Shown here: positions 1 to 64,000 of the stretch, one piece after another
Layout of the letters: every line of letters starts with the position of its first letter
Numbering within the stretch: the first letter of the stretch is position 1
Assembly (NCBI GenBank): GCA_944350385.1
Contig: CALVOV010000002.1
Span: 1 to 64,000, forward strand
Direction of reading: 5' to 3'
DNA from: an uncultured Bacilli bacterium
GTDB lineage: Bacteria > Bacillota_I > Bacilli_A > RF39 > UBA660
Length of the DNA: 64,000 bases
The notes under the pieces: generated by a model
Databases searched by the model: none
What the model saw: the letters and a program-made list of their open reading frames with translations, nothing else
What the model was told of the DNA's origin: nothing
Program-made: the position numbers and the translations under genes

Positions 1-28
1 TTGCCGGGATATGGCTCCTTTTATTGTA
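1..28 (+). ncRNA. ffs: possible 3' end of SRP RNA (4.5S/scRNA), truncated by window edge
   Basis: Bases 2-16 closely resemble the conserved 3' arm of bacterial SRP RNA (the TGCCGGGAT-x-T-x-GCT stretch after the helix 8 domain). Only the tail lies in the window, so the GGAAGG tetraloop/helix 8 core cannot be seen. The exact 3' end is unknown. Two palindromes follow directly and could terminate it. The identification rests on a short match and is tentative. Confidence 0.4.
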
Positions 29-30
29 TC

Positions 31-54
31 AAAAAGCCGCACCAGGTGGTGCGG
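31..54 (-). terminator. GC-rich hairpin terminator with T-tract on the minus strand
   Basis: The perfect stem CCGCACC/GGTGCGG (37-43 with 48-54) is followed on the minus strand by C and five Ts. It is the only GC-rich hairpin nearby. It lies downstream of the 319-residue membrane protein gene and probably ends that transcript. Confidence 0.7.
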
Positions 55-73
55 TTGAAATTTCAATTTAGGG

Positions 74-95
74 AAAATACTAAATTTAGTATTTT
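74..95. terminator. perfect 22-base palindrome, bidirectional terminator
   Basis: AAAATACTAAA is followed immediately by its exact reverse complement, ending in TTTT on both strands. It lies between a plus-strand RNA end and a minus-strand gene end, so it could terminate both. Confidence 0.55.
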
Positions 96-123
96 CTAAC
101 TCTTATAACATAATATCAATATT

Positions 124-1083
124 TTAGGAATTCAATCTACTTTGCAAATCTTTTAAAGATAATAAGAATTCACTTGTCTTCTCTAATTCTTCTTCTGTTT
201 GATAACTATTTTTATTGCTAATACTTCCAAATACTGAAGAAAATACATCATTATTGTGTGTAATATTTCCTTGATAAGCATGAGATATATTTTCTTGTTG
301 ATTAATTTTAACAGGCTCAACTGTTTTTTCTATATTAATTGCTTCTGCTTTACGTTTTTCTAAATCCTCTAAACTAATTGGTTCATTTCCCTCATCAGCA
401 TATTGAGTTAACTCATTAGCAGCATACATTTCTTCACTGCGTTCTGATAATTCATCTAAACTAATAATAGCATTTTCTTCCTGAGCATTTTCATAAGCAG
501 CTATATCAATTCCATCTCTTTGAGCCTTCTCAGCCTTTTCTAATTCTTCTGTTAAACGAATTAATTCTCTAGTTGCTTCTTCCTTATCTGGCTCAGCATC
601 TGTATACATAAGCTCATCTATTTTATCATGAGAATGAACAACTTGTGGTTGCATAGCTTCATTAACTGCAATATTAGCTTCTGCTTGTAATGTATCAATG
701 TTTTGATTATTAATAACATTATCTTGAATCATAACTGGAACATCCATATTTTGATTAACATCAGAAGAAGGAGCAACAAAAGAATCAGCAATAGGAGAAA
801 CAGAAATATTTTCAACAACTTTATTTTGCATTTGAGTCTGAATAATTTGTGGCTCTTCAACTACTTTTGTTTCATTAACAGGGACTAATTGATTTTCCTC
901 TTCTAACTTCAAATTAACATCTTCCACTAATTTATTTAGTTTACGAGTGTTTTGTCTTCTTTTTCTTTTATAATATGTTTTATCAATTATATATATTACT
1001 AAACATAAAAAGAGCGCTACCGCAATTATTATATAAACAACAATAATCTCCTTTGATGTTAAAAAATCTATTATATCATTCAT
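124..1083 (-). CDS. membrane-anchored acidic protein of unknown function
   Basis: This 319-residue protein has one strong N-terminal membrane segment (about residues 13-33). A basic stop-transfer stretch (YYKRKRRQ) follows, so the long hydrophilic remainder is probably cytoplasmic. Residues ~160-200 are predicted coiled coil (EEATRELIRLTEELEKAEKA). After that, a short motif of the form ISL-[DE]-[ED]-L occurs twice (ISLDEL and ISLEDL). The middle is low-complexity, rich in Gln, Asn and Val. The layout (one TM, coiled coil, disordered tail) is seen in division or scaffold adaptors such as EzrA- or GpsB-like proteins, but I see no homology and assign no function. The start follows an AGAGGTG site, and a promoter lies upstream. 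Confidence 0.75.
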   Translation of the reverse strand: MNDIIDFLTSKEIIVVYIIIAVALFLCLVIYIIDKTYYKRKRRQNTRKLNKLVEDVNLKLEEENQLVPVNETKVVEEPQIIQTQMQNKVVENISVSPIADSFVAPSSDVNQNMDVPVMIQDNVINNQNIDTLQAEANIAVNEAMQPQVVHSHDKIDELMYTDAEPDKEEATRELIRLTEELEKAEKAQRDGIDIAAYENAQEENAIISLDELSERSEEMYAANELTQYADEGNEPISLEDLEKRKAEAINIEKTVEPVKINQQENISHAYQGNITHNNDVFSSVFGSISNKNSYQTEEELEKTSEFLLSLKDLQSRLNS

Positions 1084-1134
1084 TAAATGTACACCTCTTT
1101 ATTGAATCGAAATATGTAGAATATTATCATATAT

Positions 1135-1163
1135 ATTATAATAATAGCACATATTTCTCTTAA
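1135..1163 (-). promoter_or_regulatory. sigma-A-like promoter of the 319-residue membrane protein gene
   Basis: On the minus strand, TTAAGA (1163-1158) and a perfect TATAAT (1140-1135) are separated by 17 bases, about 50 bases before the start codon. Confidence 0.5.
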
Positions 1164-1199
1164 ATACATATTTTTTTTATAAATTTCATAGAATTTAAT

Positions 1200-2489
1200 A
1201 TGAAAAATAGATTTTTAAAAACAACAATTATTCTAATGATCGGTGGATGTATTACAAAAATACTTGGTATGATTATAAAAATAATTATGACTAGATTAGT
1301 AACAACTGAAGCTTTAGGTTTATTTATGATGCTATGCCCTACTCTTATATTAATTATTAATCTCTCTCAAGCAGGTCTACCATCAGCTCTAGCAAAACTA
1401 ATAGCTGATGAAGATAAAAGTACTAAAAAATTATTATTTTCCCTTCTTCCTATCTTAATAATTATTAATATTATTCTAATGGTTATTATTTTTATTTTAG
1501 CTCCATATGTCACTAACAATCTATTAAAAAGTAAAGATCTTTACTTAGGAATGATTTCAATAGCATTATTAATTCCATTTACAAGTATTTCTTCTATAAT
1601 TAGAAGTTATTTTTTTGGAAAAAGTAATGCTTTTCCACTAACTATTTCTAATATCATTGAACTAGTTACTAAATTATTAATATATACTTTTTATTTACCT
1701 ATCATAAAAGATAAACCAATATCTTACATAATTTGCTTTTTAATACTTACTAGCATTATTTCAGAAATAGCATCAATAGTTACCATGTTAATTTTTCTTC
1801 CCAAAAATATTACTATCCAAAAAAAAGATTTTATACCAAAAATGTCCTATGTTAGAAGTAGTTTAACTATTTCCATTCCTAATACTACATCTAGACTAAT
1901 AGGTAGTATTGGATATTTTTTTGAACCTATTATTTTGACAAATACTCTAAAGTACATCGGATATTCTACAAAATACATAACTTATAATTATGGCATTATC
2001 AATGGTTACGTTATTCCTCTTATCATGATGCCTTCATTTCTTACTACAGCTATATCCCAAGCTCTTCTTCCAGCACTGTCAAAAGAATATGCTAAAAATA
2101 ACTTAAAGGCTATCAAAAGAAAATTAAAATTTGCCATATTTCTCTCTATGCTAATAGGTCTATTTTCAACATTCCTATTTACATCCGTACCAGAACTTTT
2201 ATTAAGATTTATTTATAAAACAAACAAGGGAGTTAATTTTTTAAGAGTATTAGCTCCAATCTTTTTTATCGAGTATTTAGAATCTCCCCTTTCAGTAACT
2301 TTAGAGGCTATGGGAAAAAGTACTATAGATATGTTAGGTATTCTAATTGGTACCATCGTAAAAACAATAGCACTATTATTTTTTTCTTTATTTCAAATTG
2401 GCTTATGGTCTCTAGTAATAGCAACTTCTTTAAGTATCATAACTAGAACAACTTATTATTTTATTAAAATTAATAAATTTTTAAATTAA
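1200..2489 (+). CDS. polysaccharide/lipid flippase of the MOP superfamily (SpoVB/MurJ-like)
   Basis: This 429-residue integral membrane protein has about 12 or more hydrophobic segments. Its N-terminus has the GGCITKILGMIIKIIMTRLV pattern typical of SpoVB/YtgP/MurJ-type exporters, and a conserved central stretch contains SIPNTTSRLIGSIGYFFEP. Family members flip lipid-linked cell-wall or polysaccharide precursors across the membrane; SpoVB is needed for spore cortex in Bacillus. The length is slightly below the usual ~510-540, so some C-terminal helices may be missing. The start codon has only a weak ribosome site. Whether it serves vegetative wall synthesis or spores cannot be told from sequence alone. 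Confidence 0.85.
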   Translation: MKNRFLKTTIILMIGGCITKILGMIIKIIMTRLVTTEALGLFMMLCPTLILIINLSQAGLPSALAKLIADEDKSTKKLLFSLLPILIIINIILMVIIFILAPYVTNNLLKSKDLYLGMISIALLIPFTSISSIIRSYFFGKSNAFPLTISNIIELVTKLLIYTFYLPIIKDKPISYIICFLILTSIISEIASIVTMLIFLPKNITIQKKDFIPKMSYVRSSLTISIPNTTSRLIGSIGYFFEPIILTNTLKYIGYSTKYITYNYGIINGYVIPLIMMPSFLTTAISQALLPALSKEYAKNNLKAIKRKLKFAIFLSMLIGLFSTFLFTSVPELLLRFIYKTNKGVNFLRVLAPIFFIEYLESPLSVTLEAMGKSTIDMLGILIGTIVKTIALLFFSLFQIGLWSLVIATSLSIITRTTYYFIKINKFLN

Positions 2490-2490
2490 T

Positions 2491-2520
2491 TTCACGAAGA
2501 ATTCACAATTATTGTATAAT
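2491..2520 (+). promoter_or_regulatory. promoter of the two-component operon
   Basis: TTCACG (2491-2496), an 18-base spacer and a perfect TATAAT (2515-2520) stand 22 bases before the response-regulator start codon. Confidence 0.55.
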
Positions 2521-2541
2521 ATTTTTTTGAGGAGGAGTCTT

Positions 2542-3210
2542 ATGAAAATATTAATAGTAGATGATGAAGAAAAAATAAGAAATGTCATTAGAGAATACTG
2601 TGAAGCTTCTAATTATGCTTGTAGTGAAGCTGATAATGGTAAAGATGCCTTGAAGCTACTTCAAGAAGAAAAATTTGATTTACTTATCCTAGATATTATG
2701 ATGCCTAAAATGGATGGGTATACAGTATTAAGAGAATTACCTAAAGAATATCACGTACCAACAATTATCTTATCCGCAAGAGGTGAAGAATATGATATTC
2801 TCCAAGGATTTGATTTAGGTATAGATGACTATGTCACCAAACCTTTTTCTCCAAAAGAATTAATTGCTAGAATAAAAGCAATCTTTAATAGAACTAACCC
2901 AACTATAGATGAATATAAATTAAAGACTTTAGAAGTAAACTTTCAATCACGAATTATCAAAATAGATAATAAAAAAGTTGAAGTTACTCCTAAAGAATTT
3001 GACGTATTAACATATTTAATAAAAAATAAAAATATTGCTATTTCAAGAGAACAATTACTATCAAATGTTTGGGGATATGATTACTATGGAGATGATCGTA
3101 CAATTGATACCCATATGAAAATGTTAAGAAATAATCTAGGAAAATATCGAAATAACATCAAAACAGTTAGAGGTATAGGTTACAAATTTGTTGAGGATGA
3201 GGAAGAATAG
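2542..3210 (+). CDS. OmpR/PhoB-family response regulator
   Basis: This 222-residue DNA-binding response regulator has an N-terminal receiver domain. Its acidic pocket is VDDEE, the phospho-acceptor is Asp51 in LILDIMMPKMDGY, the switch Ser/Thr is in ILSARG, and the conserved Lys is in VTKPF. The C-terminal winged helix (about 125-220) has the DRTIDTHMKMLRNNLG recognition region of OmpR proteins. The start is ATG 2542 after a perfect GGAGGAG; an in-frame codon 30 bases earlier lies inside the promoter and is rejected. It overlaps the kinase gene downstream, so the two form a classical pair. The regulon is unknown. Confidence 0.93.
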   Translation: MKILIVDDEEKIRNVIREYCEASNYACSEADNGKDALKLLQEEKFDLLILDIMMPKMDGYTVLRELPKEYHVPTIILSARGEEYDILQGFDLGIDDYVTKPFSPKELIARIKAIFNRTNPTIDEYKLKTLEVNFQSRIIKIDNKKVEVTPKEFDVLTYLIKNKNIAISREQLLSNVWGYDYYGDDRTIDTHMKMLRNNLGKYRNNIKTVRGIGYKFVEDEEE

Positions 3211-4588
3211 TCTAATTTCTGTTATTTGGAAATATTTCTTAATATTTTCTGTCTTAATATTAGCTTTTCTTTGGACATTTCAAGTAATATTCTTCGATAC
3301 CTACTATGAATATAATAAAATACAAGATGCAAGAAGTGTTGCTCTAACTATCAAGAATAATAAAAATTCAAATAATTTAAAAAATATCATTAATGAAAAA
3401 TCACTAGAAAAAGAAGTTTGTGTAGAAATATCTGATGACGGAGGAATACCATTATTTTCCTCAACTTATAGAGGCAAAGGTTGCCTAATTGGAAACATTA
3501 ATAGTTTTCTTTACAAAAGTGATTTTATAAATTCTAATAAACAACATAAAACATATGAAGTTAATAATCCAAATTATAATAATGATACATTAGTATATGC
3601 CCTAAAAATAAATAATAATGCTTACGCTTTTGTTAATACTTCAATAGAGCCTGTTGACTCTACAGCAGACATTTTAATACAACAATTAATCGTAATTACC
3701 ATAATAGTCTTGTTGTTGTCATTCGTTCTTTCATATTATATATCTAAGCATATCTCAAAACCTATTATCGACATAAATAATCAAGCTAAATTATTAAATA
3801 AAAAATCAAATATTAATTTTAACACAGATACAAAGATTGAAGAATTAATAGAATTATCTAATACATTAAATTATGCTGAAGAAGAATTAAGTAAAACAGA
3901 TGAATTAAGAAGAGATTTGATGGCTAATGTTTCTCATGATTTAAAAACACCACTAACAATGATTAAAGCCTATGCAGAAATGTCAACTGATATACATCTA
4001 AATAATCATGAAAAACAAAAAGAAGATATGAATATCATCATAGAAGAAACAGAAAGATTGACTCTTCTTGTTAATGACATTTTAACTCTATCTAAAATGC
4101 AAACTAATATCGAGAAATTAAATATTGAAGAATTTAACTTAATTAAAACGATTGAAGAAATATTAGAAAGATACAAATATCTTCAAGAAACAGAAAATTA
4201 TAAATTTATTTTTAATAAAAATAAGGAAAAAGTTTTAATTAAAGCTGATAAGAAAAAACTAGAGCAAGTAGTTTATAATTTGATTAATAATGCCATCAAC
4301 TATACTGGTGAAGATAATAAAGTAACAATAAATGTAATTGATAAAAAAAATATAGTAAGTGTTGAAATTACTGATACTGGTAATGGTATAAAAGATGAAG
4401 ATCTTCCTTATATTTGGGATAAATATTATAAAAACAAGAAGAAACATAAGCGCAATAGAATTGGTACCGGATTAGGATTATCAATAGTAAAACAAATTTT
4501 AGAAGCCCACAAATATTCATATGGAGTAAAAACTAAACTAAATAATGGTACAACCTTCTACTTTGAAATAAAAAAAGATTCAAAATAA
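3188..4588 (+). CDS. membrane sensor histidine kinase
   Basis: The 466-residue kinase is the partner of the preceding regulator. One membrane segment lies near residues 12-36, followed by an extracytoplasmic sensor region to ~160, a second segment near 163-187, and a HAMP linker. The HisKA domain carries phospho-acceptor His250 in VSHDLKTPL. The ATPase domain has the N box (NLINNAINYTG), G1 (DTGNGI), F box (IWDKYYK) and G2 (GTGLGLSI). The start is uncertain: TTG 3188, TTG 3191 or ATG 3197, all overlapping the regulator gene. The sensor region has two cysteines (near residues 78 and 99) that could pair; the signal is unknown. Confidence 0.92.
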   Translation: MLRMRKNSLISVIWKYFLIFSVLILAFLWTFQVIFFDTYYEYNKIQDARSVALTIKNNKNSNNLKNIINEKSLEKEVCVEISDDGGIPLFSSTYRGKGCLIGNINSFLYKSDFINSNKQHKTYEVNNPNYNNDTLVYALKINNNAYAFVNTSIEPVDSTADILIQQLIVITIIVLLLSFVLSYYISKHISKPIIDINNQAKLLNKKSNINFNTDTKIEELIELSNTLNYAEEELSKTDELRRDLMANVSHDLKTPLTMIKAYAEMSTDIHLNNHEKQKEDMNIIIEETERLTLLVNDILTLSKMQTNIEKLNIEEFNLIKTIEEILERYKYLQETENYKFIFNKNKEKVLIKADKKKLEQVVYNLINNAINYTGEDNKVTINVIDKKNIVSVEITDTGNGIKDEDLPYIWDKYYKNKKKHKRNRIGTGLGLSIVKQILEAHKYSYGVKTKLNNGTTFYFEIKKDSK

Positions 4589-4601
4589 TTTGAATCTTTT
4601 T
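4572..4601. terminator. bidirectional terminator between kinase and helD genes
   Basis: The 13-bp perfect stem (AAAAAGATTCAAA and its complement, loop ATAA) ends in T-runs on both strands. It contains the kinase stop codon and touches the stop codon of the convergent helicase gene. Confidence 0.85.
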
Positions 4602-6630
4602 AATTGTATATAATTAATTCATGTTGACATCTTGTACAAGCTACATAAAGCAAATTTCTCTCATTATTCTTATAAGAATTCATACGATCATTATAAATGA
4701 TAACACTGTCAAACTCTAATCCTTTAGCTGCATAAGCTGGTATAATAATCAAATCTTTAGAAAAACTTTTACTATTAGCATCAACCAAAGAAATAGATAT
4801 ATCATTACCTAAGATATCATAAATCTTCTCAGCTTCTTTATAATCCTTAGTAATAATAGCTGTACTTTTATAACTTTCTTGTAAATACTTAATATCTTCT
4901 AATAAAGATTGTCTAAGATCAGTAATATTCTTTCGCATAATAACTGGTTTATTATTATCTTGTCTAATAGCATTAACATGATTAAGTCCTAAAATTTTAT
5001 TAGTATACGCAATTATTTCTGGAGAAGAACGATATGTTTTTAATAATTCTAAATAAATACTACTTCCTTTAAATAAATCTGTTAAGCTTTCCAAACTATC
5101 GTAAGAGTAATAAGGATTAATATTTTGATTAATGTCTCCTAAAATAGTAAAATCTGCCCTTTGAAAAATCTTACTAATAATAATATATTGTAATCTACTA
5201 TAGTCTTGTGCTTCATCAATAACTACTTGCTTAATACTATTTTCATATCTAAATCCTTCAAGTACACCTTTAATATAAGTAAATAGTAAAGCATCATCAT
5301 AATTAATATTTTCTCTATTTATAAAAGAATTAATTTCATCTTCAGACAATTTGATCTTAGTAAAATTACTCATCCAAAAGTTTTTATAAATGGTCTTATA
5401 ATCTTTAACAAAATTAGCATTTTCTCTCAATAATTTTCCAAAAGTCTTAGTCTTTTTACTACTACCCTTATAAAAATTAGCCGACAACTTTTTAGAAATT
5501 TCGTCAATTCTTTCAAATAGAGGAAAACGACTATATTTATAATGAATCATTTCATTAACTTCATCCTTAGAAACAAAATGTACCTCTCCTTCAAAAAAGT
5601 CATTAATAATTTTACAATTACTAATATAATTATCCAAATAAGTATTAAGATGATCGATAATTTCATCACTTTGTTTATATCTAACTAAATCCGGATTTAT
5701 TTCACTATAAGTATAATATCTAGAAACAAAATCAGTAAAAGATTCTACTTCTTTATATTCCTTTATCATTGAAGACATATAATCATTAAAAGTCGTCTGT
5801 AAAGTATTAGACTCTCCTAAAGAAGGTAAAACATCCGAAATATATTCTGTGAATATTGCGTTAGGAGAAAATATCAAAATATTGTTACTAGTCAAATTAT
5901 TTATTCTATATAATAAAAAAGCTATTCTATGCAATGCTACTGTAGTCTTACCAGATCCAGCAATTCCTTGAACAATCAAATTATTATCTTCAACATTTCT
6001 AATGACCTTATTTTGTTCTTGTTGAATTGTATTAACAACATTTTTCATCTTATCACTTGACTCTGAACTCAATACTTCCTGAAGTACCTCATCATCAATG
6101 TTTAAAGAATTGTCAAATACACCAACTAACTTTCTATCATCTATCTTATATTGCCTTTTTCTTTTTAATTCACCAGAATATATTCCACCAGGAGCTTTAT
6201 AAGAACAAGGACCAGTTTCATAATCGTAAAACAAACTACAAATTGGGCTACGCCAATCATACAATATATTATTAAGCTTTTTATCTTTTAAATAGGTAAG
6301 AGATATATAAATATTGTAAATTTTTCCTGCTTCATCTTTAAATATTATTGAAGCAAAATATGGTTTATTTTTAATTTGAACTAGTCGCTTTAAATAGTTT
6401 CTTTTCATAAAGATTTTTTCAGCTTCTTGACTTGTTGCGGCCATAACTTGTTGCATCTCACCAGAATCAAAACTACTAGCATCTTCCCACATCATTTTTT
6501 TGAATTCTTGTAAACCTTCTTCTTCATTGAAAACATCATCACCTAAAGATTCTAAATTAGAATCTAATAATTTCAAAACCTTTTTCAATATTTTTTGTTC
6601 TTTTTCAAATTCTTCATTACTAATCGCCAT
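4600..6630 (-). CDS. helD: HelD-like UvrD/Rep-family helicase (RNA polymerase recycling ATPase)
   Basis: The 676-residue superfamily 1 helicase has Walker A GIAGSGKTT and motif II VIDEAQDYS. The late motif is GLEFDSVIIYN, and near the C-terminus LLYVACTRCQHEL carries the UvrD-type motif VI arginine. An N-terminal coiled-coil arm precedes the first ATPase domain, as in HelD of Bacillus, which binds RNA polymerase and removes stalled complexes using ATP; a DNA-helicase role is also possible. The start is the ATG at 6630, preceded by GGAGGTATTT. An upstream in-frame extension has no ribosome site and a very different composition. The gene is monocistronic and converges on the kinase gene. Confidence 0.88.
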   Translation of the reverse strand: MAISNEEFEKEQKILKKVLKLLDSNLESLGDDVFNEEEGLQEFKKMMWEDASSFDSGEMQQVMAATSQEAEKIFMKRNYLKRLVQIKNKPYFASIIFKDEAGKIYNIYISLTYLKDKKLNNILYDWRSPICSLFYDYETGPCSYKAPGGIYSGELKRKRQYKIDDRKLVGVFDNSLNIDDEVLQEVLSSESSDKMKNVVNTIQQEQNKVIRNVEDNNLIVQGIAGSGKTTVALHRIAFLLYRINNLTSNNILIFSPNAIFTEYISDVLPSLGESNTLQTTFNDYMSSMIKEYKEVESFTDFVSRYYTYSEINPDLVRYKQSDEIIDHLNTYLDNYISNCKIINDFFEGEVHFVSKDEVNEMIHYKYSRFPLFERIDEISKKLSANFYKGSSKKTKTFGKLLRENANFVKDYKTIYKNFWMSNFTKIKLSEDEINSFINRENINYDDALLFTYIKGVLEGFRYENSIKQVVIDEAQDYSRLQYIIISKIFQRADFTILGDINQNINPYYSYDSLESLTDLFKGSSIYLELLKTYRSSPEIIAYTNKILGLNHVNAIRQDNNKPVIMRKNITDLRQSLLEDIKYLQESYKSTAIITKDYKEAEKIYDILGNDISISLVDANSKSFSKDLIIIPAYAAKGLEFDSVIIYNDRMNSYKNNERNLLYVACTRCQHELIIYN

Positions 6631-6775
6631 AAATACCTCCCATATTTTAAAAACTAAGAAACGACAAAAACTACATATTTCTATGTAGCATATACACAAA
6701 TATATAGTTTTTTGCCAAACGTCCATAAAAATATATCATAGTTTTACATCTAATTCAATAACAAAGAAAAATTTT

Positions 6776-8164
6776 TTAGACTTTTCCATTAAATTCTTCA
6801 ATTTTAGAAATGAATTCTTTTTGTAACTCACTCAAACGTTCTTCAGTTGAAGCTTCAAATCTTGCAGTTATATTTGGACCAGTATTACTTGCTCTTACTA
6901 AAGCCCAACCATCATCAAAAAGAACCTTTACCCCATCAATAGTTAAGAATTTATACCCTCTACTCTTTGCATATTCACCTATCTTATCAACAACTCCAAA
7001 TTTTACATTATCAGGAGATGCAAATTTCAACTCTTCAGTAGAATAATATTCATTAATTCCTTCTAATAAGTCTTCAACAGATTTTTCTGTTTTAGATAAA
7101 ATTTCTAAAATTCTAAGTCCTGCATATAATCCAGAATCAAAACCAGGCCATCTATCTCTAAAATATACATGTCCAGATAATTCCCCACCAAATGGTAAAT
7201 CATCATCTCTTACTTTAGCTTTAGTATAAGAATTACCTGTTCTGTAGCAAAGACCCTCTCCACCTAATTTTTCAATTTCATCACTTAAAGATTTTGAACA
7301 CTTAACATCATACAAAAATTTCTTTTTCGTAACTTTATTTATAATATCACGAATAATAATTATCATGTATTTATCAGTTGGAATAAAAGTGCCTTTACTA
7401 GTAACTAATCCCATACGATCACCATCACCATCAAAGGCTAGACCAATATCTGCCCCAACTTTAATAACCTTCGTTTTTAGTTGCTCTAAATTCTTCTCAA
7501 CACAAGGATCTGGATGATGATTAGGAAAGTTACCATCACTAATATCATTAATATAAACTAAATCTAGTGGAAACATATTATAAAGATCTTTTACAATAGT
7601 AGCAGTTGTACCATTTCCAGGATCTATAACTGCTTTTACTCTTCTTGGACCAAAATTAAGATTAGATTTAAATAATTCTAAATAGTCAGGCTTAATATCA
7701 TATTTTCTAATTTCACCTTTTCCAGAAGAAAACTCTCCTTTTAAAATATAAGCTAAAAAATCTTGAATTTCTTTTCCCTTACAATTTCCAGATTCATCGA
7801 AAGCAAATTTAAATCCATTATCGTCTTTAGGATTATGAGAAGCTGTTACCATAACGCCACTATATACTTGTAACTTAATACAGGCATAATAATACATTGG
7901 TGTAGTACATAAACCTAAATCTATAATATCTATTCCTGTTTCTGTAATACCAGTCATTAATGCCGTATATAAATCCATTCCACTTAATCTATTATCATGG
8001 CCTACAACACAAGTAGTTTTACCTATAGATTTAATATAACTACCAAAACCTAAGCCAATAGTATAAGCAGTATCACTATCAATCTCAGTAGGATAAATTC
8101 CCCTAATGTCATAACCTCTAAATATATTTTTGTTAATGTCTTGTTTGTATTTGTATTCGTTCAT
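6776..8164 (-). CDS. phosphoglucomutase/phosphomannomutase (alpha-D-phosphohexomutase)
   Basis: This 462-residue enzyme interconverts hexose 6- and 1-phosphates to feed sugar-nucleotide and wall polysaccharide synthesis. The catalytic phosphoserine is Ser109 in TASHNP, the Mg loop is DGDGDR (245-250), the sugar-binding loop is GGELSGH, and the C-terminal phosphate site lies in RASNTGPNITARFE. The domain order and length match the bacterial PMM/PGM (AlgC/ManB) group rather than GlmM, whose metal loop and serine context differ. The start is ATG 8164 after AAGGAG. Its first 32 bases overlap the end of the upstream unknown gene, suggesting translational coupling. Glucose versus mannose preference cannot be read here. 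Confidence 0.9.
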   Translation of the reverse strand: MNEYKYKQDINKNIFRGYDIRGIYPTEIDSDTAYTIGLGFGSYIKSIGKTTCVVGHDNRLSGMDLYTALMTGITETGIDIIDLGLCTTPMYYYACIKLQVYSGVMVTASHNPKDDNGFKFAFDESGNCKGKEIQDFLAYILKGEFSSGKGEIRKYDIKPDYLELFKSNLNFGPRRVKAVIDPGNGTTATIVKDLYNMFPLDLVYINDISDGNFPNHHPDPCVEKNLEQLKTKVIKVGADIGLAFDGDGDRMGLVTSKGTFIPTDKYMIIIIRDIINKVTKKKFLYDVKCSKSLSDEIEKLGGEGLCYRTGNSYTKAKVRDDDLPFGGELSGHVYFRDRWPGFDSGLYAGLRILEILSKTEKSVEDLLEGINEYYSTEELKFASPDNVKFGVVDKIGEYAKSRGYKFLTIDGVKVLFDDGWALVRASNTGPNITARFEASTEERLSELQKEFISKIEEFNGKV

Positions 8165-8759
8165 TAAATACCACTCCTTTTCTAATTTTTTCAAGACTAA
8201 AATCTAAATTGTATTGAAATAATTCAATTAATAACTCTCTATACCTTAAGTCTAATCTTCCTAATGCTAAATTTTGATCAAGATTAGCTATATATAAATT
8301 TCTAATATTCTTCATCACCACAATACCATCGCCTAAAGAAAAAACATTATCAGCATTATACTTTAAATAAATTTCTTTCACTTTTTGAGAAATAATGCTA
8401 TAAAATTTGCTGTTCATAAATGAATCTTTTCTATTTTTATAAGCTAATTCTAAAAATTCCTTTAAAAACATTGAATTAATATCTACAATATGATTGTTTA
8501 ATACTTTCCTACTTATATTTATAGTAGGAGCCTCATTTTTAGGAAGTGTCGTAGCAATTAAAATTAGTCTAGCAATTTCTTCTTTAATATCAACACTATT
8601 GCTACCAAACATCAAATATTTATTAACTTCTCCAAACGTCTTAAACTTTGTCATTTTATCTAGGCAAATAACTAATCCATCTGTCAAAATTGTATTATCA
8701 TCTAAGTCCATATCTAAATTAATAATTGTACTCTGAGGAGATAAAATATTTTTCTTCAT
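8133..8759 (-). CDS. conserved-looking protein of unknown function
   Basis: A 208-residue soluble protein with no signal peptide, membrane segment or motif I recognise. It opens with an acidic stretch (NLDMDLDDNTILTDG) and is otherwise mixed helix and strand. It overlaps the start of the phosphohexomutase gene by 32 bases, so the two are almost certainly cotranscribed and may be coupled. The start has a GGAAGG site about ten bases upstream. Its length, ribosome site and tight linkage support a real gene. Function is unknown; a role linked to sugar-phosphate metabolism would be only a guess from position. Confidence 0.7.
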   Translation of the reverse strand: MKKNILSPQSTIINLDMDLDDNTILTDGLVICLDKMTKFKTFGEVNKYLMFGSNSVDIKEEIARLILIATTLPKNEAPTINISRKVLNNHIVDINSMFLKEFLELAYKNRKDSFMNSKFYSIISQKVKEIYLKYNADNVFSLGDGIVVMKNIRNLYIANLDQNLALGRLDLRYRELLIELFQYNLDFSLEKIRKGVVFNERIQIQTRH

Positions 8760-8813
8760 CTACGCTCATCCTTCCTCTATAATCGTAACACAATTATAAA
8801 AAAAAAGACATAT

Positions 8814-9554
8814 TTATTTTTGTCTCCTCTTTAACTTAATTTTATTCAATTCATTTTTTACTTTTTTAAAAGTTTCCAAAAACTTATCTAATCTATGATC
8901 GTTGATTTTATCTAAATCCGGGAAGGATTTTAATAATCTAGTAGTAAGAACATTATAATTCTTTAAGTAATATAAAACTTCTCTCTTTATCTGTTCAGTA
9001 GCATCTTTACTAGTAATTTTCTTTAAATTAGTCTTTAAACCAAACATTATTCTTAAAGAAATCACAATATCAGTTAAAAATATAAATAATAAAATACTTG
9101 AAATAATTAATAATAAAAAATGCGGTATAAAATGAACAAAACTTTCAATAGCAGGATGAATTACCTTTACAATAAGTAAAGATCCAAAACCAAAAAGCAC
9201 ACCATTTTTTAAACAAACTCTTCCATTAATATTAAATTTTTTTTCTGAATAATCCCACCATCTAAGATGAAATATTTTTTCTAAAATTAAACTCGTTAAA
9301 TATTCCAAAACAGTACAATAAACCATACTCATTACAAATAAAGCTAATAAGTCAGTATTATATTTTTGTAATGTATAAATAATAATTAAAGCACCTGTAC
9401 CATAAATAGGTAAATATGGTCCAATAAGAAAACCTCTGTTATAAATAATTTTTTTAGAATTTATAGAGCAAAAGATAATTTCTGTAATATATCCAATAAA
9501 AGAATAAATTATAAAGAAAAAAAACACAAGCAGTATATTTTCCAAATATCTCAC
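8814..9554 (-). CDS. CmpB-family putative ABC-transporter type IV membrane protein
   Basis: The 246-residue protein has about five or six membrane segments in its first 180 residues and a charged, lysine-rich tail. Motifs such as NRGFLIGPYLPIYGTGAL, SVLEYLTS-like VLEYLTSLILE, and RWWDYSEKKFNINGRVCLKN match the family annotated as putative ABC-transporter type IV (CmpB). No ATPase gene lies beside it and the transport role of the family is not demonstrated. It stands alone between the ZIP transporter and the 208-residue gene. A weak hairpin with a T-run follows its stop codon. Confidence 0.85.
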   Translation of the reverse strand: MRYLENILLVFFFFIIYSFIGYITEIIFCSINSKKIIYNRGFLIGPYLPIYGTGALIIIYTLQKYNTDLLALFVMSMVYCTVLEYLTSLILEKIFHLRWWDYSEKKFNINGRVCLKNGVLFGFGSLLIVKVIHPAIESFVHFIPHFLLLIISSILLFIFLTDIVISLRIMFGLKTNLKKITSKDATEQIKREVLYYLKNYNVLTTRLLKSFPDLDKINDHRLDKFLETFKKVKNELNKIKLKRRQK

Positions 9555-9593
9555 CTCATTATAATTATATTACTCAATATATAAAAATAAAAT

Positions 9594-9615
9594 AAAAAGA
9601 ATGAATAAATCATTC
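9594..9615 (-). terminator. terminator after the ZIP transporter gene
   Basis: The minus-strand stem GAATGA/TCATTC with a five-base loop is followed by TTTTTATTTT. It includes the last codons of the transporter gene. Confidence 0.7.
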
Positions 9616-10383
9616 TCCTATTAAAAAAGCTATTAATAAAATTACTACTCCTATTACTACACCTATACGAGAAACTTTTTTATTTTTAGATTCTTTAATT
9701 CTTGGTAACAATTCCGAAAAAGCAATAAATATAAGCATACCTAATGTGATAGATAATAATATTCCTAATACAAGTGGTGAAATTTCTACTATATCAAAAA
9801 AGAATAATATTAAACCACCAACAAATGTTGATAATGAAACTAATATCAAGTTAATAGCAATCTTATATTTATTTGTATTACTTTGATATAGAGCCCCTGC
9901 TATAACCATACCTAATGGAATGTTATGAAATCCTACTCCTAAAGTTACTGCAACTCCTAAATTTGTACTAGTAATAATTGTTGAATATACTGCCATTCCT
10001 TCGATAATATTATGTAGTGCTAAAGCAAGTGAAGTAATAACTCCAATATGTACTAAATTATTATTATCACTTTTACTAGAATGTACATGATGATGCCCAT
10101 CATGATCATCATGATCTGGTATATAGTGATCAAGAAAATTAAGAATAACATAACCAATAATTGTAAATATTAAAGCTAATGCAATTTTACTCAAACCTAA
10201 ATGCTCATATATTTCAGGTAATAAATCAGTAATGATTAACGTAGAAATAACACCAAAAGCTAATCCTAAAGAAAAATCAACTACTTTTTCTTTTTTATTA
10301 ATAAGAAAAGCAATTAAAGCACCTAATAAAATAAATAAACCTAATAATAGAGTTGTAATTAAACCTATCTTTGCTTGTAACAT
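9610..10383 (-). CDS. ZIP-family divalent metal transporter
   Basis: The 257-residue transporter has about eight membrane segments. The fourth-segment signature is HNIIEGMAV and the fifth is HNIPLGMVIAGAL, which together supply the metal ligands of the binuclear ZIP centre. A cytoplasmic His/Asp loop (HDDHDGHHHVH) sits between segments three and four, as is usual in ZIP proteins. It most resembles ZupT/GufA-type importers of zinc, iron or manganese; the substrate is not decidable. The start is ATG 10383, six bases after AGGTG. It begins one base after the stop of the DUF368 gene, so the two are coupled. Confidence 0.92.
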   Translation of the reverse strand: MLQAKIGLITTLLLGLFILLGALIAFLINKKEKVVDFSLGLAFGVISTLIITDLLPEIYEHLGLSKIALALIFTIIGYVILNFLDHYIPDHDDHDGHHHVHSSKSDNNNLVHIGVITSLALALHNIIEGMAVYSTIITSTNLGVAVTLGVGFHNIPLGMVIAGALYQSNTNKYKIAINLILVSLSTFVGGLILFFFDIVEISPLVLGILLSITLGMLIFIAFSELLPRIKESKNKKVSRIGVVIGVVILLIAFLIGE

Positions 10384-10384
10384 A

Positions 10385-11221
10385 TTATTCACCTAACTTA
10401 TAGCCAATTACACTTCCAAGTGCAAATAGTATTATTCCTATAATAATTTCTATAATAGAAACTTTTACTCCAATAATTCCAACTGCTAAACCTATAACAC
10501 TGGCTATAATAAAACCTAAAATAGCATAATATGTAGGAACTTCATACTTTTTAAATAAATATTCAAGAATCTTTGCTATTAAAATAATTCCAATTAATAC
10601 TCCAAAACCAAATGGTACTAAAATAGATAGATTTGTTCCCAAATTGGCAAAATTAGTTATATCTCCAATAGTTGAAATAATTGGTTTATATGCTCCAAGC
10701 AACATTAATACAAAAGAACCACTAATTCCAGGAATAACCATACATCCTGCTGCTATCATTCCTATTAAAAATAATAAGATAGCCTTACTTAAATCCATAG
10801 TTGCCAAATTCATTTCACTAGAACCAACATTAGCAAAATTCATAAACATAATAATTAAAAAAGTAATTAAAAATAATACTAAATAATATGGCTTAACTTT
10901 TTCATTTTTAATATTTTTAGTAAGCAATGGAATTCCACCAATAATTAAACCTATAAAGAATAGAATGGTAGGAGCAGGATATCTATCCAAGCAAAAACTA
11001 ATTAGTTTACTCATTAATAAAATAGATAAAACAGCTCCAACACCAATAGGCAACAAATATAAAATACTCTTTTTGGGATTCTTAAAAAAGCCAGAAATAG
11101 AACCTATTAAATCCTCATATATTCCCATAGTCATAGCAATAGTACCTCCACTTACGCCAGGAATAATATTCGCAACACCTAAAAAGAATCCCCTAATTAT
11201 AAATAATAACTTATCTTTCAT
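10385..11221 (-). CDS. popT: DUF368 membrane protein, undecaprenyl-phosphate translocase PopT
   Basis: The 278-residue polytopic protein has the two DUF368 hallmarks: RGFFLGVANIIPGVSGGTIAM near the N-terminus and the related repeat MIAAGCMVIPGISGSFVLMLLGAY in the second half. Proteins of this family were identified as translocases returning the lipid carrier undecaprenyl phosphate to the inner face of the membrane for wall synthesis. The two PG-[IV]-SG loops reflect an internal inverted repeat. AGGAG lies before the ATG. The gene sits 12 bases after the pyrophosphatase gene and is coupled to the ZIP gene, so the three form one operon. Confidence 0.88.
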   Translation of the reverse strand: MKDKLLFIIRGFFLGVANIIPGVSGGTIAMTMGIYEDLIGSISGFFKNPKKSILYLLPIGVGAVLSILLMSKLISFCLDRYPAPTILFFIGLIIGGIPLLTKNIKNEKVKPYYLVLFLITFLIIMFMNFANVGSSEMNLATMDLSKAILLFLIGMIAAGCMVIPGISGSFVLMLLGAYKPIISTIGDITNFANLGTNLSILVPFGFGVLIGIILIAKILEYLFKKYEVPTYYAILGFIIASVIGLAVGIIGVKVSIIEIIIGIILFALGSVIGYKLGE

Positions 11222-11233
11222 TTTCTCTCCTCT

Positions 11234-12850
11234 TTATTCAAAAATTGGCATAATAACAGGTACAACATTTTTCTTACGTGAAACACAACCTTCAACAAAG
11301 AAACCTTCTTGAACATCTTTATCATCATAAGCCAATTTCATATATTTTTCACCTTTACTATTATAAATTACATAACTACCATTTTCGATAATATCTGTAA
11401 TATATAAACATAATAGTGGATATCCATTCTTTTCACACTCATTATCAAGTACTTTAACATAGTCATCAAGTTCTTTTTTCATTTCATCGAAATTCATAGT
11501 AAAGAATTGACCAACACCAAACTTTTTATCACCAACTGTAAATAGTTTGAAGTCATTATATAACACTTGTTCTTTAGTCATACCTTCAACACTAGTTCCC
11601 GCTTTTAACATTTCCATACCATATTTCTTATAATCAACACCAGCTATTTCTGCTAAATCTAAAACAGCTTTTTCATCAGTAGCAGTAGCTGTTGGACTCT
11701 TTAGAATTAAAGTATCAGATAAAATACCAGAAAGTAAAGCACCAGCTATATTTTTAGGTATCTTAACTCCTCTTTCCTTATACATTGTATAAATAATAGT
11801 ACATGTAGATCCAACAGCCATGTTACGATAATTTATTGGCTGTGTAGTACTTAAAGAACTTAAAGCATGGTGATCAAAAATTTCAACTATTTCAGCCTCA
11901 TTGATTCCCTCAGCACTCTGTAAAGGTTCATTATGATCAACCAAAATAACCCTCTTAGGATCTTTATTACTTAAATCACGAATCCTCAATAAACCTAAAC
12001 ATTTATTATCTTTATCAACGATAGGATAATTAGTATGTTGTAACTTTTCGTTTATCTCTAATACATTAGAAACAAAGTCTGTTTCCTCAAATTTAGTTGG
12101 TTCAAATGTTCTAATCATTGTTTTAATATAATTAGTCAAACCAATTAATTTAGCAATATGATAAGAATCATAAGGTGTTCTAATAACATTTACTCCATTT
12201 TTCTTTGCCAACTCTAAATGTTCATCTTTTATTTCAGAATCGCCAGAAAGAATCAATAATTTAACTTTCTTATTAATAGCATGTTCAATAACACTATGCC
12301 TATCTCCTACTATTAAAACAGTCTCCTCATTTAAATCAACTTTATTTATAAAAGTAGTACTTCTATAAGCAGCTACTAATAATTTACCAACTATTTCATC
12401 ATCAACTTTATTTAGTTCTTCACCCTTCAATACTTTCATAATATTAGCAAATGAAGTATAAAGATTTTCAATATTTTCATTAATCAAAGAACGTGATAAA
12501 TCTTTTAAAGTAACTAATCCTGACAATTCTTTATTTTTTTTGCATACAGGAAGTCCAGTAAGTTCTTCGTGTAGCATATATTGATATGCATCATAAATAC
12601 TAGCATTTTCGTCAATAATAAAATTTTTGTTGTAATCTACATCTTTAATTTGTAGCTTAACATCATTTAAATATTCAGGAGTCTTAAATTTAAAATACTT
12701 TAGTGCATAAGCAGTTTCTTTATTAACATCTCCTAAAATTCTAGGTTCAGTATCTTCACCTAATTTGTTTTTTAAATAAGATAAACCAATTGCAGACATT
12801 GTTGCATCCGTATCTGGTCTCTTATGTCCAAATATATATGTTTTATTCAT
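11234..12850 (-). CDS. family II Mn-dependent inorganic pyrophosphatase with CBS and DRTGG domains
   Basis: The 538-residue enzyme hydrolyses pyrophosphate. The DHH domain begins with GHKRPDTDAT (metal ligands His9, Asp13, Asp15), and after the insertion it continues with VDHNE and the DHH motif EIFDHH. The C-terminal DHHA2 domain carries the substrate-binding RKK near the end (VSRKKNVVP). Between them lies a CBS pair with a DRTGG domain (about residues 70-300), the nucleotide-sensing insert of clostridial CBS-PPases that are inhibited by AMP/ADP and activated by diadenosine polyphosphates. It is the first gene of the operon with popT and the ZIP transporter. The metal-dependent enzyme and a metal importer share a transcript. 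Confidence 0.93.
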   Translation of the reverse strand: MNKTYIFGHKRPDTDATMSAIGLSYLKNKLGEDTEPRILGDVNKETAYALKYFKFKTPEYLNDVKLQIKDVDYNKNFIIDENASIYDAYQYMLHEELTGLPVCKKNKELSGLVTLKDLSRSLINENIENLYTSFANIMKVLKGEELNKVDDEIVGKLLVAAYRSTTFINKVDLNEETVLIVGDRHSVIEHAINKKVKLLILSGDSEIKDEHLELAKKNGVNVIRTPYDSYHIAKLIGLTNYIKTMIRTFEPTKFEETDFVSNVLEINEKLQHTNYPIVDKDNKCLGLLRIRDLSNKDPKRVILVDHNEPLQSAEGINEAEIVEIFDHHALSSLSTTQPINYRNMAVGSTCTIIYTMYKERGVKIPKNIAGALLSGILSDTLILKSPTATATDEKAVLDLAEIAGVDYKKYGMEMLKAGTSVEGMTKEQVLYNDFKLFTVGDKKFGVGQFFTMNFDEMKKELDDYVKVLDNECEKNGYPLLCLYITDIIENGSYVIYNSKGEKYMKLAYDDKDVQEGFFVEGCVSRKKNVVPVIMPIFE

Positions 12851-12874
12851 TGGGTTTTCCTTCTTTCTTGCTAA

Positions 12875-12884
12875 AGTATACCAT
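12875..12884 (-). promoter_or_regulatory. extended -10 promoter of the pyrophosphatase-popT-ZIP operon
   Basis: The minus strand reads TGG-TATACT about 25 bases before the pyrophosphatase start. No good -35 box is visible, in keeping with an extended -10 promoter. Confidence 0.4.
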
Positions 12885-12895
12885 AAAAAGGCAAT

Positions 12896-12919
12896 AAAAA
12901 AAAGAGAAAACTCTCTTTT
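12896..12919 (-). terminator. terminator after the HD-domain protein gene
   Basis: The minus-strand stem AAAAGAG/CTCTTTT is followed by a run of eight Ts, 15 bases after the stop codon. Confidence 0.7.
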
Positions 12920-12935
12920 AATATATATTTCAACA

Positions 12936-13436
12936 TTATTTCATAAAACGAGCTGAATTAATAAGTAATAAAAATAAAAAAGTAGTAGCAGCACGCATTT
13001 CTTTACGAAGACTATAAATTTTTTCATAAATAGCAGCAAAGTCATCAACTAAATCAACAATCCAACTTTCTAGATAACGTGGTGGCTTAGGAACAATAGG
13101 AAACATATGTGTTAAAATAATATCCTTTTGCATATCACTTAAAATATAATATTTAGAAGCATTTTTATAGGCAAACATTGGGTGCTTAACTAATCTTTGT
13201 ACAATATTCTTATCTTTTACTTCATCAATAAAGAAATCATGTAATAAAGCAGCTATAGTGACGTCTACATAATTTAATCTTAATAACTTAGTGACAAAAT
13301 AAGAATAATAAGCAACACGAACACAATGATCTAGTCTAGTAATACCATGATGTCTTATCGTATCTAATTTTTTAAAATGACTATTTTCCATTATAGGTTG
13401 TATAATTTGAAAAAATTCATCGTTATATCTATTCAT
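12936..13436 (-). CDS. HD-domain hydrolase-like protein
   Basis: This 166-residue protein has the HD metal site: His in TRLDHCVRVA, His-Asp in ALLHDFF, and a later Asp in LVDDFAAIYE. HD proteins of this size are usually metal-dependent phosphohydrolases acting on nucleotides or similar substrates; the substrate here is unknown. The start is set at ATG 13436. Upstream in-frame codons overlap a plausible promoter (TTGGTT, 17 bases, TATGAT on the minus strand), so longer versions are unlikely. It is a separate transcript from dnaB, which ends in its own terminator just upstream. Confidence 0.78.
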   Translation of the reverse strand: MNRYNDEFFQIIQPIMENSHFKKLDTIRHHGITRLDHCVRVAYYSYFVTKLLRLNYVDVTIAALLHDFFIDEVKDKNIVQRLVKHPMFAYKNASKYYILSDMQKDIILTHMFPIVPKPPRYLESWIVDLVDDFAAIYEKIYSLRKEMRAATTFLFLLLINSARFMK

Positions 13437-13501
13437 ATAATCAGCTCTTTCTAAACACACATATAAGTTTATCATATATAAACGAAGAATAACAACCAAA
13501 T

Positions 13502-13536
13502 AAAAAAGACCTTTACAGTTTTAGACAAGGTCTTTT
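13502..13536 (-). terminator. terminator of dnaB
   Basis: The ten-base stem AAAAGACCTT/AAGGTCTTTT (loop of 13 bases) is followed by Ts on the minus strand. The first arm lies inside the last dnaB codons. Confidence 0.75.
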
Positions 13537-14828
13537 AGTATTTCATCAAGCTCTAAAGCTTCTTCATCGTTAATTTCAGCCTTAGTATCGTTATCAAACC
13601 ATGCTGGTATATCATTTTTATCTTTATTATTCGAAATTTTTTGATTTTCCTTCTTAGAATCATTAAATAATTTTTTAGTATTCTTATGTTCTTTCTCAGT
13701 TATTCTCATTGCTTCTTCAACAGTTTCAATATTTAATCTCTTCCACTGACCTGCTATTGTCTCAATATAATTTTTATTTAACTTCTCACCATTTAACTTC
13801 AAAACATAAGCGATTAAAACATTAACAACACCAGGATTAAATTTTTGATCAACCAATAAATTTTCAATTAACCTCTTATCTCTATTAGTTGGTTCTGCAC
13901 CTTTATACTTAGCTCTCAAAAACTGATATGGAGTTAAATTTTCAAAAGCATATATTAATCTACCTCGCTTAGAATTATCTCCATTAGGCTGCTTCAAATA
14001 TGAAGGTTGTTTATTATAAATCAAAGTAGGCAAATTACCATTATTTTCAAATTGATAGTAATCACGACAACTTTTGCGCAATTTATTCTTATCAATTAAT
14101 CCTTTTTCATTAATAGAATCACGTACTAATCCTTGCATATCTAAAGTCTTAAGATTATAGGTAAAACTTAATGAATTAATCAATTGACGAGTATCTTCAT
14201 TAAAACAACGCTCATTCAAATTAGATTCAGGAATAGATGAGATAAGTAAATTAAAATCAATTCCTTTATTTAAAATAATATTATTAGAATCTCTTTTTGT
14301 AATATCTTCATCAATTTCTAAAATAGTACCACGCACTGAAGTAAACACCTCATCAAAAGAAGCTGTTATATCATCATAATCTTTCAAATTGATTTTAGGT
14401 AATTTAAACATATTTAATAACTTATCATATTCTTTTTTGCCAACATTATTAAATAAAACAATATTTAAAATTGGATGATTAAAAAAGTCTCGAGCACTCA
14501 TTGGTGAATATAATAAATAAACATAATTATTAACAGAACCTTTTTTTAAATAAGATTTCAATAAACCAACAGCTTCCAATTTCTCTCTAGCAATCAAAAT
14601 ATCTTCTAATTTTAATTGCATAGTAGACATTAAATGATGATGGGTTAGCTCATCACTTATAATCTGTAACTTATCTAAATCATCAACTAAAGTATAATAC
14701 AAAGAAACAGCCGCAAATCCAATAATTGGTTGATACAACATACTAATAATTTTAAAGTCACTATCATTAATAACAGTCTTATTAATTACTATATATGTAT
14801 CAGCTGGTAAAATCGTTAAATTACTCAC
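13521..14828 (-). CDS. dnaB: replication initiation protein DnaB (Bacillus-type helicase loader component)
   Basis: The 435-residue protein matches the DnaB/DnaD family of Firmicute primosome proteins, not the DnaB replicative helicase. It has an N-terminal winged-helix-like domain (TILPADTYIVINK to about residue 110). A C-terminal DnaD-like domain holds FENLTPYQFLRAKYKG and the diagnostic YIETIAGQWKR. An acidic tail follows. In Bacillus it loads the helicase at oriC with DnaD and DnaI. The start is GTG 14828, six bases after AGGTG. The partner dnaI is about 38 kb away, whereas in Bacillus the two are adjacent. Confidence 0.88.
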   Translation of the reverse strand: MSNLTILPADTYIVINKTVINDSDFKIISMLYQPIIGFAAVSLYYTLVDDLDKLQIISDELTHHHLMSTMQLKLEDILIAREKLEAVGLLKSYLKKGSVNNYVYLLYSPMSARDFFNHPILNIVLFNNVGKKEYDKLLNMFKLPKINLKDYDDITASFDEVFTSVRGTILEIDEDITKRDSNNIILNKGIDFNLLISSIPESNLNERCFNEDTRQLINSLSFTYNLKTLDMQGLVRDSINEKGLIDKNKLRKSCRDYYQFENNGNLPTLIYNKQPSYLKQPNGDNSKRGRLIYAFENLTPYQFLRAKYKGAEPTNRDKRLIENLLVDQKFNPGVVNVLIAYVLKLNGEKLNKNYIETIAGQWKRLNIETVEEAMRITEKEHKNTKKLFNDSKKENQKISNNKDKNDIPAWFDNDTKAEINDEEALELDEILKDLV

Positions 14829-14861
14829 TCTAATCACCTGCCAAATATAGTACATCAATTA

Positions 14862-14889
14862 AGAAAAAAAAGAAAGTTATTCTTTCTTT
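14862..14889 (-). terminator. terminator after the prepilin peptidase gene
   Basis: The minus-strand stem AAAGAAAG/CTTTCTTT with a five-base loop runs into a T-rich tract just after the stop codon. Confidence 0.65.
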
Positions 14890-14893
14890 AAAT

Positions 14894-15649
14894 TCAAATT
14901 ATTTGTAAAAGAGTTATACTATCTAATTGTATAAAATATAACAATGCTAACGAAAGTAATAAGAAAGGTCCAAAAGGTATAATACTTTCTTTTTTGGTAT
15001 ACATAAAAAATAAAGAAATTGGTAAAGCAATAATACTGCTAATAAAGATAGAAAATAATCCAACTATTGGACCCAAAATAAGTCCAAAAGTAAACATCAT
15101 TTTAATATCTCCCCCACCTAAACTTTCTCTTTGAAAAATACTATTACCAAAAAGCATAATAAGATACATAACCACAAATAGAAAAATTCCGCCACCAATA
15201 TGTAAAAACATAGCTTTTAATCCTTCATTAAAAAAGATTAAAAGAATAAAATAAAGATTGAAAGAAATTAAAACTTCATCAGGAATTATAAAATATGTTA
15301 AATCACTTACTACTACAATCATAAGTAAAGAAACTATTCCAAGAGCTATAAACAATTCATATGAAAAACCAAATATTGCATATGAGAAAGTAAATAGTAA
15401 GCCAGTAAAAACCTCATTTATCATTTTCAAAGAATCAAGTCTCGCATTACACATAGAACAACGTCCACTACAAGCAAAATAAGATAAAAGAGGTATTTTC
15501 TCATACCATGGAAATTGATAACCGCAATGAGAACATCTTTCTTTTTTTAAAATTTTCTCATTATTTGGTAAATGTTTACCAATTTTATGCCATATCGAAC
15601 CAAAAAAAACACCAACAAAGAAGAAAACAAACATATATGATAAAGACAT
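14894..15649 (-). CDS. type IV prepilin peptidase (A24 aspartic protease)
   Basis: The 251-residue multi-pass membrane peptidase has a cytoplasmic zinc ribbon with two CxxC pairs (CSHCGY and CSMCNA, residues ~40-68). The two catalytic aspartates lie in VVSDLTYFIIPDEV and GGGDIKMM. It cleaves, and in two-domain forms also N-methylates, the leader of type IV pilins or competence pseudopilins. It begins about ten bases after the PilC-like gene and has AGGAG before its ATG, so the two are one operon. No pilin gene is in the window. ComC-type competence use is likely because comEA/comEC are encoded elsewhere in the window. Confidence 0.92.
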   Translation of the reverse strand: MSLSYMFVFFFVGVFFGSIWHKIGKHLPNNEKILKKERCSHCGYQFPWYEKIPLLSYFACSGRCSMCNARLDSLKMINEVFTGLLFTFSYAIFGFSYELFIALGIVSLLMIVVVSDLTYFIIPDEVLISFNLYFILLIFFNEGLKAMFLHIGGGIFLFVVMYLIMLFGNSIFQRESLGGGDIKMMFTFGLILGPIVGLFSIFISSIIALPISLFFMYTKKESIIPFGPFLLLSLALLYFIQLDSITLLQII

Positions 15650-15657
15650 ATAAACTC

Positions 15658-17100
15658 CTATTGAACAGTATCGTAAATAGCAAACATCGGTTGTACAATA
15701 GAAATCAAAATAATACCAACAACAACTGCTAAGAAAACAATAAGTAATGGTTCGATTAAACTCTTCATCTGATCAATAATATTTTTATGTAAACGTTGGA
15801 AGTGACTAGCAACTTTCTCCATCATAGCACCTAATTGACCAGTGTTTTCACCAGTAACAATCATTTCATAAGCTACTACTGGAATGGCCCACTCACCTCT
15901 AAATGCACTAGAAATAGTTTCACCTTTACCTAAATTAACTAGTGTTTTATTAATAATTCCAATATAAATTTCATTTGTAGTAATCTTAGATAAAATTTCC
16001 ATAGAATCAGTAATAAATACTCCATGATTAATTAAAGAAGCAAATGTTTTAGTAAAGTTAGCAACTTCATTATAAATTATAATATTACCAAAAACAGGTA
16101 AATGCATCATTACTGATTGAACAGCAGTTCTGAAACTTTTAACTTTTTTATATAAGTAAATGAAAACACCAACAAAAAGTACAACACCAACAATTAAGAA
16201 TATATAATTTTCTATAATAAAATTAGAAATATTCAAAATTGTTTGTGTAAGAGCTGGTAATGATGCTCCTTGATCAGCAAACAAACTAGAAAATTGAGGA
16301 ACCAAATAAGTAAGCATAAATATCAAAACTGCAAAAGCAAGTGTTAGTACAACAACAGGATAAGTCATCGCACTCTTCATCTGTTTTCTTGTACTATCCA
16401 TAGAAGTATAGTACTCAGACATATCATCCAAAATAGAAGCTAAGTCTCCAGTCATTTCAGCAGTCTTTACCATATTTATCAATAACTTAGGAAAATAATC
16501 ACCTTGAACTTCTAAAGCATCGGAAAAATTTTCTCCTTTTAGTAATTCATAAACTATTTGACTAAAATTTTTCTTAACCTCTTTTTTAGTTGATTGCTTA
16601 GATAAAATTTTAACAGAATCAACTAAAGGTATACCAGCACGAATATAAGTAGATAATTGAGTTAAGGCAAATGATAAATCACCAGCGCTAATATGATTAC
16701 CAAAATTAATATCAATATCACCTTTACTACGTGGATGAACATCAAGTACTTCATAATCTAATTGTGTTAAAAAATTTCTTGCATCTTCAACAGATTCAGC
16801 ATTAATAGTACTAGTTTCTTTTTTACCAAGAGAATTAATAATAGTATATTTAAATCCAGTTAAAGCGTTTCTTTCTCTCTTAACCCCACTTTTATCAATT
16901 ACTGATTTAATGCTATTTAACTCATCAACAGATGGAGTATTTATATCCTGATTATTCAAAGAATCTTTTTGCTTTAATTTTTTCTTATCTTTTACCTCTA
17001 AAAGTTTATCTCCAGTTTTATGCAATAAACTACTTGGAATATTTAAAACTTTATGTACTATATGATAAACAAAAATAAAAGGTTTAAGAACAAACTCCAT
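15658..17100 (-). CDS. PilC/GspF/ComGB-type inner-membrane platform protein
   Basis: The 480-residue protein has two tandem GspF domains (about 140-265 and 345-470), each ending in membrane segments. Motifs include LTQLSTYIRAGIPLVDSV in the first repeat and FTKTFASLINHGV in the second, with TGENTGQLG before the C-terminal helix. A lysine-rich extension of about 60 residues precedes the N-terminal domain; it starts with a hydrophobic stretch (FVLKPFIFVYHIVHKVL). The protein would hold the pilus or pseudopilus assembly motor. The ATPase and pilins are not in the window. AGGAGG before the start and a promoter-like TTAAAA...TACAAT upstream make it the first gene of the pair. Confidence 0.92.
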   Translation of the reverse strand: MEFVLKPFIFVYHIVHKVLNIPSSLLHKTGDKLLEVKDKKKLKQKDSLNNQDINTPSVDELNSIKSVIDKSGVKRERNALTGFKYTIINSLGKKETSTINAESVEDARNFLTQLDYEVLDVHPRSKGDIDINFGNHISAGDLSFALTQLSTYIRAGIPLVDSVKILSKQSTKKEVKKNFSQIVYELLKGENFSDALEVQGDYFPKLLINMVKTAEMTGDLASILDDMSEYYTSMDSTRKQMKSAMTYPVVVLTLAFAVLIFMLTYLVPQFSSLFADQGASLPALTQTILNISNFIIENYIFLIVGVVLFVGVFIYLYKKVKSFRTAVQSVMMHLPVFGNIIIYNEVANFTKTFASLINHGVFITDSMEILSKITTNEIYIGIINKTLVNLGKGETISSAFRGEWAIPVVAYEMIVTGENTGQLGAMMEKVASHFQRLHKNIIDQMKSLIEPLLIVFLAVVVGIILISIVQPMFAIYDTVQ

Positions 17101-17211
17101 AATCTAGCCTCCTCATTATTCTATTTAATTGTAGCATACCATAAAAGAATTTTAAATATTTAAATTAACTTTTTAAAGATTTTTTCATAAAATAAAATAA
17201 GAGGTGATGAT

Positions 17212-17484
17212 ATGTATCCTAATAACTATATTAAACCAAATTTATTTAATTCAATAAAAAATATCGGTTGGTCAGGTATATTAGATGGAACTCAAAAAAC
17301 ACTAGGTGTAATCAATCAAGCTATTCCTATTGTCTACCAAGTAAAGCCAATAATTTCTAATGTTAAATCAATGTTTAGAATAGCTAATGCAGTAAATCAA
17401 CCTGATAGGACTAATAACCTAACTCAACCATCATCCTCAAGCACTACAAAAACGTACTCAAATAATCCAGTATTTTATTTATAA
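17212..17484 (+). CDS. small YqfQ/VrrA-like protein
   Basis: This 90-residue protein has an N-terminal region and a central amphipathic stretch (TQKTLGVINQAIPIVYQVKPIISNV) like the YqfQ/VrrA family of Firmicutes. A Ser/Thr/Asn-rich tail follows. In Bacillus, YqfQ is a poorly characterised, spore-associated small protein. Here AGAGGTGATGAT precedes the ATG, and the gene stands alone on the plus strand between pilC and tgt, closed by a strong shared terminator. Function is unknown. Confidence 0.72.
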   Translation: MYPNNYIKPNLFNSIKNIGWSGILDGTQKTLGVINQAIPIVYQVKPIISNVKSMFRIANAVNQPDRTNNLTQPSSSSTTKTYSNNPVFYL

Positions 17485-18678
<1,194 letters not shown>

Positions 18679-20094
18679 CTATCTAATTTTTTTAACTTTT
18701 TCTTTGTCAACAGTTTCAAAATACTCTAAAGCAGTTGTTTCTAAAGAAGTAAACTTATCCCTATGAATAATTGGATGTGCTAAACTATAAATTAAATCCT
18801 CATTAATATTACTCAACTTAAAATAATTAAGATTATTCTCTAAATTTTTAGATTTAACATGTAAAAAAGAAGTTCCAAAAATACGTTGTAATTCATCTGA
18901 TAAAAGAGAAATATGTTTGTTATTAATATAGAATTGATCTTCAATATTTGGTCCATATACATGATAAGCAAAAATAAATTCTTTAGGAACATAATCTTTT
19001 TCATTAATAATATCTGATAACAAGCAATTAAAGTCTTTCATAGTCTTTGGAAAGCTACCAGAAGTATTGTTTCTTGAATAACCAAGAAAATATCTATTCA
19101 TCTCAATATCATCCAAAACTTTAGGTACTAAAATAATAATATTATAACTTTTTTCATTATTATCGCCATAATGATAATCTAAAGCTTTCTCTAAATTACT
19201 AATTTCATCAACTGGTCCTTTAGGTTCACAAGTACCAGAAAAGCCATATTCATCATCAATCTGTAAATTACTTCTTAAAATATGATTAACAGTTACTAAA
19301 GAAAACTTTGGACTTTGATCAACTCCATGAATGTATAAAGAATAATCCTTAAAATTAGAATTAATAATATTTATGAAATCTCTTTTATTAACTCTTTCTC
19401 TTGATTTAAATAGACTTTGTGACTCTATAAATTCAAGAGTCGTTAAATATTTAGAATTATTATCTATTTCATCATTTTTTATAGTAGATGAAATATATTT
19501 TAATAATTCACTATTTTTATCTACACTCAAATTATTAATATCATCCAAATTATTCATCTTTTCTAATAGACAAGTAAAGAAAGTATTTTTTTGCTTTATA
19601 TCAAGCAAACTATAATAATTTCTATTTTCCTGAAAATATCCTTCACCATTACTATTTTCGTAATAGAAACCAATAATTAATTTCTTATCAATAATATCAA
19701 CATTATCCAAATAATCCATAAAAAAGCAATCATAATTTTTTTGATAAGAAGAAGTAGTATAACCAGATATATTATCTTTAGGATAACCTAAAAAATAGTT
19801 TTTATTAGCTAATTCAAGCACTTCTGGAGTACCAATGATAATATTACAAATATCTTCTTCTAAATATTTTTCTTTATTAGTGATTGTATCTTTAATATTG
19901 AGAATATTTCTAACTAACCCCTTAGAATTAACTGATTCTCTTAATTTCTTTTCTAATTTTAATCCTTTAGATAAAATATTCAATGCAGTTTTTTCTTTAG
20001 AAACAGCAACATCACCAGCTAAAGAATAAATAGATATAGCATCATTCATAAAGTTATTTTTAAAATAATTTTCTATTACATTCTTTCCTAACAT
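18679..20094 (-). CDS. protein of unknown function with two homologous halves
   Basis: The 471-residue soluble protein matches no family I recognise. Two segments resemble each other: residues ~86-150 contain NIIIGTPEVLELANKNYFLG and residues ~315-385 contain NIIILVPKVLDDIEMNRYFL. Both go on with GY--N-SG, an aromatic/Asp stretch, and then a K-[LE]-[IF]-I strand. This indicates an internal duplication of a ~200-residue unit. The second half adds the motif GVDQSPKFSLVTVNHILRSN. There is no signal peptide or TM segment. AAGGAGAG precedes the start. It sits between queA and tgt, but a hairpin after queA suggests its own control, so a link with queuosine synthesis is not supported. Confidence 0.72.
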   Translation of the reverse strand: MLGKNVIENYFKNNFMNDAISIYSLAGDVAVSKEKTALNILSKGLKLEKKLRESVNSKGLVRNILNIKDTITNKEKYLEEDICNIIIGTPEVLELANKNYFLGYPKDNISGYTTSSYQKNYDCFFMDYLDNVDIIDKKLIIGFYYENSNGEGYFQENRNYYSLLDIKQKNTFFTCLLEKMNNLDDINNLSVDKNSELLKYISSTIKNDEIDNNSKYLTTLEFIESQSLFKSRERVNKRDFINIINSNFKDYSLYIHGVDQSPKFSLVTVNHILRSNLQIDDEYGFSGTCEPKGPVDEISNLEKALDYHYGDNNEKSYNIIILVPKVLDDIEMNRYFLGYSRNNTSGSFPKTMKDFNCLLSDIINEKDYVPKEFIFAYHVYGPNIEDQFYINNKHISLLSDELQRIFGTSFLHVKSKNLENNLNYFKLSNINEDLIYSLAHPIIHRDKFTSLETTALEYFETVDKEKVKKIR

Positions 20095-20150
20095 ATAACT
20101 CTCCTTTAGTGGAGCATATTATACTACAAAATTATATTTTTGTAAAATAA

Positions 20151-20177
20151 AAAATATTAAAGAGACTTTAATATTTT
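20151..20177 (-). terminator. terminator of queA
   Basis: The 12-bp stem AAAATATTAAAG with its complement and a three-base loop ends in a T-run on the minus strand, directly at the queA stop codon. Confidence 0.65.
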
Positions 20178-21201
20178 ATTTTATAAACATTGCATCGCCA
20201 AAAGAGAAAAATCTATACTTTTTAGCAACAGCTATACGATAAGCATTTAATATGTTATCACGTCCAGCTAACGCTGATACTAACATTACTAATGTTGACT
20301 TTGGTAAGTGAAAGTTAGTTATAAGACAGTCAATTGCCTTAAATTTATAGCCAGGATAAATAAATATCTTAGTCCAACCACTGCATTCTTTAAACTCACC
20401 ATATTCATTCATTATAGCCTCTAAGGTACGTGTAGAAGTTGTTCCAACAGCTATTATTCTATGACCATTTTTCTTAGTCTTAGTAAGTAGTTCCGCAACA
20501 TCTTTATGCATTTGATAGAACTCACTATGCATCTCATGTTCTTCAACTTTTTCTACACTAACAGGACGAAAAGTACCCAATCCAACATGTAAAGTAATAT
20601 AAGCAATATTTACTCCCTTATCCTCAATACGCTTTAGTAACTCTTTAGTAAAATGTAAACCAGCAGTTGGAGCTGCAGCACTTCCTATTTCTTTAGCATA
20701 AACAGTTTGATATCTTGATTGATCTTCTAATTTCTTATGAATATAAGGAGGAAGTGGCATAGTACCTAACTTTTCCAATATTTCTAAGAAAATTCCTTCA
20801 TATATAAATCTGAAATATCTTATTCCTTCATCAGCTACTTTAATACATTCTGCTTTTAACTTACCATTACCAAAAGAAACTATAGCACCAACTTTTATAC
20901 GTCTAGCTGGTTTAACCAAACATTCCCAATTATCATTATTTATATTTTTTAAAAGTAAAACCTCAATAACAGCTCCTGTTTCTTCTTTTACTCCAATAAG
21001 TCTAGCAGGCAACACTCTAGTATCGTTTAAAACTAAAGTATCTCCCTTCTCCAAATAATCAATTATATCAGTAAAAATTTTATGTTCAATATTTCCAGTA
21101 TTTTTATCTAATACAAGCAATCTAGAAGAATCTCTTTTTTCTAAAGGAGTTTGTGCTATCAATTCTTCAGGTAAGTTATAATCAAAATCTTCTACTTTCA
21201 T
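20176..21201 (-). CDS. queA: S-adenosylmethionine:tRNA ribosyltransferase-isomerase
   Basis: The 341-residue enzyme transfers and isomerises the ribose of SAM onto preQ1 in tRNA to give epoxyqueuosine. Conserved blocks are [14 protein letters not shown] and [10 protein letters not shown] at the N-terminus, [25 protein letters not shown], and the C-terminal [10 protein letters not shown] and TTSTRTLE. A good AGGAG-like site precedes the ATG. It follows ruvB with a ~60-base gap, giving the ruvA-ruvB-queA order common in Firmicutes. No preQ1 riboswitch is visible upstream. Confidence 0.97.
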
Positions 21202-21262
21202 TATTCACCTCTCCTTTTCCTCCACAAGAGTAAAATTATAACATTTTTTAGAAAATAGTCAA

Positions 21263-22270
21263 TTATTTACTACCCTTTTTATCTATTCCCAATAAATCAT
21301 AAGCTTTATCTGTTGCTACTCGTCCTCTACTAGTACGTTTAATTAATCCTATTTGCAATAAATATGGTTCACATACATCCTCAATTGTAGTTACTTCTTC
21401 ACCAATACTTGAAGCAATTGCCTCTACCCCTACTGGACCACCATTAAATTTATTGATAATAGCAAGTAATAATTCACGGTCAGTATTATCAAGACCCAAG
21501 TAATCGACTTTTAGCCTATCTAAAGCTTCCAAAGTAATATCAAGATTAACAATACCATTATTCTTTACTAAAGCAAAATCTCTAACTCTTTTAAATAATC
21601 TATTAGCAATTCTTGGGGTACCTCTGCTTCTTTTTGCTAATTCAAAAGCAGCATCGTCTTCAATTTGAACATTTAAAACACGTGCAGTTCTTTTAATAAT
21701 ACTTTCCAATTCTGATACAGTATAAAATTGCAATTTAGAAACAATACCAAAACGATCTCTTAATGGAGATGATAAATCCCCTGCACGTGTAGTTGCTCCT
21801 ACTAATGTAAATGGAGGTAAATCTATACGTATATTTCTACTATTACCTTCACTACCGATTATAATATCTAAAGAAAAATCTTCCATAGCTGGATATAAAA
21901 TTTCTTCTATATATCTAGGCATACGATGAATTTCATCTATAAATAAAACATCTCCCGGCTCTAATGACGATAAAATAGCAGCTAAATCTCCACTTTTTTC
22001 AATACTAGGTCCACTAGCTGTCTTGATATTAGTTCCCATTTCATGAGCGATAATAAAAGCTAACGTTGTTTTACCAAGACCAGGAGGTCCATATAATAAA
22101 ACATGATCTAATGGTTCCTTTCGCATTTTTGCAGCTTCAATAAATACTTTTATGTTTTCTTTAACATCAGTTTGTCCTATATATTCATCAATAGTTTCAG
22201 GTCTAATAGTATTATCTATTTCGTTATCATCAAACAATGAATAATTTCCTACTACACTCTCATTGTTCAT
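21263..22270 (-). CDS. ruvB: Holliday junction branch migration ATPase RuvB
   Basis: The 335-residue AAA+ motor is driven on DNA by RuvA. It has Walker [11 protein letters not shown], Walker B LFIDEIHR, sensor 1 [18 protein letters not shown] with the arginine finger, and a C-terminal winged helix ending in [14 protein letters not shown]. The length is typical. It starts ten bases after ruvA, which is in the same operon. Confidence 0.98.
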
Positions 22271-22280
22271 AAAATACCTC

Positions 22281-22844
22281 CTATCTTAACAATAATCTTA
22301 AAGCATCTTTTACTTGATCTTCTAATTTTAAAGAAGTATCAACCTTAGCTAAAACAGGTACAATTTCTTTTTCTTTATAACCTAAACCAATCAATACATC
22401 TTTTAATTCTTGTTCTATTGTAACTTGGTCATCTGAAATACCAACACCGATAAATTCTAACTTTCCTTTTAAGTCCAAAATAATTTGTTTAGCTAATTTA
22501 TCACCAATTTTAGGAAATTTTTTTAGATATAACACATTTTCTCTTTCTATTGCATCCATTATACCTTGAATAGAACTAGTAGATAAAAATGGTAAAGCCA
22601 TCTTACAACCTAATCCTTTAACACTTATTAATTTTAAAAATAAATCTTTTTCTTCTTGAGATTTAAATCCATATAATAAATGTTCATCCTCTTGAATTTG
22701 CTGATAAACATAAACTTTATATTCATGTCCTATTTCAAATGCATATGGATTAGAAACATAGATTAGATAACCAACTCCATTGTTGTCTAAAACTATTGAA
22801 TTTGTTTTTATATTTGTAATAGTTCCTTTAATATAATCATACAT
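22281..22844 (-). CDS. ruvA: Holliday junction DNA helicase subunit RuvA
   Basis: The 187-residue protein has the N-terminal OB fold ([19 protein letters not shown]), tandem helix-hairpin-helix motifs ([13 protein letters not shown] and [19 protein letters not shown]) and the C-terminal RuvB-binding three-helix domain. It forms tetramers at four-way junctions. It is the first gene of the ruvAB unit. An imperfect palindrome with AAAC and GTTT arms lies ~25-40 bases upstream, but its spacing does not fit the LexA box seen in front of lexA. Confidence 0.97.
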
Positions 22845-22913
22845 AAAATCAACTCCAAAAATATTATAAACTAAATTGTTTAGATAATCAAAGATTATCG
22901 AACAAATTTTTAA

Positions 22914-22937
22914 TAAAAAAAGAGCCTAGCTCTTTTT
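22914..22937 (-). terminator. terminator of the acyl-CoA ligase gene
   Basis: The nine-base stem AAAAAGAGC/GCTCTTTTT with loop CTA ends in a T-run on the minus strand and includes the stop codon. Confidence 0.8.
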
Positions 22938-24734
22938 ATTATTATCTAATTTATCTAATAATTCATCACTAGTAGACTCATCTTCAACTTGTTCTAATAG
23001 TTCATCTGTATTATCAAATTTACGACCTTTTTTCTTCATTTCTTCTTCGTGAATTAAAACATTATAAGCAATCTTACCAACTAATGTCTTAGGCAATTCA
23101 TCTCTAAACTCATATTCATATGGCCATGAAAATTTAGATAAATTTTTCTCAACCAATTCTTTAATGGAAGTAAGAATCTCTTCTTGATCTTTATCATGAT
23201 TTTTCAAAACAATAAATGCCTTAGCAACTTGAACTTTATATGGATGAGGAATGCCAATAACACATGACATTGAAACATCAGGATGTGAATCAATAATATT
23301 TTCAATATAATTTGGATAAACACAATAACCAGAACTGATAATCATTCTCTTTAAACGACTCTTAAAATAAACAAATCCATCTTTATCCATTATACCTTGA
23401 TCACCAGTATGCAACCAAATACGACCATCTTTATGTTTTCTCAAAGTTTTCTTTGTTTCCTTGCGATTATGAACATATCCTTGCATAACAGTAGGTCCGT
23501 GAATAACAATTTCACCTTCAACACCATAAGGTACCTCTTTTTCGGTTCCATCTTCTACAATTTTATAATACATATCTGGATAAGGAATTCCAATGCTTCC
23601 TTCACGATAATGATTAAGAGGTGTAAAACAACTTGCACTACCACATTCAGTTAAACCATAACCCTCCCTAATACGTGCTTTAGAATTATGTTCAGCTAAA
23701 AATTTATCAAATTTCTTTTTCAACTCAATTGATAAAGAGTCTCCTCCGGATATAATACAAGTTAGAAATGATAAATCTGCGCCAACTAACTTCTTATTAC
23801 TAGTTAAAGCTTCAAATAAGGTTGGTACACCAACAATAACATTAGGTTGATACTTGAATAAAATCTTATCAAAAGTATTAGCACTAAATTGAGGAAGAAG
23901 AATACTAGTTCCACCGAAATATTGTACTGTGTGAATACAAACACTTAAGCCAAACCCATGAAAGATGGGCATAATAGCTAAAACTTTATCTTTCTCATGT
24001 AAACACGCAACATGCTCAAAACTCTGCATTGCCTGAGCATTTAAATTTAAATTGGTTAATCTAACTCCCTTAGGAGTACCAGTAGTTCCGCCACTATATA
24101 ATATTGCAGCTAAGTCTTTACCTTTGAAATCATCATCTATTTCTTTAGTATAAGATTTACCAAGACGAATAAATTCTTTCCAAGACATTCTATTTTCTGA
24201 CTTTTCCATTCTAATTTTATAACCCTTAGTTACCTGATAAACTGGCACCATGTATTTAGGCATAGAATCAGCAACAGAAACAGTAACAACTTTCTTAACT
24301 TTAGTATCTTTAATGATGTGATTAGCTTTATTAAATGCAAAGTCAACACAGATTAAATAACTTGACTTTGATAAGTTTAAATAATATTTAATTTCATTTT
24401 CTGCACTTAAAGGATGAATCATACTAGCTACTGCTCCTATTTTATTTATAGCATAAAAAGCAATGATTCCTTCTGGAGTATTAGGCATACATACAGAAAC
24501 CACATCTTTATGTTTTACTCCTAGAGCCTTAAAAGCACGAGCAGCTTCATCAATTTGCTTTAAAAATTCATAATATGTTTTAGTAGTACCATAATAATTA
24601 TAACTAATATTATTAAGATGCTTACTAGAAGTATATTCTACTAACTTATATACTGAAAAATCAGGATACTCCAAATGCTCTCTTTCACCATCATAAAATT
24701 TATACCATGGAGCCTTTAATCTTTTGTTACTCAT
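22926..24734 (-). CDS. AMP-forming acyl-CoA synthetase/ligase (FadD-like)
   Basis: The 602-residue ANL-superfamily enzyme activates a carboxylic acid as acyl-AMP and then transfers it to CoA. The P-loop is YSGGTTGTPKGV, the acyl-adenylate motif GYGLTECGS, the hinge region HTGDQGIMDKDG, and the C-terminal catalytic lysine lies in PKTLVGKIAY. The length and the VSVCMPNTPEGIIAFYAINKIG N-terminus fit long- or medium-chain fatty acid ligases. A 30-residue charged tail follows. The gene has its own terminator and an AGGTG site. The acyl substrate cannot be inferred. Confidence 0.9.
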   Translation of the reverse strand: MSNKRLKAPWYKFYDGEREHLEYPDFSVYKLVEYTSSKHLNNISYNYYGTTKTYYEFLKQIDEAARAFKALGVKHKDVVSVCMPNTPEGIIAFYAINKIGAVASMIHPLSAENEIKYYLNLSKSSYLICVDFAFNKANHIIKDTKVKKVVTVSVADSMPKYMVPVYQVTKGYKIRMEKSENRMSWKEFIRLGKSYTKEIDDDFKGKDLAAILYSGGTTGTPKGVRLTNLNLNAQAMQSFEHVACLHEKDKVLAIMPIFHGFGLSVCIHTVQYFGGTSILLPQFSANTFDKILFKYQPNVIVGVPTLFEALTSNKKLVGADLSFLTCIISGGDSLSIELKKKFDKFLAEHNSKARIREGYGLTECGSASCFTPLNHYREGSIGIPYPDMYYKIVEDGTEKEVPYGVEGEIVIHGPTVMQGYVHNRKETKKTLRKHKDGRIWLHTGDQGIMDKDGFVYFKSRLKRMIISSGYCVYPNYIENIIDSHPDVSMSCVIGIPHPYKVQVAKAFIVLKNHDKDQEEILTSIKELVEKNLSKFSWPYEYEFRDELPKTLVGKIAYNVLIHEEEMKKKGRKFDNTDELLEQVEDESTSDELLDKLDNNKKS

Positions 24735-24782
24735 ATTATCACCTTTTTAAATTATATACCAAAATATTTTTAAAAATCAAAT

Positions 24783-24805
24783 AAAAAAAGAGGAAAAAAT
24801 CCCCT
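24783..24805 (-). terminator. weak terminator after the 24.8 kb membrane protein gene
   Basis: The minus-strand stem AGGGGA/TCCTCT, with one G-T pair, is followed by seven Ts directly after the stop codon. Confidence 0.45.
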
Positions 24806-24807
24806 AA

Positions 24808-25371
24808 TCAACGTTTATTATATCTTTTAATTATCTTTTTGAAATAATTCTTCGCTTGCATAATACGATCACTTATATTATTTCTTAAACTAGGAATAAT
24901 AGTTGGCAATATAAACACTATAAACCATATAGTAAAAGACAAATTACCACTAAAAATTGCTTTAATTGCTATAATTGATATTGCTATAATAACCAAAAAA
25001 ATTAATCCAATTACAATAATATTAATTATATTAGAAAAATTATTTAATTTATCAAAAGATAAATTTTTATTAGATAGAAAAGCATCTGCCTTTTCTTTAA
25101 AAACATCAAAACGATTTACTATATCAGAAATGTCATTAGACTTAACTGCAGTATCATAATCTTTACCTCGTAAAGATATCTTTCCATCTTCTTTAATTGA
25201 AACATCAACATTTGCAAATTTAACATAGTCTTCAGAAGTAATAGAGGCAGAAAAAGTCTCAATTAACATTTTAATTATTTTATTACGGCATTTATTAGAA
25301 ATAAACTGAGATTCATTAATATAATCTTTTAATTTATTATTTATTTCCTTTAACTGATCCATTCTATTCAA
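24808..25371 (-). CDS. small membrane protein of unknown function
   Basis: The ~187-residue protein has a soluble N-terminal half rich in Lys/Asp and two adjacent membrane segments (about residues 110-135 and 140-160). A short basic tail follows. I recognise no family. It follows yebC within a few bases. The likely start is a TTG at 25371, seven bases after AGGAG; TTG 25374 and ATG 25362 are alternatives in the same frame. A cotranscription-based link with YebC is only positional. Confidence 0.65.
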   Translation of the reverse strand: MNRMDQLKEINNKLKDYINESQFISNKCRNKIIKMLIETFSASITSEDYVKFANVDVSIKEDGKISLRGKDYDTAVKSNDISDIVNRFDVFKEKADAFLSNKNLSFDKLNNFSNIINIIVIGLIFLVIIAISIIAIKAIFSGNLSFTIWFIVFILPTIIPSLRNNISDRIMQAKNYFKKIIKRYNKR

Positions 25372-25375
25372 CAAT

Positions 25376-26098
25376 TTACTCCTCTTTTAGATTATAATAA
25401 ACATCTTGTACATCATCTAAATCTTCCAAAGTATCAACTAAGTTATGTACTTTTTCTGCATCTTCTTCATCTAATGTTACTTCCATATTAGGTACATAAG
25501 TTAATTCACACTCTAAAAATTCTTTTACATCAGCTTTTTCTAAAGCATCTCTGACTTTTGTAAAAGAAGCTTGATCAGTAGTAATTACATATGTATCTTC
25601 AATATGATCAAAATCAAGAGCACCGGCATCTAAAGCAGTCATCATCATTGTATCTTCATCATAATCAGCTGGAATAACAATAGAACCACGACGTTCAAAC
25701 ATATAACTAACGCTTCCATCCGTACCTAAATTTCCACCAGCTTTAGTAAAAGCACTTCTTACCTGAGAAGCAGTTCTATTACGGTTATCTGTCAAGCAAT
25801 CAACCATAAAAGCAACTCCGCCATGGCCATAGCCTTCATAACGAATGCTTTCATAATTGGCACTATCACCTAAACCAGTAGCTTTATCAATAGCTTTTTG
25901 AATATTGTCTTTTGGCATATTTTGAGCTTTAGCTTTATCAACTACCAATCTTAAAGCAGCGTTTTGAGCAGGATCAGGACTTCCACCCTTTGCAGCAACC
26001 ATAATTTCTTTTGCTAATTTTTGAAAAATTTTACCACGTTGTTGGTCTAACAAACCTTTTTTTCTATGTATTGTAGCCCATTTTGAATGTCCACTCAT
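25376..26098 (-). CDS. YebC/TACO1-family translation regulator
   Basis: The 240-residue protein opens with the family signature MSGHSKWATIHRKKGLLDQQ and continues with KIFQKLAKEI and GGSPDPAQNAALR. These are diagnostic of YebC/PmpR/TACO1 proteins, long annotated as transcription regulators and more recently linked to relieving ribosome stalling at proline-rich stretches. The start is ATG 26098 after GGGAGG; an in-frame upstream codon precedes the ribosome site and is rejected. The length is normal. Confidence 0.95.
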   Translation of the reverse strand: MSGHSKWATIHRKKGLLDQQRGKIFQKLAKEIMVAAKGGSPDPAQNAALRLVVDKAKAQNMPKDNIQKAIDKATGLGDSANYESIRYEGYGHGGVAFMVDCLTDNRNRTASQVRSAFTKAGGNLGTDGSVSYMFERRGSIVIPADYDEDTMMMTALDAGALDFDHIEDTYVITTDQASFTKVRDALEKADVKEFLECELTYVPNMEVTLDEEDAEKVHNLVDTLEDLDDVQDVYYNLKEE

Positions 26099-26134
26099 AC
26101 TAATACCTCCCCACATTCCAGTATATGATAACAC

Positions 26135-26158
26135 AAAAAAACTTCATCAGCAAGTTTT
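26135..26158 (-). terminator. terminator between the 26.2 kb gene and yebC
   Basis: The minus-strand stem AAAACTT/AAGTTTT with a seven-base loop is followed by Ts. It sits at the stop codon of the upstream gene and suggests yebC is transcribed separately. Confidence 0.6.
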
Positions 26159-27080
26159 ACTTATTATTTCTAATATAATAAGTGATTTCCTCAACTGACT
26201 CGTTTTGATTAAGCTCAAGACTTATATTTGACAAAAAATATTGATAATGCATAGAAGAAGCTTTTATATAAAAAGTATTTACAACATCATAGATATTATC
26301 ACAATTATTTGCAATCCTTAAGGCAAACATAGTTCCTAAAGTATAAATATAATCATTACAAGGTTTCTTATTTTTAATAATATAACTTAGTTTATCAACA
26401 ATTTCTTGTTTTCCTAATAACCTAACAATTTCTTCATTAGTCTTTCCCTCTAACAGATAGCCTAAATAAATTAAGGTCATATAAGAATCATTCATATTAT
26501 AAATAGAATCATATAATTTTTTATTTATATAATTGCGAGAGTCATTCATCAATGATTTATTAGTCGCAAGATGTTTAGCTAAAGCAAATTCTGTAAGAGA
26601 TATAATTACTTCTAAATAAACCTTTCTCAATCCTTTATCAATTTCAGTGGCATCTAATATATTTCCACTAAATAAACGTGCATATTCTCTTACTAAAAGA
26701 TAACTTTCCTCTATCTTGGAAGAATCAACAACTTCTATTTTATAATTTCCATCTTTAAGGGTAATTCTACTTAAAACTTTTCCCATCTGTTCTTTTGGTA
26801 AAAAAACAATATTATTGTTTTGCATGTCAAAATCTATTTGTCTAATAATATTAGGCGAAATCTTATAGAAAAAATTTTTAACTATATTAACTGTTGTTCT
26901 TTTATCTCTTAAAGTAACATTATAATCACTTTCTTTAGAATTTTTTAAATCATCATACTCTTCATCTTTTAAGCCTTTGTTTAAACCACTAGCATATACT
27001 ATGAATTCTTTAAAGTTATGATAAAAATAAGGATCAGAATCTTCTAAGTAATTTAAATAGTCGATTGCACTTCTATCCAT
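26157..27080 (-). CDS. protein of unknown function downstream of the Hpt-REC gene
   Basis: The 307-residue soluble protein is largely helical in its second half and has no signal peptide. I recognise no family or catalytic motif. It follows the Hpt-REC gene by about 15 bases in the same direction, so it is probably cotranscribed and may take part in the same signalling route. Length, codon use and linkage support a real gene. The ATG is preceded by an AAGGGTG site. Confidence 0.68.
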   Translation of the reverse strand: MDRSAIDYLNYLEDSDPYFYHNFKEFIVYASGLNKGLKDEEYDDLKNSKESDYNVTLRDKRTTVNIVKNFFYKISPNIIRQIDFDMQNNNIVFLPKEQMGKVLSRITLKDGNYKIEVVDSSKIEESYLLVREYARLFSGNILDATEIDKGLRKVYLEVIISLTEFALAKHLATNKSLMNDSRNYINKKLYDSIYNMNDSYMTLIYLGYLLEGKTNEEIVRLLGKQEIVDKLSYIIKNKKPCNDYIYTLGTMFALRIANNCDNIYDVVNTFYIKASSMHYQYFLSNISLELNQNESVEEITYYIRNNK

Positions 27081-27095
27081 TATTTACACACCCTT

Positions 27096-27941
27096 CTACG
27101 AAAGCATATCTTTATATAAAATAGTCTTTTCAAGTATTCTTTTTACATCAGCTTCAGTAAATGGTTTACCAAGCATATCAACAATAGTATAAGTAAAAGC
27201 TCTATCAATTGTTTCTCTAGAAGAATCTCCAGAAATAATAGATAAAGGTATCTTACTAAATACACCATTTTGACGCATATACTCAAGTACAGCAAAGCCA
27301 TCCACTCTAGGCATGTTTAAATCAAGCAAAATTGCTACAATATTATCGTTACCCATATTTGAATTAATAATATTAATAGCTTCTTGCCCATCTTTTGCAA
27401 CACCAACATTATAACGATCAGAGAAAATTCTCTTAACAAAGTTACGAATAATATTAGAATCATCCACAACTAAAATAGTTGGAGTAGTATAAACCTCACC
27501 AGGTTGTATAGCCATACTCTTATGTTCTTCGTTCGTTGATTGCCCTCCAACAGATGAAGAACTTACTGTACCTGTAGCAGACACATCATTCAAATATTCA
27601 TTAGCAATGCCAACAGCACCTTTTACAAAATTTGCAAGATTTGGAAAATTTTGTTGAATGTACAATACATCACCGGCTCTACTCTTTAGCTCATGCTCTG
27701 CTGCTAAATTAGCCAAATCATTAAAACCAAAATATTTTGCATCACTCATCAAAGAATGGATATAAATAGTGTAATTACCCATATCTTTATTATTCTTATA
27801 GTTCTCTAATTTATGTAATTTTTCAGGAGCACTAATAATAAAACCACCCAAATTATTATTATAAGTGTCTATATCCCCGAATAATTCCAAACTAGTTTTA
27901 ACATCTACACCTTTAGATATTAAAAAATTAATGTCTTTCAT
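27096..27941 (-). CDS. Hpt-REC fusion protein (phosphorelay/response regulator)
   Basis: The 281-residue protein has an N-terminal four-helix region resembling an Hpt domain, with His62 in YTIYIHSLMSDAKYFG (compare HxLKG). A Ser/Gly-rich linker (~121-150) and a C-terminal receiver follow. In the receiver the acidic pair is VVDDSN, the phospho-acceptor is Asp207 in ILLDLNMPRVDGF, and the Lys is in LGKPFTEAD. There is no DNA-binding output. The start is ATG 27941, six bases after AGGTG, downstream of an extended -10 promoter. It could relay phosphate from a kinase encoded elsewhere. Whether His62 is phosphorylated is untested because the usual Lys-Gly after it is Met-Ser. Confidence 0.82.
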   Translation of the reverse strand: MKDINFLISKGVDVKTSLELFGDIDTYNNNLGGFIISAPEKLHKLENYKNNKDMGNYTIYIHSLMSDAKYFGFNDLANLAAEHELKSRAGDVLYIQQNFPNLANFVKGAVGIANEYLNDVSATGTVSSSSVGGQSTNEEHKSMAIQPGEVYTTPTILVVDDSNIIRNFVKRIFSDRYNVGVAKDGQEAINIINSNMGNDNIVAILLDLNMPRVDGFAVLEYMRQNGVFSKIPLSIISGDSSRETIDRAFTYTIVDMLGKPFTEADVKRILEKTILYKDMLS

Positions 27942-27967
27942 TATGTTCACCTCAGCCTTATAAAAAA

Positions 27968-27976
27968 ATTATATCA
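27968..27976 (-). promoter_or_regulatory. extended -10 promoter of the Hpt-REC gene
   Basis: The minus strand reads TGA-TATAAT about 27 bases before the start codon. No convincing -35 is seen. Confidence 0.5.
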
Positions 27977-27998
27977 CAAATAATAAAAAAAAACTATT

Positions 27999-28700
27999 TT
28001 AATTTATTCTTTTATTATAAATTATAGGATATGGATCGCCATAGGACTCTAAATTTGTCTTCTCAAGTACTCCCATACCATTTTCTGCTATTTCCCTCTT
28101 AGCCAAATCAATCATTTGTTCTTCCCATAAAGTATCATCATAAAAATCTTCAAATTCTTGATGTCCTCCTTCACACAAAGCAACTAAAAAGTCTTTTTTA
28201 TTACGACATGCTGTTTTTATTAGAATTTCAGTTGCCTGGCATGGCATAAATCCGACTAAAATATCCGTTCTAAAAATATCTGTATTTTCAGTAAACTTTT
28301 CTTTTTTTAAAATAAATTTCTTATCACTAGAATCGTTCTTATATAATCTCGGATCATACACAGTAATAGTTCCATTTTTTTGTTTTAAATGAATATGTTT
28401 AGCTAAAGACGGAATAATTCCTCCACCAATTTCCACTATATTAGAGTCTAAATTAAAATTATCCTCAAGAATCTTCATAAAACCTAGATAAAGATTTTTA
28501 TCATCTGCTAATAATCCAACTTCATCATAAATTTGTCTCAATATATCGGGAACAAAAATAGCATGGTGATGAAGCTTATAATTATTCATTATATATATCA
28601 TTTCTCTCTCTGTATAATTACTTAAATGACTCTTTAAAAATTCGATAACACGATAATCATCATCTATGTTTTGAATATCATTGTAACTTACTTTTTGCAT
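27999..28700 (-). CDS. protein with a SAM-methyltransferase-like Rossmann motif, unknown function
   Basis: The ~233-residue soluble protein has a central motif NIVEIGGGIIPSLAKHI followed by a strand ending in TVYDPRL. This resembles motifs I and II of class I methyltransferases (Glu-x-Gly-x-Gly, then an acidic residue after strand 2). No catalytic motif IV of the NPPY type is seen, so it may bind SAM or a nucleotide without being a standard methylase. ATG 28700 after AGGTGATGAG is preferred; ATG 28727 is a weaker alternative. It lies between obg and the Hpt-REC gene and is separated from obg by a terminator. Confidence 0.65.
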   Translation of the reverse strand: MQKVSYNDIQNIDDDYRVIEFLKSHLSNYTEREMIYIMNNYKLHHHAIFVPDILRQIYDEVGLLADDKNLYLGFMKILEDNFNLDSNIVEIGGGIIPSLAKHIHLKQKNGTITVYDPRLYKNDSSDKKFILKKEKFTENTDIFRTDILVGFMPCQATEILIKTACRNKKDFLVALCEGGHQEFEDFYDDTLWEEQMIDLAKREIAENGMGVLEKTNLESYGDPYPIIYNKRIN

Positions 28701-28735
28701 CTCATCACCTAACTTAAATTCTACCATATCTTTCT

Positions 28736-28764
28736 AAAAAAAAACTAGTATAAATTACTAGTTT
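28736..28764 (-). terminator. terminator of the rplU-prp-rpmA-obg region
   Basis: The nine-base perfect stem AAACTAGTA/TACTAGTTT (loop of five) is followed by seven or more Ts on the minus strand, at the obg stop codon. Confidence 0.85.
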
Positions 28765-30040
28765 AATCCTTAAATGAAAAGTAAAAATCTAAAATACGAA
28801 CTTCATCACCTTCAACTGCTCCAAGTTCTCTTAATTTATCATCTATTCCCATACGAGAAAGTTTCTTAGCAAACCTATACTCTGCTTCTTCTGAAGAAAA
28901 TTTAGTCATCTTAAACAATTTTTCTACTTCTTCCCCTGAAATTACCCATGTACCATCATCATCACGTGTAATAGTATATGGTTCTTCTTTTTTAAACTTG
29001 TAGAGAACATGTGATTCTATTTGACTATCATCATAAAGTGGATTAATTGGAATTTCATCTAGCATATCAGCTAATTTATCAACTACAGGTTGAAGGCCTT
29101 GATTAAGTGCAGCACTAACTTCATAAATACAAACGTTAGGAACTTTCTTTTTAAATTCTTCCAAATGCTCCTTAGCTCCTGCAATGTCCATCTTGTTAGC
29201 TACAACAATTTGAGGCTTTTCTAATAATTTTGGATTAAAGTCACTCAATTCTTTATTTATTAAAACATAATCATCATATGGATTTCTAAGTTCACTACCA
29301 CTCATATCAATTACATGAGCAATAACCCTAGTACGTTCGATATGCTTTAAAAACTTATCACCTAATCCTTCTCCTAAACTTGCTCCTTCAATTAAACCTG
29401 GCAAATCAGCCATGACAAAACTTCTGCCGTTGCTTGCTTTAACAACACCTAAATTAGGATTTAAAGTTGTAAAATGATATGCAGCAATTTTAGGCTTAGA
29501 CTTAGAAACACATGAAATAATAGTACTTTTACCAACACTAGGTAAACCAACTAAACCAACATCAGCTAATAATTTTACTTCTACTTTTAGATTTTTGTGT
29601 TCACCTTCTTCACCATTTTCTGAAAAATTTGGAGCAGTATTAGTTTGTGTTTTAAAAGCCGTATTTCCACGACCACCACGACCGCCTTTAGCAATTAATT
29701 CTTCTTGATCCTTATGTGATAAATCAGCTATAATTAATCCTGTATCTAAATCTGTTACAACTGTTCCTTGAGGCACTTTGATAACTAATGGTTCTGCTCC
29801 TTTACCATGTTGATTCTTACCTCTTCCATTCTCACCATTAGCGCCTTTAATTTTTTTTTGATATCTTAAATCTAATAAAGTGTGAAGTCCTTGATCAACC
29901 TTAAAAATAATATCTGCGCCATGTCCACCATTGCCACCATAAGGTCCTCCTAACTCAACAAACTTTTCTCTTCTAAAAGCTGTACAACCATTTCCACCAT
30001 TTCCAGCTTCTACTTTAATTTTTACTTCATCAACAAACAC
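28763..30040 (-). CDS. obg: ribosome-assembly GTPase Obg
   Basis: The 425-residue protein has the three Obg domains. The glycine-rich N-terminal fold (GGNGGNGCTAFRREKFVELGGP) spans residues 1-158. The G domain has G1 GLPSVGKST, G3 DLPGLIEGA and G4 NKMD. The C-terminal OCT domain found in Firmicute Obg runs to DFYFSF. It acts in 50S assembly and stress control. It follows rpmA by ~95 bases, with a hairpin between them that may trim expression. Confidence 0.97.
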   Translation of the reverse strand: MFVDEVKIKVEAGNGGNGCTAFRREKFVELGGPYGGNGGHGADIIFKVDQGLHTLLDLRYQKKIKGANGENGRGKNQHGKGAEPLVIKVPQGTVVTDLDTGLIIADLSHKDQEELIAKGGRGGRGNTAFKTQTNTAPNFSENGEEGEHKNLKVEVKLLADVGLVGLPSVGKSTIISCVSKSKPKIAAYHFTTLNPNLGVVKASNGRSFVMADLPGLIEGASLGEGLGDKFLKHIERTRVIAHVIDMSGSELRNPYDDYVLINKELSDFNPKLLEKPQIVVANKMDIAGAKEHLEEFKKKVPNVCIYEVSAALNQGLQPVVDKLADMLDEIPINPLYDDSQIESHVLYKFKKEEPYTITRDDDGTWVISGEEVEKLFKMTKFSSEEAEYRFAKKLSRMGIDDKLRELGAVEGDEVRILDFYFSFKD

Positions 30041-30108
30041 AAAAATCCCCTCCTTGCTACTTTAGTATAACAAAACTCTTCAAAAACTTCTATTACAAAT
30101 TTAAAATA

Positions 30109-30130
30109 AAAAGAGCTCTAAGGCTCTTTA
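30109..30130 (-). terminator. terminator after rpmA
   Basis: The minus-strand stem AAGAGC/GCTCTT is followed by TTTTATTTT. It could reduce read-through from ribosomal protein genes into obg. Confidence 0.6.
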
Positions 30131-30134
30131 TTTA

Positions 30135-30425
30135 TTATTCTGCTACTTCATAAACAGATGCTTGTTTTTTATCTCTTCCTAAACGTTCAAATTTAACAAT
30201 TCCATCGATTGTAGAATATAAAGTATCATCATTTCCTCTTCTTACATTTTTACCAGGAAATACTTTAGTTCCACGTTGACGATATAAAATTGAACCAGCT
30301 GTTATAAATTGTCCATCAGCTGCTTTAGCTCCAAGTCTACGTCCTGCAGAATCACGACCATTAGATGTTGATCCTTGCCCTTTGTGGTGAGCAAATAATT
30401 GTATATCTAACTTTAAAAACTTCAT
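30135..30425 (-). CDS. rpmA: 50S ribosomal protein L27 with cleavable N-terminal leader
   Basis: The 96-residue L27 precursor contains the usual [15 protein letters not shown] core that reaches the peptidyl-transferase centre. It begins with [12 protein letters not shown] before HHKG. This is the Firmicute leader, which the protease Prp removes after the LxxxFA-like motif to expose the functional N-terminus. The gene for that protease lies immediately upstream, so substrate and enzyme are cotranscribed. Confidence 0.97.
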
Positions 30426-30436
30426 AATTCTCCTCC

Positions 30437-30739
30437 TTACTTAACTTCAATATTAGCTGGATATTGTTGTTCCAACTCTTTTAAAAGATTAACCATGTTT
30501 CCAATTAGTATTTGAGTAGTTGAATCATCACTAAGTATAGTAATAGTCATACCCTTCTTACTAACAAAATAACTTAGACTACCTTTATCTAATGCTAATA
30601 TACCATTTACAGTTGTAGTAACAATACTACTAGCTGCACTACATACAATATCTTTTCCATATTCAGCATACATGGCATGTCCTAGTATTGATATTTCTTT
30701 AAACTTAGCACTTTCTTTTTTAACTTCTACTTGTATCAT
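30437..30739 (-). CDS. prp: ribosomal-processing cysteine protease Prp
   Basis: The 100-residue YsxB/Prp protease has catalytic His21 in [10 protein letters not shown] and Cys33 in DIVCSAAS, with the usual ten-residue spacing of the family. It cleaves the L27 leader, an essential step in Firmicutes. It lies between rplU (gap of a few bases) and rpmA, as in Bacillus and Staphylococcus. Confidence 0.96.
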
Positions 30740-30741
30740 AA

Positions 30742-31044
30742 TTAACCACTAATTTTAGTAATTTTAATTTTAGTATAAGGTTGTCTATGTCCTTGTGTCA
30801 TACGATTAGATCTGTCTTTACACTTATATTTGAAAACTCTGATTTTCTTGTTCTTACCATTTTTTAGGACTTCACCTTCAACAGTTACATTAGCAAGATA
30901 AGGATTTCCAACTTTAGAATCAAGCATTAAAACTTGATCAAATTTAACAATATCACCTGAAGCAGCATTTAACTTTTCAACATAAATTTCGCTACCTTCA
31001 GTAACATAATATTGTTTTCCACCAACTTTAACTATAGCGTTCAT
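30742..31044 (-). CDS. rplU: 50S ribosomal protein L21
   Basis: The 100-residue L21 begins with the conserved AIVKVGGKQYYV and ends in the QGHRQPYTKIKI motif. It is the first gene of the rplU-prp-rpmA unit, with GGAGG before the ATG and a structured ~95-base leader. Confidence 0.97.
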   Translation of the reverse strand: MNAIVKVGGKQYYVTEGSEIYVEKLNAASGDIVKFDQVLMLDSKVGNPYLANVTVEGEVLKNGKNKKIRVFKYKCKDRSNRMTQGHRQPYTKIKITKISG

Positions 31045-31139
31045 AATTTACCTCCTTCTATAAAACTTAAGACTCGCTTTTAAGGTACAAATAACTGTTT
31101 TAACCTTTTCAATGCGGTTTGAGCATGAGGCTTCAAACA
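31045..31139 (-). ncRNA. L21-type leader RNA upstream of rplU
   Basis: The transcribed leader between the strong promoter and rplU can fold into a hairpin from GTTTGA...TCAAAC (about 31115-31138) followed by GC-rich segments. Position, length and the GTTTGA/TCAAAC pairing resemble the ribosomal protein L21 leader of Firmicutes, thought to allow autoregulation by L21. The assignment is based on position and a partial match only. Confidence 0.5.
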
Positions 31140-31145
31140 CAAAAG

Positions 31146-31174
31146 ATTATAGCACAACTAAGAAATTGTGTCAA
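31146..31174 (-). promoter_or_regulatory. strong consensus promoter of rplU-prp-rpmA
   Basis: A perfect TTGACA (31174-31169), exactly 17 bases of spacer and a perfect TATAAT (31151-31146) lie on the minus strand about 100 bases before rplU. Confidence 0.9.
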
Positions 31175-31198
31175 ACTCTTTTAATATAATAATTTTAA

Positions 31199-31227
31199 TT
31201 GAAAATAGTAAAAGATTAAATTATATG
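31199..31227 (+). promoter_or_regulatory. possible promoter of pyrH
   Basis: TTGAAA, 17 bases and TATATG lie 28 bases before the pyrH start codon on the plus strand. Confidence 0.4.
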
Positions 31228-31255
31228 ATATTATATCTAAGGAGGAGATGAAATA

Positions 31256-31957
31256 ATGAGATATAAGAGAATTCTACTTAAATTAAGTGGCGAAGTTCTA
31301 GCAGGATCTAAAGGTACAGGAATTGACTTTGAACGAGTATTAGAATTAGCTAAAGAAATTAAAGAATGCTTAGATTTAGGAGTTGAAATTGGTATTGTTG
31401 TTGGAGGAGGAAACTTTTGGCGTGGTAAAAGCAATGAATATATGGACAGAGCCACTTCAGACTATATTGGTATGATGGGAACTGTTATGAATGCCTTAGC
31501 CCTAGGTGATGCTTTCAAGCAATTAAATACTCCTGTTAGAGTTCAAACAGGGGTTGAAATGAGACAAATAGCTGAATTTTATATTAAAGATCGTGCTATT
31601 CGTCACTTAGAAAAAGGACGTATTGTTATATTTGGTTGTGGAACAGGAAGCCCATTCTTTTCTACAGATACAGCTTCAGCTCTTAGAGCAGCTGAAATTA
31701 AAGCTGATGTTTTAATTAAAGCTACTAAAGTTGATGGTGTATACGATAAAGACCCAAACAAATATAAAACAGCAAAAATGTATAACACAATTAAATATAT
31801 AGATGTTTTAAATCAAAAATTAAATGTTATGGATTCAACAGCAACAAGCTTATGTATGGATGAAAACATTCCAATACATGTTTTTAACGTTAATAAAAAA
31901 GGGATTTTAAAAAGGATTATTTTAGGAGAAGAAATTGGTACAACAATAACCAATTAA
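31256..31957 (+). CDS. pyrH: UMP kinase
   Basis: The 233-residue bacterial UMP kinase of the amino-acid-kinase fold makes UDP from UMP. Motifs are [10 protein letters not shown], the GGGNFWRG phosphate loop, and the nucleotide-binding [13 protein letters not shown] near residue 165. GGAGGAG precedes the ATG. Unlike many Firmicutes, frr does not follow; a terminator lies right after the stop codon. Confidence 0.97.
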
Positions 31958-31982
31958 AAATAGTCCTTAGGGACTATTTTTT
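31956..31982 (+). terminator. terminator of pyrH
   Basis: The stem AAAAATAGTCC/GGACTATTTTT with loop TTAG runs into six Ts immediately after pyrH. Confidence 0.85.
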
Positions 31983-31998
31983 ATATCTCAAATTCATC

Positions 31999-32028
31999 AA
32001 AAAAGGGACTATTTTAATAGTCTCTTTT
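31999..32028 (-). terminator. terminator of ftsZ
   Basis: The minus-strand stem AAAAGAGACTATT with AATAGTCCCTTTT (one G-T pair) ends in a T-run right after the ftsZ stop codon. Confidence 0.75.
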
Positions 32029-32029
32029 C

Positions 32030-33193
32030 TTATATTCTATCCCTCAAAAAAGGAGGTAATTCATATCTATTATCTTTTTCTTCTTTTACTTTAGAATCTA
32101 ATACTTCTGTATTTTGCATATAATCATTATCTCGTGAAACAGAAACACTTCTTCTTTGAGTTATATTAGGATTTGCAAAAACAGGTTGTTCTTCCGAAAC
32201 AGCATTTAATTTTTCACGTTCACGTTGCTCCTGTAATTTCTTAGCCTTATCAAAGCCTGTAGCGATTACTGTTACTATAACTTCATCACTTAAATTTTCA
32301 TTAATAACAGAACCAAAGATTGTATTAATATCAGTACCAGCAGCTGCTCTAACTACTTCAGCAGCTTGTTCAGCTTCGAATAATGTTAAATTAACACCAC
32401 CAGTAATATTAATAATAGCATCTGTTGCTCCTGTAATAGGAATTTCAAGAAGTGGAGATGAAACAGCTTGTTTAGCTGCTTCTATTGCTCTTTCTTCACC
32501 CATACCAATACCAATTCCAATAATAGCATGTCCACTCTTCTCCATTACAGCTTTAACATCCGCAAAGTCAAGGTTAACTAAACCAACAACAGCAATCAAA
32601 TCAGAAATAGATTGAACACTTCGACGAAGAACATTATCTACTTCCTTAAACGCTTCAATCATTGGTGTAGTCTTATCAATGATTTCTCTTAATCTATCAT
32701 TTGGAATAACAATTAAAGTATCAACATGTTTCTTTAATTCATCAATTCCACCCAATGCATTATCCATTCTTCTTTTTCCTTCAAAAGAAAATGGTTTAGT
32801 AACTATAGCAACTGTCAAAGCACCTAAACCTTGAGCAATTTCTGCAATAATTGGTGCAGCACCTGTTCCTGTTCCTCCACCCATTCCTGCAGTAATAAAT
32901 ATCATATCAGCTCCAACAAGAGCATCTTCTATTTCCTTTTTTGATTCAAGTGCAGCCTCTTTACCAATTTCTGGTCTAGCACCTGCACCTAACCCATCGG
33001 TAAGATTAGAACCAATTTGGATCTTTACATCAGCCTTAGAAGAATTAAGCACTTGTAAATCTGTATTAGCAGCAATAAATTCTACACCTTTAACACCAGA
33101 TTCAACCATTCGGTTAATGGCATTGCCACCGCCGCCGCCAACACCTATGACTTTAATCTTTGCTAATTGATCCATCTCTAATCCGCCTATCAT
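32030..33193 (-). CDS. ftsZ: cell division GTPase FtsZ
   Basis: The 387-residue tubulin homologue forms the division ring. The N-terminal loop is [12 protein letters not shown], the tubulin signature [13 protein letters not shown], and the T7 loop [10 protein letters not shown] linker of about 50 residues leads to the conserved C-terminal peptide [10 protein letters not shown] that binds FtsA and other partners. The start at 33193 follows GGAGG by seven bases; an ATG six codons later is weaker. It lies just after ftsA on the same strand. Confidence 0.98.
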
Positions 33194-33205
33194 ACGTCGT
33201 CCTCC

Positions 33206-34438
33206 TTAATCAAACAAATGACCATATACCTTACTAAAGGTATCATAGTCACTTAATTTATTTTCAGTAGATGTCAAAATTTCCTGATTGTCTTTATCTA
33301 TCATATCATAATTTCTTTCTCTAAGTGAAAGTTTTTCATCAAAATATTTTATAACACCAAAAGCACTACTATACTTATTGTGTCTAATACCAATAGTAGA
33401 AATTTTACATACTTTAGCAAGTCCATGAAATTCACGATCTATCAAAAGATGAAAACCCTGTAACTCGCTCAATCCACCTGCTACAATTATATAACGTATT
33501 TCTCTATTTGTTAAGTTTTTTATTTCATTTTTAGAAAGTTTTAGTATTTCTAAAAGTCTAGCTTCAACAACTTTAGAAATACTTACTTGACTTAACTCCT
33601 TTTTATCTTTGTCATTAGTTATGACAAAAATCTTTTCAGATTCATCAGAATATTCTTCTAAAGCAAAAGCGAAATTTTCTTTAATACTTCTAGCGTCATC
33701 AAGAGAAATATTATAAATATAAGATAAATCCTTATCAACATTAGTACTACCTACTGGTAATAATGAATGTTTAATTTGAATACCTTTATTAAAGATAGAA
33801 ACATTAGTAGAACTTTCTCCAATATTTATAACTGCACCAACATAACTATCTACACCAGAACCCTTAGTAGCATAGTAATCACCAGTTGATGTAAAGGCAA
33901 TATCAACTGTATCTAGCCCAGCTAAATGGATAACTTCTAATATCTTGTATAAACCATCTTTAGGAATACTGCTAATTACAACCTTAGCCTCTAAAGTATC
34001 ACCAACCATTCCTTTAGGATCTTTAATATTTTCTTTATCGTCAACAATAAAACTAATTGGTGAAACCGTAACTATTTCATAACCATCATATTTATGACCT
34101 TTAACAGCTTCATTTAAGACTGCACTAACATCAATTCCAGTAATACAAGTAGGATTCAATACATTAATTGTTCCCATTACAATGTCCATTTTACAATTTG
34201 TAGGTGGCACAGCAGCAACCACTTTTTTTATCTTTATATCTAACATGTTTTCCACTTGTTTAATTGCATTTTTAACACTTGAAACTGCCAACTTAGTATC
34301 AACAATTTGTCCATTTTTAATACCATGAGATGTAGAACAAGTAGATCCTAAAACATGAAAATTTTCATTTCTTTTTTCAGCGACAATTATTTTTACACTA
34401 TCAGTGCCTATATCAATTCCAGTATAAAATTCACTCAT
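33206..34438 (-). CDS. ftsA: cell division actin-like protein FtsA
   Basis: The 410-residue actin-fold protein tethers FtsZ to the membrane. The phosphate 1 motif is GIDIGTDSVKIIV, phosphate 2 VINIGESSTNVSI, and the adenosine motif IIVAGGLSELQGF. The SHS2/1C insertion lies near residues 75-165. The C-terminal ~40 residues are polar and lack an obvious strong amphipathic membrane helix of the usual kind. The start is ATG 34438 after GGGAG. A terminator and a -10 box separate it from ftsQ. Confidence 0.94.
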   Translation of the reverse strand: MSEFYTGIDIGTDSVKIIVAEKRNENFHVLGSTCSTSHGIKNGQIVDTKLAVSSVKNAIKQVENMLDIKIKKVVAAVPPTNCKMDIVMGTINVLNPTCITGIDVSAVLNEAVKGHKYDGYEIVTVSPISFIVDDKENIKDPKGMVGDTLEAKVVISSIPKDGLYKILEVIHLAGLDTVDIAFTSTGDYYATKGSGVDSYVGAVINIGESSTNVSIFNKGIQIKHSLLPVGSTNVDKDLSYIYNISLDDARSIKENFAFALEEYSDESEKIFVITNDKDKKELSQVSISKVVEARLLEILKLSKNEIKNLTNREIRYIIVAGGLSELQGFHLLIDREFHGLAKVCKISTIGIRHNKYSSAFGVIKYFDEKLSLRERNYDMIDKDNQEILTSTENKLSDYDTFSKVYGHLFD

Positions 34439-34463
34439 CACTAGCATCTCCCATCCTATTAGC

Positions 34464-34469
34464 ATTATA
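34464..34469 (-). promoter_or_regulatory. -10 box of a probable ftsA-ftsZ promoter
   Basis: A perfect TATAAT lies on the minus strand about 26 bases before ftsA, just after the ftsQ terminator. The -35 is weak. Confidence 0.45.
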
Positions 34470-34480
34470 CAATAAGAAAT

Positions 34481-34509
34481 AAAAAAAGAAAAGAATTAAT
34501 ATTCTTTTC
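34481..34509 (-). terminator. terminator between ftsQ and ftsA
   Basis: The nine-base stem GAAAAGAAT/ATTCTTTTC with loop ATTA is followed by seven Ts on the minus strand, after the ftsQ stop codon. Confidence 0.75.
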
Positions 34510-34519
34510 AATATAATCT

Positions 34520-35209
34520 TTATTCTTTTATTTGAAAATGATTTCCATTATCTAAATATAAAATTCCTTTTCTATTTTCAAGTTGTTCTAAAACAGCATT
34601 ATAATAATTAATCATTTTAAACTTAGTTAAAGTTAAATAAACCATGTTACCATCATCCATATATAATAAAAATCTTTCCTTATCAATATCATTTGGATCA
34701 TAGAAAATATCCGAAACTTTACCTAAAATATCATCATCGATATTTTTCATATTATTTACAAAATCTTTATAAATATTATTAGGAACATAATTTAATAATC
34801 GAGGAATTCTAAAAATAACAAAATCATTATTTTCAGAAATACTACTTCTATCAGAAAAAACTATTTTCTTATCACTATCTCTATAAAATAAAGGTTTCTT
34901 TTCTGTAACATCAATTTCTAAAATGTGATAAAACTTTCTTTTTATAATTACACTTTCAATATAAGGAGATTTCTCTATATTATTTATTATTTTCTTTTTA
35001 GAATATTTATAAAAACCAGGATAATCTTTTAGATTCGCCAATTCTAAAATATAATCATCACTTAAATAAGTTGTATTTTTTATAATAATATTTTTTATTG
35101 GTAATTGAATATATAAATAAATGCCAAAAGAAATACTTCCAATAATAACAAGCATTAATAATAAGTTAAATAATTTGAATTTTCTCTTTTTCACTAGTTT
35201 CTTTGGCAT
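34520..35209 (-). CDS. ftsQ: cell division protein FtsQ/DivIB
   Basis: The 229-residue bitopic protein has a short basic cytoplasmic tail, one membrane segment (about 14-33) and an extracytoplasmic POTRA domain starting at LPIKNIIIKNTTYLSDDYI. A beta domain follows. In the divisome it joins DivIC and FtsL and controls septal wall synthesis. It sits directly after murB, as in the conserved dcw cluster. The protein is at the short end for DivIB and lacks a long gamma tail. Confidence 0.9.
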   Translation of the reverse strand: MPKKLVKKRKFKLFNLLLMLVIIGSISFGIYLYIQLPIKNIIIKNTTYLSDDYILELANLKDYPGFYKYSKKKIINNIEKSPYIESVIIKRKFYHILEIDVTEKKPLFYRDSDKKIVFSDRSSISENNDFVIFRIPRLLNYVPNNIYKDFVNNMKNIDDDILGKVSDIFYDPNDIDKERFLLYMDDGNMVYLTLTKFKMINYYNAVLEQLENRKGILYLDNGNHFQIKE

Positions 35210-35215
35210 AATTTA

Positions 35216-36124
35216 TTACTCCCAATTTACAAATTCTTGCTCTACTTTCATATCTACATTATATTTTTCTAAAACTTTATCATGCACATAATCAATCAAA
35301 TACTTAATATCTTCACTAGTGGCGTTTTTATAATTGATAATAAAATTAGCATGTTTTTCACTAACCATAGCACCACCTTTTTTCATACCTTTTAATCCCA
35401 ATTCCTCAATCATTTGTCCAGCAAACATTCCTTCTGGATTTCTAAATACTGAACCTGCCGAAGGATATTCCAAAGGCTGAGAAGAAAGTCTTCTTTGTTT
35501 CCTTTCTTTAATTACTTCTTCAATAAGTTCCTTTTTTCCTTTTTGTAATTTAAATAAAACTTCTAAACAAATATAGCCAGGATGCGTTTGGAAAAATGAT
35601 GAACGATAATGAAAATTTAACTCTTTATTTTCTAAAATAATTATTTTTAATTCAGGAGTTAATACTTTAACACTTTGTACAACATATCCCATATCACTTT
35701 TGTATGCACCTGCATTCATATAAACGGCTCCACCTACATTACCTGGAATACCTGCAGCAAATTCAAGACCAGCAAGTCCTTTCTTACATGCAAGCATACA
35801 TAACTTAATTAAAGAAAATCCTGCCCCTACCAAAATTTTATTATGACTTAAAAAACGTATATTATTAAATTCATCTAACTTAATAATAACACCATCAAAT
35901 GGCTTGCTACTAAAAAGAACATTAGAGCCATTTCCTAAAATTTTATATTTAACATTTTCTTCTTTAATAACCTTTAGTAGTCGAACTAAACAATCAACAT
36001 TTTTGGGATATACTACAACACTTGCAACGCCACCAACTTTATAAGTAGTATATTTTTTTAATAAAACGTTTTCTTCATACCTACCAAGATTCTCATCATC
36101 TATAGTTTCAAGAACTCTTCTCAT
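35216..36124 (-). CDS. murB: UDP-N-acetylenolpyruvoylglucosamine reductase MurB
   Basis: The 302-residue FAD enzyme makes UDP-MurNAc. It has the FAD motifs TTYKVGG, ILGNGSNVL and GIPGNVGGAVYMNAGAY. The catalytic Ser is in SAGSVFRNP. The Y-loop-lacking layout and C-terminal KVEQEFV fit the type II MurB of Firmicutes. It overlaps murG by four bases (ATGA), giving translational coupling. Confidence 0.97.
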   Translation of the reverse strand: MRRVLETIDDENLGRYEENVLLKKYTTYKVGGVASVVVYPKNVDCLVRLLKVIKEENVKYKILGNGSNVLFSSKPFDGVIIKLDEFNNIRFLSHNKILVGAGFSLIKLCMLACKKGLAGLEFAAGIPGNVGGAVYMNAGAYKSDMGYVVQSVKVLTPELKIIILENKELNFHYRSSFFQTHPGYICLEVLFKLQKGKKELIEEVIKERKQRRLSSQPLEYPSAGSVFRNPEGMFAGQMIEELGLKGMKKGGAMVSEKHANFIINYKNATSEDIKYLIDYVHDKVLEKYNVDMKVEQEFVNWE

Positions 36125-37206
36125 TTTTCTTCACCTATTAATTTCTTAATTTCAGCATAAATTCTCGTTGCTGAATCATTAATTCCTAACTTCTTACTAT
36201 TCTCTTTCATTTTACTATAAACATCTAAATTATCAAATAGTTTATCTATTTCTAAAATAATCTTTTTCTTTGAAAAATCATCTTCACTGATTATGGTACA
36301 AGCCCCTGCATCCTCTAACTCCTTAGCATTTAAATATTGATGATTACCAGTAACATATGGTGATGGAACCAAGATGGCAGGTAAACCAATAGATGTAATT
36401 TCAGCAATAGTAGATGCCCCAGCACGTGAAATTATTAAATCTGTATCTTTTAATAAATTAATTAAATTATCCATAAATGGAACAACTTTTACATTTTTTG
36501 GAATATCCAAAGATTTAAATTCTTCATAATAATTTTTACCCGTTATAATCAAAACTTGATAAGATTTATTTTGAAATCCTGGTATTAATTCTTTAATCTT
36601 TTTGTTCATAGTATTAGAACCTAAAGATCCCATAACAATAACAACCAATTTTGCTGATGCACTAAATCCTAAATCAGTCTTAGAATATTTTTTAACATTA
36701 GCAATTTCTTCACTTCTGGGATTACCAGTATAGACTACTTTCTTTTCATTAAAATATTTTTTACTGTTAGGTAATGAAATAAATACTTTATCTGCAAACC
36801 TAGAAATAAATCTATTTGATAAACCAGCAATAGAATTTTGTTCATGAATAACAATTTTTAGATTCAAAGAATGGGCTGCATATAAAACAGGAGCAGTAAT
36901 ATACCCTCCAACACCAATAACAATGTCAGGATTAAATTTTTTTAATTCTTTTTTTGCAACTTTAACCACATTAAAAAATTTTTTTATAACTGCAAAATTA
37001 TTAAAAATATTTTTACGATCTAAACCACTCATTTCAAGTCCAACATATGGTATTCCTAATTTAGGAATAATATCTTTTTCCATTCTATCTGTTGTACCAA
37101 AATATAAAAATTCACTATTTTTTTCTTTTTCTTTTATTTTGTTAATGATTGCTATAGCCGGATAAATATGCCCACCTGTTCCACCAGCAACAACAACAGC
37201 TCGCAT
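36121..37206 (-). CDS. murG: lipid II synthase MurG
   Basis: The 361-residue GT-B glycosyltransferase adds GlcNAc to lipid I at the inner membrane face. The N-terminal loop is AGGTGGHIYPA, the acceptor-side GVGGYITAP, and the UDP-GlcNAc site SRAGASTIAEI. It is the first gene of the murG-murB-ftsQ unit. An extended -10 promoter is visible upstream, divergent from tmcAL. Confidence 0.97.
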   Translation of the reverse strand: MRAVVVAGGTGGHIYPAIAIINKIKEKEKNSEFLYFGTTDRMEKDIIPKLGIPYVGLEMSGLDRKNIFNNFAVIKKFFNVVKVAKKELKKFNPDIVIGVGGYITAPVLYAAHSLNLKIVIHEQNSIAGLSNRFISRFADKVFISLPNSKKYFNEKKVVYTGNPRSEEIANVKKYSKTDLGFSASAKLVVIVMGSLGSNTMNKKIKELIPGFQNKSYQVLIITGKNYYEEFKSLDIPKNVKVVPFMDNLINLLKDTDLIISRAGASTIAEITSIGLPAILVPSPYVTGNHQYLNAKELEDAGACTIISEDDFSKKKIILEIDKLFDNLDVYSKMKENSKKLGINDSATRIYAEIKKLIGEEK

Positions 37207-37228
37207 AAAAATTCACCTCAGTTATTTT

Positions 37229-37237
37229 ATTATACCA
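37229..37237 (-). promoter_or_regulatory. extended -10 promoter of murG-murB-ftsQ
   Basis: The minus strand has TGG-TATAAT, about 22 bases before the murG start. Confidence 0.55.
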
Positions 37238-37291
37238 TATTTTTTCATAAATACGAACTAATATATATTATGTTTATAAATATAAAAATAA

Positions 37292-37320
37292 TTGTTATCA
37301 ACATAAAAATATGTTAAAAT
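37292..37320 (+). promoter_or_regulatory. promoter of tmcAL-gmk
   Basis: TTGTTA, 17 bases and TAAAAT end 23 bases before the tmcAL start. Confidence 0.6.
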
Positions 37321-37343
37321 ACAAAAAAAGAAAGGAACTTTTC

Positions 37344-38495
37344 ATGAGAGCAATAGGTATAATAGCAGAATATAACCCATTTCATAATGGCCACCTCTAT
37401 CATATAAAAAAAATAAAAGAAAAATATCCTAATCATGTGTTAGTTCTAGTAATGACTGGCAATTTTACAGAACGTGGCGAAGTATCTATAATTAATAAAT
37501 TCAAAAAAGCTGAAATTGCCTTAAAAGCAGGCATTGACTTAATTGTTGAATTGCCATTTCCATTTGCTACTCAATCTGCAGACTATTTCAGTTATGGAGC
37601 AATTACTTTACTAGAAAAATTAAATGTTGAAAAAGTTATCTTCGGCAGTGAATCTGATAATGTTAAAGATTTAGAAACAATAGTAGATACTCAGTTAAAA
37701 AATCCTGATTTTGACAAACTAGTTAATATTTATTCAAAACTTGGTAATAACTACCCCACTTCTTTATCTTTAGCTATAAAAGACTTAAGTGGTAAGATTA
37801 TTGATACTCCAAATGACTTATTAGGAATTAGTTATATAAAAACAATAAAAAAATACAACTACAAAATAAAAGCCGAAACAATAAAAAGAACAAACGAATA
37901 TCATGATGATAAATTAAATAGTAGTATTAGTTCAGGAACAGCTATTAGAAAAGCTTTAAAAGATAACATTAATATTCAAGAATATGTTCCTGATTATGTT
38001 ATACCATATCTAGATAGGTTACATTTTATTGATGACTATTTCAAATATTTAAAATATAAGATTATTACAGAAACTGATTTAAATAAATATCAAACAGTAT
38101 CAGAAGGAATCGAAAATTTAATAAAAAAAGAGATTATTAATTGTAATTCATATGAAGAATTAATAAATAGATTAAAAAGTAAAAGATATACACACAATAA
38201 AATTCAAAGAATGCTATTACACATTTTAGTAGGCTTTACTAAAGAAAATGCCGATAAAATGAAAGACATCACTTATATCAGATTGCTTGGATTTTCTAAT
38301 TTAGGTAGACAATACTTAAATAAAATGAAGAAAAATATTGATATTCCAATCATAAGTAAAATAACTAGAAATAAAGACACAATATTAGAATTTGAACTAA
38401 AAACAACTGAAATTTATGAATTACCTTATGATAATTATCAAGAAAATATAAAAAATGAATTTATAAATCATTTAAACAAAGGAGAAATCAAATGA
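37344..38495 (+). CDS. tmcAL: tRNA(Met) cytidine acetate ligase TmcAL (YlbM)
   Basis: The 383-residue nucleotidyltransferase-like enzyme uses ATP and acetate to form ac4C at the wobble position of elongator tRNA-Met. It has the HIGH-like GIIAEYNPFHNGHLYHI at the N-terminus, then MTGNFTERGE, and LGISYIKTI in the middle. The start is ATG 37344 after AAAGGAA; the 11 codons before it overlap the promoter. Its last codons overlap gmk by four bases. Confidence 0.94.
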   Translation: MRAIGIIAEYNPFHNGHLYHIKKIKEKYPNHVLVLVMTGNFTERGEVSIINKFKKAEIALKAGIDLIVELPFPFATQSADYFSYGAITLLEKLNVEKVIFGSESDNVKDLETIVDTQLKNPDFDKLVNIYSKLGNNYPTSLSLAIKDLSGKIIDTPNDLLGISYIKTIKKYNYKIKAETIKRTNEYHDDKLNSSISSGTAIRKALKDNINIQEYVPDYVIPYLDRLHFIDDYFKYLKYKIITETDLNKYQTVSEGIENLIKKEIINCNSYEELINRLKSKRYTHNKIQRMLLHILVGFTKENADKMKDITYIRLLGFSNLGRQYLNKMKKNIDIPIISKITRNKDTILEFELKTTEIYELPYDNYQENIKNEFINHLNKGEIK

Positions 38496-39175
38496 TAAAG
38501 CAAAAGAAAACAGGTCAAATAATAGTAATAAGTTCACCAAGCGGTGGAGGAAAAGGAAGTGTCATTGCCGGTCTTTTAAAAAATGACAATAAAACTAGAT
38601 GGCTATCAGTTTCTGCAACTTCTAGAAAACCACGTCCAGGTGAAGTTGAAGGAGTAAACTATTATTATCTAACAGAAGAAGAATTCAAAAAGAAAATAGA
38701 TGAAGATTATTTTCTAGAATATACTAACTATGCTGATAACTACTATGGAACTCCTAAAGAGTATATAAAAGAAAAATTAAATAAAGGTATTGATGTCATA
38801 CTAGAAATTGAAATAGAAGGTGCTGCTAATATTAAAAAACTAATACCAGAAGCATTATTTATCTTTATAATGCCACCATCTCTCAAAGAATTAGTAAGAA
38901 GACTTAAAAATAGAGGCACAGAAACTAATGAGAAAATAATTGAAAGATTCCATACAGCTTATAAAGAAATAAATGAAGTAACCAAATACAACTATGTTGT
39001 TGTAAATGACGTATTAGAAAATGCTATTGACAAAGTTGAAGCTATTATAAAAGCCGAAAAATGTCGTGTAGATCGTATAGAAGAAGTCTTTCTTGATACA
39101 AAAGAAGAAGAAATACACGAGTTATTAATTAATAAAGATTTAAAAAATGAAGTAGTAGCAGATAAAATTAAATAA
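38492..39175 (+). CDS. gmk: guanylate kinase
   Basis: The 227-residue kinase converts GMP or dGMP to the diphosphate. The P-loop variant is SSPSGGGKGS, in which the usual GSGKST reads GGGKGS. TSRKPRPGEVEGVNYYYL is the GMP-binding region, and the lid has RLKNRGTETNEKI. It is translationally coupled to tmcAL (ATGA overlap). A C-terminal extension of ~20 residues beyond the fold is lysine/glutamate-rich. Confidence 0.95.
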   Translation: MIKQKKTGQIIVISSPSGGGKGSVIAGLLKNDNKTRWLSVSATSRKPRPGEVEGVNYYYLTEEEFKKKIDEDYFLEYTNYADNYYGTPKEYIKEKLNKGIDVILEIEIEGAANIKKLIPEALFIFIMPPSLKELVRRLKNRGTETNEKIIERFHTAYKEINEVTKYNYVVVNDVLENAIDKVEAIIKAEKCRVDRIEEVFLDTKEEEIHELLINKDLKNEVVADKIK

Positions 39176-39204
39176 AAAAGTAAGTTTTAAAACTTACTTT
39201 TTTT
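39174..39204 (+). terminator. terminator of tmcAL-gmk
   Basis: The 15-bp stem AAAAAAGTAAGTTTT with its complement runs into a T-tract right after gmk. Confidence 0.85.
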
Positions 39205-39236
39205 AATTATGTTATAATTGAAATAGGTGATAATAA

Positions 39237-39569
39237 ATGAAGGAAGATCTTAGTACATATAATAAAAAATTAGATGAAATTATAAAAAATAAAACTATAA
39301 AGAATAAAGAAATACTATTGAAAGAAATTTTAATTAAAATTAAATTTTTTCAACATGAAAGATTAATACATTTAATAGTAACAGTATTTGTAGGTATTTC
39401 AGCTATTTTATTCTTAGGCTTTGGCCTATTATTAAACAATCTAGGAATAATATTACTATTTATACTAACTTTACTATTGTTTATTCCATATATTTTTCAC
39501 TACTATTATTTAGAAAATGGTACTCAAAGTCTTTACAATAAATATTTTGAAATAAGTAATTTAAAATAA
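39237..39569 (+). CDS. small membrane protein of unknown function
   Basis: The 110-residue protein has a charged, lysine-rich N-terminal half followed by two adjacent membrane segments (about residues 45-65 and 68-88). A short C-terminal tail follows. AGGTGATAATAA precedes the ATG and a TATAAT box lies just before that. It forms its own short transcript between two terminators. I recognise no family. The two-helix hairpin layout is similar to the 24.8 kb protein, but I see no clear sequence similarity. Confidence 0.65.
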   Translation: MKEDLSTYNKKLDEIIKNKTIKNKEILLKEILIKIKFFQHERLIHLIVTVFVGISAILFLGFGLLLNNLGIILLFILTLLLFIPYIFHYYYLENGTQSLYNKYFEISNLK

Positions 39570-39597
39570 AAATTACACTTATGTGTAATTTTTATTT
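39568..39597. terminator. bidirectional terminator
   Basis: The 11-bp stem AAAAATTACAC/GTGTAATTTTT with loop TTAT ends in T-runs on both strands. It lies between the small membrane protein gene and the convergent surface protein gene. Confidence 0.85.
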
Positions 39598-41799
39598 TTT
39601 AATATAATTAAAATCAATCTTACTACTGATATTACCATCATAACTTATATAATTATAACCATCATTCAAATTACCTTCAATTATAGCATTTAACTGATTA
39701 ATTAAATTATTATCAAATATCTTTTCTTCATAATAATTATTTATTGGATGATAAATAGTTATTGGATTAGATTTAAGCCATTCATTCATTTCATCTAAAG
39801 TCATTTTAGCGTTATCTCTTATATATATAACATGACCAGTACCATATGCTCCTGGTGAATCTTGGTTACCTATAATACCATCATTATCAACAGGAGCAAT
39901 ACCATTTTCTACTCTATCAAACCACGTAGAATCTCTACTGGTTGCTATTAATTTATCACTAAAACCATCAAAAACTACACTAGGAGAGTCTATACGAACA
40001 CTATTATGATACATATAACCAAATTCGAATCTATCATCTGGCATACGCATAGATTTTATAACTTTAATATTGCTACCATCAACAATAGTTTTAGTCATTT
40101 CTCGGTGAACATACCACTCACCATTTATTCTATGAATATAGTCTCGATAATTTTTAGAACCATATAACTCAAGATTTCCCAAAGAAATAGTATAACTAGC
40201 ACCTTTATATTCTTCATAACTAGTAAATTTATTACTTTCTTCCAATTGAATATTATCTCTCAAAACATCAGTACCACTAACTTGAACAGAATATAACATA
40301 CGAACATATTTTGTATTTTCTGGTGTTAAAAAAGTAAATTCATATATATTATGTCCCGCCAAATCATTCGAACTTATTAACTTTTTATCACTATCATAAA
40401 AAGATGCTTTAGCTTGAAAAAAGTTACTATCACTATCCCAATGAAATGTATAATTTGTATTTTCTTTGACCTGTATAAAATCACTAGCATTCCAAGCTGC
40501 ATTAGGATATTCATCACCACTATTTGTAAAATATACGCCCTGAGTTACCAAATTTTTATTAAATAAATTTTTCCCAATTATATTTAATGACATATCCCCA
40601 CTAACACTTCTAACTTCTTGTGGATATTCAGGACTAGGTGAAGGAGCTCCCCCAACATAAGGTTCATATAATAATTCTTCATCAATATGATTACCTTTCA
40701 TTATCATTACTCTTATATCAACAGAAAAATTATTTCCAGAAGATACTGAAGTAAATCCCCTTAACCCTAATGTTCCTGTTAAATCACTTTTAGTAACAAA
40801 AAGAAATTTTTTATTTCCAGAAGGCGGTGAAGTTGAAGAAAGATTAAAAGCTGCACCATTAGGAGCAGAAACAAAAGGATCATTTTTCCACATAGATGTT
40901 TGAGTTAAAATTATAGAACCAGTACCACTAAAATTCTTATATTCAACAAAAACAGTATACTCAGTATCAGGTTTTAAATTTACTGCTTCTTTTTTTATCA
41001 TAAAATTACAATAAACTTGATAGTCATTTACATTATTAAAACTAGCTCTAATCCATCCATTAGTTAAAGGAGTAGAATGCGTAGTATCAGCCCAGAAATC
41101 CGTATCTGTTTTAGGTGTAGACAATCCATTCTTTCTTATTAATTGATAACCATTATATTTATTTTGCTCAGAATTACCATAAATTCTTAAATCAAACATT
41201 GAATCTTCTTTTACATTGTCCAACACTGTTACACTACTATTTTCACTAAAGTCGAAAGTATTTTTTCTATCAATTGCTTCTTTTGTTGCACTTACATAGT
41301 ATAATTCTAAAGAAAAAATTTGATCATTAAAAGTTGGAAATTCATTTATATCATATTTATACTCTACTTTTATATTTAATTTTACTCGTGAATTTTTCTT
41401 TAATAAATCATACTTTTCTATCTCACTATCATCATAGTAATTAATATCAAAACTTAAATACTCACTATTCTCATTAGTTATCCCAATTTTAGTAATTTCA
41501 TTTAACATTGCATCAATAGTACCATCATTTACTACATCTATACTAAATTCGAAAATTTCCCCAGGTACATTAAAGGTCCCTCCAAACATAATAGTAGTTT
41601 TATCTTCTTCAATAGTAGGTAAACCTGCACTTATGTCATTCTTTTCAACCTGAATATTATCAAAATAAACATTCCATTTGCTTTCCTTGTAACCTATAGT
41701 TCCATTAATAAACAAATTACTAGACAAAAAGGCAAACCCACTACTTATAACTAAAACTAAAAAAATTATTATCATTTTTTTATCAAATTTGTTTCTCAT
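39592..41799 (-). CDS. secreted surface protein: TasA-like N-terminal module fused to a phage-tail-like C-terminal region
   Basis: The 735-residue protein has an N-terminal hydrophobic signal/anchor segment (about 7-27) ending in FAFLSS. Next is a beta-rich module (30-175) that it shares with the 53.6 kb glycine-rich protein; both carry WNVYFDNI-like and PGEIFEF...VNDGTIDAML motifs, reminiscent of TasA/camelysin-type domains. From ~195 onward it resembles tail-associated proteins of Firmicute prophages: NGYQLIRKNG, then YEPYVGGAPSPSPEYPQEV (378-396), IIGKNLFNK, LSLGNLELYG...YRDYIHRINGEWYVHRE, and ITIYHPINN...LINQLNAI. No phage gene surrounds it. The start is ATG 41799 after GAGG, below a consensus promoter. 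Adhesion or glycan binding is inferred; ligand and anchoring are unknown. Confidence 0.75.
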   Translation of the reverse strand: MRNKFDKKMIIIFLVLVISSGFAFLSSNLFINGTIGYKESKWNVYFDNIQVEKNDISAGLPTIEEDKTTIMFGGTFNVPGEIFEFSIDVVNDGTIDAMLNEITKIGITNENSEYLSFDINYYDDSEIEKYDLLKKNSRVKLNIKVEYKYDINEFPTFNDQIFSLELYYVSATKEAIDRKNTFDFSENSSVTVLDNVKEDSMFDLRIYGNSEQNKYNGYQLIRKNGLSTPKTDTDFWADTTHSTPLTNGWIRASFNNVNDYQVYCNFMIKKEAVNLKPDTEYTVFVEYKNFSGTGSIILTQTSMWKNDPFVSAPNGAAFNLSSTSPPSGNKKFLFVTKSDLTGTLGLRGFTSVSSGNNFSVDIRVMIMKGNHIDEELLYEPYVGGAPSPSPEYPQEVRSVSGDMSLNIIGKNLFNKNLVTQGVYFTNSGDEYPNAAWNASDFIQVKENTNYTFHWDSDSNFFQAKASFYDSDKKLISSNDLAGHNIYEFTFLTPENTKYVRMLYSVQVSGTDVLRDNIQLEESNKFTSYEEYKGASYTISLGNLELYGSKNYRDYIHRINGEWYVHREMTKTIVDGSNIKVIKSMRMPDDRFEFGYMYHNSVRIDSPSVVFDGFSDKLIATSRDSTWFDRVENGIAPVDNDGIIGNQDSPGAYGTGHVIYIRDNAKMTLDEMNEWLKSNPITIYHPINNYYEEKIFDNNLINQLNAIIEGNLNDGYNYISYDGNISSKIDFNYIKK

Positions 41800-41821
41800 A
41801 TTTGCCTCTATTCTAGTAAAA

Positions 41822-41850
41822 ATTATACCTTGAACTATAAATAGTGTCAA
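41822..41850 (-). promoter_or_regulatory. consensus promoter of the phage-tail-like surface protein gene
   Basis: A perfect TTGACA (41850-41845), exactly 17 bases and a perfect TATAAT (41827-41822) lie just before the gene on the minus strand, which predicts strong vegetative expression. Confidence 0.85.
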
Positions 41851-41874
41851 TCAAACTATATAATTAAATAATTA

Positions 41875-41910
41875 AGAAAAAAAATCTACACGAAATTGTG
41901 TAGATTTTTT
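41875..41910 (-). terminator. terminator of pyk
   Basis: The 13-bp stem AAAAAATCTACAC/GTGTAGATTTTTT with a six-base loop ends in Ts on the minus strand after the pyk stop codon. Confidence 0.9.
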
Positions 41911-41911
41911 A

Positions 41912-43327
41912 TTACTTTGTAATTTCTTCTATTTTCATAAAGTTAGTTGGATGAGATTCGCCATTGTAAGGAAAACTACCTGTAACAACCATCTTGTCAC
42001 CATCATTAAAATCAATATTTTCTTTTGCTACTCTAACACTCTCAGTAACTATTTGATCAGTAGATCTAAATAATGGTAACACAACAGGATAAACTCCCCA
42101 ATTAGCAGCAAGTCTTCTTCCTGTCTTTTCATCAGGAACTAGAGCTAAAATTGGTGCATTTGGTTTTAAATTACTTATCATTTTAGCTGAACAACCACTT
42201 ACTGTTGATACACAAATAACTTTTCCATTTAAACGATTAGAACTTTCAACAACACATTCTGCAATAGCTCCTGGAATAGTATCAACATGATCTTGTGTAT
42301 CTATATAATTAAATTTAGCATATTGTTCAGTTGTTTCACAAATATTTGCCATGGCAGCAACTGTCTCAACTGGATGTTTACCAATTGTTGTTTCACCACT
42401 TAACATAACACAATCAGTACCATCTAAAACTGCATTAGCAATATCTGAAGTTTCTGCTCTCTTAGGACGGAAATTACCCATCATTGTTTCAAGCATTTCT
42501 GTTGCAACTACAACAATTTTACCAGCTTTTCTAGCAGCTTTAATTAGAGCTTTTTGAACAACCGGAATTCTGGCACTTGGAATTTCATTACCCATATCAC
42601 CACGAGCAACCATAATACCATCAGAAACCTCTAAGATTTCATTTATATTTTGAATTCCTAAATCACTTTCAATTTTACTTATAATTAAGAAATCTTCTCT
42701 ACCATTTTCTTTGCATAGCTCTCTAATTGATAAAACATCTTCTTTGCAAGAAACAAAAGAAGCTGCGATATATTCTCCACCATTCTCACAAGCAATTTTA
42801 ATATCATGTTTATCATCTTCACTAAGATAAGGAATATTCAATTTTACTCCTGGAACACTTAAACTCTTACGATTTCCTAATTTACCACCATTAACTATCT
42901 TACAAGTAACACCATCTTCTTCAATGCTAATAACTTCAATTTTCATTTTAGCATTTTCAAGTAATACTGCATCACCAACTTTTAAAGAATCCAAAGCATC
43001 CGGATGATTTACTGTAATTCTTTCAGTATTACCAATCACATTATCTTTTACTAAACGAATAGTATTTCCTTCTACTAATTCAATACTATCTCCCTCTAGA
43101 ACACCACTTCTAAATTCAGGACCTTTTGTATCCCATAAAATGGCAATATTCTTACCAGTTCTTTTACGAACTTCACAAACAGATGCTAAATTTTTTTCTC
43201 TTTCTTCATCTGTCATATGTGAAAAATTAAATCTAGCAATATTCATTCCTGCTAAAACCATTTGTTCCATTATATCTGCTTCACAAGATGCTGGACCAAT
43301 ACTACAAATAATTTTTGTCTTTTTCAT
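41912..43327 (-). CDS. pyk: pyruvate kinase
   Basis: The 471-residue glycolytic enzyme makes pyruvate and ATP from PEP and ADP. The N-terminal block is KTKIICSIGPAS, the catalytic Lys region IISKIE followed by VARGDMGNEI, the K/Mg-binding region ATEMLETM, and MLSGETTIGKHPVE. It lacks the extra PEP-utilising domain found at the C-terminus in many bacilli. The start is ATG 43327 after GGAGGAG; upstream in-frame codons overlap the promoter. It forms a single-gene transcript. Confidence 0.97.
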   Translation of the reverse strand: MKKTKIICSIGPASCEADIMEQMVLAGMNIARFNFSHMTDEEREKNLASVCEVRKRTGKNIAILWDTKGPEFRSGVLEGDSIELVEGNTIRLVKDNVIGNTERITVNHPDALDSLKVGDAVLLENAKMKIEVISIEEDGVTCKIVNGGKLGNRKSLSVPGVKLNIPYLSEDDKHDIKIACENGGEYIAASFVSCKEDVLSIRELCKENGREDFLIISKIESDLGIQNINEILEVSDGIMVARGDMGNEIPSARIPVVQKALIKAARKAGKIVVVATEMLETMMGNFRPKRAETSDIANAVLDGTDCVMLSGETTIGKHPVETVAAMANICETTEQYAKFNYIDTQDHVDTIPGAIAECVVESSNRLNGKVICVSTVSGCSAKMISNLKPNAPILALVPDEKTGRRLAANWGVYPVVLPLFRSTDQIVTESVRVAKENIDFNDGDKMVVTGSFPYNGESHPTNFMKIEEITK

Positions 43328-43355
43328 ATAAGTATACTCCTCCATAACAATGATA

Positions 43356-43384
43356 ATATTACCACAATATAAAATGTATTTCAA
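43356..43384 (-). promoter_or_regulatory. promoter of pyk
   Basis: TTGAAA, 17 bases and TAATAT lie on the minus strand, ending about 28 bases before the pyk start. Confidence 0.65.
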
Positions 43385-43387
43385 CAT

Positions 43388-43413
43388 AAAAAAAAGCAAA
43401 AAAGCTTGCTTTT
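43388..43413 (-). terminator. terminator of polA-mutM
   Basis: The stem AAAAGCAA/TTGCTTTT with a six-base loop is followed by Ts on the minus strand after mutM. Confidence 0.75.
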
Positions 43414-43418
43414 ATTAT

Positions 43419-44240
43419 CTATTTTTGACAAAAGGGACAATAATATGTACCCCTTCCACCTAATTTTATTTTTATGATCTTACTTTTACAATTTGGACAA
43501 AGCTTACCTTCCTGACTATGAACTAATAACTTATTCTGAAATAAACCATGTACACCCTCACTAGAAGTAAATGATTTAATAGTAGTTCCTCCTAACTTTA
43601 CAGCTTCTGATAAAACTTTTTTAGTATTATCAATAATTAATTGGCATTCATCTATAGTAACATCATTAGCCTTTCTCATTGGACTAATACCACTTAAAAA
43701 TAATATTTCATCATCATAAATATTACCTATACCTGCAATGATAGTTTGATCAAGTAAAGCTGTCTTAATAGGAGTTCGCATTTTAGATAACTTATCATAC
43801 AAATACTCCTTAGTTAAATCATCACTATAAAATTCTTTACCTAAAAGAGAAAGTGGAGGCTTATTATAAACTTCATCTTTTGAAAATAAATACATTTTTC
43901 CAAACTTTCTTACATCATGAAAACGAAAACTAACCTCATCATCTAAAATAAACTCTACATGCTCATGCTTATTTAAAGGAATGCCTTTTTCACGAAACAT
44001 AAACTTTCCTTCCATTCGCAAATGAACCAATAAAAATAATTTTGTTAACTCAATTACTATAAATTTTCCCCTTGTTGTTACATTTTTTATCTTTTCACCG
44101 ATAATTTTTTTTCTAAATTCTTCACTAGTTGGATAAGCAATTATATTATCCCAATAAACATAACAATCAGTAATTATCTTATTACATATTAAAGGAAATA
44201 TACTCTTAGCAACTGTCATTACCTCTGGTTTTTCTGGCAT
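43419..44240 (-). CDS. mutM: formamidopyrimidine-DNA glycosylase (Fpg/MutM)
   Basis: The 273-residue bifunctional glycosylase/AP lyase removes oxidised purines. After Met removal, the catalytic Pro and Glu are in place (MPEKPEV; the usual form is MPELPEVET). The Lys of the TRGKFIVIEL loop and the helix-two-turn-helix IAGIGNIYDDEILF are present. The C-terminal zinc finger CPNC...GGRGTYYCPFC carries the DNA-contacting Arg. It follows polA by ~15 bases, the usual Firmicute order polA-mutM. Confidence 0.95.
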   Translation of the reverse strand: MPEKPEVMTVAKSIFPLICNKIITDCYVYWDNIIAYPTSEEFRKKIIGEKIKNVTTRGKFIVIELTKLFLLVHLRMEGKFMFREKGIPLNKHEHVEFILDDEVSFRFHDVRKFGKMYLFSKDEVYNKPPLSLLGKEFYSDDLTKEYLYDKLSKMRTPIKTALLDQTIIAGIGNIYDDEILFLSGISPMRKANDVTIDECQLIIDNTKKVLSEAVKLGGTTIKSFTSSEGVHGLFQNKLLVHSQEGKLCPNCKSKIIKIKLGGRGTYYCPFCQK

Positions 44241-44254
44241 ACTACTTCACCTTC

Positions 44255-46864
44255 CTACTTTGCTTCAGACCAATCATTTCCCACTTCAATATCAACTTTT
44301 AGAGGGACTCTCAATTTATAAGTGTTTTCCATAATATCTTTTACTACTTTTTTTACTTCTTTCTCCTCTTCTTTTAAAACATTAAATACAAGTTCATCGT
44401 GTACCTGAATTAACATTTTACTCTTAAATCCGCGTTTTTTAAATTCAGCAAATATTTCTACCATAGCCTTTTTCAATATATCTGCAGCAGTACCTTGAAT
44501 TGGTGTATTAAGTGCCATTCTTTCTCCACCACTTCTTATTATATAATTTTTACTTTTTAATTCTTCAATTACTCGCTTTCTCCCCATCAATGTCTTAACA
44601 TAACCATCACGATAGGCATCACTTTTTACTTTTTCCATAAAATCAATAATACCTGGATATGTATTTAAATAATTATCCATGAATTTTTTAGCATCTCTAA
44701 AATCAATTCCTAGATCATCAGCCAAACCAAAACTACTAATTCCATAAACAATACCAAAATTAACAGCCTTAGCAGTTCTTCGCATATCTTTAGTAACTTC
44801 TTCAATTGGTACATGAAAAATATCAGATGCCGTCTTAGCATGAATATCTTTATCATCAATAAATGCTTGAATTAAATTTTCAACATTTGACATATGAGCA
44901 AAAACCCTCAATTCAACTTGAGAATAATCACTTGATAAAATTACAGAATTATCATCAGGTACAAATGCACTCCTTATAAGTTTAGCATATTCTCCTCTAG
45001 CTGGAATATTTTGTAAATTAGGCGAAATACTAGATAATCTACCAGTACGAGTAAGAGCTTGATTAAAGATAGTATGAATTCTCCCATCTTCTCTAATTTC
45101 ATCAAGTAAGCCTACTGCATAATTAGTATATAACTTAGACAAAGTTCTATAATTTAATACTTTTTGAACTATTGGATGCAAATCAACTATCTTATCTAAT
45201 ATATCTTTACTAGTTGAATATTTTTTATCTTTTGTCCTTTTAGGATAAGGAATAGCCAAATCTTCAAATAAAACACTGGATAATTGAGCGGGACTCATAA
45301 TATTAAATTCTTTTCCTGATAACTCATAAATTTCTTTTTCTACTATACTCATCTTATCTTTTAAATCATTTTGAACAGATTTCAAATAATTTGCATCTAC
45401 CTTAATACCAGTGATTTCCATATCAGCTAAAACAATACTCAAAGGCATTTCTATATTGTAGAATAGATAATCTAAATCTTCATCTTTTATCTTCTCAATA
45501 ATTTCTTTTCTTGTTTCATAGATAAATTGAGCTTTTTTAATACTTAATTCCCTTATCTTAGATAATTCAACTTCTTTAGGACGCTTTTCAGTACCATAGA
45601 TATCTTCATATAACTCAATATCAAAACCAAAGCTTTTAGCAACAAAACTAATATCATCTTTTACAACATAATCTAACAAATATAAAGCTATTAAAGAATC
45701 ATAATTAACATTATTAAATTTTATAACATAGTCTTTAAGTACTACTAAATTTTTTTTCATATCATAAGTAGATTTGTTACTAGTAGAATCAAAAATATAT
45801 TTATATTCATCTATTTCTGATGGACTAATAAAATATCCCTTTTCTCCATCATATATTCCAATACCTAATAATTTACTTTTAGAATAAATAGTCCCTACTG
45901 TTTCTATATAAAAAGAAAAATCTTTATTAACATCCAAGTTAACAATATCATCAATAACTAGCTTTTTATCTTTATCATTTTTTTTGTCTATCATTTCATC
46001 ATATAAATCATATTTTCTAATTAGAGAAGGCATCTCCAAATCCTCTAAATATTTTAAAAGCTCTTTTCTATTTATTCCACTATATTTACAATCTTCTAAA
46101 GTAAATGGAATTGGAACTTGTCTATAAATAGTAGCAATATCATAACTCATAAAGGCATTATCACGATCATTTTCCAATTTTTCTTTTGTTTTTCCTGTAA
46201 CTTTATCTAAATTATTATATAGATTTTCTAATGAACCAAACTTTTCAATTAAATTTATAGCTGTCTTCTCCCCTATTCCTTTTACACCAGGAATATTATC
46301 AGAAGAGTCACCCATTAAAGCTTTTAAATCTATCATTTTAATTGGTTCAACTTTGTATATTTCTTTAAAAGTTTCAGGAGTCATTAATATATAATCATTA
46401 CTCTTTAATAATTTAACCGTTACTTCTTTACCAATTAATTGCAACAAATCTTTATCACTAGATATAATAGTAGCAATAAATTCATCCTCTTGATCAACAA
46501 TACGAGCCATAGTACCGATAATATCATCTGCTTCGTAATTATCAATTTCAAAATATCTAATTCCCATAGCTGTTAATACTTCTTTAGCAACTGGAAATTG
46601 TTGTTTTAATTCATCAGGCATAGCAGCTCTTCCTGCTTTATAAACTTCATATTTATCATGTCTAAAAGTTTTTCCTTTATCAAAGGCAACCAAAATATAA
46701 TTAGGTTCTTCCTCACGAATAATCTTATTCATCATATTAATAAAACCATACAAACCATTAGTAGGAAATCCTTTAGAATTCTTCATAACATTGCCCGTAT
46801 AAGCAGTAGCATAATAACTTCTAAATAATAAGTTATTACCATCCACAAGTATAATCTTCTTCAT
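44255..46864 (-). CDS. polA: DNA polymerase I
   Basis: The 869-residue repair polymerase has an N-terminal 5'-3' exonuclease (VDGNNLLFRSYYA, then NYEADDIIGT and GDSSDNIPGVKGIGEKTA). The central 3'-5' exonuclease-like domain is degenerate: the first motif reads YIETVGT where active enzymes have DxE. The C-terminal polymerase has motif A SSDYSQVELRV, motif B RRTAKAVNFGIVYG and motif C QVHDELVF. It would have no proofreading, as in Bacillus and Taq Pol I. The start is ATG 46864, six bases after AGGTG. Confidence 0.97.
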   Translation of the reverse strand: MKKIILVDGNNLLFRSYYATAYTGNVMKNSKGFPTNGLYGFINMMNKIIREEEPNYILVAFDKGKTFRHDKYEVYKAGRAAMPDELKQQFPVAKEVLTAMGIRYFEIDNYEADDIIGTMARIVDQEDEFIATIISSDKDLLQLIGKEVTVKLLKSNDYILMTPETFKEIYKVEPIKMIDLKALMGDSSDNIPGVKGIGEKTAINLIEKFGSLENLYNNLDKVTGKTKEKLENDRDNAFMSYDIATIYRQVPIPFTLEDCKYSGINRKELLKYLEDLEMPSLIRKYDLYDEMIDKKNDKDKKLVIDDIVNLDVNKDFSFYIETVGTIYSKSKLLGIGIYDGEKGYFISPSEIDEYKYIFDSTSNKSTYDMKKNLVVLKDYVIKFNNVNYDSLIALYLLDYVVKDDISFVAKSFGFDIELYEDIYGTEKRPKEVELSKIRELSIKKAQFIYETRKEIIEKIKDEDLDYLFYNIEMPLSIVLADMEITGIKVDANYLKSVQNDLKDKMSIVEKEIYELSGKEFNIMSPAQLSSVLFEDLAIPYPKRTKDKKYSTSKDILDKIVDLHPIVQKVLNYRTLSKLYTNYAVGLLDEIREDGRIHTIFNQALTRTGRLSSISPNLQNIPARGEYAKLIRSAFVPDDNSVILSSDYSQVELRVFAHMSNVENLIQAFIDDKDIHAKTASDIFHVPIEEVTKDMRRTAKAVNFGIVYGISSFGLADDLGIDFRDAKKFMDNYLNTYPGIIDFMEKVKSDAYRDGYVKTLMGRKRVIEELKSKNYIIRSGGERMALNTPIQGTAADILKKAMVEIFAEFKKRGFKSKMLIQVHDELVFNVLKEEEKEVKKVVKDIMENTYKLRVPLKVDIEVGNDWSEAK

Positions 46865-46931
46865 AAATATCACCTGTTATTTAGTATAACATAATTTTCT
46901 TATACTAAAAAGAAAATTAAAATTACTTCTT

Positions 46932-46943
46932 AAACGTTTGTTT
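46932..46943 (+). promoter_or_regulatory. putative LexA operator (SOS box)
   Basis: AAACgtttGTTT has the dyad and four-base spacer of Gram-positive SOS boxes (GAACnnnnGTTC class). It overlaps the first bases of the lexA -35 element, where a repressor would block RNA polymerase. The outer bases differ from the Bacillus consensus. Confidence 0.55.
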
Positions 46944-46970
46944 GACATAAAAATAACATAATGATAAAAT
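46942..46970 (+). promoter_or_regulatory. promoter of lexA
   Basis: A perfect TTGACA, exactly 17 bases and TAAAAT end 21 bases before the lexA start. Confidence 0.85.
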
Positions 46971-46991
46971 TACTTATATAAGGAGGAACAT

Positions 46992-47609
46992 ATGGATAAG
47001 CTAACTGAAAAGCAAAAAAAAATCTTACAAATTATTAAACAAGAAATCGCTGAAAATGGATATCCACCTACTGTTAGAGAAATAGGAGAAAAAGCAAAAC
47101 TTAATTCTCCTGCCACTATTCATTTTCATTTAACAAAACTAGAAGAAAAAGGATATATCAAAAAAGGAAATAATAAAAATAGAACAATTGAATTATTAGT
47201 TCCAAATGAATTCATTGAAAATAAAACTGAGGTTGTAAATGTACCACTTCTTGGAAAAGTAACTGCTGGTACCCCTATTGAAGCTATAGAAACGCCAGAT
47301 GAATACATAAGTATTCCAGCATCCATAATCGGTAATAAAAAAGAAGTATTTACTCTTCGTGTCAGCGGAGATTCAATGATTAATGTAGGAATTTATGATG
47401 GAGATATTTTAATTGTTGAAAGAAAAAATACAGCTATAAATGGTGAAACAGTTGTTGCTATGAATAGTGAAAATGAAGTAACTGTTAAGACATTTTATAA
47501 AGAAAAAGATCATTTCAGACTTCAACCAGAAAATGATACTATGGAACCAATTATTTTAAAAGAGGTAACAATACTAGGTAAAGTTATTGGTTTATATAGG
47601 AAATTATAA
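46992..47609 (+). CDS. lexA: SOS repressor LexA
   Basis: The 205-residue repressor has an N-terminal winged helix (PTVREIGEKAKLNSPATIHFHL). The autocleavage site Ala92-Gly93 lies in GKVTAGTPI. The catalytic dyad is Ser128 in SGDSM and Lys166 in TVKTF. RecA filaments trigger cleavage and derepress DNA-damage genes. GGAGGA precedes the ATG. A dyad overlapping its promoter indicates autoregulation. It is divergent from polA-mutM and ends in its own terminator. Confidence 0.97.
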   Translation: MDKLTEKQKKILQIIKQEIAENGYPPTVREIGEKAKLNSPATIHFHLTKLEEKGYIKKGNNKNRTIELLVPNEFIENKTEVVNVPLLGKVTAGTPIEAIETPDEYISIPASIIGNKKEVFTLRVSGDSMINVGIYDGDILIVERKNTAINGETVVAMNSENEVTVKTFYKEKDHFRLQPENDTMEPIILKEVTILGKVIGLYRKL

Positions 47610-47616
47610 TTAACAA

Positions 47617-47643
47617 AAAATGCACTTTAAAAGTGCTTTTTTT
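47617..47643 (+). terminator. terminator of lexA
   Basis: The stem GCACTT/AAGTGC with loop TAA is followed by seven Ts, a few bases after the stop codon. Confidence 0.7.
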
Positions 47644-47647
47644 ATAT

Positions 47648-47673
47648 AAAAAAGAAAGTATTTCTACTTTCTT
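47648..47673 (-). terminator. terminator of thrS
   Basis: The nine-base stem AAGAAAGTA/TACTTTCTT with a four-base loop is followed by Ts on the minus strand. It includes the end of thrS. Confidence 0.75.
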
Positions 47674-49427
47674 AATTCTTTATTATCAACTTCTTTTTTT
47701 ATCATGCTTATAAATTCTTCTTGAGAAACTGTAGTAGTATCCTTTTCTCCATGTAATCTATAGCTAACTGTATTTTCTTGTTTTTCATTATCACCTAAAA
47801 TCAAAGTATAAGGAACTTTCTTTGTTTGAGCTTCTCTTAAACGATATCCTAATTTTTCATTTCTATCATCTAATTCAGCACGAATTCCTGCTTCTTTTAA
47901 TTTTTTAGTAACTAAGCTAGCATAATCACCTTGAAAGTCAGAAGATACTGGAATAACTTCTACTTGAACAGGTGAAAGCCATACTGGAAATGCTCCTTTT
48001 GTCTCCTCAATTAAGAATGCTGTAAAGCGATCAAAAGTTCCGAATATTGCTCTATGAATTACAACAGGAGTTTGTTTTTCACCATTACTATCAATATAAT
48101 TAAGTTCAAATCTTCTTGGTAATAAGAAATCTAATTGACAAGTAGATAATGTTACTTCAGGTCCAACTGCTGGTTTTACTTCTACATCTAGCTTAGGTCC
48201 GTAGAAAGCAGCCTCACCTTCAGCTTCAAAATATTCTACTCCCATATCATTTAACACTTCACGTAGTTTATTTTCAGCATTTTCCCACATTTCATCATCA
48301 TCAAAATATTTTTCTTTATCATTTTTATCTCTTAAAGATAATCTAAATTTATAATCTTTAATTCCAAAGTCTTTATAAACATCCAAAATTAAGCTAACTA
48401 CTTTTTCGAATTCTTCCCCAATTTGATCTGGTCTTACAAATAAGTGAGCATCATTTTGACACATACAACGTACTCTTTCAAGGCCTTTTACTGCTCCACT
48501 TGCCTCATATCTAAAGTCAGTTGCAAACTCACCAATACGAATTGGTAAATCACGATAAGAATGCATTTTATTTTTATATACTAACATGTGATGAGGACAA
48601 TTCATTGGACGTAATACGAATTCTTCATCATCAACCTTCATCATTGGGAACATATTTTCTTTATAATGATCCCAATGACCTGATGTTTTATATAGATCAA
48701 CTGTACCAACGCATGGAGTATAAACATGATTATAGCCCATATCTCTCTCTTTTTTATAAATGTAATTTTCTAATTCATGACGAATAATTGCTCCATTTGG
48801 TAACCATAAAGGCATACCAGAACCAACCAATTCATGTGTCATAAATAATTCTTGATCTTTTCCAATTTTCCTATGATCTCTTTCCTTAGCCTCTTCTAAT
48901 AATCTTAGATGTTCCTCTAAATCTTCTTCCTTATCAAAACATATACCATAGATTCTTTGTAACATCTTGTTCTTAGAATCACCTTTCCAATAAGCACCAG
49001 AAACTTTTAAAAGTTTAAAATACTTCAATTCTTTAACTGTATCCACATGTGGTCCTCTACAAAGATCAGTAAAATCACCTTGAGTATAACAACTAATTGT
49101 ATTTTCATTTTCATCCATTCTAGATATTAAATCCAATTTATAAGGATCATCTTTAAATTGCTCTAAAGCATCTGCCTTAGAGATTTCATGCCTAACAATT
49201 TTTTTACCATCTTTAGCAATCTTTTTCATTTCTTTTTCTATTTTTGGTAAATCTTCTTCTGTTAAAGTAATATCACCTAAGTCAATATCATAATAGAAAC
49301 CTTCTTCTATAACTGGTCCAACCCAATACTTAGCATTAGGATATAGATGTTTTACTGCTTGTGCTAATAAGTGTGCACATGAGTGATTCATTATACTTAA
49401 TTTTTCATTTTCTTTTATATTTATCAT
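47664..49427 (-). CDS. thrS: threonyl-tRNA synthetase without TGS domain
   Basis: The 587-residue class II synthetase starts directly in the editing region ([16 protein letters not shown] and DLCRGPH, the metal-dependent hydrolysis site). The zinc-dependent catalytic core has [23 protein letters not shown] and [13 protein letters not shown], and the anticodon-binding domain runs from ~480. The ~60-residue TGS domain that opens most ThrRS is absent, so it is shorter than the usual ~640. Its ATG overlaps the stop of a 68-residue reading frame by four bases and follows GGAGGTAAGG. Expression is controlled by the T-box upstream. Confidence 0.96.
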
Positions 49428-49630
49428 TTTACCTTACCTCCTTCAATTTCTACTGTTTCATCGTTTGATATACTATTTTCTGACAACATTGCATCAATAG
49501 AACTTCTTTTATACGTAGTTTCCAATGTCTTTATCTGTTTAGAAATTTCTTTGCGCTTTTCTTCATCACGTTCAAACATCTCTTGAAATTTTAACGTCCC
49601 ATATCTTTCTCTAAATTCTTTTTCTGTCAT
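49424..49630 (-). CDS. small charged protein encoded between the T-box and thrS
   Basis: The 68-residue, highly charged, probably helical protein starts with [11 protein letters not shown]. It has GGAGG about ten bases before the ATG and overlaps thrS by ATGA, so translation is coupled. Its last codons (EGGKV) contain the thrS ribosome site. It does not resemble a TGS domain. It could be a genuine small protein of unknown role or a reading frame kept for coupling. Confidence 0.6.
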
Positions 49631-49654
49631 TATAATAATACCTCCTACATATAC

Positions 49655-49880
49655 AAAAAAATCCTATATATCACAAATAATATATAGGAGTGCATAAGCA
49701 CGGTACCATCCTTGGTTTTACTTACTTTTTGATAACGGCAATGCCGGAACTACTTTCAATAATTCTGCTCTAAAGGGAGTAATCCATAAGGGTTTTACTT
49801 GTTTCCATCAATTCAAGCTCTCTATAAAAACTTACTTATTTTTCATGTCCTTTGTCTATGCATTTCTTGTACAATATTAA
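49655..49880 (-). promoter_or_regulatory. threonine T-box riboswitch controlling thrS
   Basis: The minus-strand leader has the conserved T-box sequence AAGGATGGTACCGTGC (49713-49698), which pairs with the tRNA acceptor end. A terminator follows (stem TCCTATATA/TATATAGGA at 49689-49662, then seven Ts). The distal Stem I carries AGAGAGC. In the specifier loop region, GGATTACTCCC offers ACT (49780-49778), a threonine codon, as the probable specifier. Uncharged tRNA-Thr would stabilise the antiterminator and switch on the 68-residue frame and thrS. Confidence 0.9.
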
Positions 49881-49908
49881 TATATCATTAAAATAGATAT
49901 TTTGTAAA
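49879..49908 (-). promoter_or_regulatory. probable promoter of the T-box/thrS transcript
   Basis: The minus strand has TTTACA, an 18-base spacer and TATATT just before the leader. Confidence 0.45.
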
Positions 49909-49914
49909 CATTTT

Positions 49915-50673
49915 TTATCTACTATACCATTGGTATGGCATATTAATAACACTTCCTAGTCCTCTAAAACCTTGACTATATCTTATACGACCATATTTCA
50001 TAAATCCATTCAAATTACTGCACATATCAGTATTACTAAATAGATTACAATCTAGTACAGCCACATGTAAATGTACCCCAGTTGAAATTCCTGTTGTTCC
50101 CATCCAGCCTAATGGAGTAAAAGGTGTAACATTTTGACCAACATAAATATTAGCATAACGAGATAAATGAGCATATTGAGAACTATAGTAACGACCATCA
50201 ACAATATGTCTTATAGTAACGACTAGAGCACCAGCACTATCCCTATAAATTCCAGAAATAATACCATCTGCTACTGGATAAATAATTTCTGAACTACCTC
50301 TTGGACTAGTAATATCATAAGCGAAATGGCCATAACTAGGATATGATGTAATAGTACCATATTCAGTAGGTAAATACCAAACCCTTGTTGGTATTTGATT
50401 AGCAACATTTTGAACATTACTATTATTACTATTATTTTCTAAATTTGTATTATTATGCGTAACCTCTATTAATTTTTTAGTTGTTGTAACTTCACCAATC
50501 TTATTAGCAACACTTGCAGTAGCCATATTCTTAATATTAACAGAAATAGTAGTAAACGAAAAATCGTTAGATAATATTTCACCTGTTGAAAAACCAATTG
50601 AAAGTAAAAATAAGATACAGGAAATTGTTAATATTGATCTTACTTTAAATACGTAAATATCTCGTTGATTCAT
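49915..50673 (-). CDS. membrane-anchored or secreted M23 (LytM-type) peptidase-like protein
   Basis: The 252-residue protein has an N-terminal signal/anchor segment (about 12-30) and an Asn-rich linker. A C-terminal M23 domain contains the metal ligands in HFAYDI and VHLHV, the beta-lactone-like core VADGIISGIYRD, and SSQYAHLSRYANIYVGQNV. All four expected ligands appear present, so it could cut peptidoglycan cross-bridges. The C-terminal ~35 residues extend past the fold. It has its own consensus promoter and AAGGAG site. The domain lies outside the membrane. Confidence 0.88.
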   Translation of the reverse strand: MNQRDIYVFKVRSILTISCILFLLSIGFSTGEILSNDFSFTTISVNIKNMATASVANKIGEVTTTKKLIEVTHNNTNLENNSNNSNVQNVANQIPTRVWYLPTEYGTITSYPSYGHFAYDITSPRGSSEIIYPVADGIISGIYRDSAGALVVTIRHIVDGRYYSSQYAHLSRYANIYVGQNVTPFTPLGWMGTTGISTGVHLHVAVLDCNLFSNTDMCSNLNGFMKYGRIRYSQGFRGLGSVINMPYQWYSR

Positions 50674-50698
50674 ACATTACTCCTTAAAACAGTTGTCT

Positions 50699-50727
50699 AT
50701 TATAACTTAACTATGCATTAAAGTCAA
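50699..50727 (-). promoter_or_regulatory. promoter of the M23 protein gene
   Basis: TTGACT, exactly 17 bases and a perfect TATAAT lie on the minus strand 25 bases before the start. Confidence 0.8.
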
Positions 50728-50730
50728 ATT

Positions 50731-50752
50731 AAAAAGACACTAGTTATGTCTT
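50731..50752 (-). terminator. terminator of the dnaI/RNB-gene transcript
   Basis: The stem AAGACA/TGTCTT with a seven-base loop is followed by five Ts on the minus strand. It overlaps the stop codon. Confidence 0.65.
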
Positions 50753-52644
50753 CGTTTAGAGTATGTTTTATTTACATCCTGAACAAACCATTCTAAAGAT
50801 TGATCTTTAGCATTTATTTTTTCTTTTTTATCATTGATTTCTTCAGTTAATTCTTTAACTTCTTCTATAGTTGGTTCCTTGTCATAACAAACTTCTAGAG
50901 CATGCTCTACTAAAATATCTGCTGACCTTCTTAAACCAGATGTACAATGGCAATAATTATTTAGGTGTAACCCAAAGTGACTTCCCTCAATATCATAACT
51001 ACTCTTTGGATATATTCCATTTACCAAGTGATATAATTTTTCTTTTTGATCTTTGCCGTAAGTTTCTACTATATTATTTATAATTGTTTCAATTTTTTCA
51101 TTCATTCCTTCAGAAACACTATGTACACGATACAAGCAAGGATAATTATTCTTCGCAAAATATTCAGCAACCTTATTACCAGTAAGTAGCATAGCTTGAT
51201 AAACAATCTGTTCAGAACCATGTCTTCTAACTTTTAAATCAGAGACATTGTCACTATTTTCTTTTAATATTTCATAAACTTCATTTACTCGATATTTATT
51301 ACTTAAAATTTTAGTTACGTCTTTCAAATTAGTAACAGTTGTTAATAATTCTTTATCATCACAACCTTTTTTCAAAATTTTATTTATTTCTTCATAAGTA
51401 GCTTTTTTATTATTCTTAACTATCGTTTTTAAAAATTCTAAATGCTTAATATTTCCTTCATTATCTATCTCAAATATATAACTTCTTGTTAATCTATCTT
51501 CACCCTCCACTAAAGATCCAAAATCAGCTGAAAATTCTAAAGGAAATATTGGTATCATATTATCATTACCTAATTCTTTTTTGTTATGCATATATATTGA
51601 ATGATCTCTTTTAATAGCATTTTGAACTATTTCAGAATCATAATCAAAATAACCCAAAATAGAAGCTATATGTACACCCAATAAATAATTACCATTTTCT
51701 AATTTTCGGCAACTCAAAGCGTCATCTATTTCAATAGCATTTTCGCCATCTATGGTAATAACATAATCCTCTATCTTTTTTCTACCACTACGCAATTTGT
51801 TGATTTCTAATTTTTTATTTTTAATTATGTCTAGTATTTCTTTATCAAACCTTAAGTCAACATTATATTTAGAAGCAATTTTAAAAATATCAGTTTGATT
51901 ACCTTGTGTAATAACAATTTCTTTTAATTCTTTTAATAAATTTATTTTTTTCCTATTTTCTTTATCACCAGAAAGTTTATTTATTTCATTATATATTTCT
52001 AATAATATTTTCTTTTTATCATTATCACTTATTTTAAATTCATTTTTAGAATTCATCATTAATATTAACTTCTTATAATATTCAAATTCCTCTTCATTAA
52101 TACAACATATAGATTTATGTATAATATTCATATATAACGATATTCCTTTATTATCCTTTATTTTCATAACTTCAGGAATTTTATCAAACAATATATTAAT
52201 ATATCTTAAATCTCTTGGTTGCTCCAAAATATAACTAATAAAATCATTTTCAACATCAACATCATCATTATAAATTTTTTCTTTATATGAATATAATTCT
52301 GTTTTAAATTTTTCTATATTCTTTTTAGCTTGTTTTTTATTTTTAACTTTTTCTTTTTTTATATAATCTAATCTTGCTATAGTCTTTGTCAATTTTTTCC
52401 TTAAAAAATTAATATCTAAATCTTTAAAATACTCTCTAACTACATCTAAGTAATAAAAAAATATTTCTTTATTATAAAATTTATTACTAATGGGATATTC
52501 TTCTATTATTTTATTTAAAGAATTAAAAAGAGCACTAATAAACATATTACAATCTTCTACTGCATAGGAATAAACCTCACTCTCTGTGAGTATTCTCTTT
52601 TTTCCTCTGATTGAGTTTTGTATTATGTCTTCTAGTAACTCCAT
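50740..52644 (-). CDS. RNB-domain (RNase II/R-like) exoribonuclease, divergent
   Basis: In this 634-residue protein the RNB domain begins near residue 290 with the acidic motif IDGENAIEIDDALS. The two adjacent Asp of the active centre are kept, while one upstream Asp of the usual D-x6-D-x-D-D pattern reads Glu. Later GVHIASIL and RRSADILVEHAL match the RNB fold. The first ~280 residues are lysine-rich and helical, not the usual cold-shock domains, and no clear C-terminal S1 domain is seen. It would degrade RNA 3' to 5' if active. The start is ATG 52644 after AGGAGG, one base after the dnaI stop, so the two are coupled. Confidence 0.82.
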   Translation of the reverse strand: MELLEDIIQNSIRGKKRILTESEVYSYAVEDCNMFISALFNSLNKIIEEYPISNKFYNKEIFFYYLDVVREYFKDLDINFLRKKLTKTIARLDYIKKEKVKNKKQAKKNIEKFKTELYSYKEKIYNDDVDVENDFISYILEQPRDLRYINILFDKIPEVMKIKDNKGISLYMNIIHKSICCINEEEFEYYKKLILMMNSKNEFKISDNDKKKILLEIYNEINKLSGDKENRKKINLLKELKEIVITQGNQTDIFKIASKYNVDLRFDKEILDIIKNKKLEINKLRSGRKKIEDYVITIDGENAIEIDDALSCRKLENGNYLLGVHIASILGYFDYDSEIVQNAIKRDHSIYMHNKKELGNDNMIPIFPLEFSADFGSLVEGEDRLTRSYIFEIDNEGNIKHLEFLKTIVKNNKKATYEEINKILKKGCDDKELLTTVTNLKDVTKILSNKYRVNEVYEILKENSDNVSDLKVRRHGSEQIVYQAMLLTGNKVAEYFAKNNYPCLYRVHSVSEGMNEKIETIINNIVETYGKDQKEKLYHLVNGIYPKSSYDIEGSHFGLHLNNYCHCTSGLRRSADILVEHALEVCYDKEPTIEEVKELTEEINDKKEKINAKDQSLEWFVQDVNKTYSKRRHN

Positions 52645-52645
52645 T

Positions 52646-53551
52646 TTACGCCCTCCTATTTTCACTCACTAATTCTAATGTTGTTGTTAATTGTTTAATT
52701 CTTTCAATTATTCTTCTAGCTTTGACTTTATCAACCCCAGAACTTGTAATTGATAAGGATTTTTCCAATTCTTCTAATGTCAGATTAGATGTAAAAAAAG
52801 TAGGAAGATGATTTTCCATTCTATACTGAAGAATTGGACCTAAAACCTCATCTCTTGACCAATTGCTACAATTTTCCGCACCTATATCGTCAAGTAATAA
52901 TAGTTGAACCTTTTTTATATAATTAAATTTTTCTTCATAATTAGTATTAAAAGCAGCTTTTAAACTGCGTAAAAATTCAGGATAATAAATTAAAACACTC
53001 CTAATATTTCTTTTAGCCATCTCATTAAATAAAGCAGCAATTAAATATGTTTTTCCAGAGCCAAAATTACCCGTTAAATAAACGCCTTTTGGTTTTTCAT
53101 CATTTTCATACTTATCAATAAATTCTTTAAAATATTTTACTATTGGAATTCTACTCTTATCGTCTTTATAAATGTTTTTAAATGTTGCTTCTCTAATGTC
53201 AAGTGGCATATCAAATAAATCTAGATTATCTTTATATGCATCTTTTTTTAATCTCTCTTGTTCTTTACTGCATGCAACATAAGAAAATATGATACTATTT
53301 TTATCTTTTTTAGGAGTTAATCCATATCCTAATACTTTATTTTTGCATGTTTCTAAGCTTTTACAATTTTTACAATTTTTACATTCTAAAAAAGCATCTT
53401 GCAATAAAGAAGTGTACTTCATTAATAATTCTTCATCTGCTCCTAATTTATAAACATAATTTTTAAATTCTTGATTACTACAAGCGTCATAAAAAGAATG
53501 TGCAAGGGAAGTTTCATCTGTCTTATTTATTAAATTATAGATATTTTCCAT
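52646..53551 (-). CDS. dnaI: primosomal protein DnaI (helicase loader)
   Basis: The 302-residue AAA+ loader of the Bacillus type has an N-terminal helicase-binding domain with a cysteine cluster (CKNCKNCKSLETC, about 58-70). The C-terminal ATPase has Walker A GNFGSGKTY, Walker B LLLDDIGAE and sensor FFTSNLTLEEL. It loads the replicative helicase at origins with DnaB and DnaD. The start is ATG 53551. It is coupled to the RNB-domain gene rather than to dnaB. Confidence 0.93.
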   Translation of the reverse strand: MENIYNLINKTDETSLAHSFYDACSNQEFKNYVYKLGADEELLMKYTSLLQDAFLECKNCKNCKSLETCKNKVLGYGLTPKKDKNSIIFSYVACSKEQERLKKDAYKDNLDLFDMPLDIREATFKNIYKDDKSRIPIVKYFKEFIDKYENDEKPKGVYLTGNFGSGKTYLIAALFNEMAKRNIRSVLIYYPEFLRSLKAAFNTNYEEKFNYIKKVQLLLLDDIGAENCSNWSRDEVLGPILQYRMENHLPTFFTSNLTLEELEKSLSITSSGVDKVKARRIIERIKQLTTTLELVSENRRA

Positions 53552-53630
53552 TCTTCCCACCACCTAAACTTAATTTAACAAAATTAATTTAAAAAGTCTA
53601 TATAATAATGATCAAAAAATATAATTTTTT

Positions 53631-54962
53631 TTAACCTAAATATGTAATTCTAGCATAACCATTTCCAATTTTAGCATAATTAGCAATTGCTATGTCTGAT
53701 ACATTAGTAGTAGAGATTGTTTTAGTTGTTTCTACAGTTGACTCTTCACATTCAAAGCAATACATCACTTTATTGGTTAATAATTCATTTCCAATATATC
53801 CAGATCCTCCTCCTGCTGCTCCAGCATAAGTTGAGGCACCGCCGCCATATAAGCCACCACCTCCACCTGGACCACTATCTTTTGATGATTTTCCATTTCC
53901 ACCTAGTCCAAACGAACCATTAATATTACCAATTGGTTGATAATCAGTAGTAAATTTACTAGATCCAATTCCTCCTACATTTTGAGTTCCACCAGTTGCA
54001 AAAGCATCTTTTCCAGATCCACCAGGAGCCTTACCACTTACACCAATATAGCCACCTCCAGAGCCACCAATTCCAAAATCACCAATATTTTCGGCACTAC
54101 CACCGCCTCCTGCAACAATCAATAGTTCTTCCAAATTATTTTCATAATTAACTAGTAATCCTCTATTATTAATATATGCTATATGAGTTGCTCCTCCACC
54201 TTTAGTAGCATTAGAATCTCCACCACCATTATATCCAGGTGAACCAACTACAACAAATAATTCTTTACCGCTATTTAAAAAAATATTTCCTGAAGCATAT
54301 CCACCATATCCTCCAGTTCCTGAATAAACATTCTTTCCTTGTGAACCCCAAACTTCTAATAGATATGTACCATCAAATGGAACAATAAATTCTTGAACAT
54401 TACTAGTTGAATTAAACTCCCAATATGATTTTCCAAATTTAGCACTATCATCTGCTAAAACATAATTAAGTGCAAGAGATAAAGAAACATTTTCCATCAT
54501 AGGAACTTCAGAAATATCATACTCATAATCCACTTTTATATTTAATTTTGTTTTGCTACTCGCAGGTAAAAAATCATATTGTGTAACTTTCTCTCCATTA
54601 AAATAAGTCACACTATAATTCAAATACTTATCTTGTTCTGGAGTTAAAGCTGTTACATTGAAATTATCTAACATTACATCGATTGTACCATCATTAACAA
54701 TATCAACAGTAAATTCAAAAACCTCACCTGGTTGAGAAAATAAACAATCAAAATCCAATGAAGTATTATCAATTATTTGTGGTTTACTAGCATCAATATC
54801 ATTTTCGACTATATGTATATTGTCAAAATGAATATCCCAAGTGTTTTTAGAATACTCAACATCTACATTTATTTGAAATTCACTAGAAAGATAAGCATAG
54901 CCTACACTAATAAGCAATAAGATTACAACTACTAATATTTTCTTAATAATACTTTTTTTCAT
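53631..54962 (-). CDS. secreted surface protein: TasA-like N-terminal module plus glycine-rich domain
   Basis: The 443-residue protein has an N-terminal hydrophobic segment (about 7-24) ending in YAYLSS. A beta module (~30-172) clearly paralogous to that of the 39.6 kb protein follows: WDIHFDNI, PGEVFEF, VNDGTIDVML, LNIKVDYEYDI. From ~190 a glycine-rich domain appears with GGYGGYASGNIFL, VVVGSPGYNGGG, GGGATHIAY and LIVAGGGGS. This type is found in bacterial surface and tail proteins and in the ALK receptor glycine-rich region. Two cysteines lie near the C-terminus (CFEC). There is no sortase motif. It has a consensus-like promoter and AGGTGATTATA before the ATG. Its function is probably structural or adhesive; this is inferred. 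Confidence 0.75.
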   Translation of the reverse strand: MKKSIIKKILVVVILLLISVGYAYLSSEFQINVDVEYSKNTWDIHFDNIHIVENDIDASKPQIIDNTSLDFDCLFSQPGEVFEFTVDIVNDGTIDVMLDNFNVTALTPEQDKYLNYSVTYFNGEKVTQYDFLPASSKTKLNIKVDYEYDISEVPMMENVSLSLALNYVLADDSAKFGKSYWEFNSTSNVQEFIVPFDGTYLLEVWGSQGKNVYSGTGGYGGYASGNIFLNSGKELFVVVGSPGYNGGGDSNATKGGGATHIAYINNRGLLVNYENNLEELLIVAGGGGSAENIGDFGIGGSGGGYIGVSGKAPGGSGKDAFATGGTQNVGGIGSSKFTTDYQPIGNINGSFGLGGNGKSSKDSGPGGGGGLYGGGASTYAGAAGGGSGYIGNELLTNKVMYCFECEESTVETTKTISTTNVSDIAIANYAKIGNGYARITYLG

Positions 54963-54983
54963 TATAATCACCTATCTTATTTA

Positions 54984-55012
54984 ATTATAAGATAATAGAA
55001 GCAACTTTTCAA
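54984..55012 (-). promoter_or_regulatory. promoter of the glycine-rich surface protein gene
   Basis: TTGAAA, exactly 17 bases and TATAAT lie on the minus strand, ending 21 bases before the start. Confidence 0.75.
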
Positions 55013-55039
55013 TTATAGTAAATTATTTATAGTATATAC

Positions 55040-55906
55040 TTATAAAAAATAAAAAACCACTAAAATAGTTGCATTACTATTACTTTGTTCTAACAAAGAT
55101 AAAGGATCATATGGAGCACCTGTTTTAGTGCCAGATAATAAAGCAATGTCTACTGCATTCTCTGGAATACCCCAAGAGTTCCCGGAAAACAGAAAAATTG
55201 CTTGATCTACTACATAACCACGAGTATTATACACAACATTATTCATAATAGTTCCCGTAGAATTTGGATTTAAATATGCTGGCTGTCGTAAACTATGAAA
55301 AATATTATTTCTAACTAATAAATTTGTAGTATTTCCCTGAGTTACAAAACCTCTATTAACTATCCACGAAGAAGAATCTCCAGACTGATTTGGACCATAA
55401 ATTTGACAATTTAAAATTCTATTATTATCTCCAGCAATTTGTATAAATTCAACAGGGTAAGGATTGTCACTAGTCATAGTTAAAGAATCAATAGTAATAT
55501 TATCACTATTGCACAAAAATGGCACAATAGGTTCCTGCAACAAAACTAAGCTTCCTGCCCTTCCTTTAATTGTCAATCCTGGTATATTTAACACCATTTG
55601 TTGGGTAATAGGATAAGTACCACTCAATATATTTATAACACTATTTGGCTGTGCTACCGCTAACGCCATTTCTATTTTTTGAAATGGTCTAAGCTGACTA
55701 CCATCTCCTCCAGCTTCTGCTGTAGACTCAACATATAAATTATAAGGATTTGTTTCTATGTTACCTGTTGGTCCTATTGGCCCCGTTGGTCCTGTTGGCC
55801 CTGTTGGTCCAGTACTTTGAGAACCGATTGAATCAATTGAACCAGAAATTTGATATATATGTGTCTTTGGTAAACAACACCTTTTATAATTTTTATTACT
55901 ATACAT
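55040..55906 (-). CDS. collagen-like / parallel beta-helix protein
   Basis: The 288-residue protein begins with a short Cys-containing head (KRCCLPK). A collagen-like run of five Gly-Pro-Thr/Ile triplets (residues ~33-48) follows. A right-handed beta-helix comes next (about 65-270) with DUF1565-like opening GDGSQLRPFQKIEMALAVAQP and coil repeats such as NITIDSLTMTSDN and NLLVRNNIFHSL. Collagen-like stems joined to beta folds occur in exosporium and other surface filaments of Firmicutes. No signal peptide is evident, so export would be unusual; spore-coat-type assembly from inside the mother cell is a possible but unproven explanation. The start is ATG 55906, ten bases after AGGAG. Confidence 0.78.
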   Translation of the reverse strand: MYSNKNYKRCCLPKTHIYQISGSIDSIGSQSTGPTGPTGPTGPIGPTGNIETNPYNLYVESTAEAGGDGSQLRPFQKIEMALAVAQPNSVINILSGTYPITQQMVLNIPGLTIKGRAGSLVLLQEPIVPFLCNSDNITIDSLTMTSDNPYPVEFIQIAGDNNRILNCQIYGPNQSGDSSSWIVNRGFVTQGNTTNLLVRNNIFHSLRQPAYLNPNSTGTIMNNVVYNTRGYVVDQAIFLFSGNSWGIPENAVDIALLSGTKTGAPYDPLSLLEQSNSNATILVVFYFL

Positions 55907-55962
55907 AAATATAAAACTCCTCTTCATATCATATGCTATAAATAAATATCAGCTATTCTATA

Positions 55963-58035
55963 CTACTTATCTTGATATATTTTAATATTATTTAAATCTA
56001 TCGTTATAGTCCCAGAAATATCTGTTCTATAATAACTAATATTATTCTCTTTCAACTTTCTTATTGTTTCATTATGAGGATGATTAAATTTATTATCCTT
56101 TCCTACTGAAATTAAAGCTACGTTAGGATTAATTTGTTCTAAAAACAAACTAGAAGTAGATGTCTTAGAACCATGATGTCCTATCTTTAGAATGTCAATA
56201 TCTTCTAATAAATATTTATCAAGCAAAAGATACTCACTTTTTATAGAAGCATCACCCATTAATAATATTTTTATATTTTTGTATAAAACATAATATATTT
56301 GACTGGAATCATTTTCATCAACTAAATTTTCATTTAATTGAATTAATCTAAATTTTCCAACATTAAAAGTAGTTCCTTCAATACCTATAACAACACCATG
56401 ATAATTATTAATAATTTCCTTTTCCATAGAATTAAGTTCATTAGAATTTATAATAATATTGTCTATTTTTATATCTTTTAATAAATTTAGTGCTTCACCA
56501 GCATGATCAAAATCACCATGAGTAATAATAAGGTATTTTAACTTTTTAATTCCTAATTGTTTTAATATGGGGATGATTGTTCCATTTGCTAATGATGTTT
56601 GCTTCTTTCTTTTTTGCCAATTAGAAGTATTATAAGAAGCTTTACCACCAGTATCAATTAAAGCTGCTTCATTATTTGAATATAAAAGTATAGAATCCCC
56701 TTGTCCAACATCAATCAGTTTTAAATAATCATCATTTTTTAAATAAGGAAAGAAATAATGTATAATAAAAAACATTAATAAAATAATAAAATATTTACTT
56801 GCATTTAAATGAGTAATAATGTAAAAAATAAATATTTCTAAAAATATATAATAAATAATATTAAAACGCATAAATATTAATCTTCCAAAATTAATATTTT
56901 CTAAAAATAAAGAAATATTTTCTACTAAATAAGTAAAAAAATTAAATATATCAACTAAAAAAGGAAAAATAAATGTTAATAATGATAAAGGAAAAACAAT
57001 AAATGAAATAAAGGGTACAAAAAACAAATTATAAATTATACTGAGTAAATTCATACTACTAGAAATATATAAAGAAATTGGCAAACTTACTATAAAAGAA
57101 ATAAAAGATGTTTTTAATAAACCAATAAAATAATTATTACTTTTTAAATAGTTACTAGTTAATAATAAAGCTAGCGAAATGGCAAAAGAATAAATAAAAC
57201 CAATATCATAAATATAAAATGGATTAACAAAAAGAGTTATTGCTAAAACAACCACATATATATTAGTATTCTTAATATAAAAATAAAAAATATTGTTAAT
57301 AGTAAATAAATAAAAAAATAATACTCCTCTTAATATTGAAGGGGCTGGTCCAACTAATAATAGATAAATAAATAATATTAAAGAAGTTATTAAATAAGAA
57401 ACATTTTGTTTTAATTTTAATTTTTTTAAGATTTTTAGAATAATATCTGATAAAAGTGATATATGCATTCCGCTAATCGCAAATAAATGACTAATGCCAT
57501 TTTCTTGATAAGAATTAGTAACAATATTAGATAAATAAGATTTATCTCCTAATATAAAAGTATAAAGATAAGGATTTTTATTAAATCTCTTTTGAATAAA
57601 ATTTTTAATTAAATAATATATATTATTGACAGACCCTACTTTCTCTAAACTTAATACATTCATAGTATAATTTACTTTTTTTGTCTTTAAATAATTTTTA
57701 TAATTAAATAAACCCTTAGTAGTTGGTTCATTAGGAATACTTACTTCTCCCTCAACTAAATATATATCTCCTAATTTAATTTTATCTAATTTGTTTTTTT
57801 CTTTCTGACTAGAAATATAATAAAAAGCTTTTATCTTATAATTAGAAAAATCTAAAGTTAATCTATTTCCATCTATAGAATAACTACTTATTATTCCTTT
57901 TAATTTTTTTTCAGAATTGATTATTGGTACTTCATCAAGAATAATTCTTAAAATAGTAATTATTAAAGTAATAATTAAAATTACTAAATATAAATAATTA
58001 TATAGTAATAAACTCCTTAATTTTAGCAAAAACAT
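55963..58035 (-). CDS. comEC: DNA uptake channel ComEC/Rec2
   Basis: The 690-residue competence protein has an N-terminal membrane segment and an OB-like extracytoplasmic domain. The polytopic Competence domain (about 155-395) has HLFAISGMHISLLSD. The C-terminal metallo-beta-lactamase-like domain has DVGQGDSILL, the THGDFDHAGE metal motif and KIGHHGSKTSTS. It carries one DNA strand across the membrane. Its first ~38 bases overlap comEA in a different frame. The order comEA-comEC is the usual one, but holA does not follow. Confidence 0.95.
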   Translation of the reverse strand: MFLLKLRSLLLYNYLYLVILIITLIITILRIILDEVPIINSEKKLKGIISSYSIDGNRLTLDFSNYKIKAFYYISSQKEKNKLDKIKLGDIYLVEGEVSIPNEPTTKGLFNYKNYLKTKKVNYTMNVLSLEKVGSVNNIYYLIKNFIQKRFNKNPYLYTFILGDKSYLSNIVTNSYQENGISHLFAISGMHISLLSDIILKILKKLKLKQNVSYLITSLILFIYLLLVGPAPSILRGVLFFYLFTINNIFYFYIKNTNIYVVVLAITLFVNPFYIYDIGFIYSFAISLALLLTSNYLKSNNYFIGLLKTSFISFIVSLPISLYISSSMNLLSIIYNLFFVPFISFIVFPLSLLTFIFPFLVDIFNFFTYLVENISLFLENINFGRLIFMRFNIIYYIFLEIFIFYIITHLNASKYFIILLMFFIIHYFFPYLKNDDYLKLIDVGQGDSILLYSNNEAALIDTGGKASYNTSNWQKRKKQTSLANGTIIPILKQLGIKKLKYLIITHGDFDHAGEALNLLKDIKIDNIIINSNELNSMEKEIINNYHGVVIGIEGTTFNVGKFRLIQLNENLVDENDSSQIYYVLYKNIKILLMGDASIKSEYLLLDKYLLEDIDILKIGHHGSKTSTSSLFLEQINPNVALISVGKDNKFNHPHNETIRKLKENNISYYRTDISGTITIDLNNIKIYQDK

Positions 58036-58684
58036 TTTCTCCTATTCCTGAAACATTTTGAATTTCTTCTATTGCCTTAAATCCCCCATTAGCATCACGA
58101 TATTCAATAATACTTTTTGCCTTTGCTTCTCCTATTCCTGGTAATGTCATTAAATCTTCTATAGAAGCATTATTAATAGAAACTTTTAAAGTTAATTCTG
58201 TATTTTCACTACTATCAATACAGGCATCATTAATAAGTGAATTTTGATCTGGCTGTATACAAGATTCTATTTTTTTATTTTCTATTTCTTTTGTTTTAAG
58301 AAAATCTTCTACTTCTTGATTAGAATATATAATAATAACCATTTCATCTTTAATCTTTTTACTTAAATTAATAATCGAAGTATTAGCGTTTTCTGTTAAA
58401 CCATTAGCTTTATTAATAACATCAATCACTCTAGAACCATCAACAAGTTCATATATACCAGGTGTATTAACTTCTCCCTTAATGTCTACTAATAAATATT
58501 TATCACTTGTCTTCTCTTTATCATCATATTCGATATTCTTCTTTGGAATAATTAAATTAGTATCTTCTATTTCTTTTTTATTTTTTAAATATTTATCAAC
58601 TCCAATATAGGTAAAAAAGCCAAGAAATAATAATACTAAACAAACTATTATAATTTGTTTTCTATAGCGATAATGAAAACTCAA
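57998..58684 (-). CDS. comEA: competence DNA receptor ComEA
   Basis: The 228-residue protein has one N-terminal membrane segment (about 10-28), an SLBB-type domain (VDIKGEVNTPGIYELVDGSR), and a linker with a Cys pair. A C-terminal double helix-hairpin-helix follows (VSINNASIEDLMTLPGIGEAKAKSI and VSGIGENVFAKI). It binds incoming double-stranded DNA outside the membrane. It is the first gene of the comEA-comEC operon. GGAGGTG precedes the ATG. Confidence 0.95.
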   Translation of the reverse strand: MSFHYRYRKQIIIVCLVLLFLGFFTYIGVDKYLKNKKEIEDTNLIIPKKNIEYDDKEKTSDKYLLVDIKGEVNTPGIYELVDGSRVIDVINKANGLTENANTSIINLSKKIKDEMVIIIYSNQEVEDFLKTKEIENKKIESCIQPDQNSLINDACIDSSENTELTLKVSINNASIEDLMTLPGIGEAKAKSIIEYRDANGGFKAIEEIQNVSGIGENVFAKIKEFITI

Positions 58685-58711
58685 AACTAAACACCTCCTA
58701 TAATATTTTTC

Positions 58712-58741
58712 GAAAAAAAAAGAAAAGTGCGAAACTTTTCT
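58712..58741 (-). terminator. terminator of the DHH/DHHA1 gene
   Basis: The eight-base stem AGAAAAGT/ACTTTTCT with loop TTCGC is followed by nine Ts on the minus strand. Confidence 0.85.
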
Positions 58742-59810
58742 AATATTTTTTTGTCTTTTTTAAAATATAATTATCATTATTATTATGAGAACCATTCAAA
58801 TATTCCATAGTTGTTTTAATTAATCTATCCTCTAATTCTAATAAGCCTATATTTTCAGCTTTAGCCCCAGCACTTAAAGCATTGCCACCACCACGGACAT
58901 CCTTCATATTAGATAATATGTCAGAAACATCCACATCACTTTTACTTCTTCCACTTATTGAAAGTAAATTATCCCTAATATAACCCAAAACAAAAACAGC
59001 ATCTACCTTATATTTAATGACTTTATCAGCAGCCTTAGCAAGATCTTCAATACGATATATAGTCTTTGGATTATCTCGATTTAACGTAAAAGCAATATTT
59101 TTAGTTAAAATACCAGCTTCAAATGTTCTAAAAACAGTATTTGAAAAAACTAAATTGTTTATTCTTTTATCTTCTTCAAATTCACTAAAAAACAAATCTT
59201 CAACATAATCCATATTAGCCCCACATTTAATTAAATATTTAGCAGCATTCATAGTATCAACAGTAGTATTTTTTCTAAATCTCTTAGTATCCAATATAAT
59301 ACCAGAAAGTAAGAAAGTAGCCATTTCATTAGTTATAATACGATTTTTATAATTCATTAATAGCTGAGTAACAATTTCTGAAGTACTAGAAATATTTGGA
59401 ACAATATATTTATAATCAGCTGCTATTGTATTTTCATCTTCTTTATGATGATCTATTATCAAAATATATTTAAATGTATTAAGATAATCTTTAAGTGAAA
59501 TCAAATAATTTTTATTAACATCAGTCATAATGAGAACAGAAGATTTTTTATTTAAAGTTAGAAACTTTTCTTTATTTATAATATTCGATTTAAATCTATA
59601 ATCATCAACAATTTTCTTTACTCCTGCTGATAAATCCAAATCATCAACTACAACATATGATTTTTTTCCTAAAAAAGTAGATAGTGCTTGTAATCCTATT
59701 GCTGATGCTATAGCATCAAAGTCAAGATTATTATGTCCCAAAATAAAAATATTATCAGACCTCAAAATGTATTTTTCTAAACTTTTCTTTAATTTTTTTT
59801 CTTCTTTCAT
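58740..59810 (-). CDS. DHH/DHHA1 phosphodiesterase, GdpP-like catalytic core (probable c-di-AMP hydrolase)
   Basis: The 356-residue protein has the DHH domain with LGHNNLDFDAIASAIG and the DHH motif IDHHKED, then SSTSEIVTQLL. A DHHA1 domain has SGRSKSDVDVSDI and GGGNALSAGA. These motifs match the catalytic end of GdpP, which splits cyclic di-AMP. The two membrane helices, PAS and degenerate GGDEF domains that precede it in full GdpP (~650 residues) are absent, so this is a soluble core. Alternatives are a DhhP/NrnA-type nanoRNase; the closest motif wording is to GdpP. The start is ATG 59810; a TTG five codons upstream is possible. Confidence 0.85.
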   Translation of the reverse strand: MKEEKKLKKSLEKYILRSDNIFILGHNNLDFDAIASAIGLQALSTFLGKKSYVVVDDLDLSAGVKKIVDDYRFKSNIINKEKFLTLNKKSSVLIMTDVNKNYLISLKDYLNTFKYILIIDHHKEDENTIAADYKYIVPNISSTSEIVTQLLMNYKNRIITNEMATFLLSGIILDTKRFRKNTTVDTMNAAKYLIKCGANMDYVEDLFFSEFEEDKRINNLVFSNTVFRTFEAGILTKNIAFTLNRDNPKTIYRIEDLAKAADKVIKYKVDAVFVLGYIRDNLLSISGRSKSDVDVSDILSNMKDVRGGGNALSAGAKAENIGLLELEDRLIKTTMEYLNGSHNNNDNYILKKTKKY

Positions 59811-59855
59811 AATTTCTGCCCCCAAAATTAAGCTTATTATACTATTTTTATTTAA

Positions 59856-59886
59856 AAAATAAAATACTTGATAATTTCAAGTATTT
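59856..59886 (-). terminator. terminator of the ftsW transcript
   Basis: The nine-base stem AAATACTTG/CAAGTATTT with a seven-base loop is followed by TTTATTTTTT on the minus strand. Confidence 0.75.
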
Positions 59887-60484
59887 ATATAATTCTATTT
59901 TCTATTAATTGCTTTATTACTTCTTTAGTTAATTCATCTATTATATTCTCAGTTATATATTTTACTTTTATTGTTGGTAAATTCTTACTTATAACTTTAT
60001 TTTTCCAATCATTTAATTGTTCTTTACTAATGTTAATAATTTGATAATTAATATCTAAACTTTTCAATTTATCAATTACATACTGATAATCTAAATTATT
60101 ATTACCATAAGCGTCCATTTCTTCTAACATATATAAATGTGCCTCATGATTTACTAAATTAATTTCTTTCATAGGATTTACTACAATATCATAAAATTTT
60201 TCATCATAAATAATATCTGTAAATATGTGTACTACATATCCCTTTATAAAAGACTCTTCATATTTATTTTTGTTTTTAATATAAAAGTTAAGAACATTTC
60301 TTTTCCATACCTGTAAATTTTTATCTCTTAAATGAGACTTCCATCTTATTTCTTTAGAAGCAAATCCTGAAAAATTTACAGCATCAGGAGCAACACAACC
60401 TAAATAAAAATTATAATTATCTAACATTTTATTACTAGTAGTAATTTTTTTTGCAACTATTTCATGAATAACTGATGTTGGCAT
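59885..60484 (-). CDS. zinc-dependent phospholipase C-like protein
   Basis: The 199-residue helical protein has an N-terminal His (MPTSVIHEIVA), then FYLGCVAPDAVNF and GYVVHIFTDIIYD. Spacing of His and Asp residues resembles the zinc-dependent phospholipase C fold (PF00882 type), many members of which are uncharacterised cytoplasmic hydrolases. There is no signal peptide. It begins in the base next to the ftsW stop codon, so it is cotranscribed with ftsW. A role in lipid or wall metabolism is inferred only from this position and fold. Confidence 0.68.
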   Translation of the reverse strand: MPTSVIHEIVAKKITTSNKMLDNYNFYLGCVAPDAVNFSGFASKEIRWKSHLRDKNLQVWKRNVLNFYIKNKNKYEESFIKGYVVHIFTDIIYDEKFYDIVVNPMKEINLVNHEAHLYMLEEMDAYGNNNLDYQYVIDKLKSLDINYQIINISKEQLNDWKNKVISKNLPTIKVKYITENIIDELTKEVIKQLIENRII

Positions 60485-61615
60485 TTATACATCTTCTCCT
60501 AACCTATTTTCAACATTTACTCTTTGTACAGCAGTTAATGCTGCTATTAAACATATTGTAAAACTACCTCCATAACTCATAAAAGGTAAAGGAACACCTG
60601 TCATAGGTATTAATCCAAAAAGGCCTAGCAAATTTACAGCAATATGAACAAATATATAGAATGCAACACCATAGCAAATACTAGCTCCTGTATTAGTAGC
60701 AGATTTTCTACCGATATACAAAATTCTCCATAATATAAAAATATACATAAATATAATAGCTAAACCAGATATTAAACCTAATTCTTCAATAATAATACAG
60801 AAAATAAAATCAGTATAAGGTTCTGGTAAATATAAATATTTCTGAGTTGAATTTCCTAATCCTACCCCAGTTAAACCACCATTATTTATAGCAATATAAC
60901 CATTACAAATTTGATTGCCAGTTGTCAATAAATTATCACAGGGATTTTCTGCTGTTAATCTTTCTTTTTGTCTATCAATTAAAATACCATGCCCTGTACC
61001 GACTAAAATAATAACACCTATCACAATAGCAGCCAATCCTAAAAAGACTGTTTGAACTTTAATTTTGTTAGTAATAGGTTGAGCAAGAAAAATAACTCCA
61101 ACTATAGTACCATATATAAGCATTGTACCTAAATCGGGTTCAAAAAACATCAAAACAGCACTAATTAAACAAATCGCTATTGGAAAAAACACTTTAGTAT
61201 ATTTATTCAATTTATTTTTATTTTTATCATAGTAATATGCCAACCAAATAATTGTCACTACCTTCATGAATTCTGAAGGCTGATAACTAACAAGACCAAA
61301 ATCAAACCAACTTCTTGAGTTATTTCTTAAAACACCAAAGAAAGGTAATAAAATTTGTGAAAGTAAAACTAAACCTAAAAGTAAATAAGAAAGTCTACCA
61401 TATCCTTTTGAAGATACTCTAATCATAATGCAGAAAAGAACAGCACCAATTCCCAAAAAGATAGCTTGTTTTATAAAATAAATATATGGACTAGCCAAAT
61501 TTGCCATGTAAGCCGTAACATTAGATGCTGAAAATACCATTATTAAACCAATGACAAATAATAATAAACTAACAAACAATAAAGGCTTATCTAAATTTTT
61601 AAATATCTTACTCAT
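60485..61615 (-). CDS. ftsW: septal peptidoglycan polymerase FtsW (SEDS family)
   Basis: The 376-residue SEDS protein has about ten membrane segments. Signature stretches are LIMVFSASNVTAY, SWFDFGLVSYQPSEFMK, FFEPDLGTMLIY, the catalytic loop YLYLPEPYTDFIF and the C-terminal GVPLPFMSYGGS. It polymerises glycan strands together with a class B PBP. The SASNV motif and NLG-type ending favour FtsW/SpoVE over RodA, though this is not absolute. It is separated from the ftsZ cluster by ~27 kb. A GGGGAG site precedes the ATG. Confidence 0.93.
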   Translation of the reverse strand: MSKIFKNLDKPLLFVSLLLFVIGLIMVFSASNVTAYMANLASPYIYFIKQAIFLGIGAVLFCIMIRVSSKGYGRLSYLLLGLVLLSQILLPFFGVLRNNSRSWFDFGLVSYQPSEFMKVVTIIWLAYYYDKNKNKLNKYTKVFFPIAICLISAVLMFFEPDLGTMLIYGTIVGVIFLAQPITNKIKVQTVFLGLAAIVIGVIILVGTGHGILIDRQKERLTAENPCDNLLTTGNQICNGYIAINNGGLTGVGLGNSTQKYLYLPEPYTDFIFCIIIEELGLISGLAIIFMYIFILWRILYIGRKSATNTGASICYGVAFYIFVHIAVNLLGLFGLIPMTGVPLPFMSYGGSFTICLIAALTAVQRVNVENRLGEDV

Positions 61616-61725
61616 TTATTTCTCCCCTTTATTATTTTATGATAACATATTTTTTCAATATTATCTTTATTTTATTAACAATTTCTGTCAAATATCATAA
61701 CTTATAATAGATTGGAGGTACATAT

Positions 61726-61884
61726 ATGTATTATTATGGTGGTGGCTCTAGCTGCTGTGGTAGCTATCAAGCTCCTTATTATCCAGTAACATACCATTCT
61801 AACAATAATAATTCAATCTATGCCATTATCCTAGTATTATTTATTCTTTTAGTTATTGTATTAGGTACTCGCTGGGGATTTTAA
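61726..61884 (+). CDS. YjcZ-like small hydrophobic protein
   Basis: The 52-residue protein has a Tyr/Gly/Ser/Cys-rich head (MYYYGGGSSCCGSYQ) and an Asn linker. A single C-terminal membrane helix (about 31-47, AIILVLFILLVIVLG) is followed by TRWGF. This layout is that of the YjcZ family of small proteins made during sporulation in bacilli. A strong GGAGG lies eight bases before the ATG, and a perfect terminator follows. The upstream region contains both TATAAT and CATAACTTA, the latter fitting the sigma-K -10 pattern CATAnnnTA. It is too short for most gene callers. Confidence 0.75.
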   Translation: MYYYGGGSSCCGSYQAPYYPVTYHSNNNNSIYAIILVLFILLVIVLGTRWGF

Positions 61885-61886
61885 TT

Positions 61887-61915
61887 AAAGACGTATAGAA
61901 ATATACGTCTTTTTT
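61887..61915 (+). terminator. terminator of the YjcZ-like gene
   Basis: The perfect stem AAAGACGTATA/TATACGTCTTT with a four-base loop ends in six Ts. Confidence 0.9.
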
Positions 61916-62012
61916 GACTTTTTTCATTTTTTTTAGTATAATAAGCATGCTTTAGAGGCACTTTTAAAATAATATTATTCGTGATAGAATTATGAGAGGT
62001 GATGTAGTAACT

Positions 62013-62561
62013 ATGTTAAAAATGAAAGATATTTTAGATGAAAAAGATAAAAGATTACGTAGTATTTCAAAAGAAATCGAATTTCCACTATCTAAAAAAG
62101 ATAAAGAAACCATCCAAGAAATGATTGAATTTTTAAGAAACAGTCAAATACCAGAATTGAGTGAAAAATACGATTTACGTCCTGGTATGGGATTATCAGC
62201 TATTCAATTAGGAATTGCCAAAAGATACTTTGTTGTAGTTGATGAAATTGAACCAGGTAAATTTGAAACATATATATTAATAAATCCAAAAATAATTAGT
62301 AATTCACTTGAAAAAATTTATGTTGAAATGGGTGAAGGGTGTTTAAGTGTAAATCGTGAAGTAGAAGGTATCGTTCCAAGATTTGCTAGAGTTACTATGG
62401 AAGGATACGATATTGAAGGAAGAAAAATTCAAATTAGAGCACGCGAAGAGTTAGCCATTTGTTTTCAACATGAATTAGATCATTTAAATGGTATCCTATT
62501 TATCGATCATATCGATAAGAAAAATCCATACAAAGATAAAGATAAATATCGAGCAATATAA
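62013..62561 (+). CDS. def: peptide deformylase
   Basis: The ~182-residue metalloenzyme removes the formyl group from new proteins. Its three motifs are GMGLSAIQ (motif 1; the usual form is GxGLAAPQ), EGCLSV (motif 2 with the metal Cys) and HELDHLNG (motif 3, HExxH). Length and insertions fit the Gram-positive type II enzymes. The start is uncertain: ATG 62013 is preferred, 12 bases after AGGTG; ATG 61992 and 62022 are in frame. It converges on smc with a shared terminator. Confidence 0.95.
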   Translation: MLKMKDILDEKDKRLRSISKEIEFPLSKKDKETIQEMIEFLRNSQIPELSEKYDLRPGMGLSAIQLGIAKRYFVVVDEIEPGKFETYILINPKIISNSLEKIYVEMGEGCLSVNREVEGIVPRFARVTMEGYDIEGRKIQIRAREELAICFQHELDHLNGILFIDHIDKKNPYKDKDKYRAI

Positions 62562-62562
62562 A

Positions 62563-62590
62563 AGCATTACAAAAGTAATGCTCTTTTTTT
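62563..62590. terminator. bidirectional terminator between def and smc
   Basis: The stem AGCATTAC/GTAATGCT with loop AAAA is flanked by T-runs suitable for both strands. Confidence 0.8.
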
Positions 62591-64000
62591 ATAAAACTTC
62601 CTCTCTATCTTCTAATCTTACACTAACTAATTTAGATACACCTGACTCTTGCATAGTAATTCCATAAAGAGTTTTAGCATATTCCATAGTCTTTTTCTTA
62701 TGTGTAATAATTAAGAATTGCGTCTTTTCTTTATAATGATCCAAATATTTACCAAATTGAGCAACGTTAGCTTCATCTAAAGCAGCCTCAACTTCATCAA
62801 ATAGACAAAAAGGTACTATTCGAACATTTAAAATAGCAAATAACAAAGAAATCGCAGTTAACGTTTTTTCTCCTCCTGATAGTAAAGAAATAGTAGTTAA
62901 TTTTTTTCCTGGAGGTGATGCAACAATATCAATACCTGTTGTTAACATATTTTCTGGATCTGTTAGTTTTAAATCAGCTTGTCCACCATTAAATAATTCT
63001 TTAAATACTTCTTGAAATTCAACTCTTACATTTTCAAATGTGTTAGCAAACTCTTCTTCCATTACTCCATCCATCTCATTCATAATATCCAATAAAGTTG
63101 CTTCAGCCTTATGAAGATCTTCTCTTTGACTTGTTAGAAATTGATATCTTGTATTAACTTTTTCAAACTCTTCGATAGAATCTAAATTAACCATTCCTAT
63201 TCTTTTAATATTATTTTTGAAAGTATTAACTTTGATTCTAGCTTCATCCGGATCAATATCTAATTTATAATCCCTATTTGCCTTTTCATAAGTCATTTCA
63301 TATTCAGTATTTAAAGTTTCTAACATATTATCTATCTTTACATCATTTTTAGAAATACTTATACTCAATTCATTAGCTTGTTTTTCTAAATTCCTTAAAT
63401 TAGCATTTTTTAATTTATCATCAGCTTGCTGATTTTCTATTTTTTTCTTTAATTCATCTATTTCTTTTTCTATTGATTTAATTCTAATTAAAATAGTTTC
63501 TTTCTCTGCAATCTTCTTATGATATAACTCAATTAATTCTTGCTCTTTTTGTGATATTGAATTATTATTAATAGAATTTAAAGATTCCCATTCTTTATTA
63601 AATTTAACTTCTTTTTCATTTAAACTTTGTAATTCACTATTCTTGCTACTATATTTTTGCCTAATATCAGTTAATTTCTTAGAATTATCAAAATATTCTT
63701 CTTCTTTTTGAATAATTTTCTTATCTAAATCTTTTATCTCTTTTAATATTTCTTCCAACTCAGCAACCAGTATTTCTTTTTTTTCCTCACTATGACGTAG
63801 TTCTTGCTTCAAAGAAATAATACTATTTTGCTTATAAGTAGATCCTCCTTGCATGGAGCCACCTACATTAACAACATCTCCATCTAAAGTAATTATCTTA
63901 TATCTATTTTTAATATTACGTGCAATTCTTGTTGCTGAATCAATATCTGTAACAATTAAAACATTTCCAAATTGATTTTCAATTATATTTTTATATTTTT
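62589..64000 (-). CDS. smc: chromosome segregation ATPase SMC, C-terminal part (runs off the window)
   Basis: About 470 codons are present and the frame stays open to the right edge. The hinge ends near ITLDGDVVNVGGSMQGGS, followed by a long coiled coil (about 300 residues, rich in Glu/Lys). The C-terminal ATPase half has the signature SLLSGGEKTLTAISLLFA, Walker B VPFCLFDEVEAALDEANV and the ITHKKKTME H-loop region. SMC dimers with ScpA/ScpB organise and segregate chromosomes. The ATG at 63854 lies inside the hinge and is not the start; the N-terminal half is outside the window. Confidence 0.96.
   Translation of the reverse strand, partial: KYKNIIENQFGNVLIVTDIDSATRIARNIKNRYKIITLDGDVVNVGGSMQGGSTYKQNSIISLKQELRHSEEKKEILVAELEEILKEIKDLDKKIIQKEEEYFDNSKKLTDIRQKYSSKNSELQSLNEKEVKFNKEWESLNSINNNSISQKEQELIELYHKKIAEKETILIRIKSIEKEIDELKKKIENQQADDKLKNANLRNLEKQANELSISISKNDVKIDNMLETLNTEYEMTYEKANRDYKLDIDPDEARIKVNTFKNNIKRIGMVNLDSIEEFEKVNTRYQFLTSQREDLHKAEATLLDIMNEMDGVMEEEFANTFENVRVEFQEVFKELFNGGQADLKLTDPENMLTTGIDIVASPPGKKLTTISLLSGGEKTLTAISLLFAILNVRIVPFCLFDEVEAALDEANVAQFGKYLDHYKEKTQFLIITHKKKTMEYAKTLYGITMQESGVSKLVSVRLEDREEVL

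Follow-up and report, generated by a model that had tools for sequence, protein, structure and literature searches.

The receptor-binding proteins of phages have evolved to recognise glycans of bacteria and possibly also of mucosa. Phage-encoded proteins also serve bacteria as adhesins: PblB gives pneumococci galactose-sensitive adhesion (PMC4508584) and Streptococcus mitis binds platelets via products of the SM1 prophage (PMC2920869). Of the SipW-dependent surface proteins, TasA, once cleaved by SipW, polymerises through a donor strand at its N-terminus (PMC9674648); in Bacillus cereus a chaperone-like partner takes part in the assembly of TasA/CalY filaments (PMC13082335). Here we describe a gene of an uncultured gut-type bacterium that joins parts of both kinds. 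It lies among housekeeping genes, and it suggests that bacteria recruit viral tips in order to grip surfaces. An earlier, sequence-only reading of this DNA knew of no description of the arrangement; in the open-licence full-text literature, where absence is weak evidence, a search for reports of SipW-type or pilin leaders joined to phage receptor-binding proteins found none.

The window, that is, the whole stretch of 64,000 nucleotides that was analysed, is part of contig CALVOV010000002.1 (assembly GCA_944350385.1) of an uncultured Bacilli bacterium. An intact reading frame of 735 codons plus stop is located at 39592-41799 (-) and encodes an export module followed by a region resembling a phage receptor-binding protein. 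The fusion of these two parts is well supported. The gene is preceded by a sigma-70-type promoter (41850-41822 (-)), TTGACA-17 nt-TATAAT, which matches the consensus at 12 of 12 positions, in agreement with the earlier claim of a consensus promoter, and is the top one of the 23 promoter-like sites found in the region. A ribosome-binding-site-like AGAGGC (41804-41809 (-)), read directly from the sequence, stands a few bases 5′ of the ATG. On the 3′ side of the gene there is a terminator-like hairpin (39571-39604; −6.8 kcal/mol, z −5.1) common to the gene and a convergent 110-aa ORF, and a strong bidirectional terminator hairpin (41879-41910; −13.7 kcal/mol, z −10) is found between the fusion gene and the pyruvate kinase gene pyk. 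The gene is probably transcribed as a single unit from its consensus promoter. Foreign base composition was sought by comparing GC3 with that of neighbouring genes and was not found, the value of 12.4% being host-like (10.9-15.8% in the neighbours).

The phage-like region starts with a beta-rich domain (residues ~196-374; 40678-41214 (-)), for which the structure model is partly of low confidence. It is followed by the linker YEPYVGGAPSPSPEYPQEV (residues 378-396; 40612-40668 (-)), a signature common to phage tail proteins, with motif residues G, P, P, P and Q invariant across 28 aligned host and viral sequences. The second, jelly-roll-like domain (residues ~407-535; 40195-40581 (-)), with GKNLFNK at residues ~409-415, is the part closest to annotated phage tail fibres. 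The C-terminal cap (residues ~540-735; 39595-40182 (-)) contains YRDYIHRINGEWYVHRE at residues ~551-567, NPITIYHPIN and, near the C-terminal end of the protein, LINQLNAI.

No significant match for the whole 735-aa protein was obtained in Pfam, PHROGs, NCBIfam or a sequence search of solved structures, and profile searches with the C-terminal block gave one weak match alone (E 0.008). Comparison with phage sequences revealed extensive similarity. By tblastn against named phages, annotated tail proteins of Klebsiella, Streptococcus, Eggerthella, Ruminococcus and C. difficile phages were matched down to 3e-10. With an alignment of residues 196-735 and three closest relatives, a two-motif scan revealed 138 viral relatives (best 4e-38), of which 80 loci were kept. 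Matches of viral contigs in blastp cover residues ~200-735 (best 2e-38) and are in many cases co-linear near end to end, with query positions 9-522 aligned to a 561-aa, 8-528 to a 563-aa and 6-511 to an 844-aa phage protein. Profile comparison of the C-terminal part with one phage protein by hhalign gave 99.9% (E 3.6e-33), while the two halves of the fusion protein compared with each other as a control gave 0.6%. The viral homologues adjoin tape measure, tail, amidase and integrase genes; those in named phages adjoin genes for tail fibre, amidase, endolysin and holin. A structure model of the region, built from 28 sequences, is of moderate confidence (mean pLDDT 73.5, pTM 0.73) and matches predicted tail proteins in a viral fold library over its length (1.2e-22, TM 0.50-0.54). 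The best folds among solved structures include CBM22, GH101-associated and other carbohydrate-binding-type beta domains; because the model is moderate, guesses at a ligand based on these folds are weak.

The sequence, profile and fold matches and the phage context therefore provide good support for regarding residues ~187-735 as a whole Firmicute phage receptor-binding protein minus the phage N-terminus, and make glycan binding a natural guess. Tail-like wording from about residue 195 had been noticed in the sequence-only reading, and the motifs it quoted are present; its extent needs correction, since the region begins at residue ~187-200 and is a near-complete tail protein rather than a few motifs. 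Tail receptor-binding proteins encoded near lysis genes, such as gp039 of C. difficile phage phiCDIF1296T and gp16 of R. gnavus phage phiRg519T2, are co-linear with nearly the whole C-terminal 540 residues and have the motif EPYVGGxPSPxPxYPQE and the C-terminal cap in common with the fusion protein. In the phage proteins, however, the N-terminus is a short tail-attachment segment, which in the fusion is replaced by a 187-aa module of signal helix and beta-sandwich. Also, the phage genes lie in a tail/lysis module, whereas the window gene has no phage neighbours. The PblB-type adhesins of S. mitis SM1 and S. pneumoniae provide another parallel, in that a phage-encoded protein serves the bacterium as an adhesin; adhesion is predicted in our case, and the Pbl genes lie within a prophage, while no prophage surrounds the window gene, in which the phage-type part follows a bacterial export module.

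The export module (residues 1-187) consists of a hydrophobic helix (residues 7-27) and a beta-sandwich (residues 44-180; 41260-41670 (-)). The hydrophobic signal segment (residues 7-23; 41731-41781 (-)) ends with G-F-A, a putative SipW-type cleavage site. In 51 module sequences G21 of this motif is invariant (51/51) and is followed by [FY]22 and [AS]23; F46, N91 and G93 are also invariant. The AlphaFold2 model of the module, built from these 51 sequences, has a mean pLDDT of 88.8. Residues 24-43 (41671-41730 (-)), immediately after the putative cleavage site, are modelled without secondary structure and for the most part with lower confidence, and contain conserved alternating hydrophobics (L25, L29, I31, G33 and a hydrophobic residue at 37). 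They look as a donor strand would, and we consider them a candidate for this role.

The same module is present in a paralogue located at 53631-54971 (-), where it is followed by a glycine-rich ALK/LTK-type domain. The two modules are 39% identical (E 4e-45), in line with the earlier observation that a signal segment and a beta module are common to the fusion gene and another gene of the window. The module recurs at 12 more places in this genome (14 copies by BLAST, 16 by profile). Each of the six genomes available for the genus contains it (up to ~40 copies per genome), and so do 48 of the 98 sampled genomes of the family. Some copies stand alone as proteins of 180-210 aa; others carry glycine-rich (PF12810), leucine-rich-like, LamG-like or other C-terminal domains, the kinds other than PF12810 being named by eye. 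Within the scanned viral, family-prophage and pilin-type proteins the window's module was absent; the four fusions and the window paralogue were the only proteins of the scan to have it. The glycine-rich domain of the paralogue also matches several phage families in PHROGs. A glycine-rich gene of phiCDIF1296T is found upstream, at a distance of two short genes, of the gene homologous to our C-terminal region; both kinds of C-terminus therefore co-occur in one phage tail region. Next to the paralogue, at 55040-55927 (-), a gene encodes a collagen-like GPTGPTGPTGPIGPTG stretch and then a right-handed beta-helix (PF13229), making it a second candidate surface protein.

The product of the fusion gene is probably a phage receptor-binding protein that has been domesticated on a surface scaffold of the SipW type and acts as a glycan-binding adhesin. 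A domesticated tail module had been proposed earlier, and the phage-type C-terminus, the non-prophage loci and the host export module agree with it. On the basis of the observed homology, architecture, recurrence, genomic context, promoter sequence and enrichment near SipW-type genes, a course of events can be suggested in which export, cleavage, surface display, polymerisation, glycan binding, the ligand and the benefit are predicted. The ancestral tail receptor-binding protein of a Firmicute phage would have lost its tail-attachment N-terminus and gained the ~187-residue export module, which the uncultured small-genome Bacilli of the family would use for many different surface proteins. The N-terminal helix would direct the fusion protein into Sec-dependent export, with cleavage after GFA by a signal peptidase of the SipW type. 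The beta-sandwich would then retain the product at the surface, perhaps with its newly exposed N-terminal segment inserted into the next module in the manner of TasA. The ligand of the tandem carbohydrate-binding-like domains may be a glycan of host mucus, of food particles or of other bacteria. Such repeated joining of an entire phage receptor-binding protein to an export module of bacteria, at loci other than prophages, would provide a route to ready-made binding specificities and opens a way to the function of a large, unnamed family of surface proteins in uncultured small-genome Bacilli.

It also raises the question of whether the domesticated tip binds the surroundings of the bacterium or the receptor of its own phages. 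The best of the rival explanations takes the second side: the displayed protein would act as a decoy or shield that occupies the receptor on the cell's own surface and blocks adsorption of related phages (superinfection exclusion). Since prophages of the family carry the same kind of receptor-binding protein, the receptor may be on these cells, and the host copies are diverse, with several in one genome (G001, below). On the other hand, there are no defence genes nearby, nothing places the receptor of the ancestral protein on this host, and the unrelated C-termini of the paralogues suggest general surface functions. We regard such a decoy as unlikely. A broader view, which we put forward tentatively as a possibility, takes the module as a general SipW-type display platform, possibly polymerising by donor-strand exchange, whose tips have been repeatedly captured from the bacteria's own phages and both grip glycans and block related phages. 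If this is true, tail proteins supply the bacteria continually with new adhesins, which are mounted on leaders of at least three kinds (the window module, canonical SipW-type and type IV pilin-like).

The connection with SipW was revealed by the distribution of signal peptidase genes. Six genes of this genome match the SipW-type signal peptidase model TIGR02228, five of them above the curated cut-off. No SipW-type gene adjoins the fusion gene of the window itself, which counts against the proposed reading. Over the six genomes of the genus, 11 of the 31 TIGR02228 genes have a module gene at a distance of no more than 2 kb, compared to 2.2 expected under a uniform-placement model with rounded genome sizes (Poisson tail 2e-5), and each genome has at least one such pair. 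At locus L047 a short SipW-like gene, below the cut-off, is directly followed by a module-only gene, and at L045 the neighbour of a module-only gene encodes a membrane protein of 383 aa whose SipW-type domain scores above the TIGR02228 cut-off. Comparison by hhalign of the module profile with canonical SipW-type leaders (three leader sequences, classed by eye) gave 95.1% (E 3.4e-8) and an unrelated control gave 0.6%. The model of BsaA-type SipW-dependent proteins, TIGR04090, matched 4 of the 51 module members weakly (best 1.2e-4), leaving the window protein itself unmatched.

Other SipW-type arrangements were seen at these loci. The 383-aa multi-membrane protein of L045 has its SipW-type signal peptidase domain at the C-terminus and lies ~2.5 kb from a SpaA-type pilin backbone with a thioester domain and a sortase (L045:1072-7653); similar peptidases of 374-397 aa recur in most genomes of the genus. 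At L048:9555-11642 a 695-aa protein, encoded beside an ATPase-like gene, combines an N-terminal SipW-type peptidase domain with a long hydrophilic C-terminus, and its homologues of 673-685 aa are present in two other genomes.

TasA, CalY and BsaA resemble the module in having an N-terminal signal followed by a beta-sandwich, and the genus-wide association of the module with SipW-type peptidases adds to the likeness, as does the conserved segment after the putative cleavage site, which recalls the TasA donor strand (PMC9674648). Yet profile searches with the module matched nothing, no significant Pfam family (including Peptidase_M73 of camelysins) was found, and a search of its fold against the PDB gave no match with E < 0.02, TasA being absent among the 50 best. 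Together with weak TIGR04090 matches and the large variable C-terminal domains, this sets the module apart from the TasA group, membership in which is not supported. Of the earlier description of the N-terminus as TasA-like, the occurrence at many non-prophage loci, the SipW-type link and the similarity to SipW-type leaders stand and the assignment to TasA is conjectural; we therefore speak of a SipW-type export module.

These data bear on another explanation, according to which the protein is a structural fibre subunit whose N-terminal module polymerises by donor-strand exchange as in TasA, with the tail-like region mainly a spacer or decoration. The conserved alternating hydrophobic segment and the module-only paralogues of 180-210 aa that adjoin SipW-type genes would fit such a role. 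But a TasA fold match is lacking, and module-only copies are better suited to be subunits than a 735-aa fusion, making this explanation quite unlikely.

The adhesin reading is consistent with the genomic surroundings of the gene. It sits between pyk and the conserved 110-aa ORF, which is beside the guanylate kinase gene gmk. Beyond pyk there are genes for formamidopyrimidine glycosylase (mutM), DNA polymerase I (polA) and LexA (lexA), and murG and murB are located on the other side. No other phage gene is nearby, as had been stated before, and the fusion gene is not in a tail or lysis module. A relative, G001 (a metagenome-assembled genome; contigs JAUNMV010000013, -22 and -06), contains three further genes built in this way, which adjoin seryl-tRNA synthetase (serS), pyruvate:ferredoxin oxidoreductase-like (nifJ-like) and ThiI-like genes, these neighbours being named from reading the sequences. 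A search for the complete fusion among the scanned phage and family-prophage proteins found none. Neither a C-terminal region with matches to host proteins alone nor a fusion inside an intact prophage was observed. A chimeric assembly is unlikely, as there are four fusion genes at different loci in two genomes.

At the junction of pyk and the 110-aa ORF, G001 and G003 have a short intergenic stretch with one hairpin, i.e., an empty site, and in G005 a different gene occupies this place. In the window (39570-41911) and at L246:2900-4030 the junction holds different single genes depending on the genome and is empty in others; it is a small insertion hot spot without an integrase.

That the gene might be a plain remnant of a decayed prophage, with no cellular role, is suggested by the phage type of its C-terminal part and by the existence of related prophages in the family. 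Against this, the reading frame is uninterrupted and includes a host module absent from the scanned phage proteins, the promoter is perfect, GC3 is host-like, no other phage gene lies nearby, and four copies are found at unrelated housekeeping loci of two genomes. The explanation is very improbable, and we reject it on the genomic context and the empty sites in relatives.

The rarity of the full fusion also counts against the proposed reading. Among 386 genomes of the family, some match to the tail block is present in 16, and 2 alone have the full fusion. Several of the other matches are prophage genes beside those for a Prophage_tail protein, Amidase_2 or a GH25 lysozyme, and one (L224, E 2e-4), within an apparent replication protein, was discarded as chance. 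A search of 395 genomes of the class outside the family gave two weak matches besides the family's own. At three loci (L221, L230 and L220) the tail block stands behind leaders that read as canonical SipW-type, as judged from their sequences, and at L220 it is also accompanied by Listeria-Bacteroides repeats. At L216 and L241 the block stands behind a type IV prepilin leader (TIGR02532, PF07963). In these pilin-like proteins of the same family, a surface-type leader of bacteria thus carries a tail block of the kind seen in the window protein, but the leader is a different one and the tail block is less similar.

In a quick tree of the tail block, constructed with no outgroup and containing long branches, host-fused rows appear at separate places among phage rows. 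Well-supported branches require two separate origins of the pilin type, and the window type is placed apart from the SipW-type rows, which suggests at least three captures of tail blocks by host leaders. The opposite direction of transfer, from bacterial surface proteins of this type to phages, hardly seems credible with 138 viral relatives against four full fusions, host-fused rows inside the viral diversity and a regular place for the protein in the tail module of phages, even though exchange of domains between surface proteins and phage tails runs both ways and the tree is without an outgroup.

The type IV pilin-like proteins with a C-terminal tail receptor-binding block are encoded at L216:979-2442 and L241:591-2240, in two other genomes of the family, the latter gene adjoining a mutS-like gene. 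On contig C72 of G001, a tandem run of at least seven module-bearing genes of differing lengths (25159-34524) looks like a factory of variable surface proteins.
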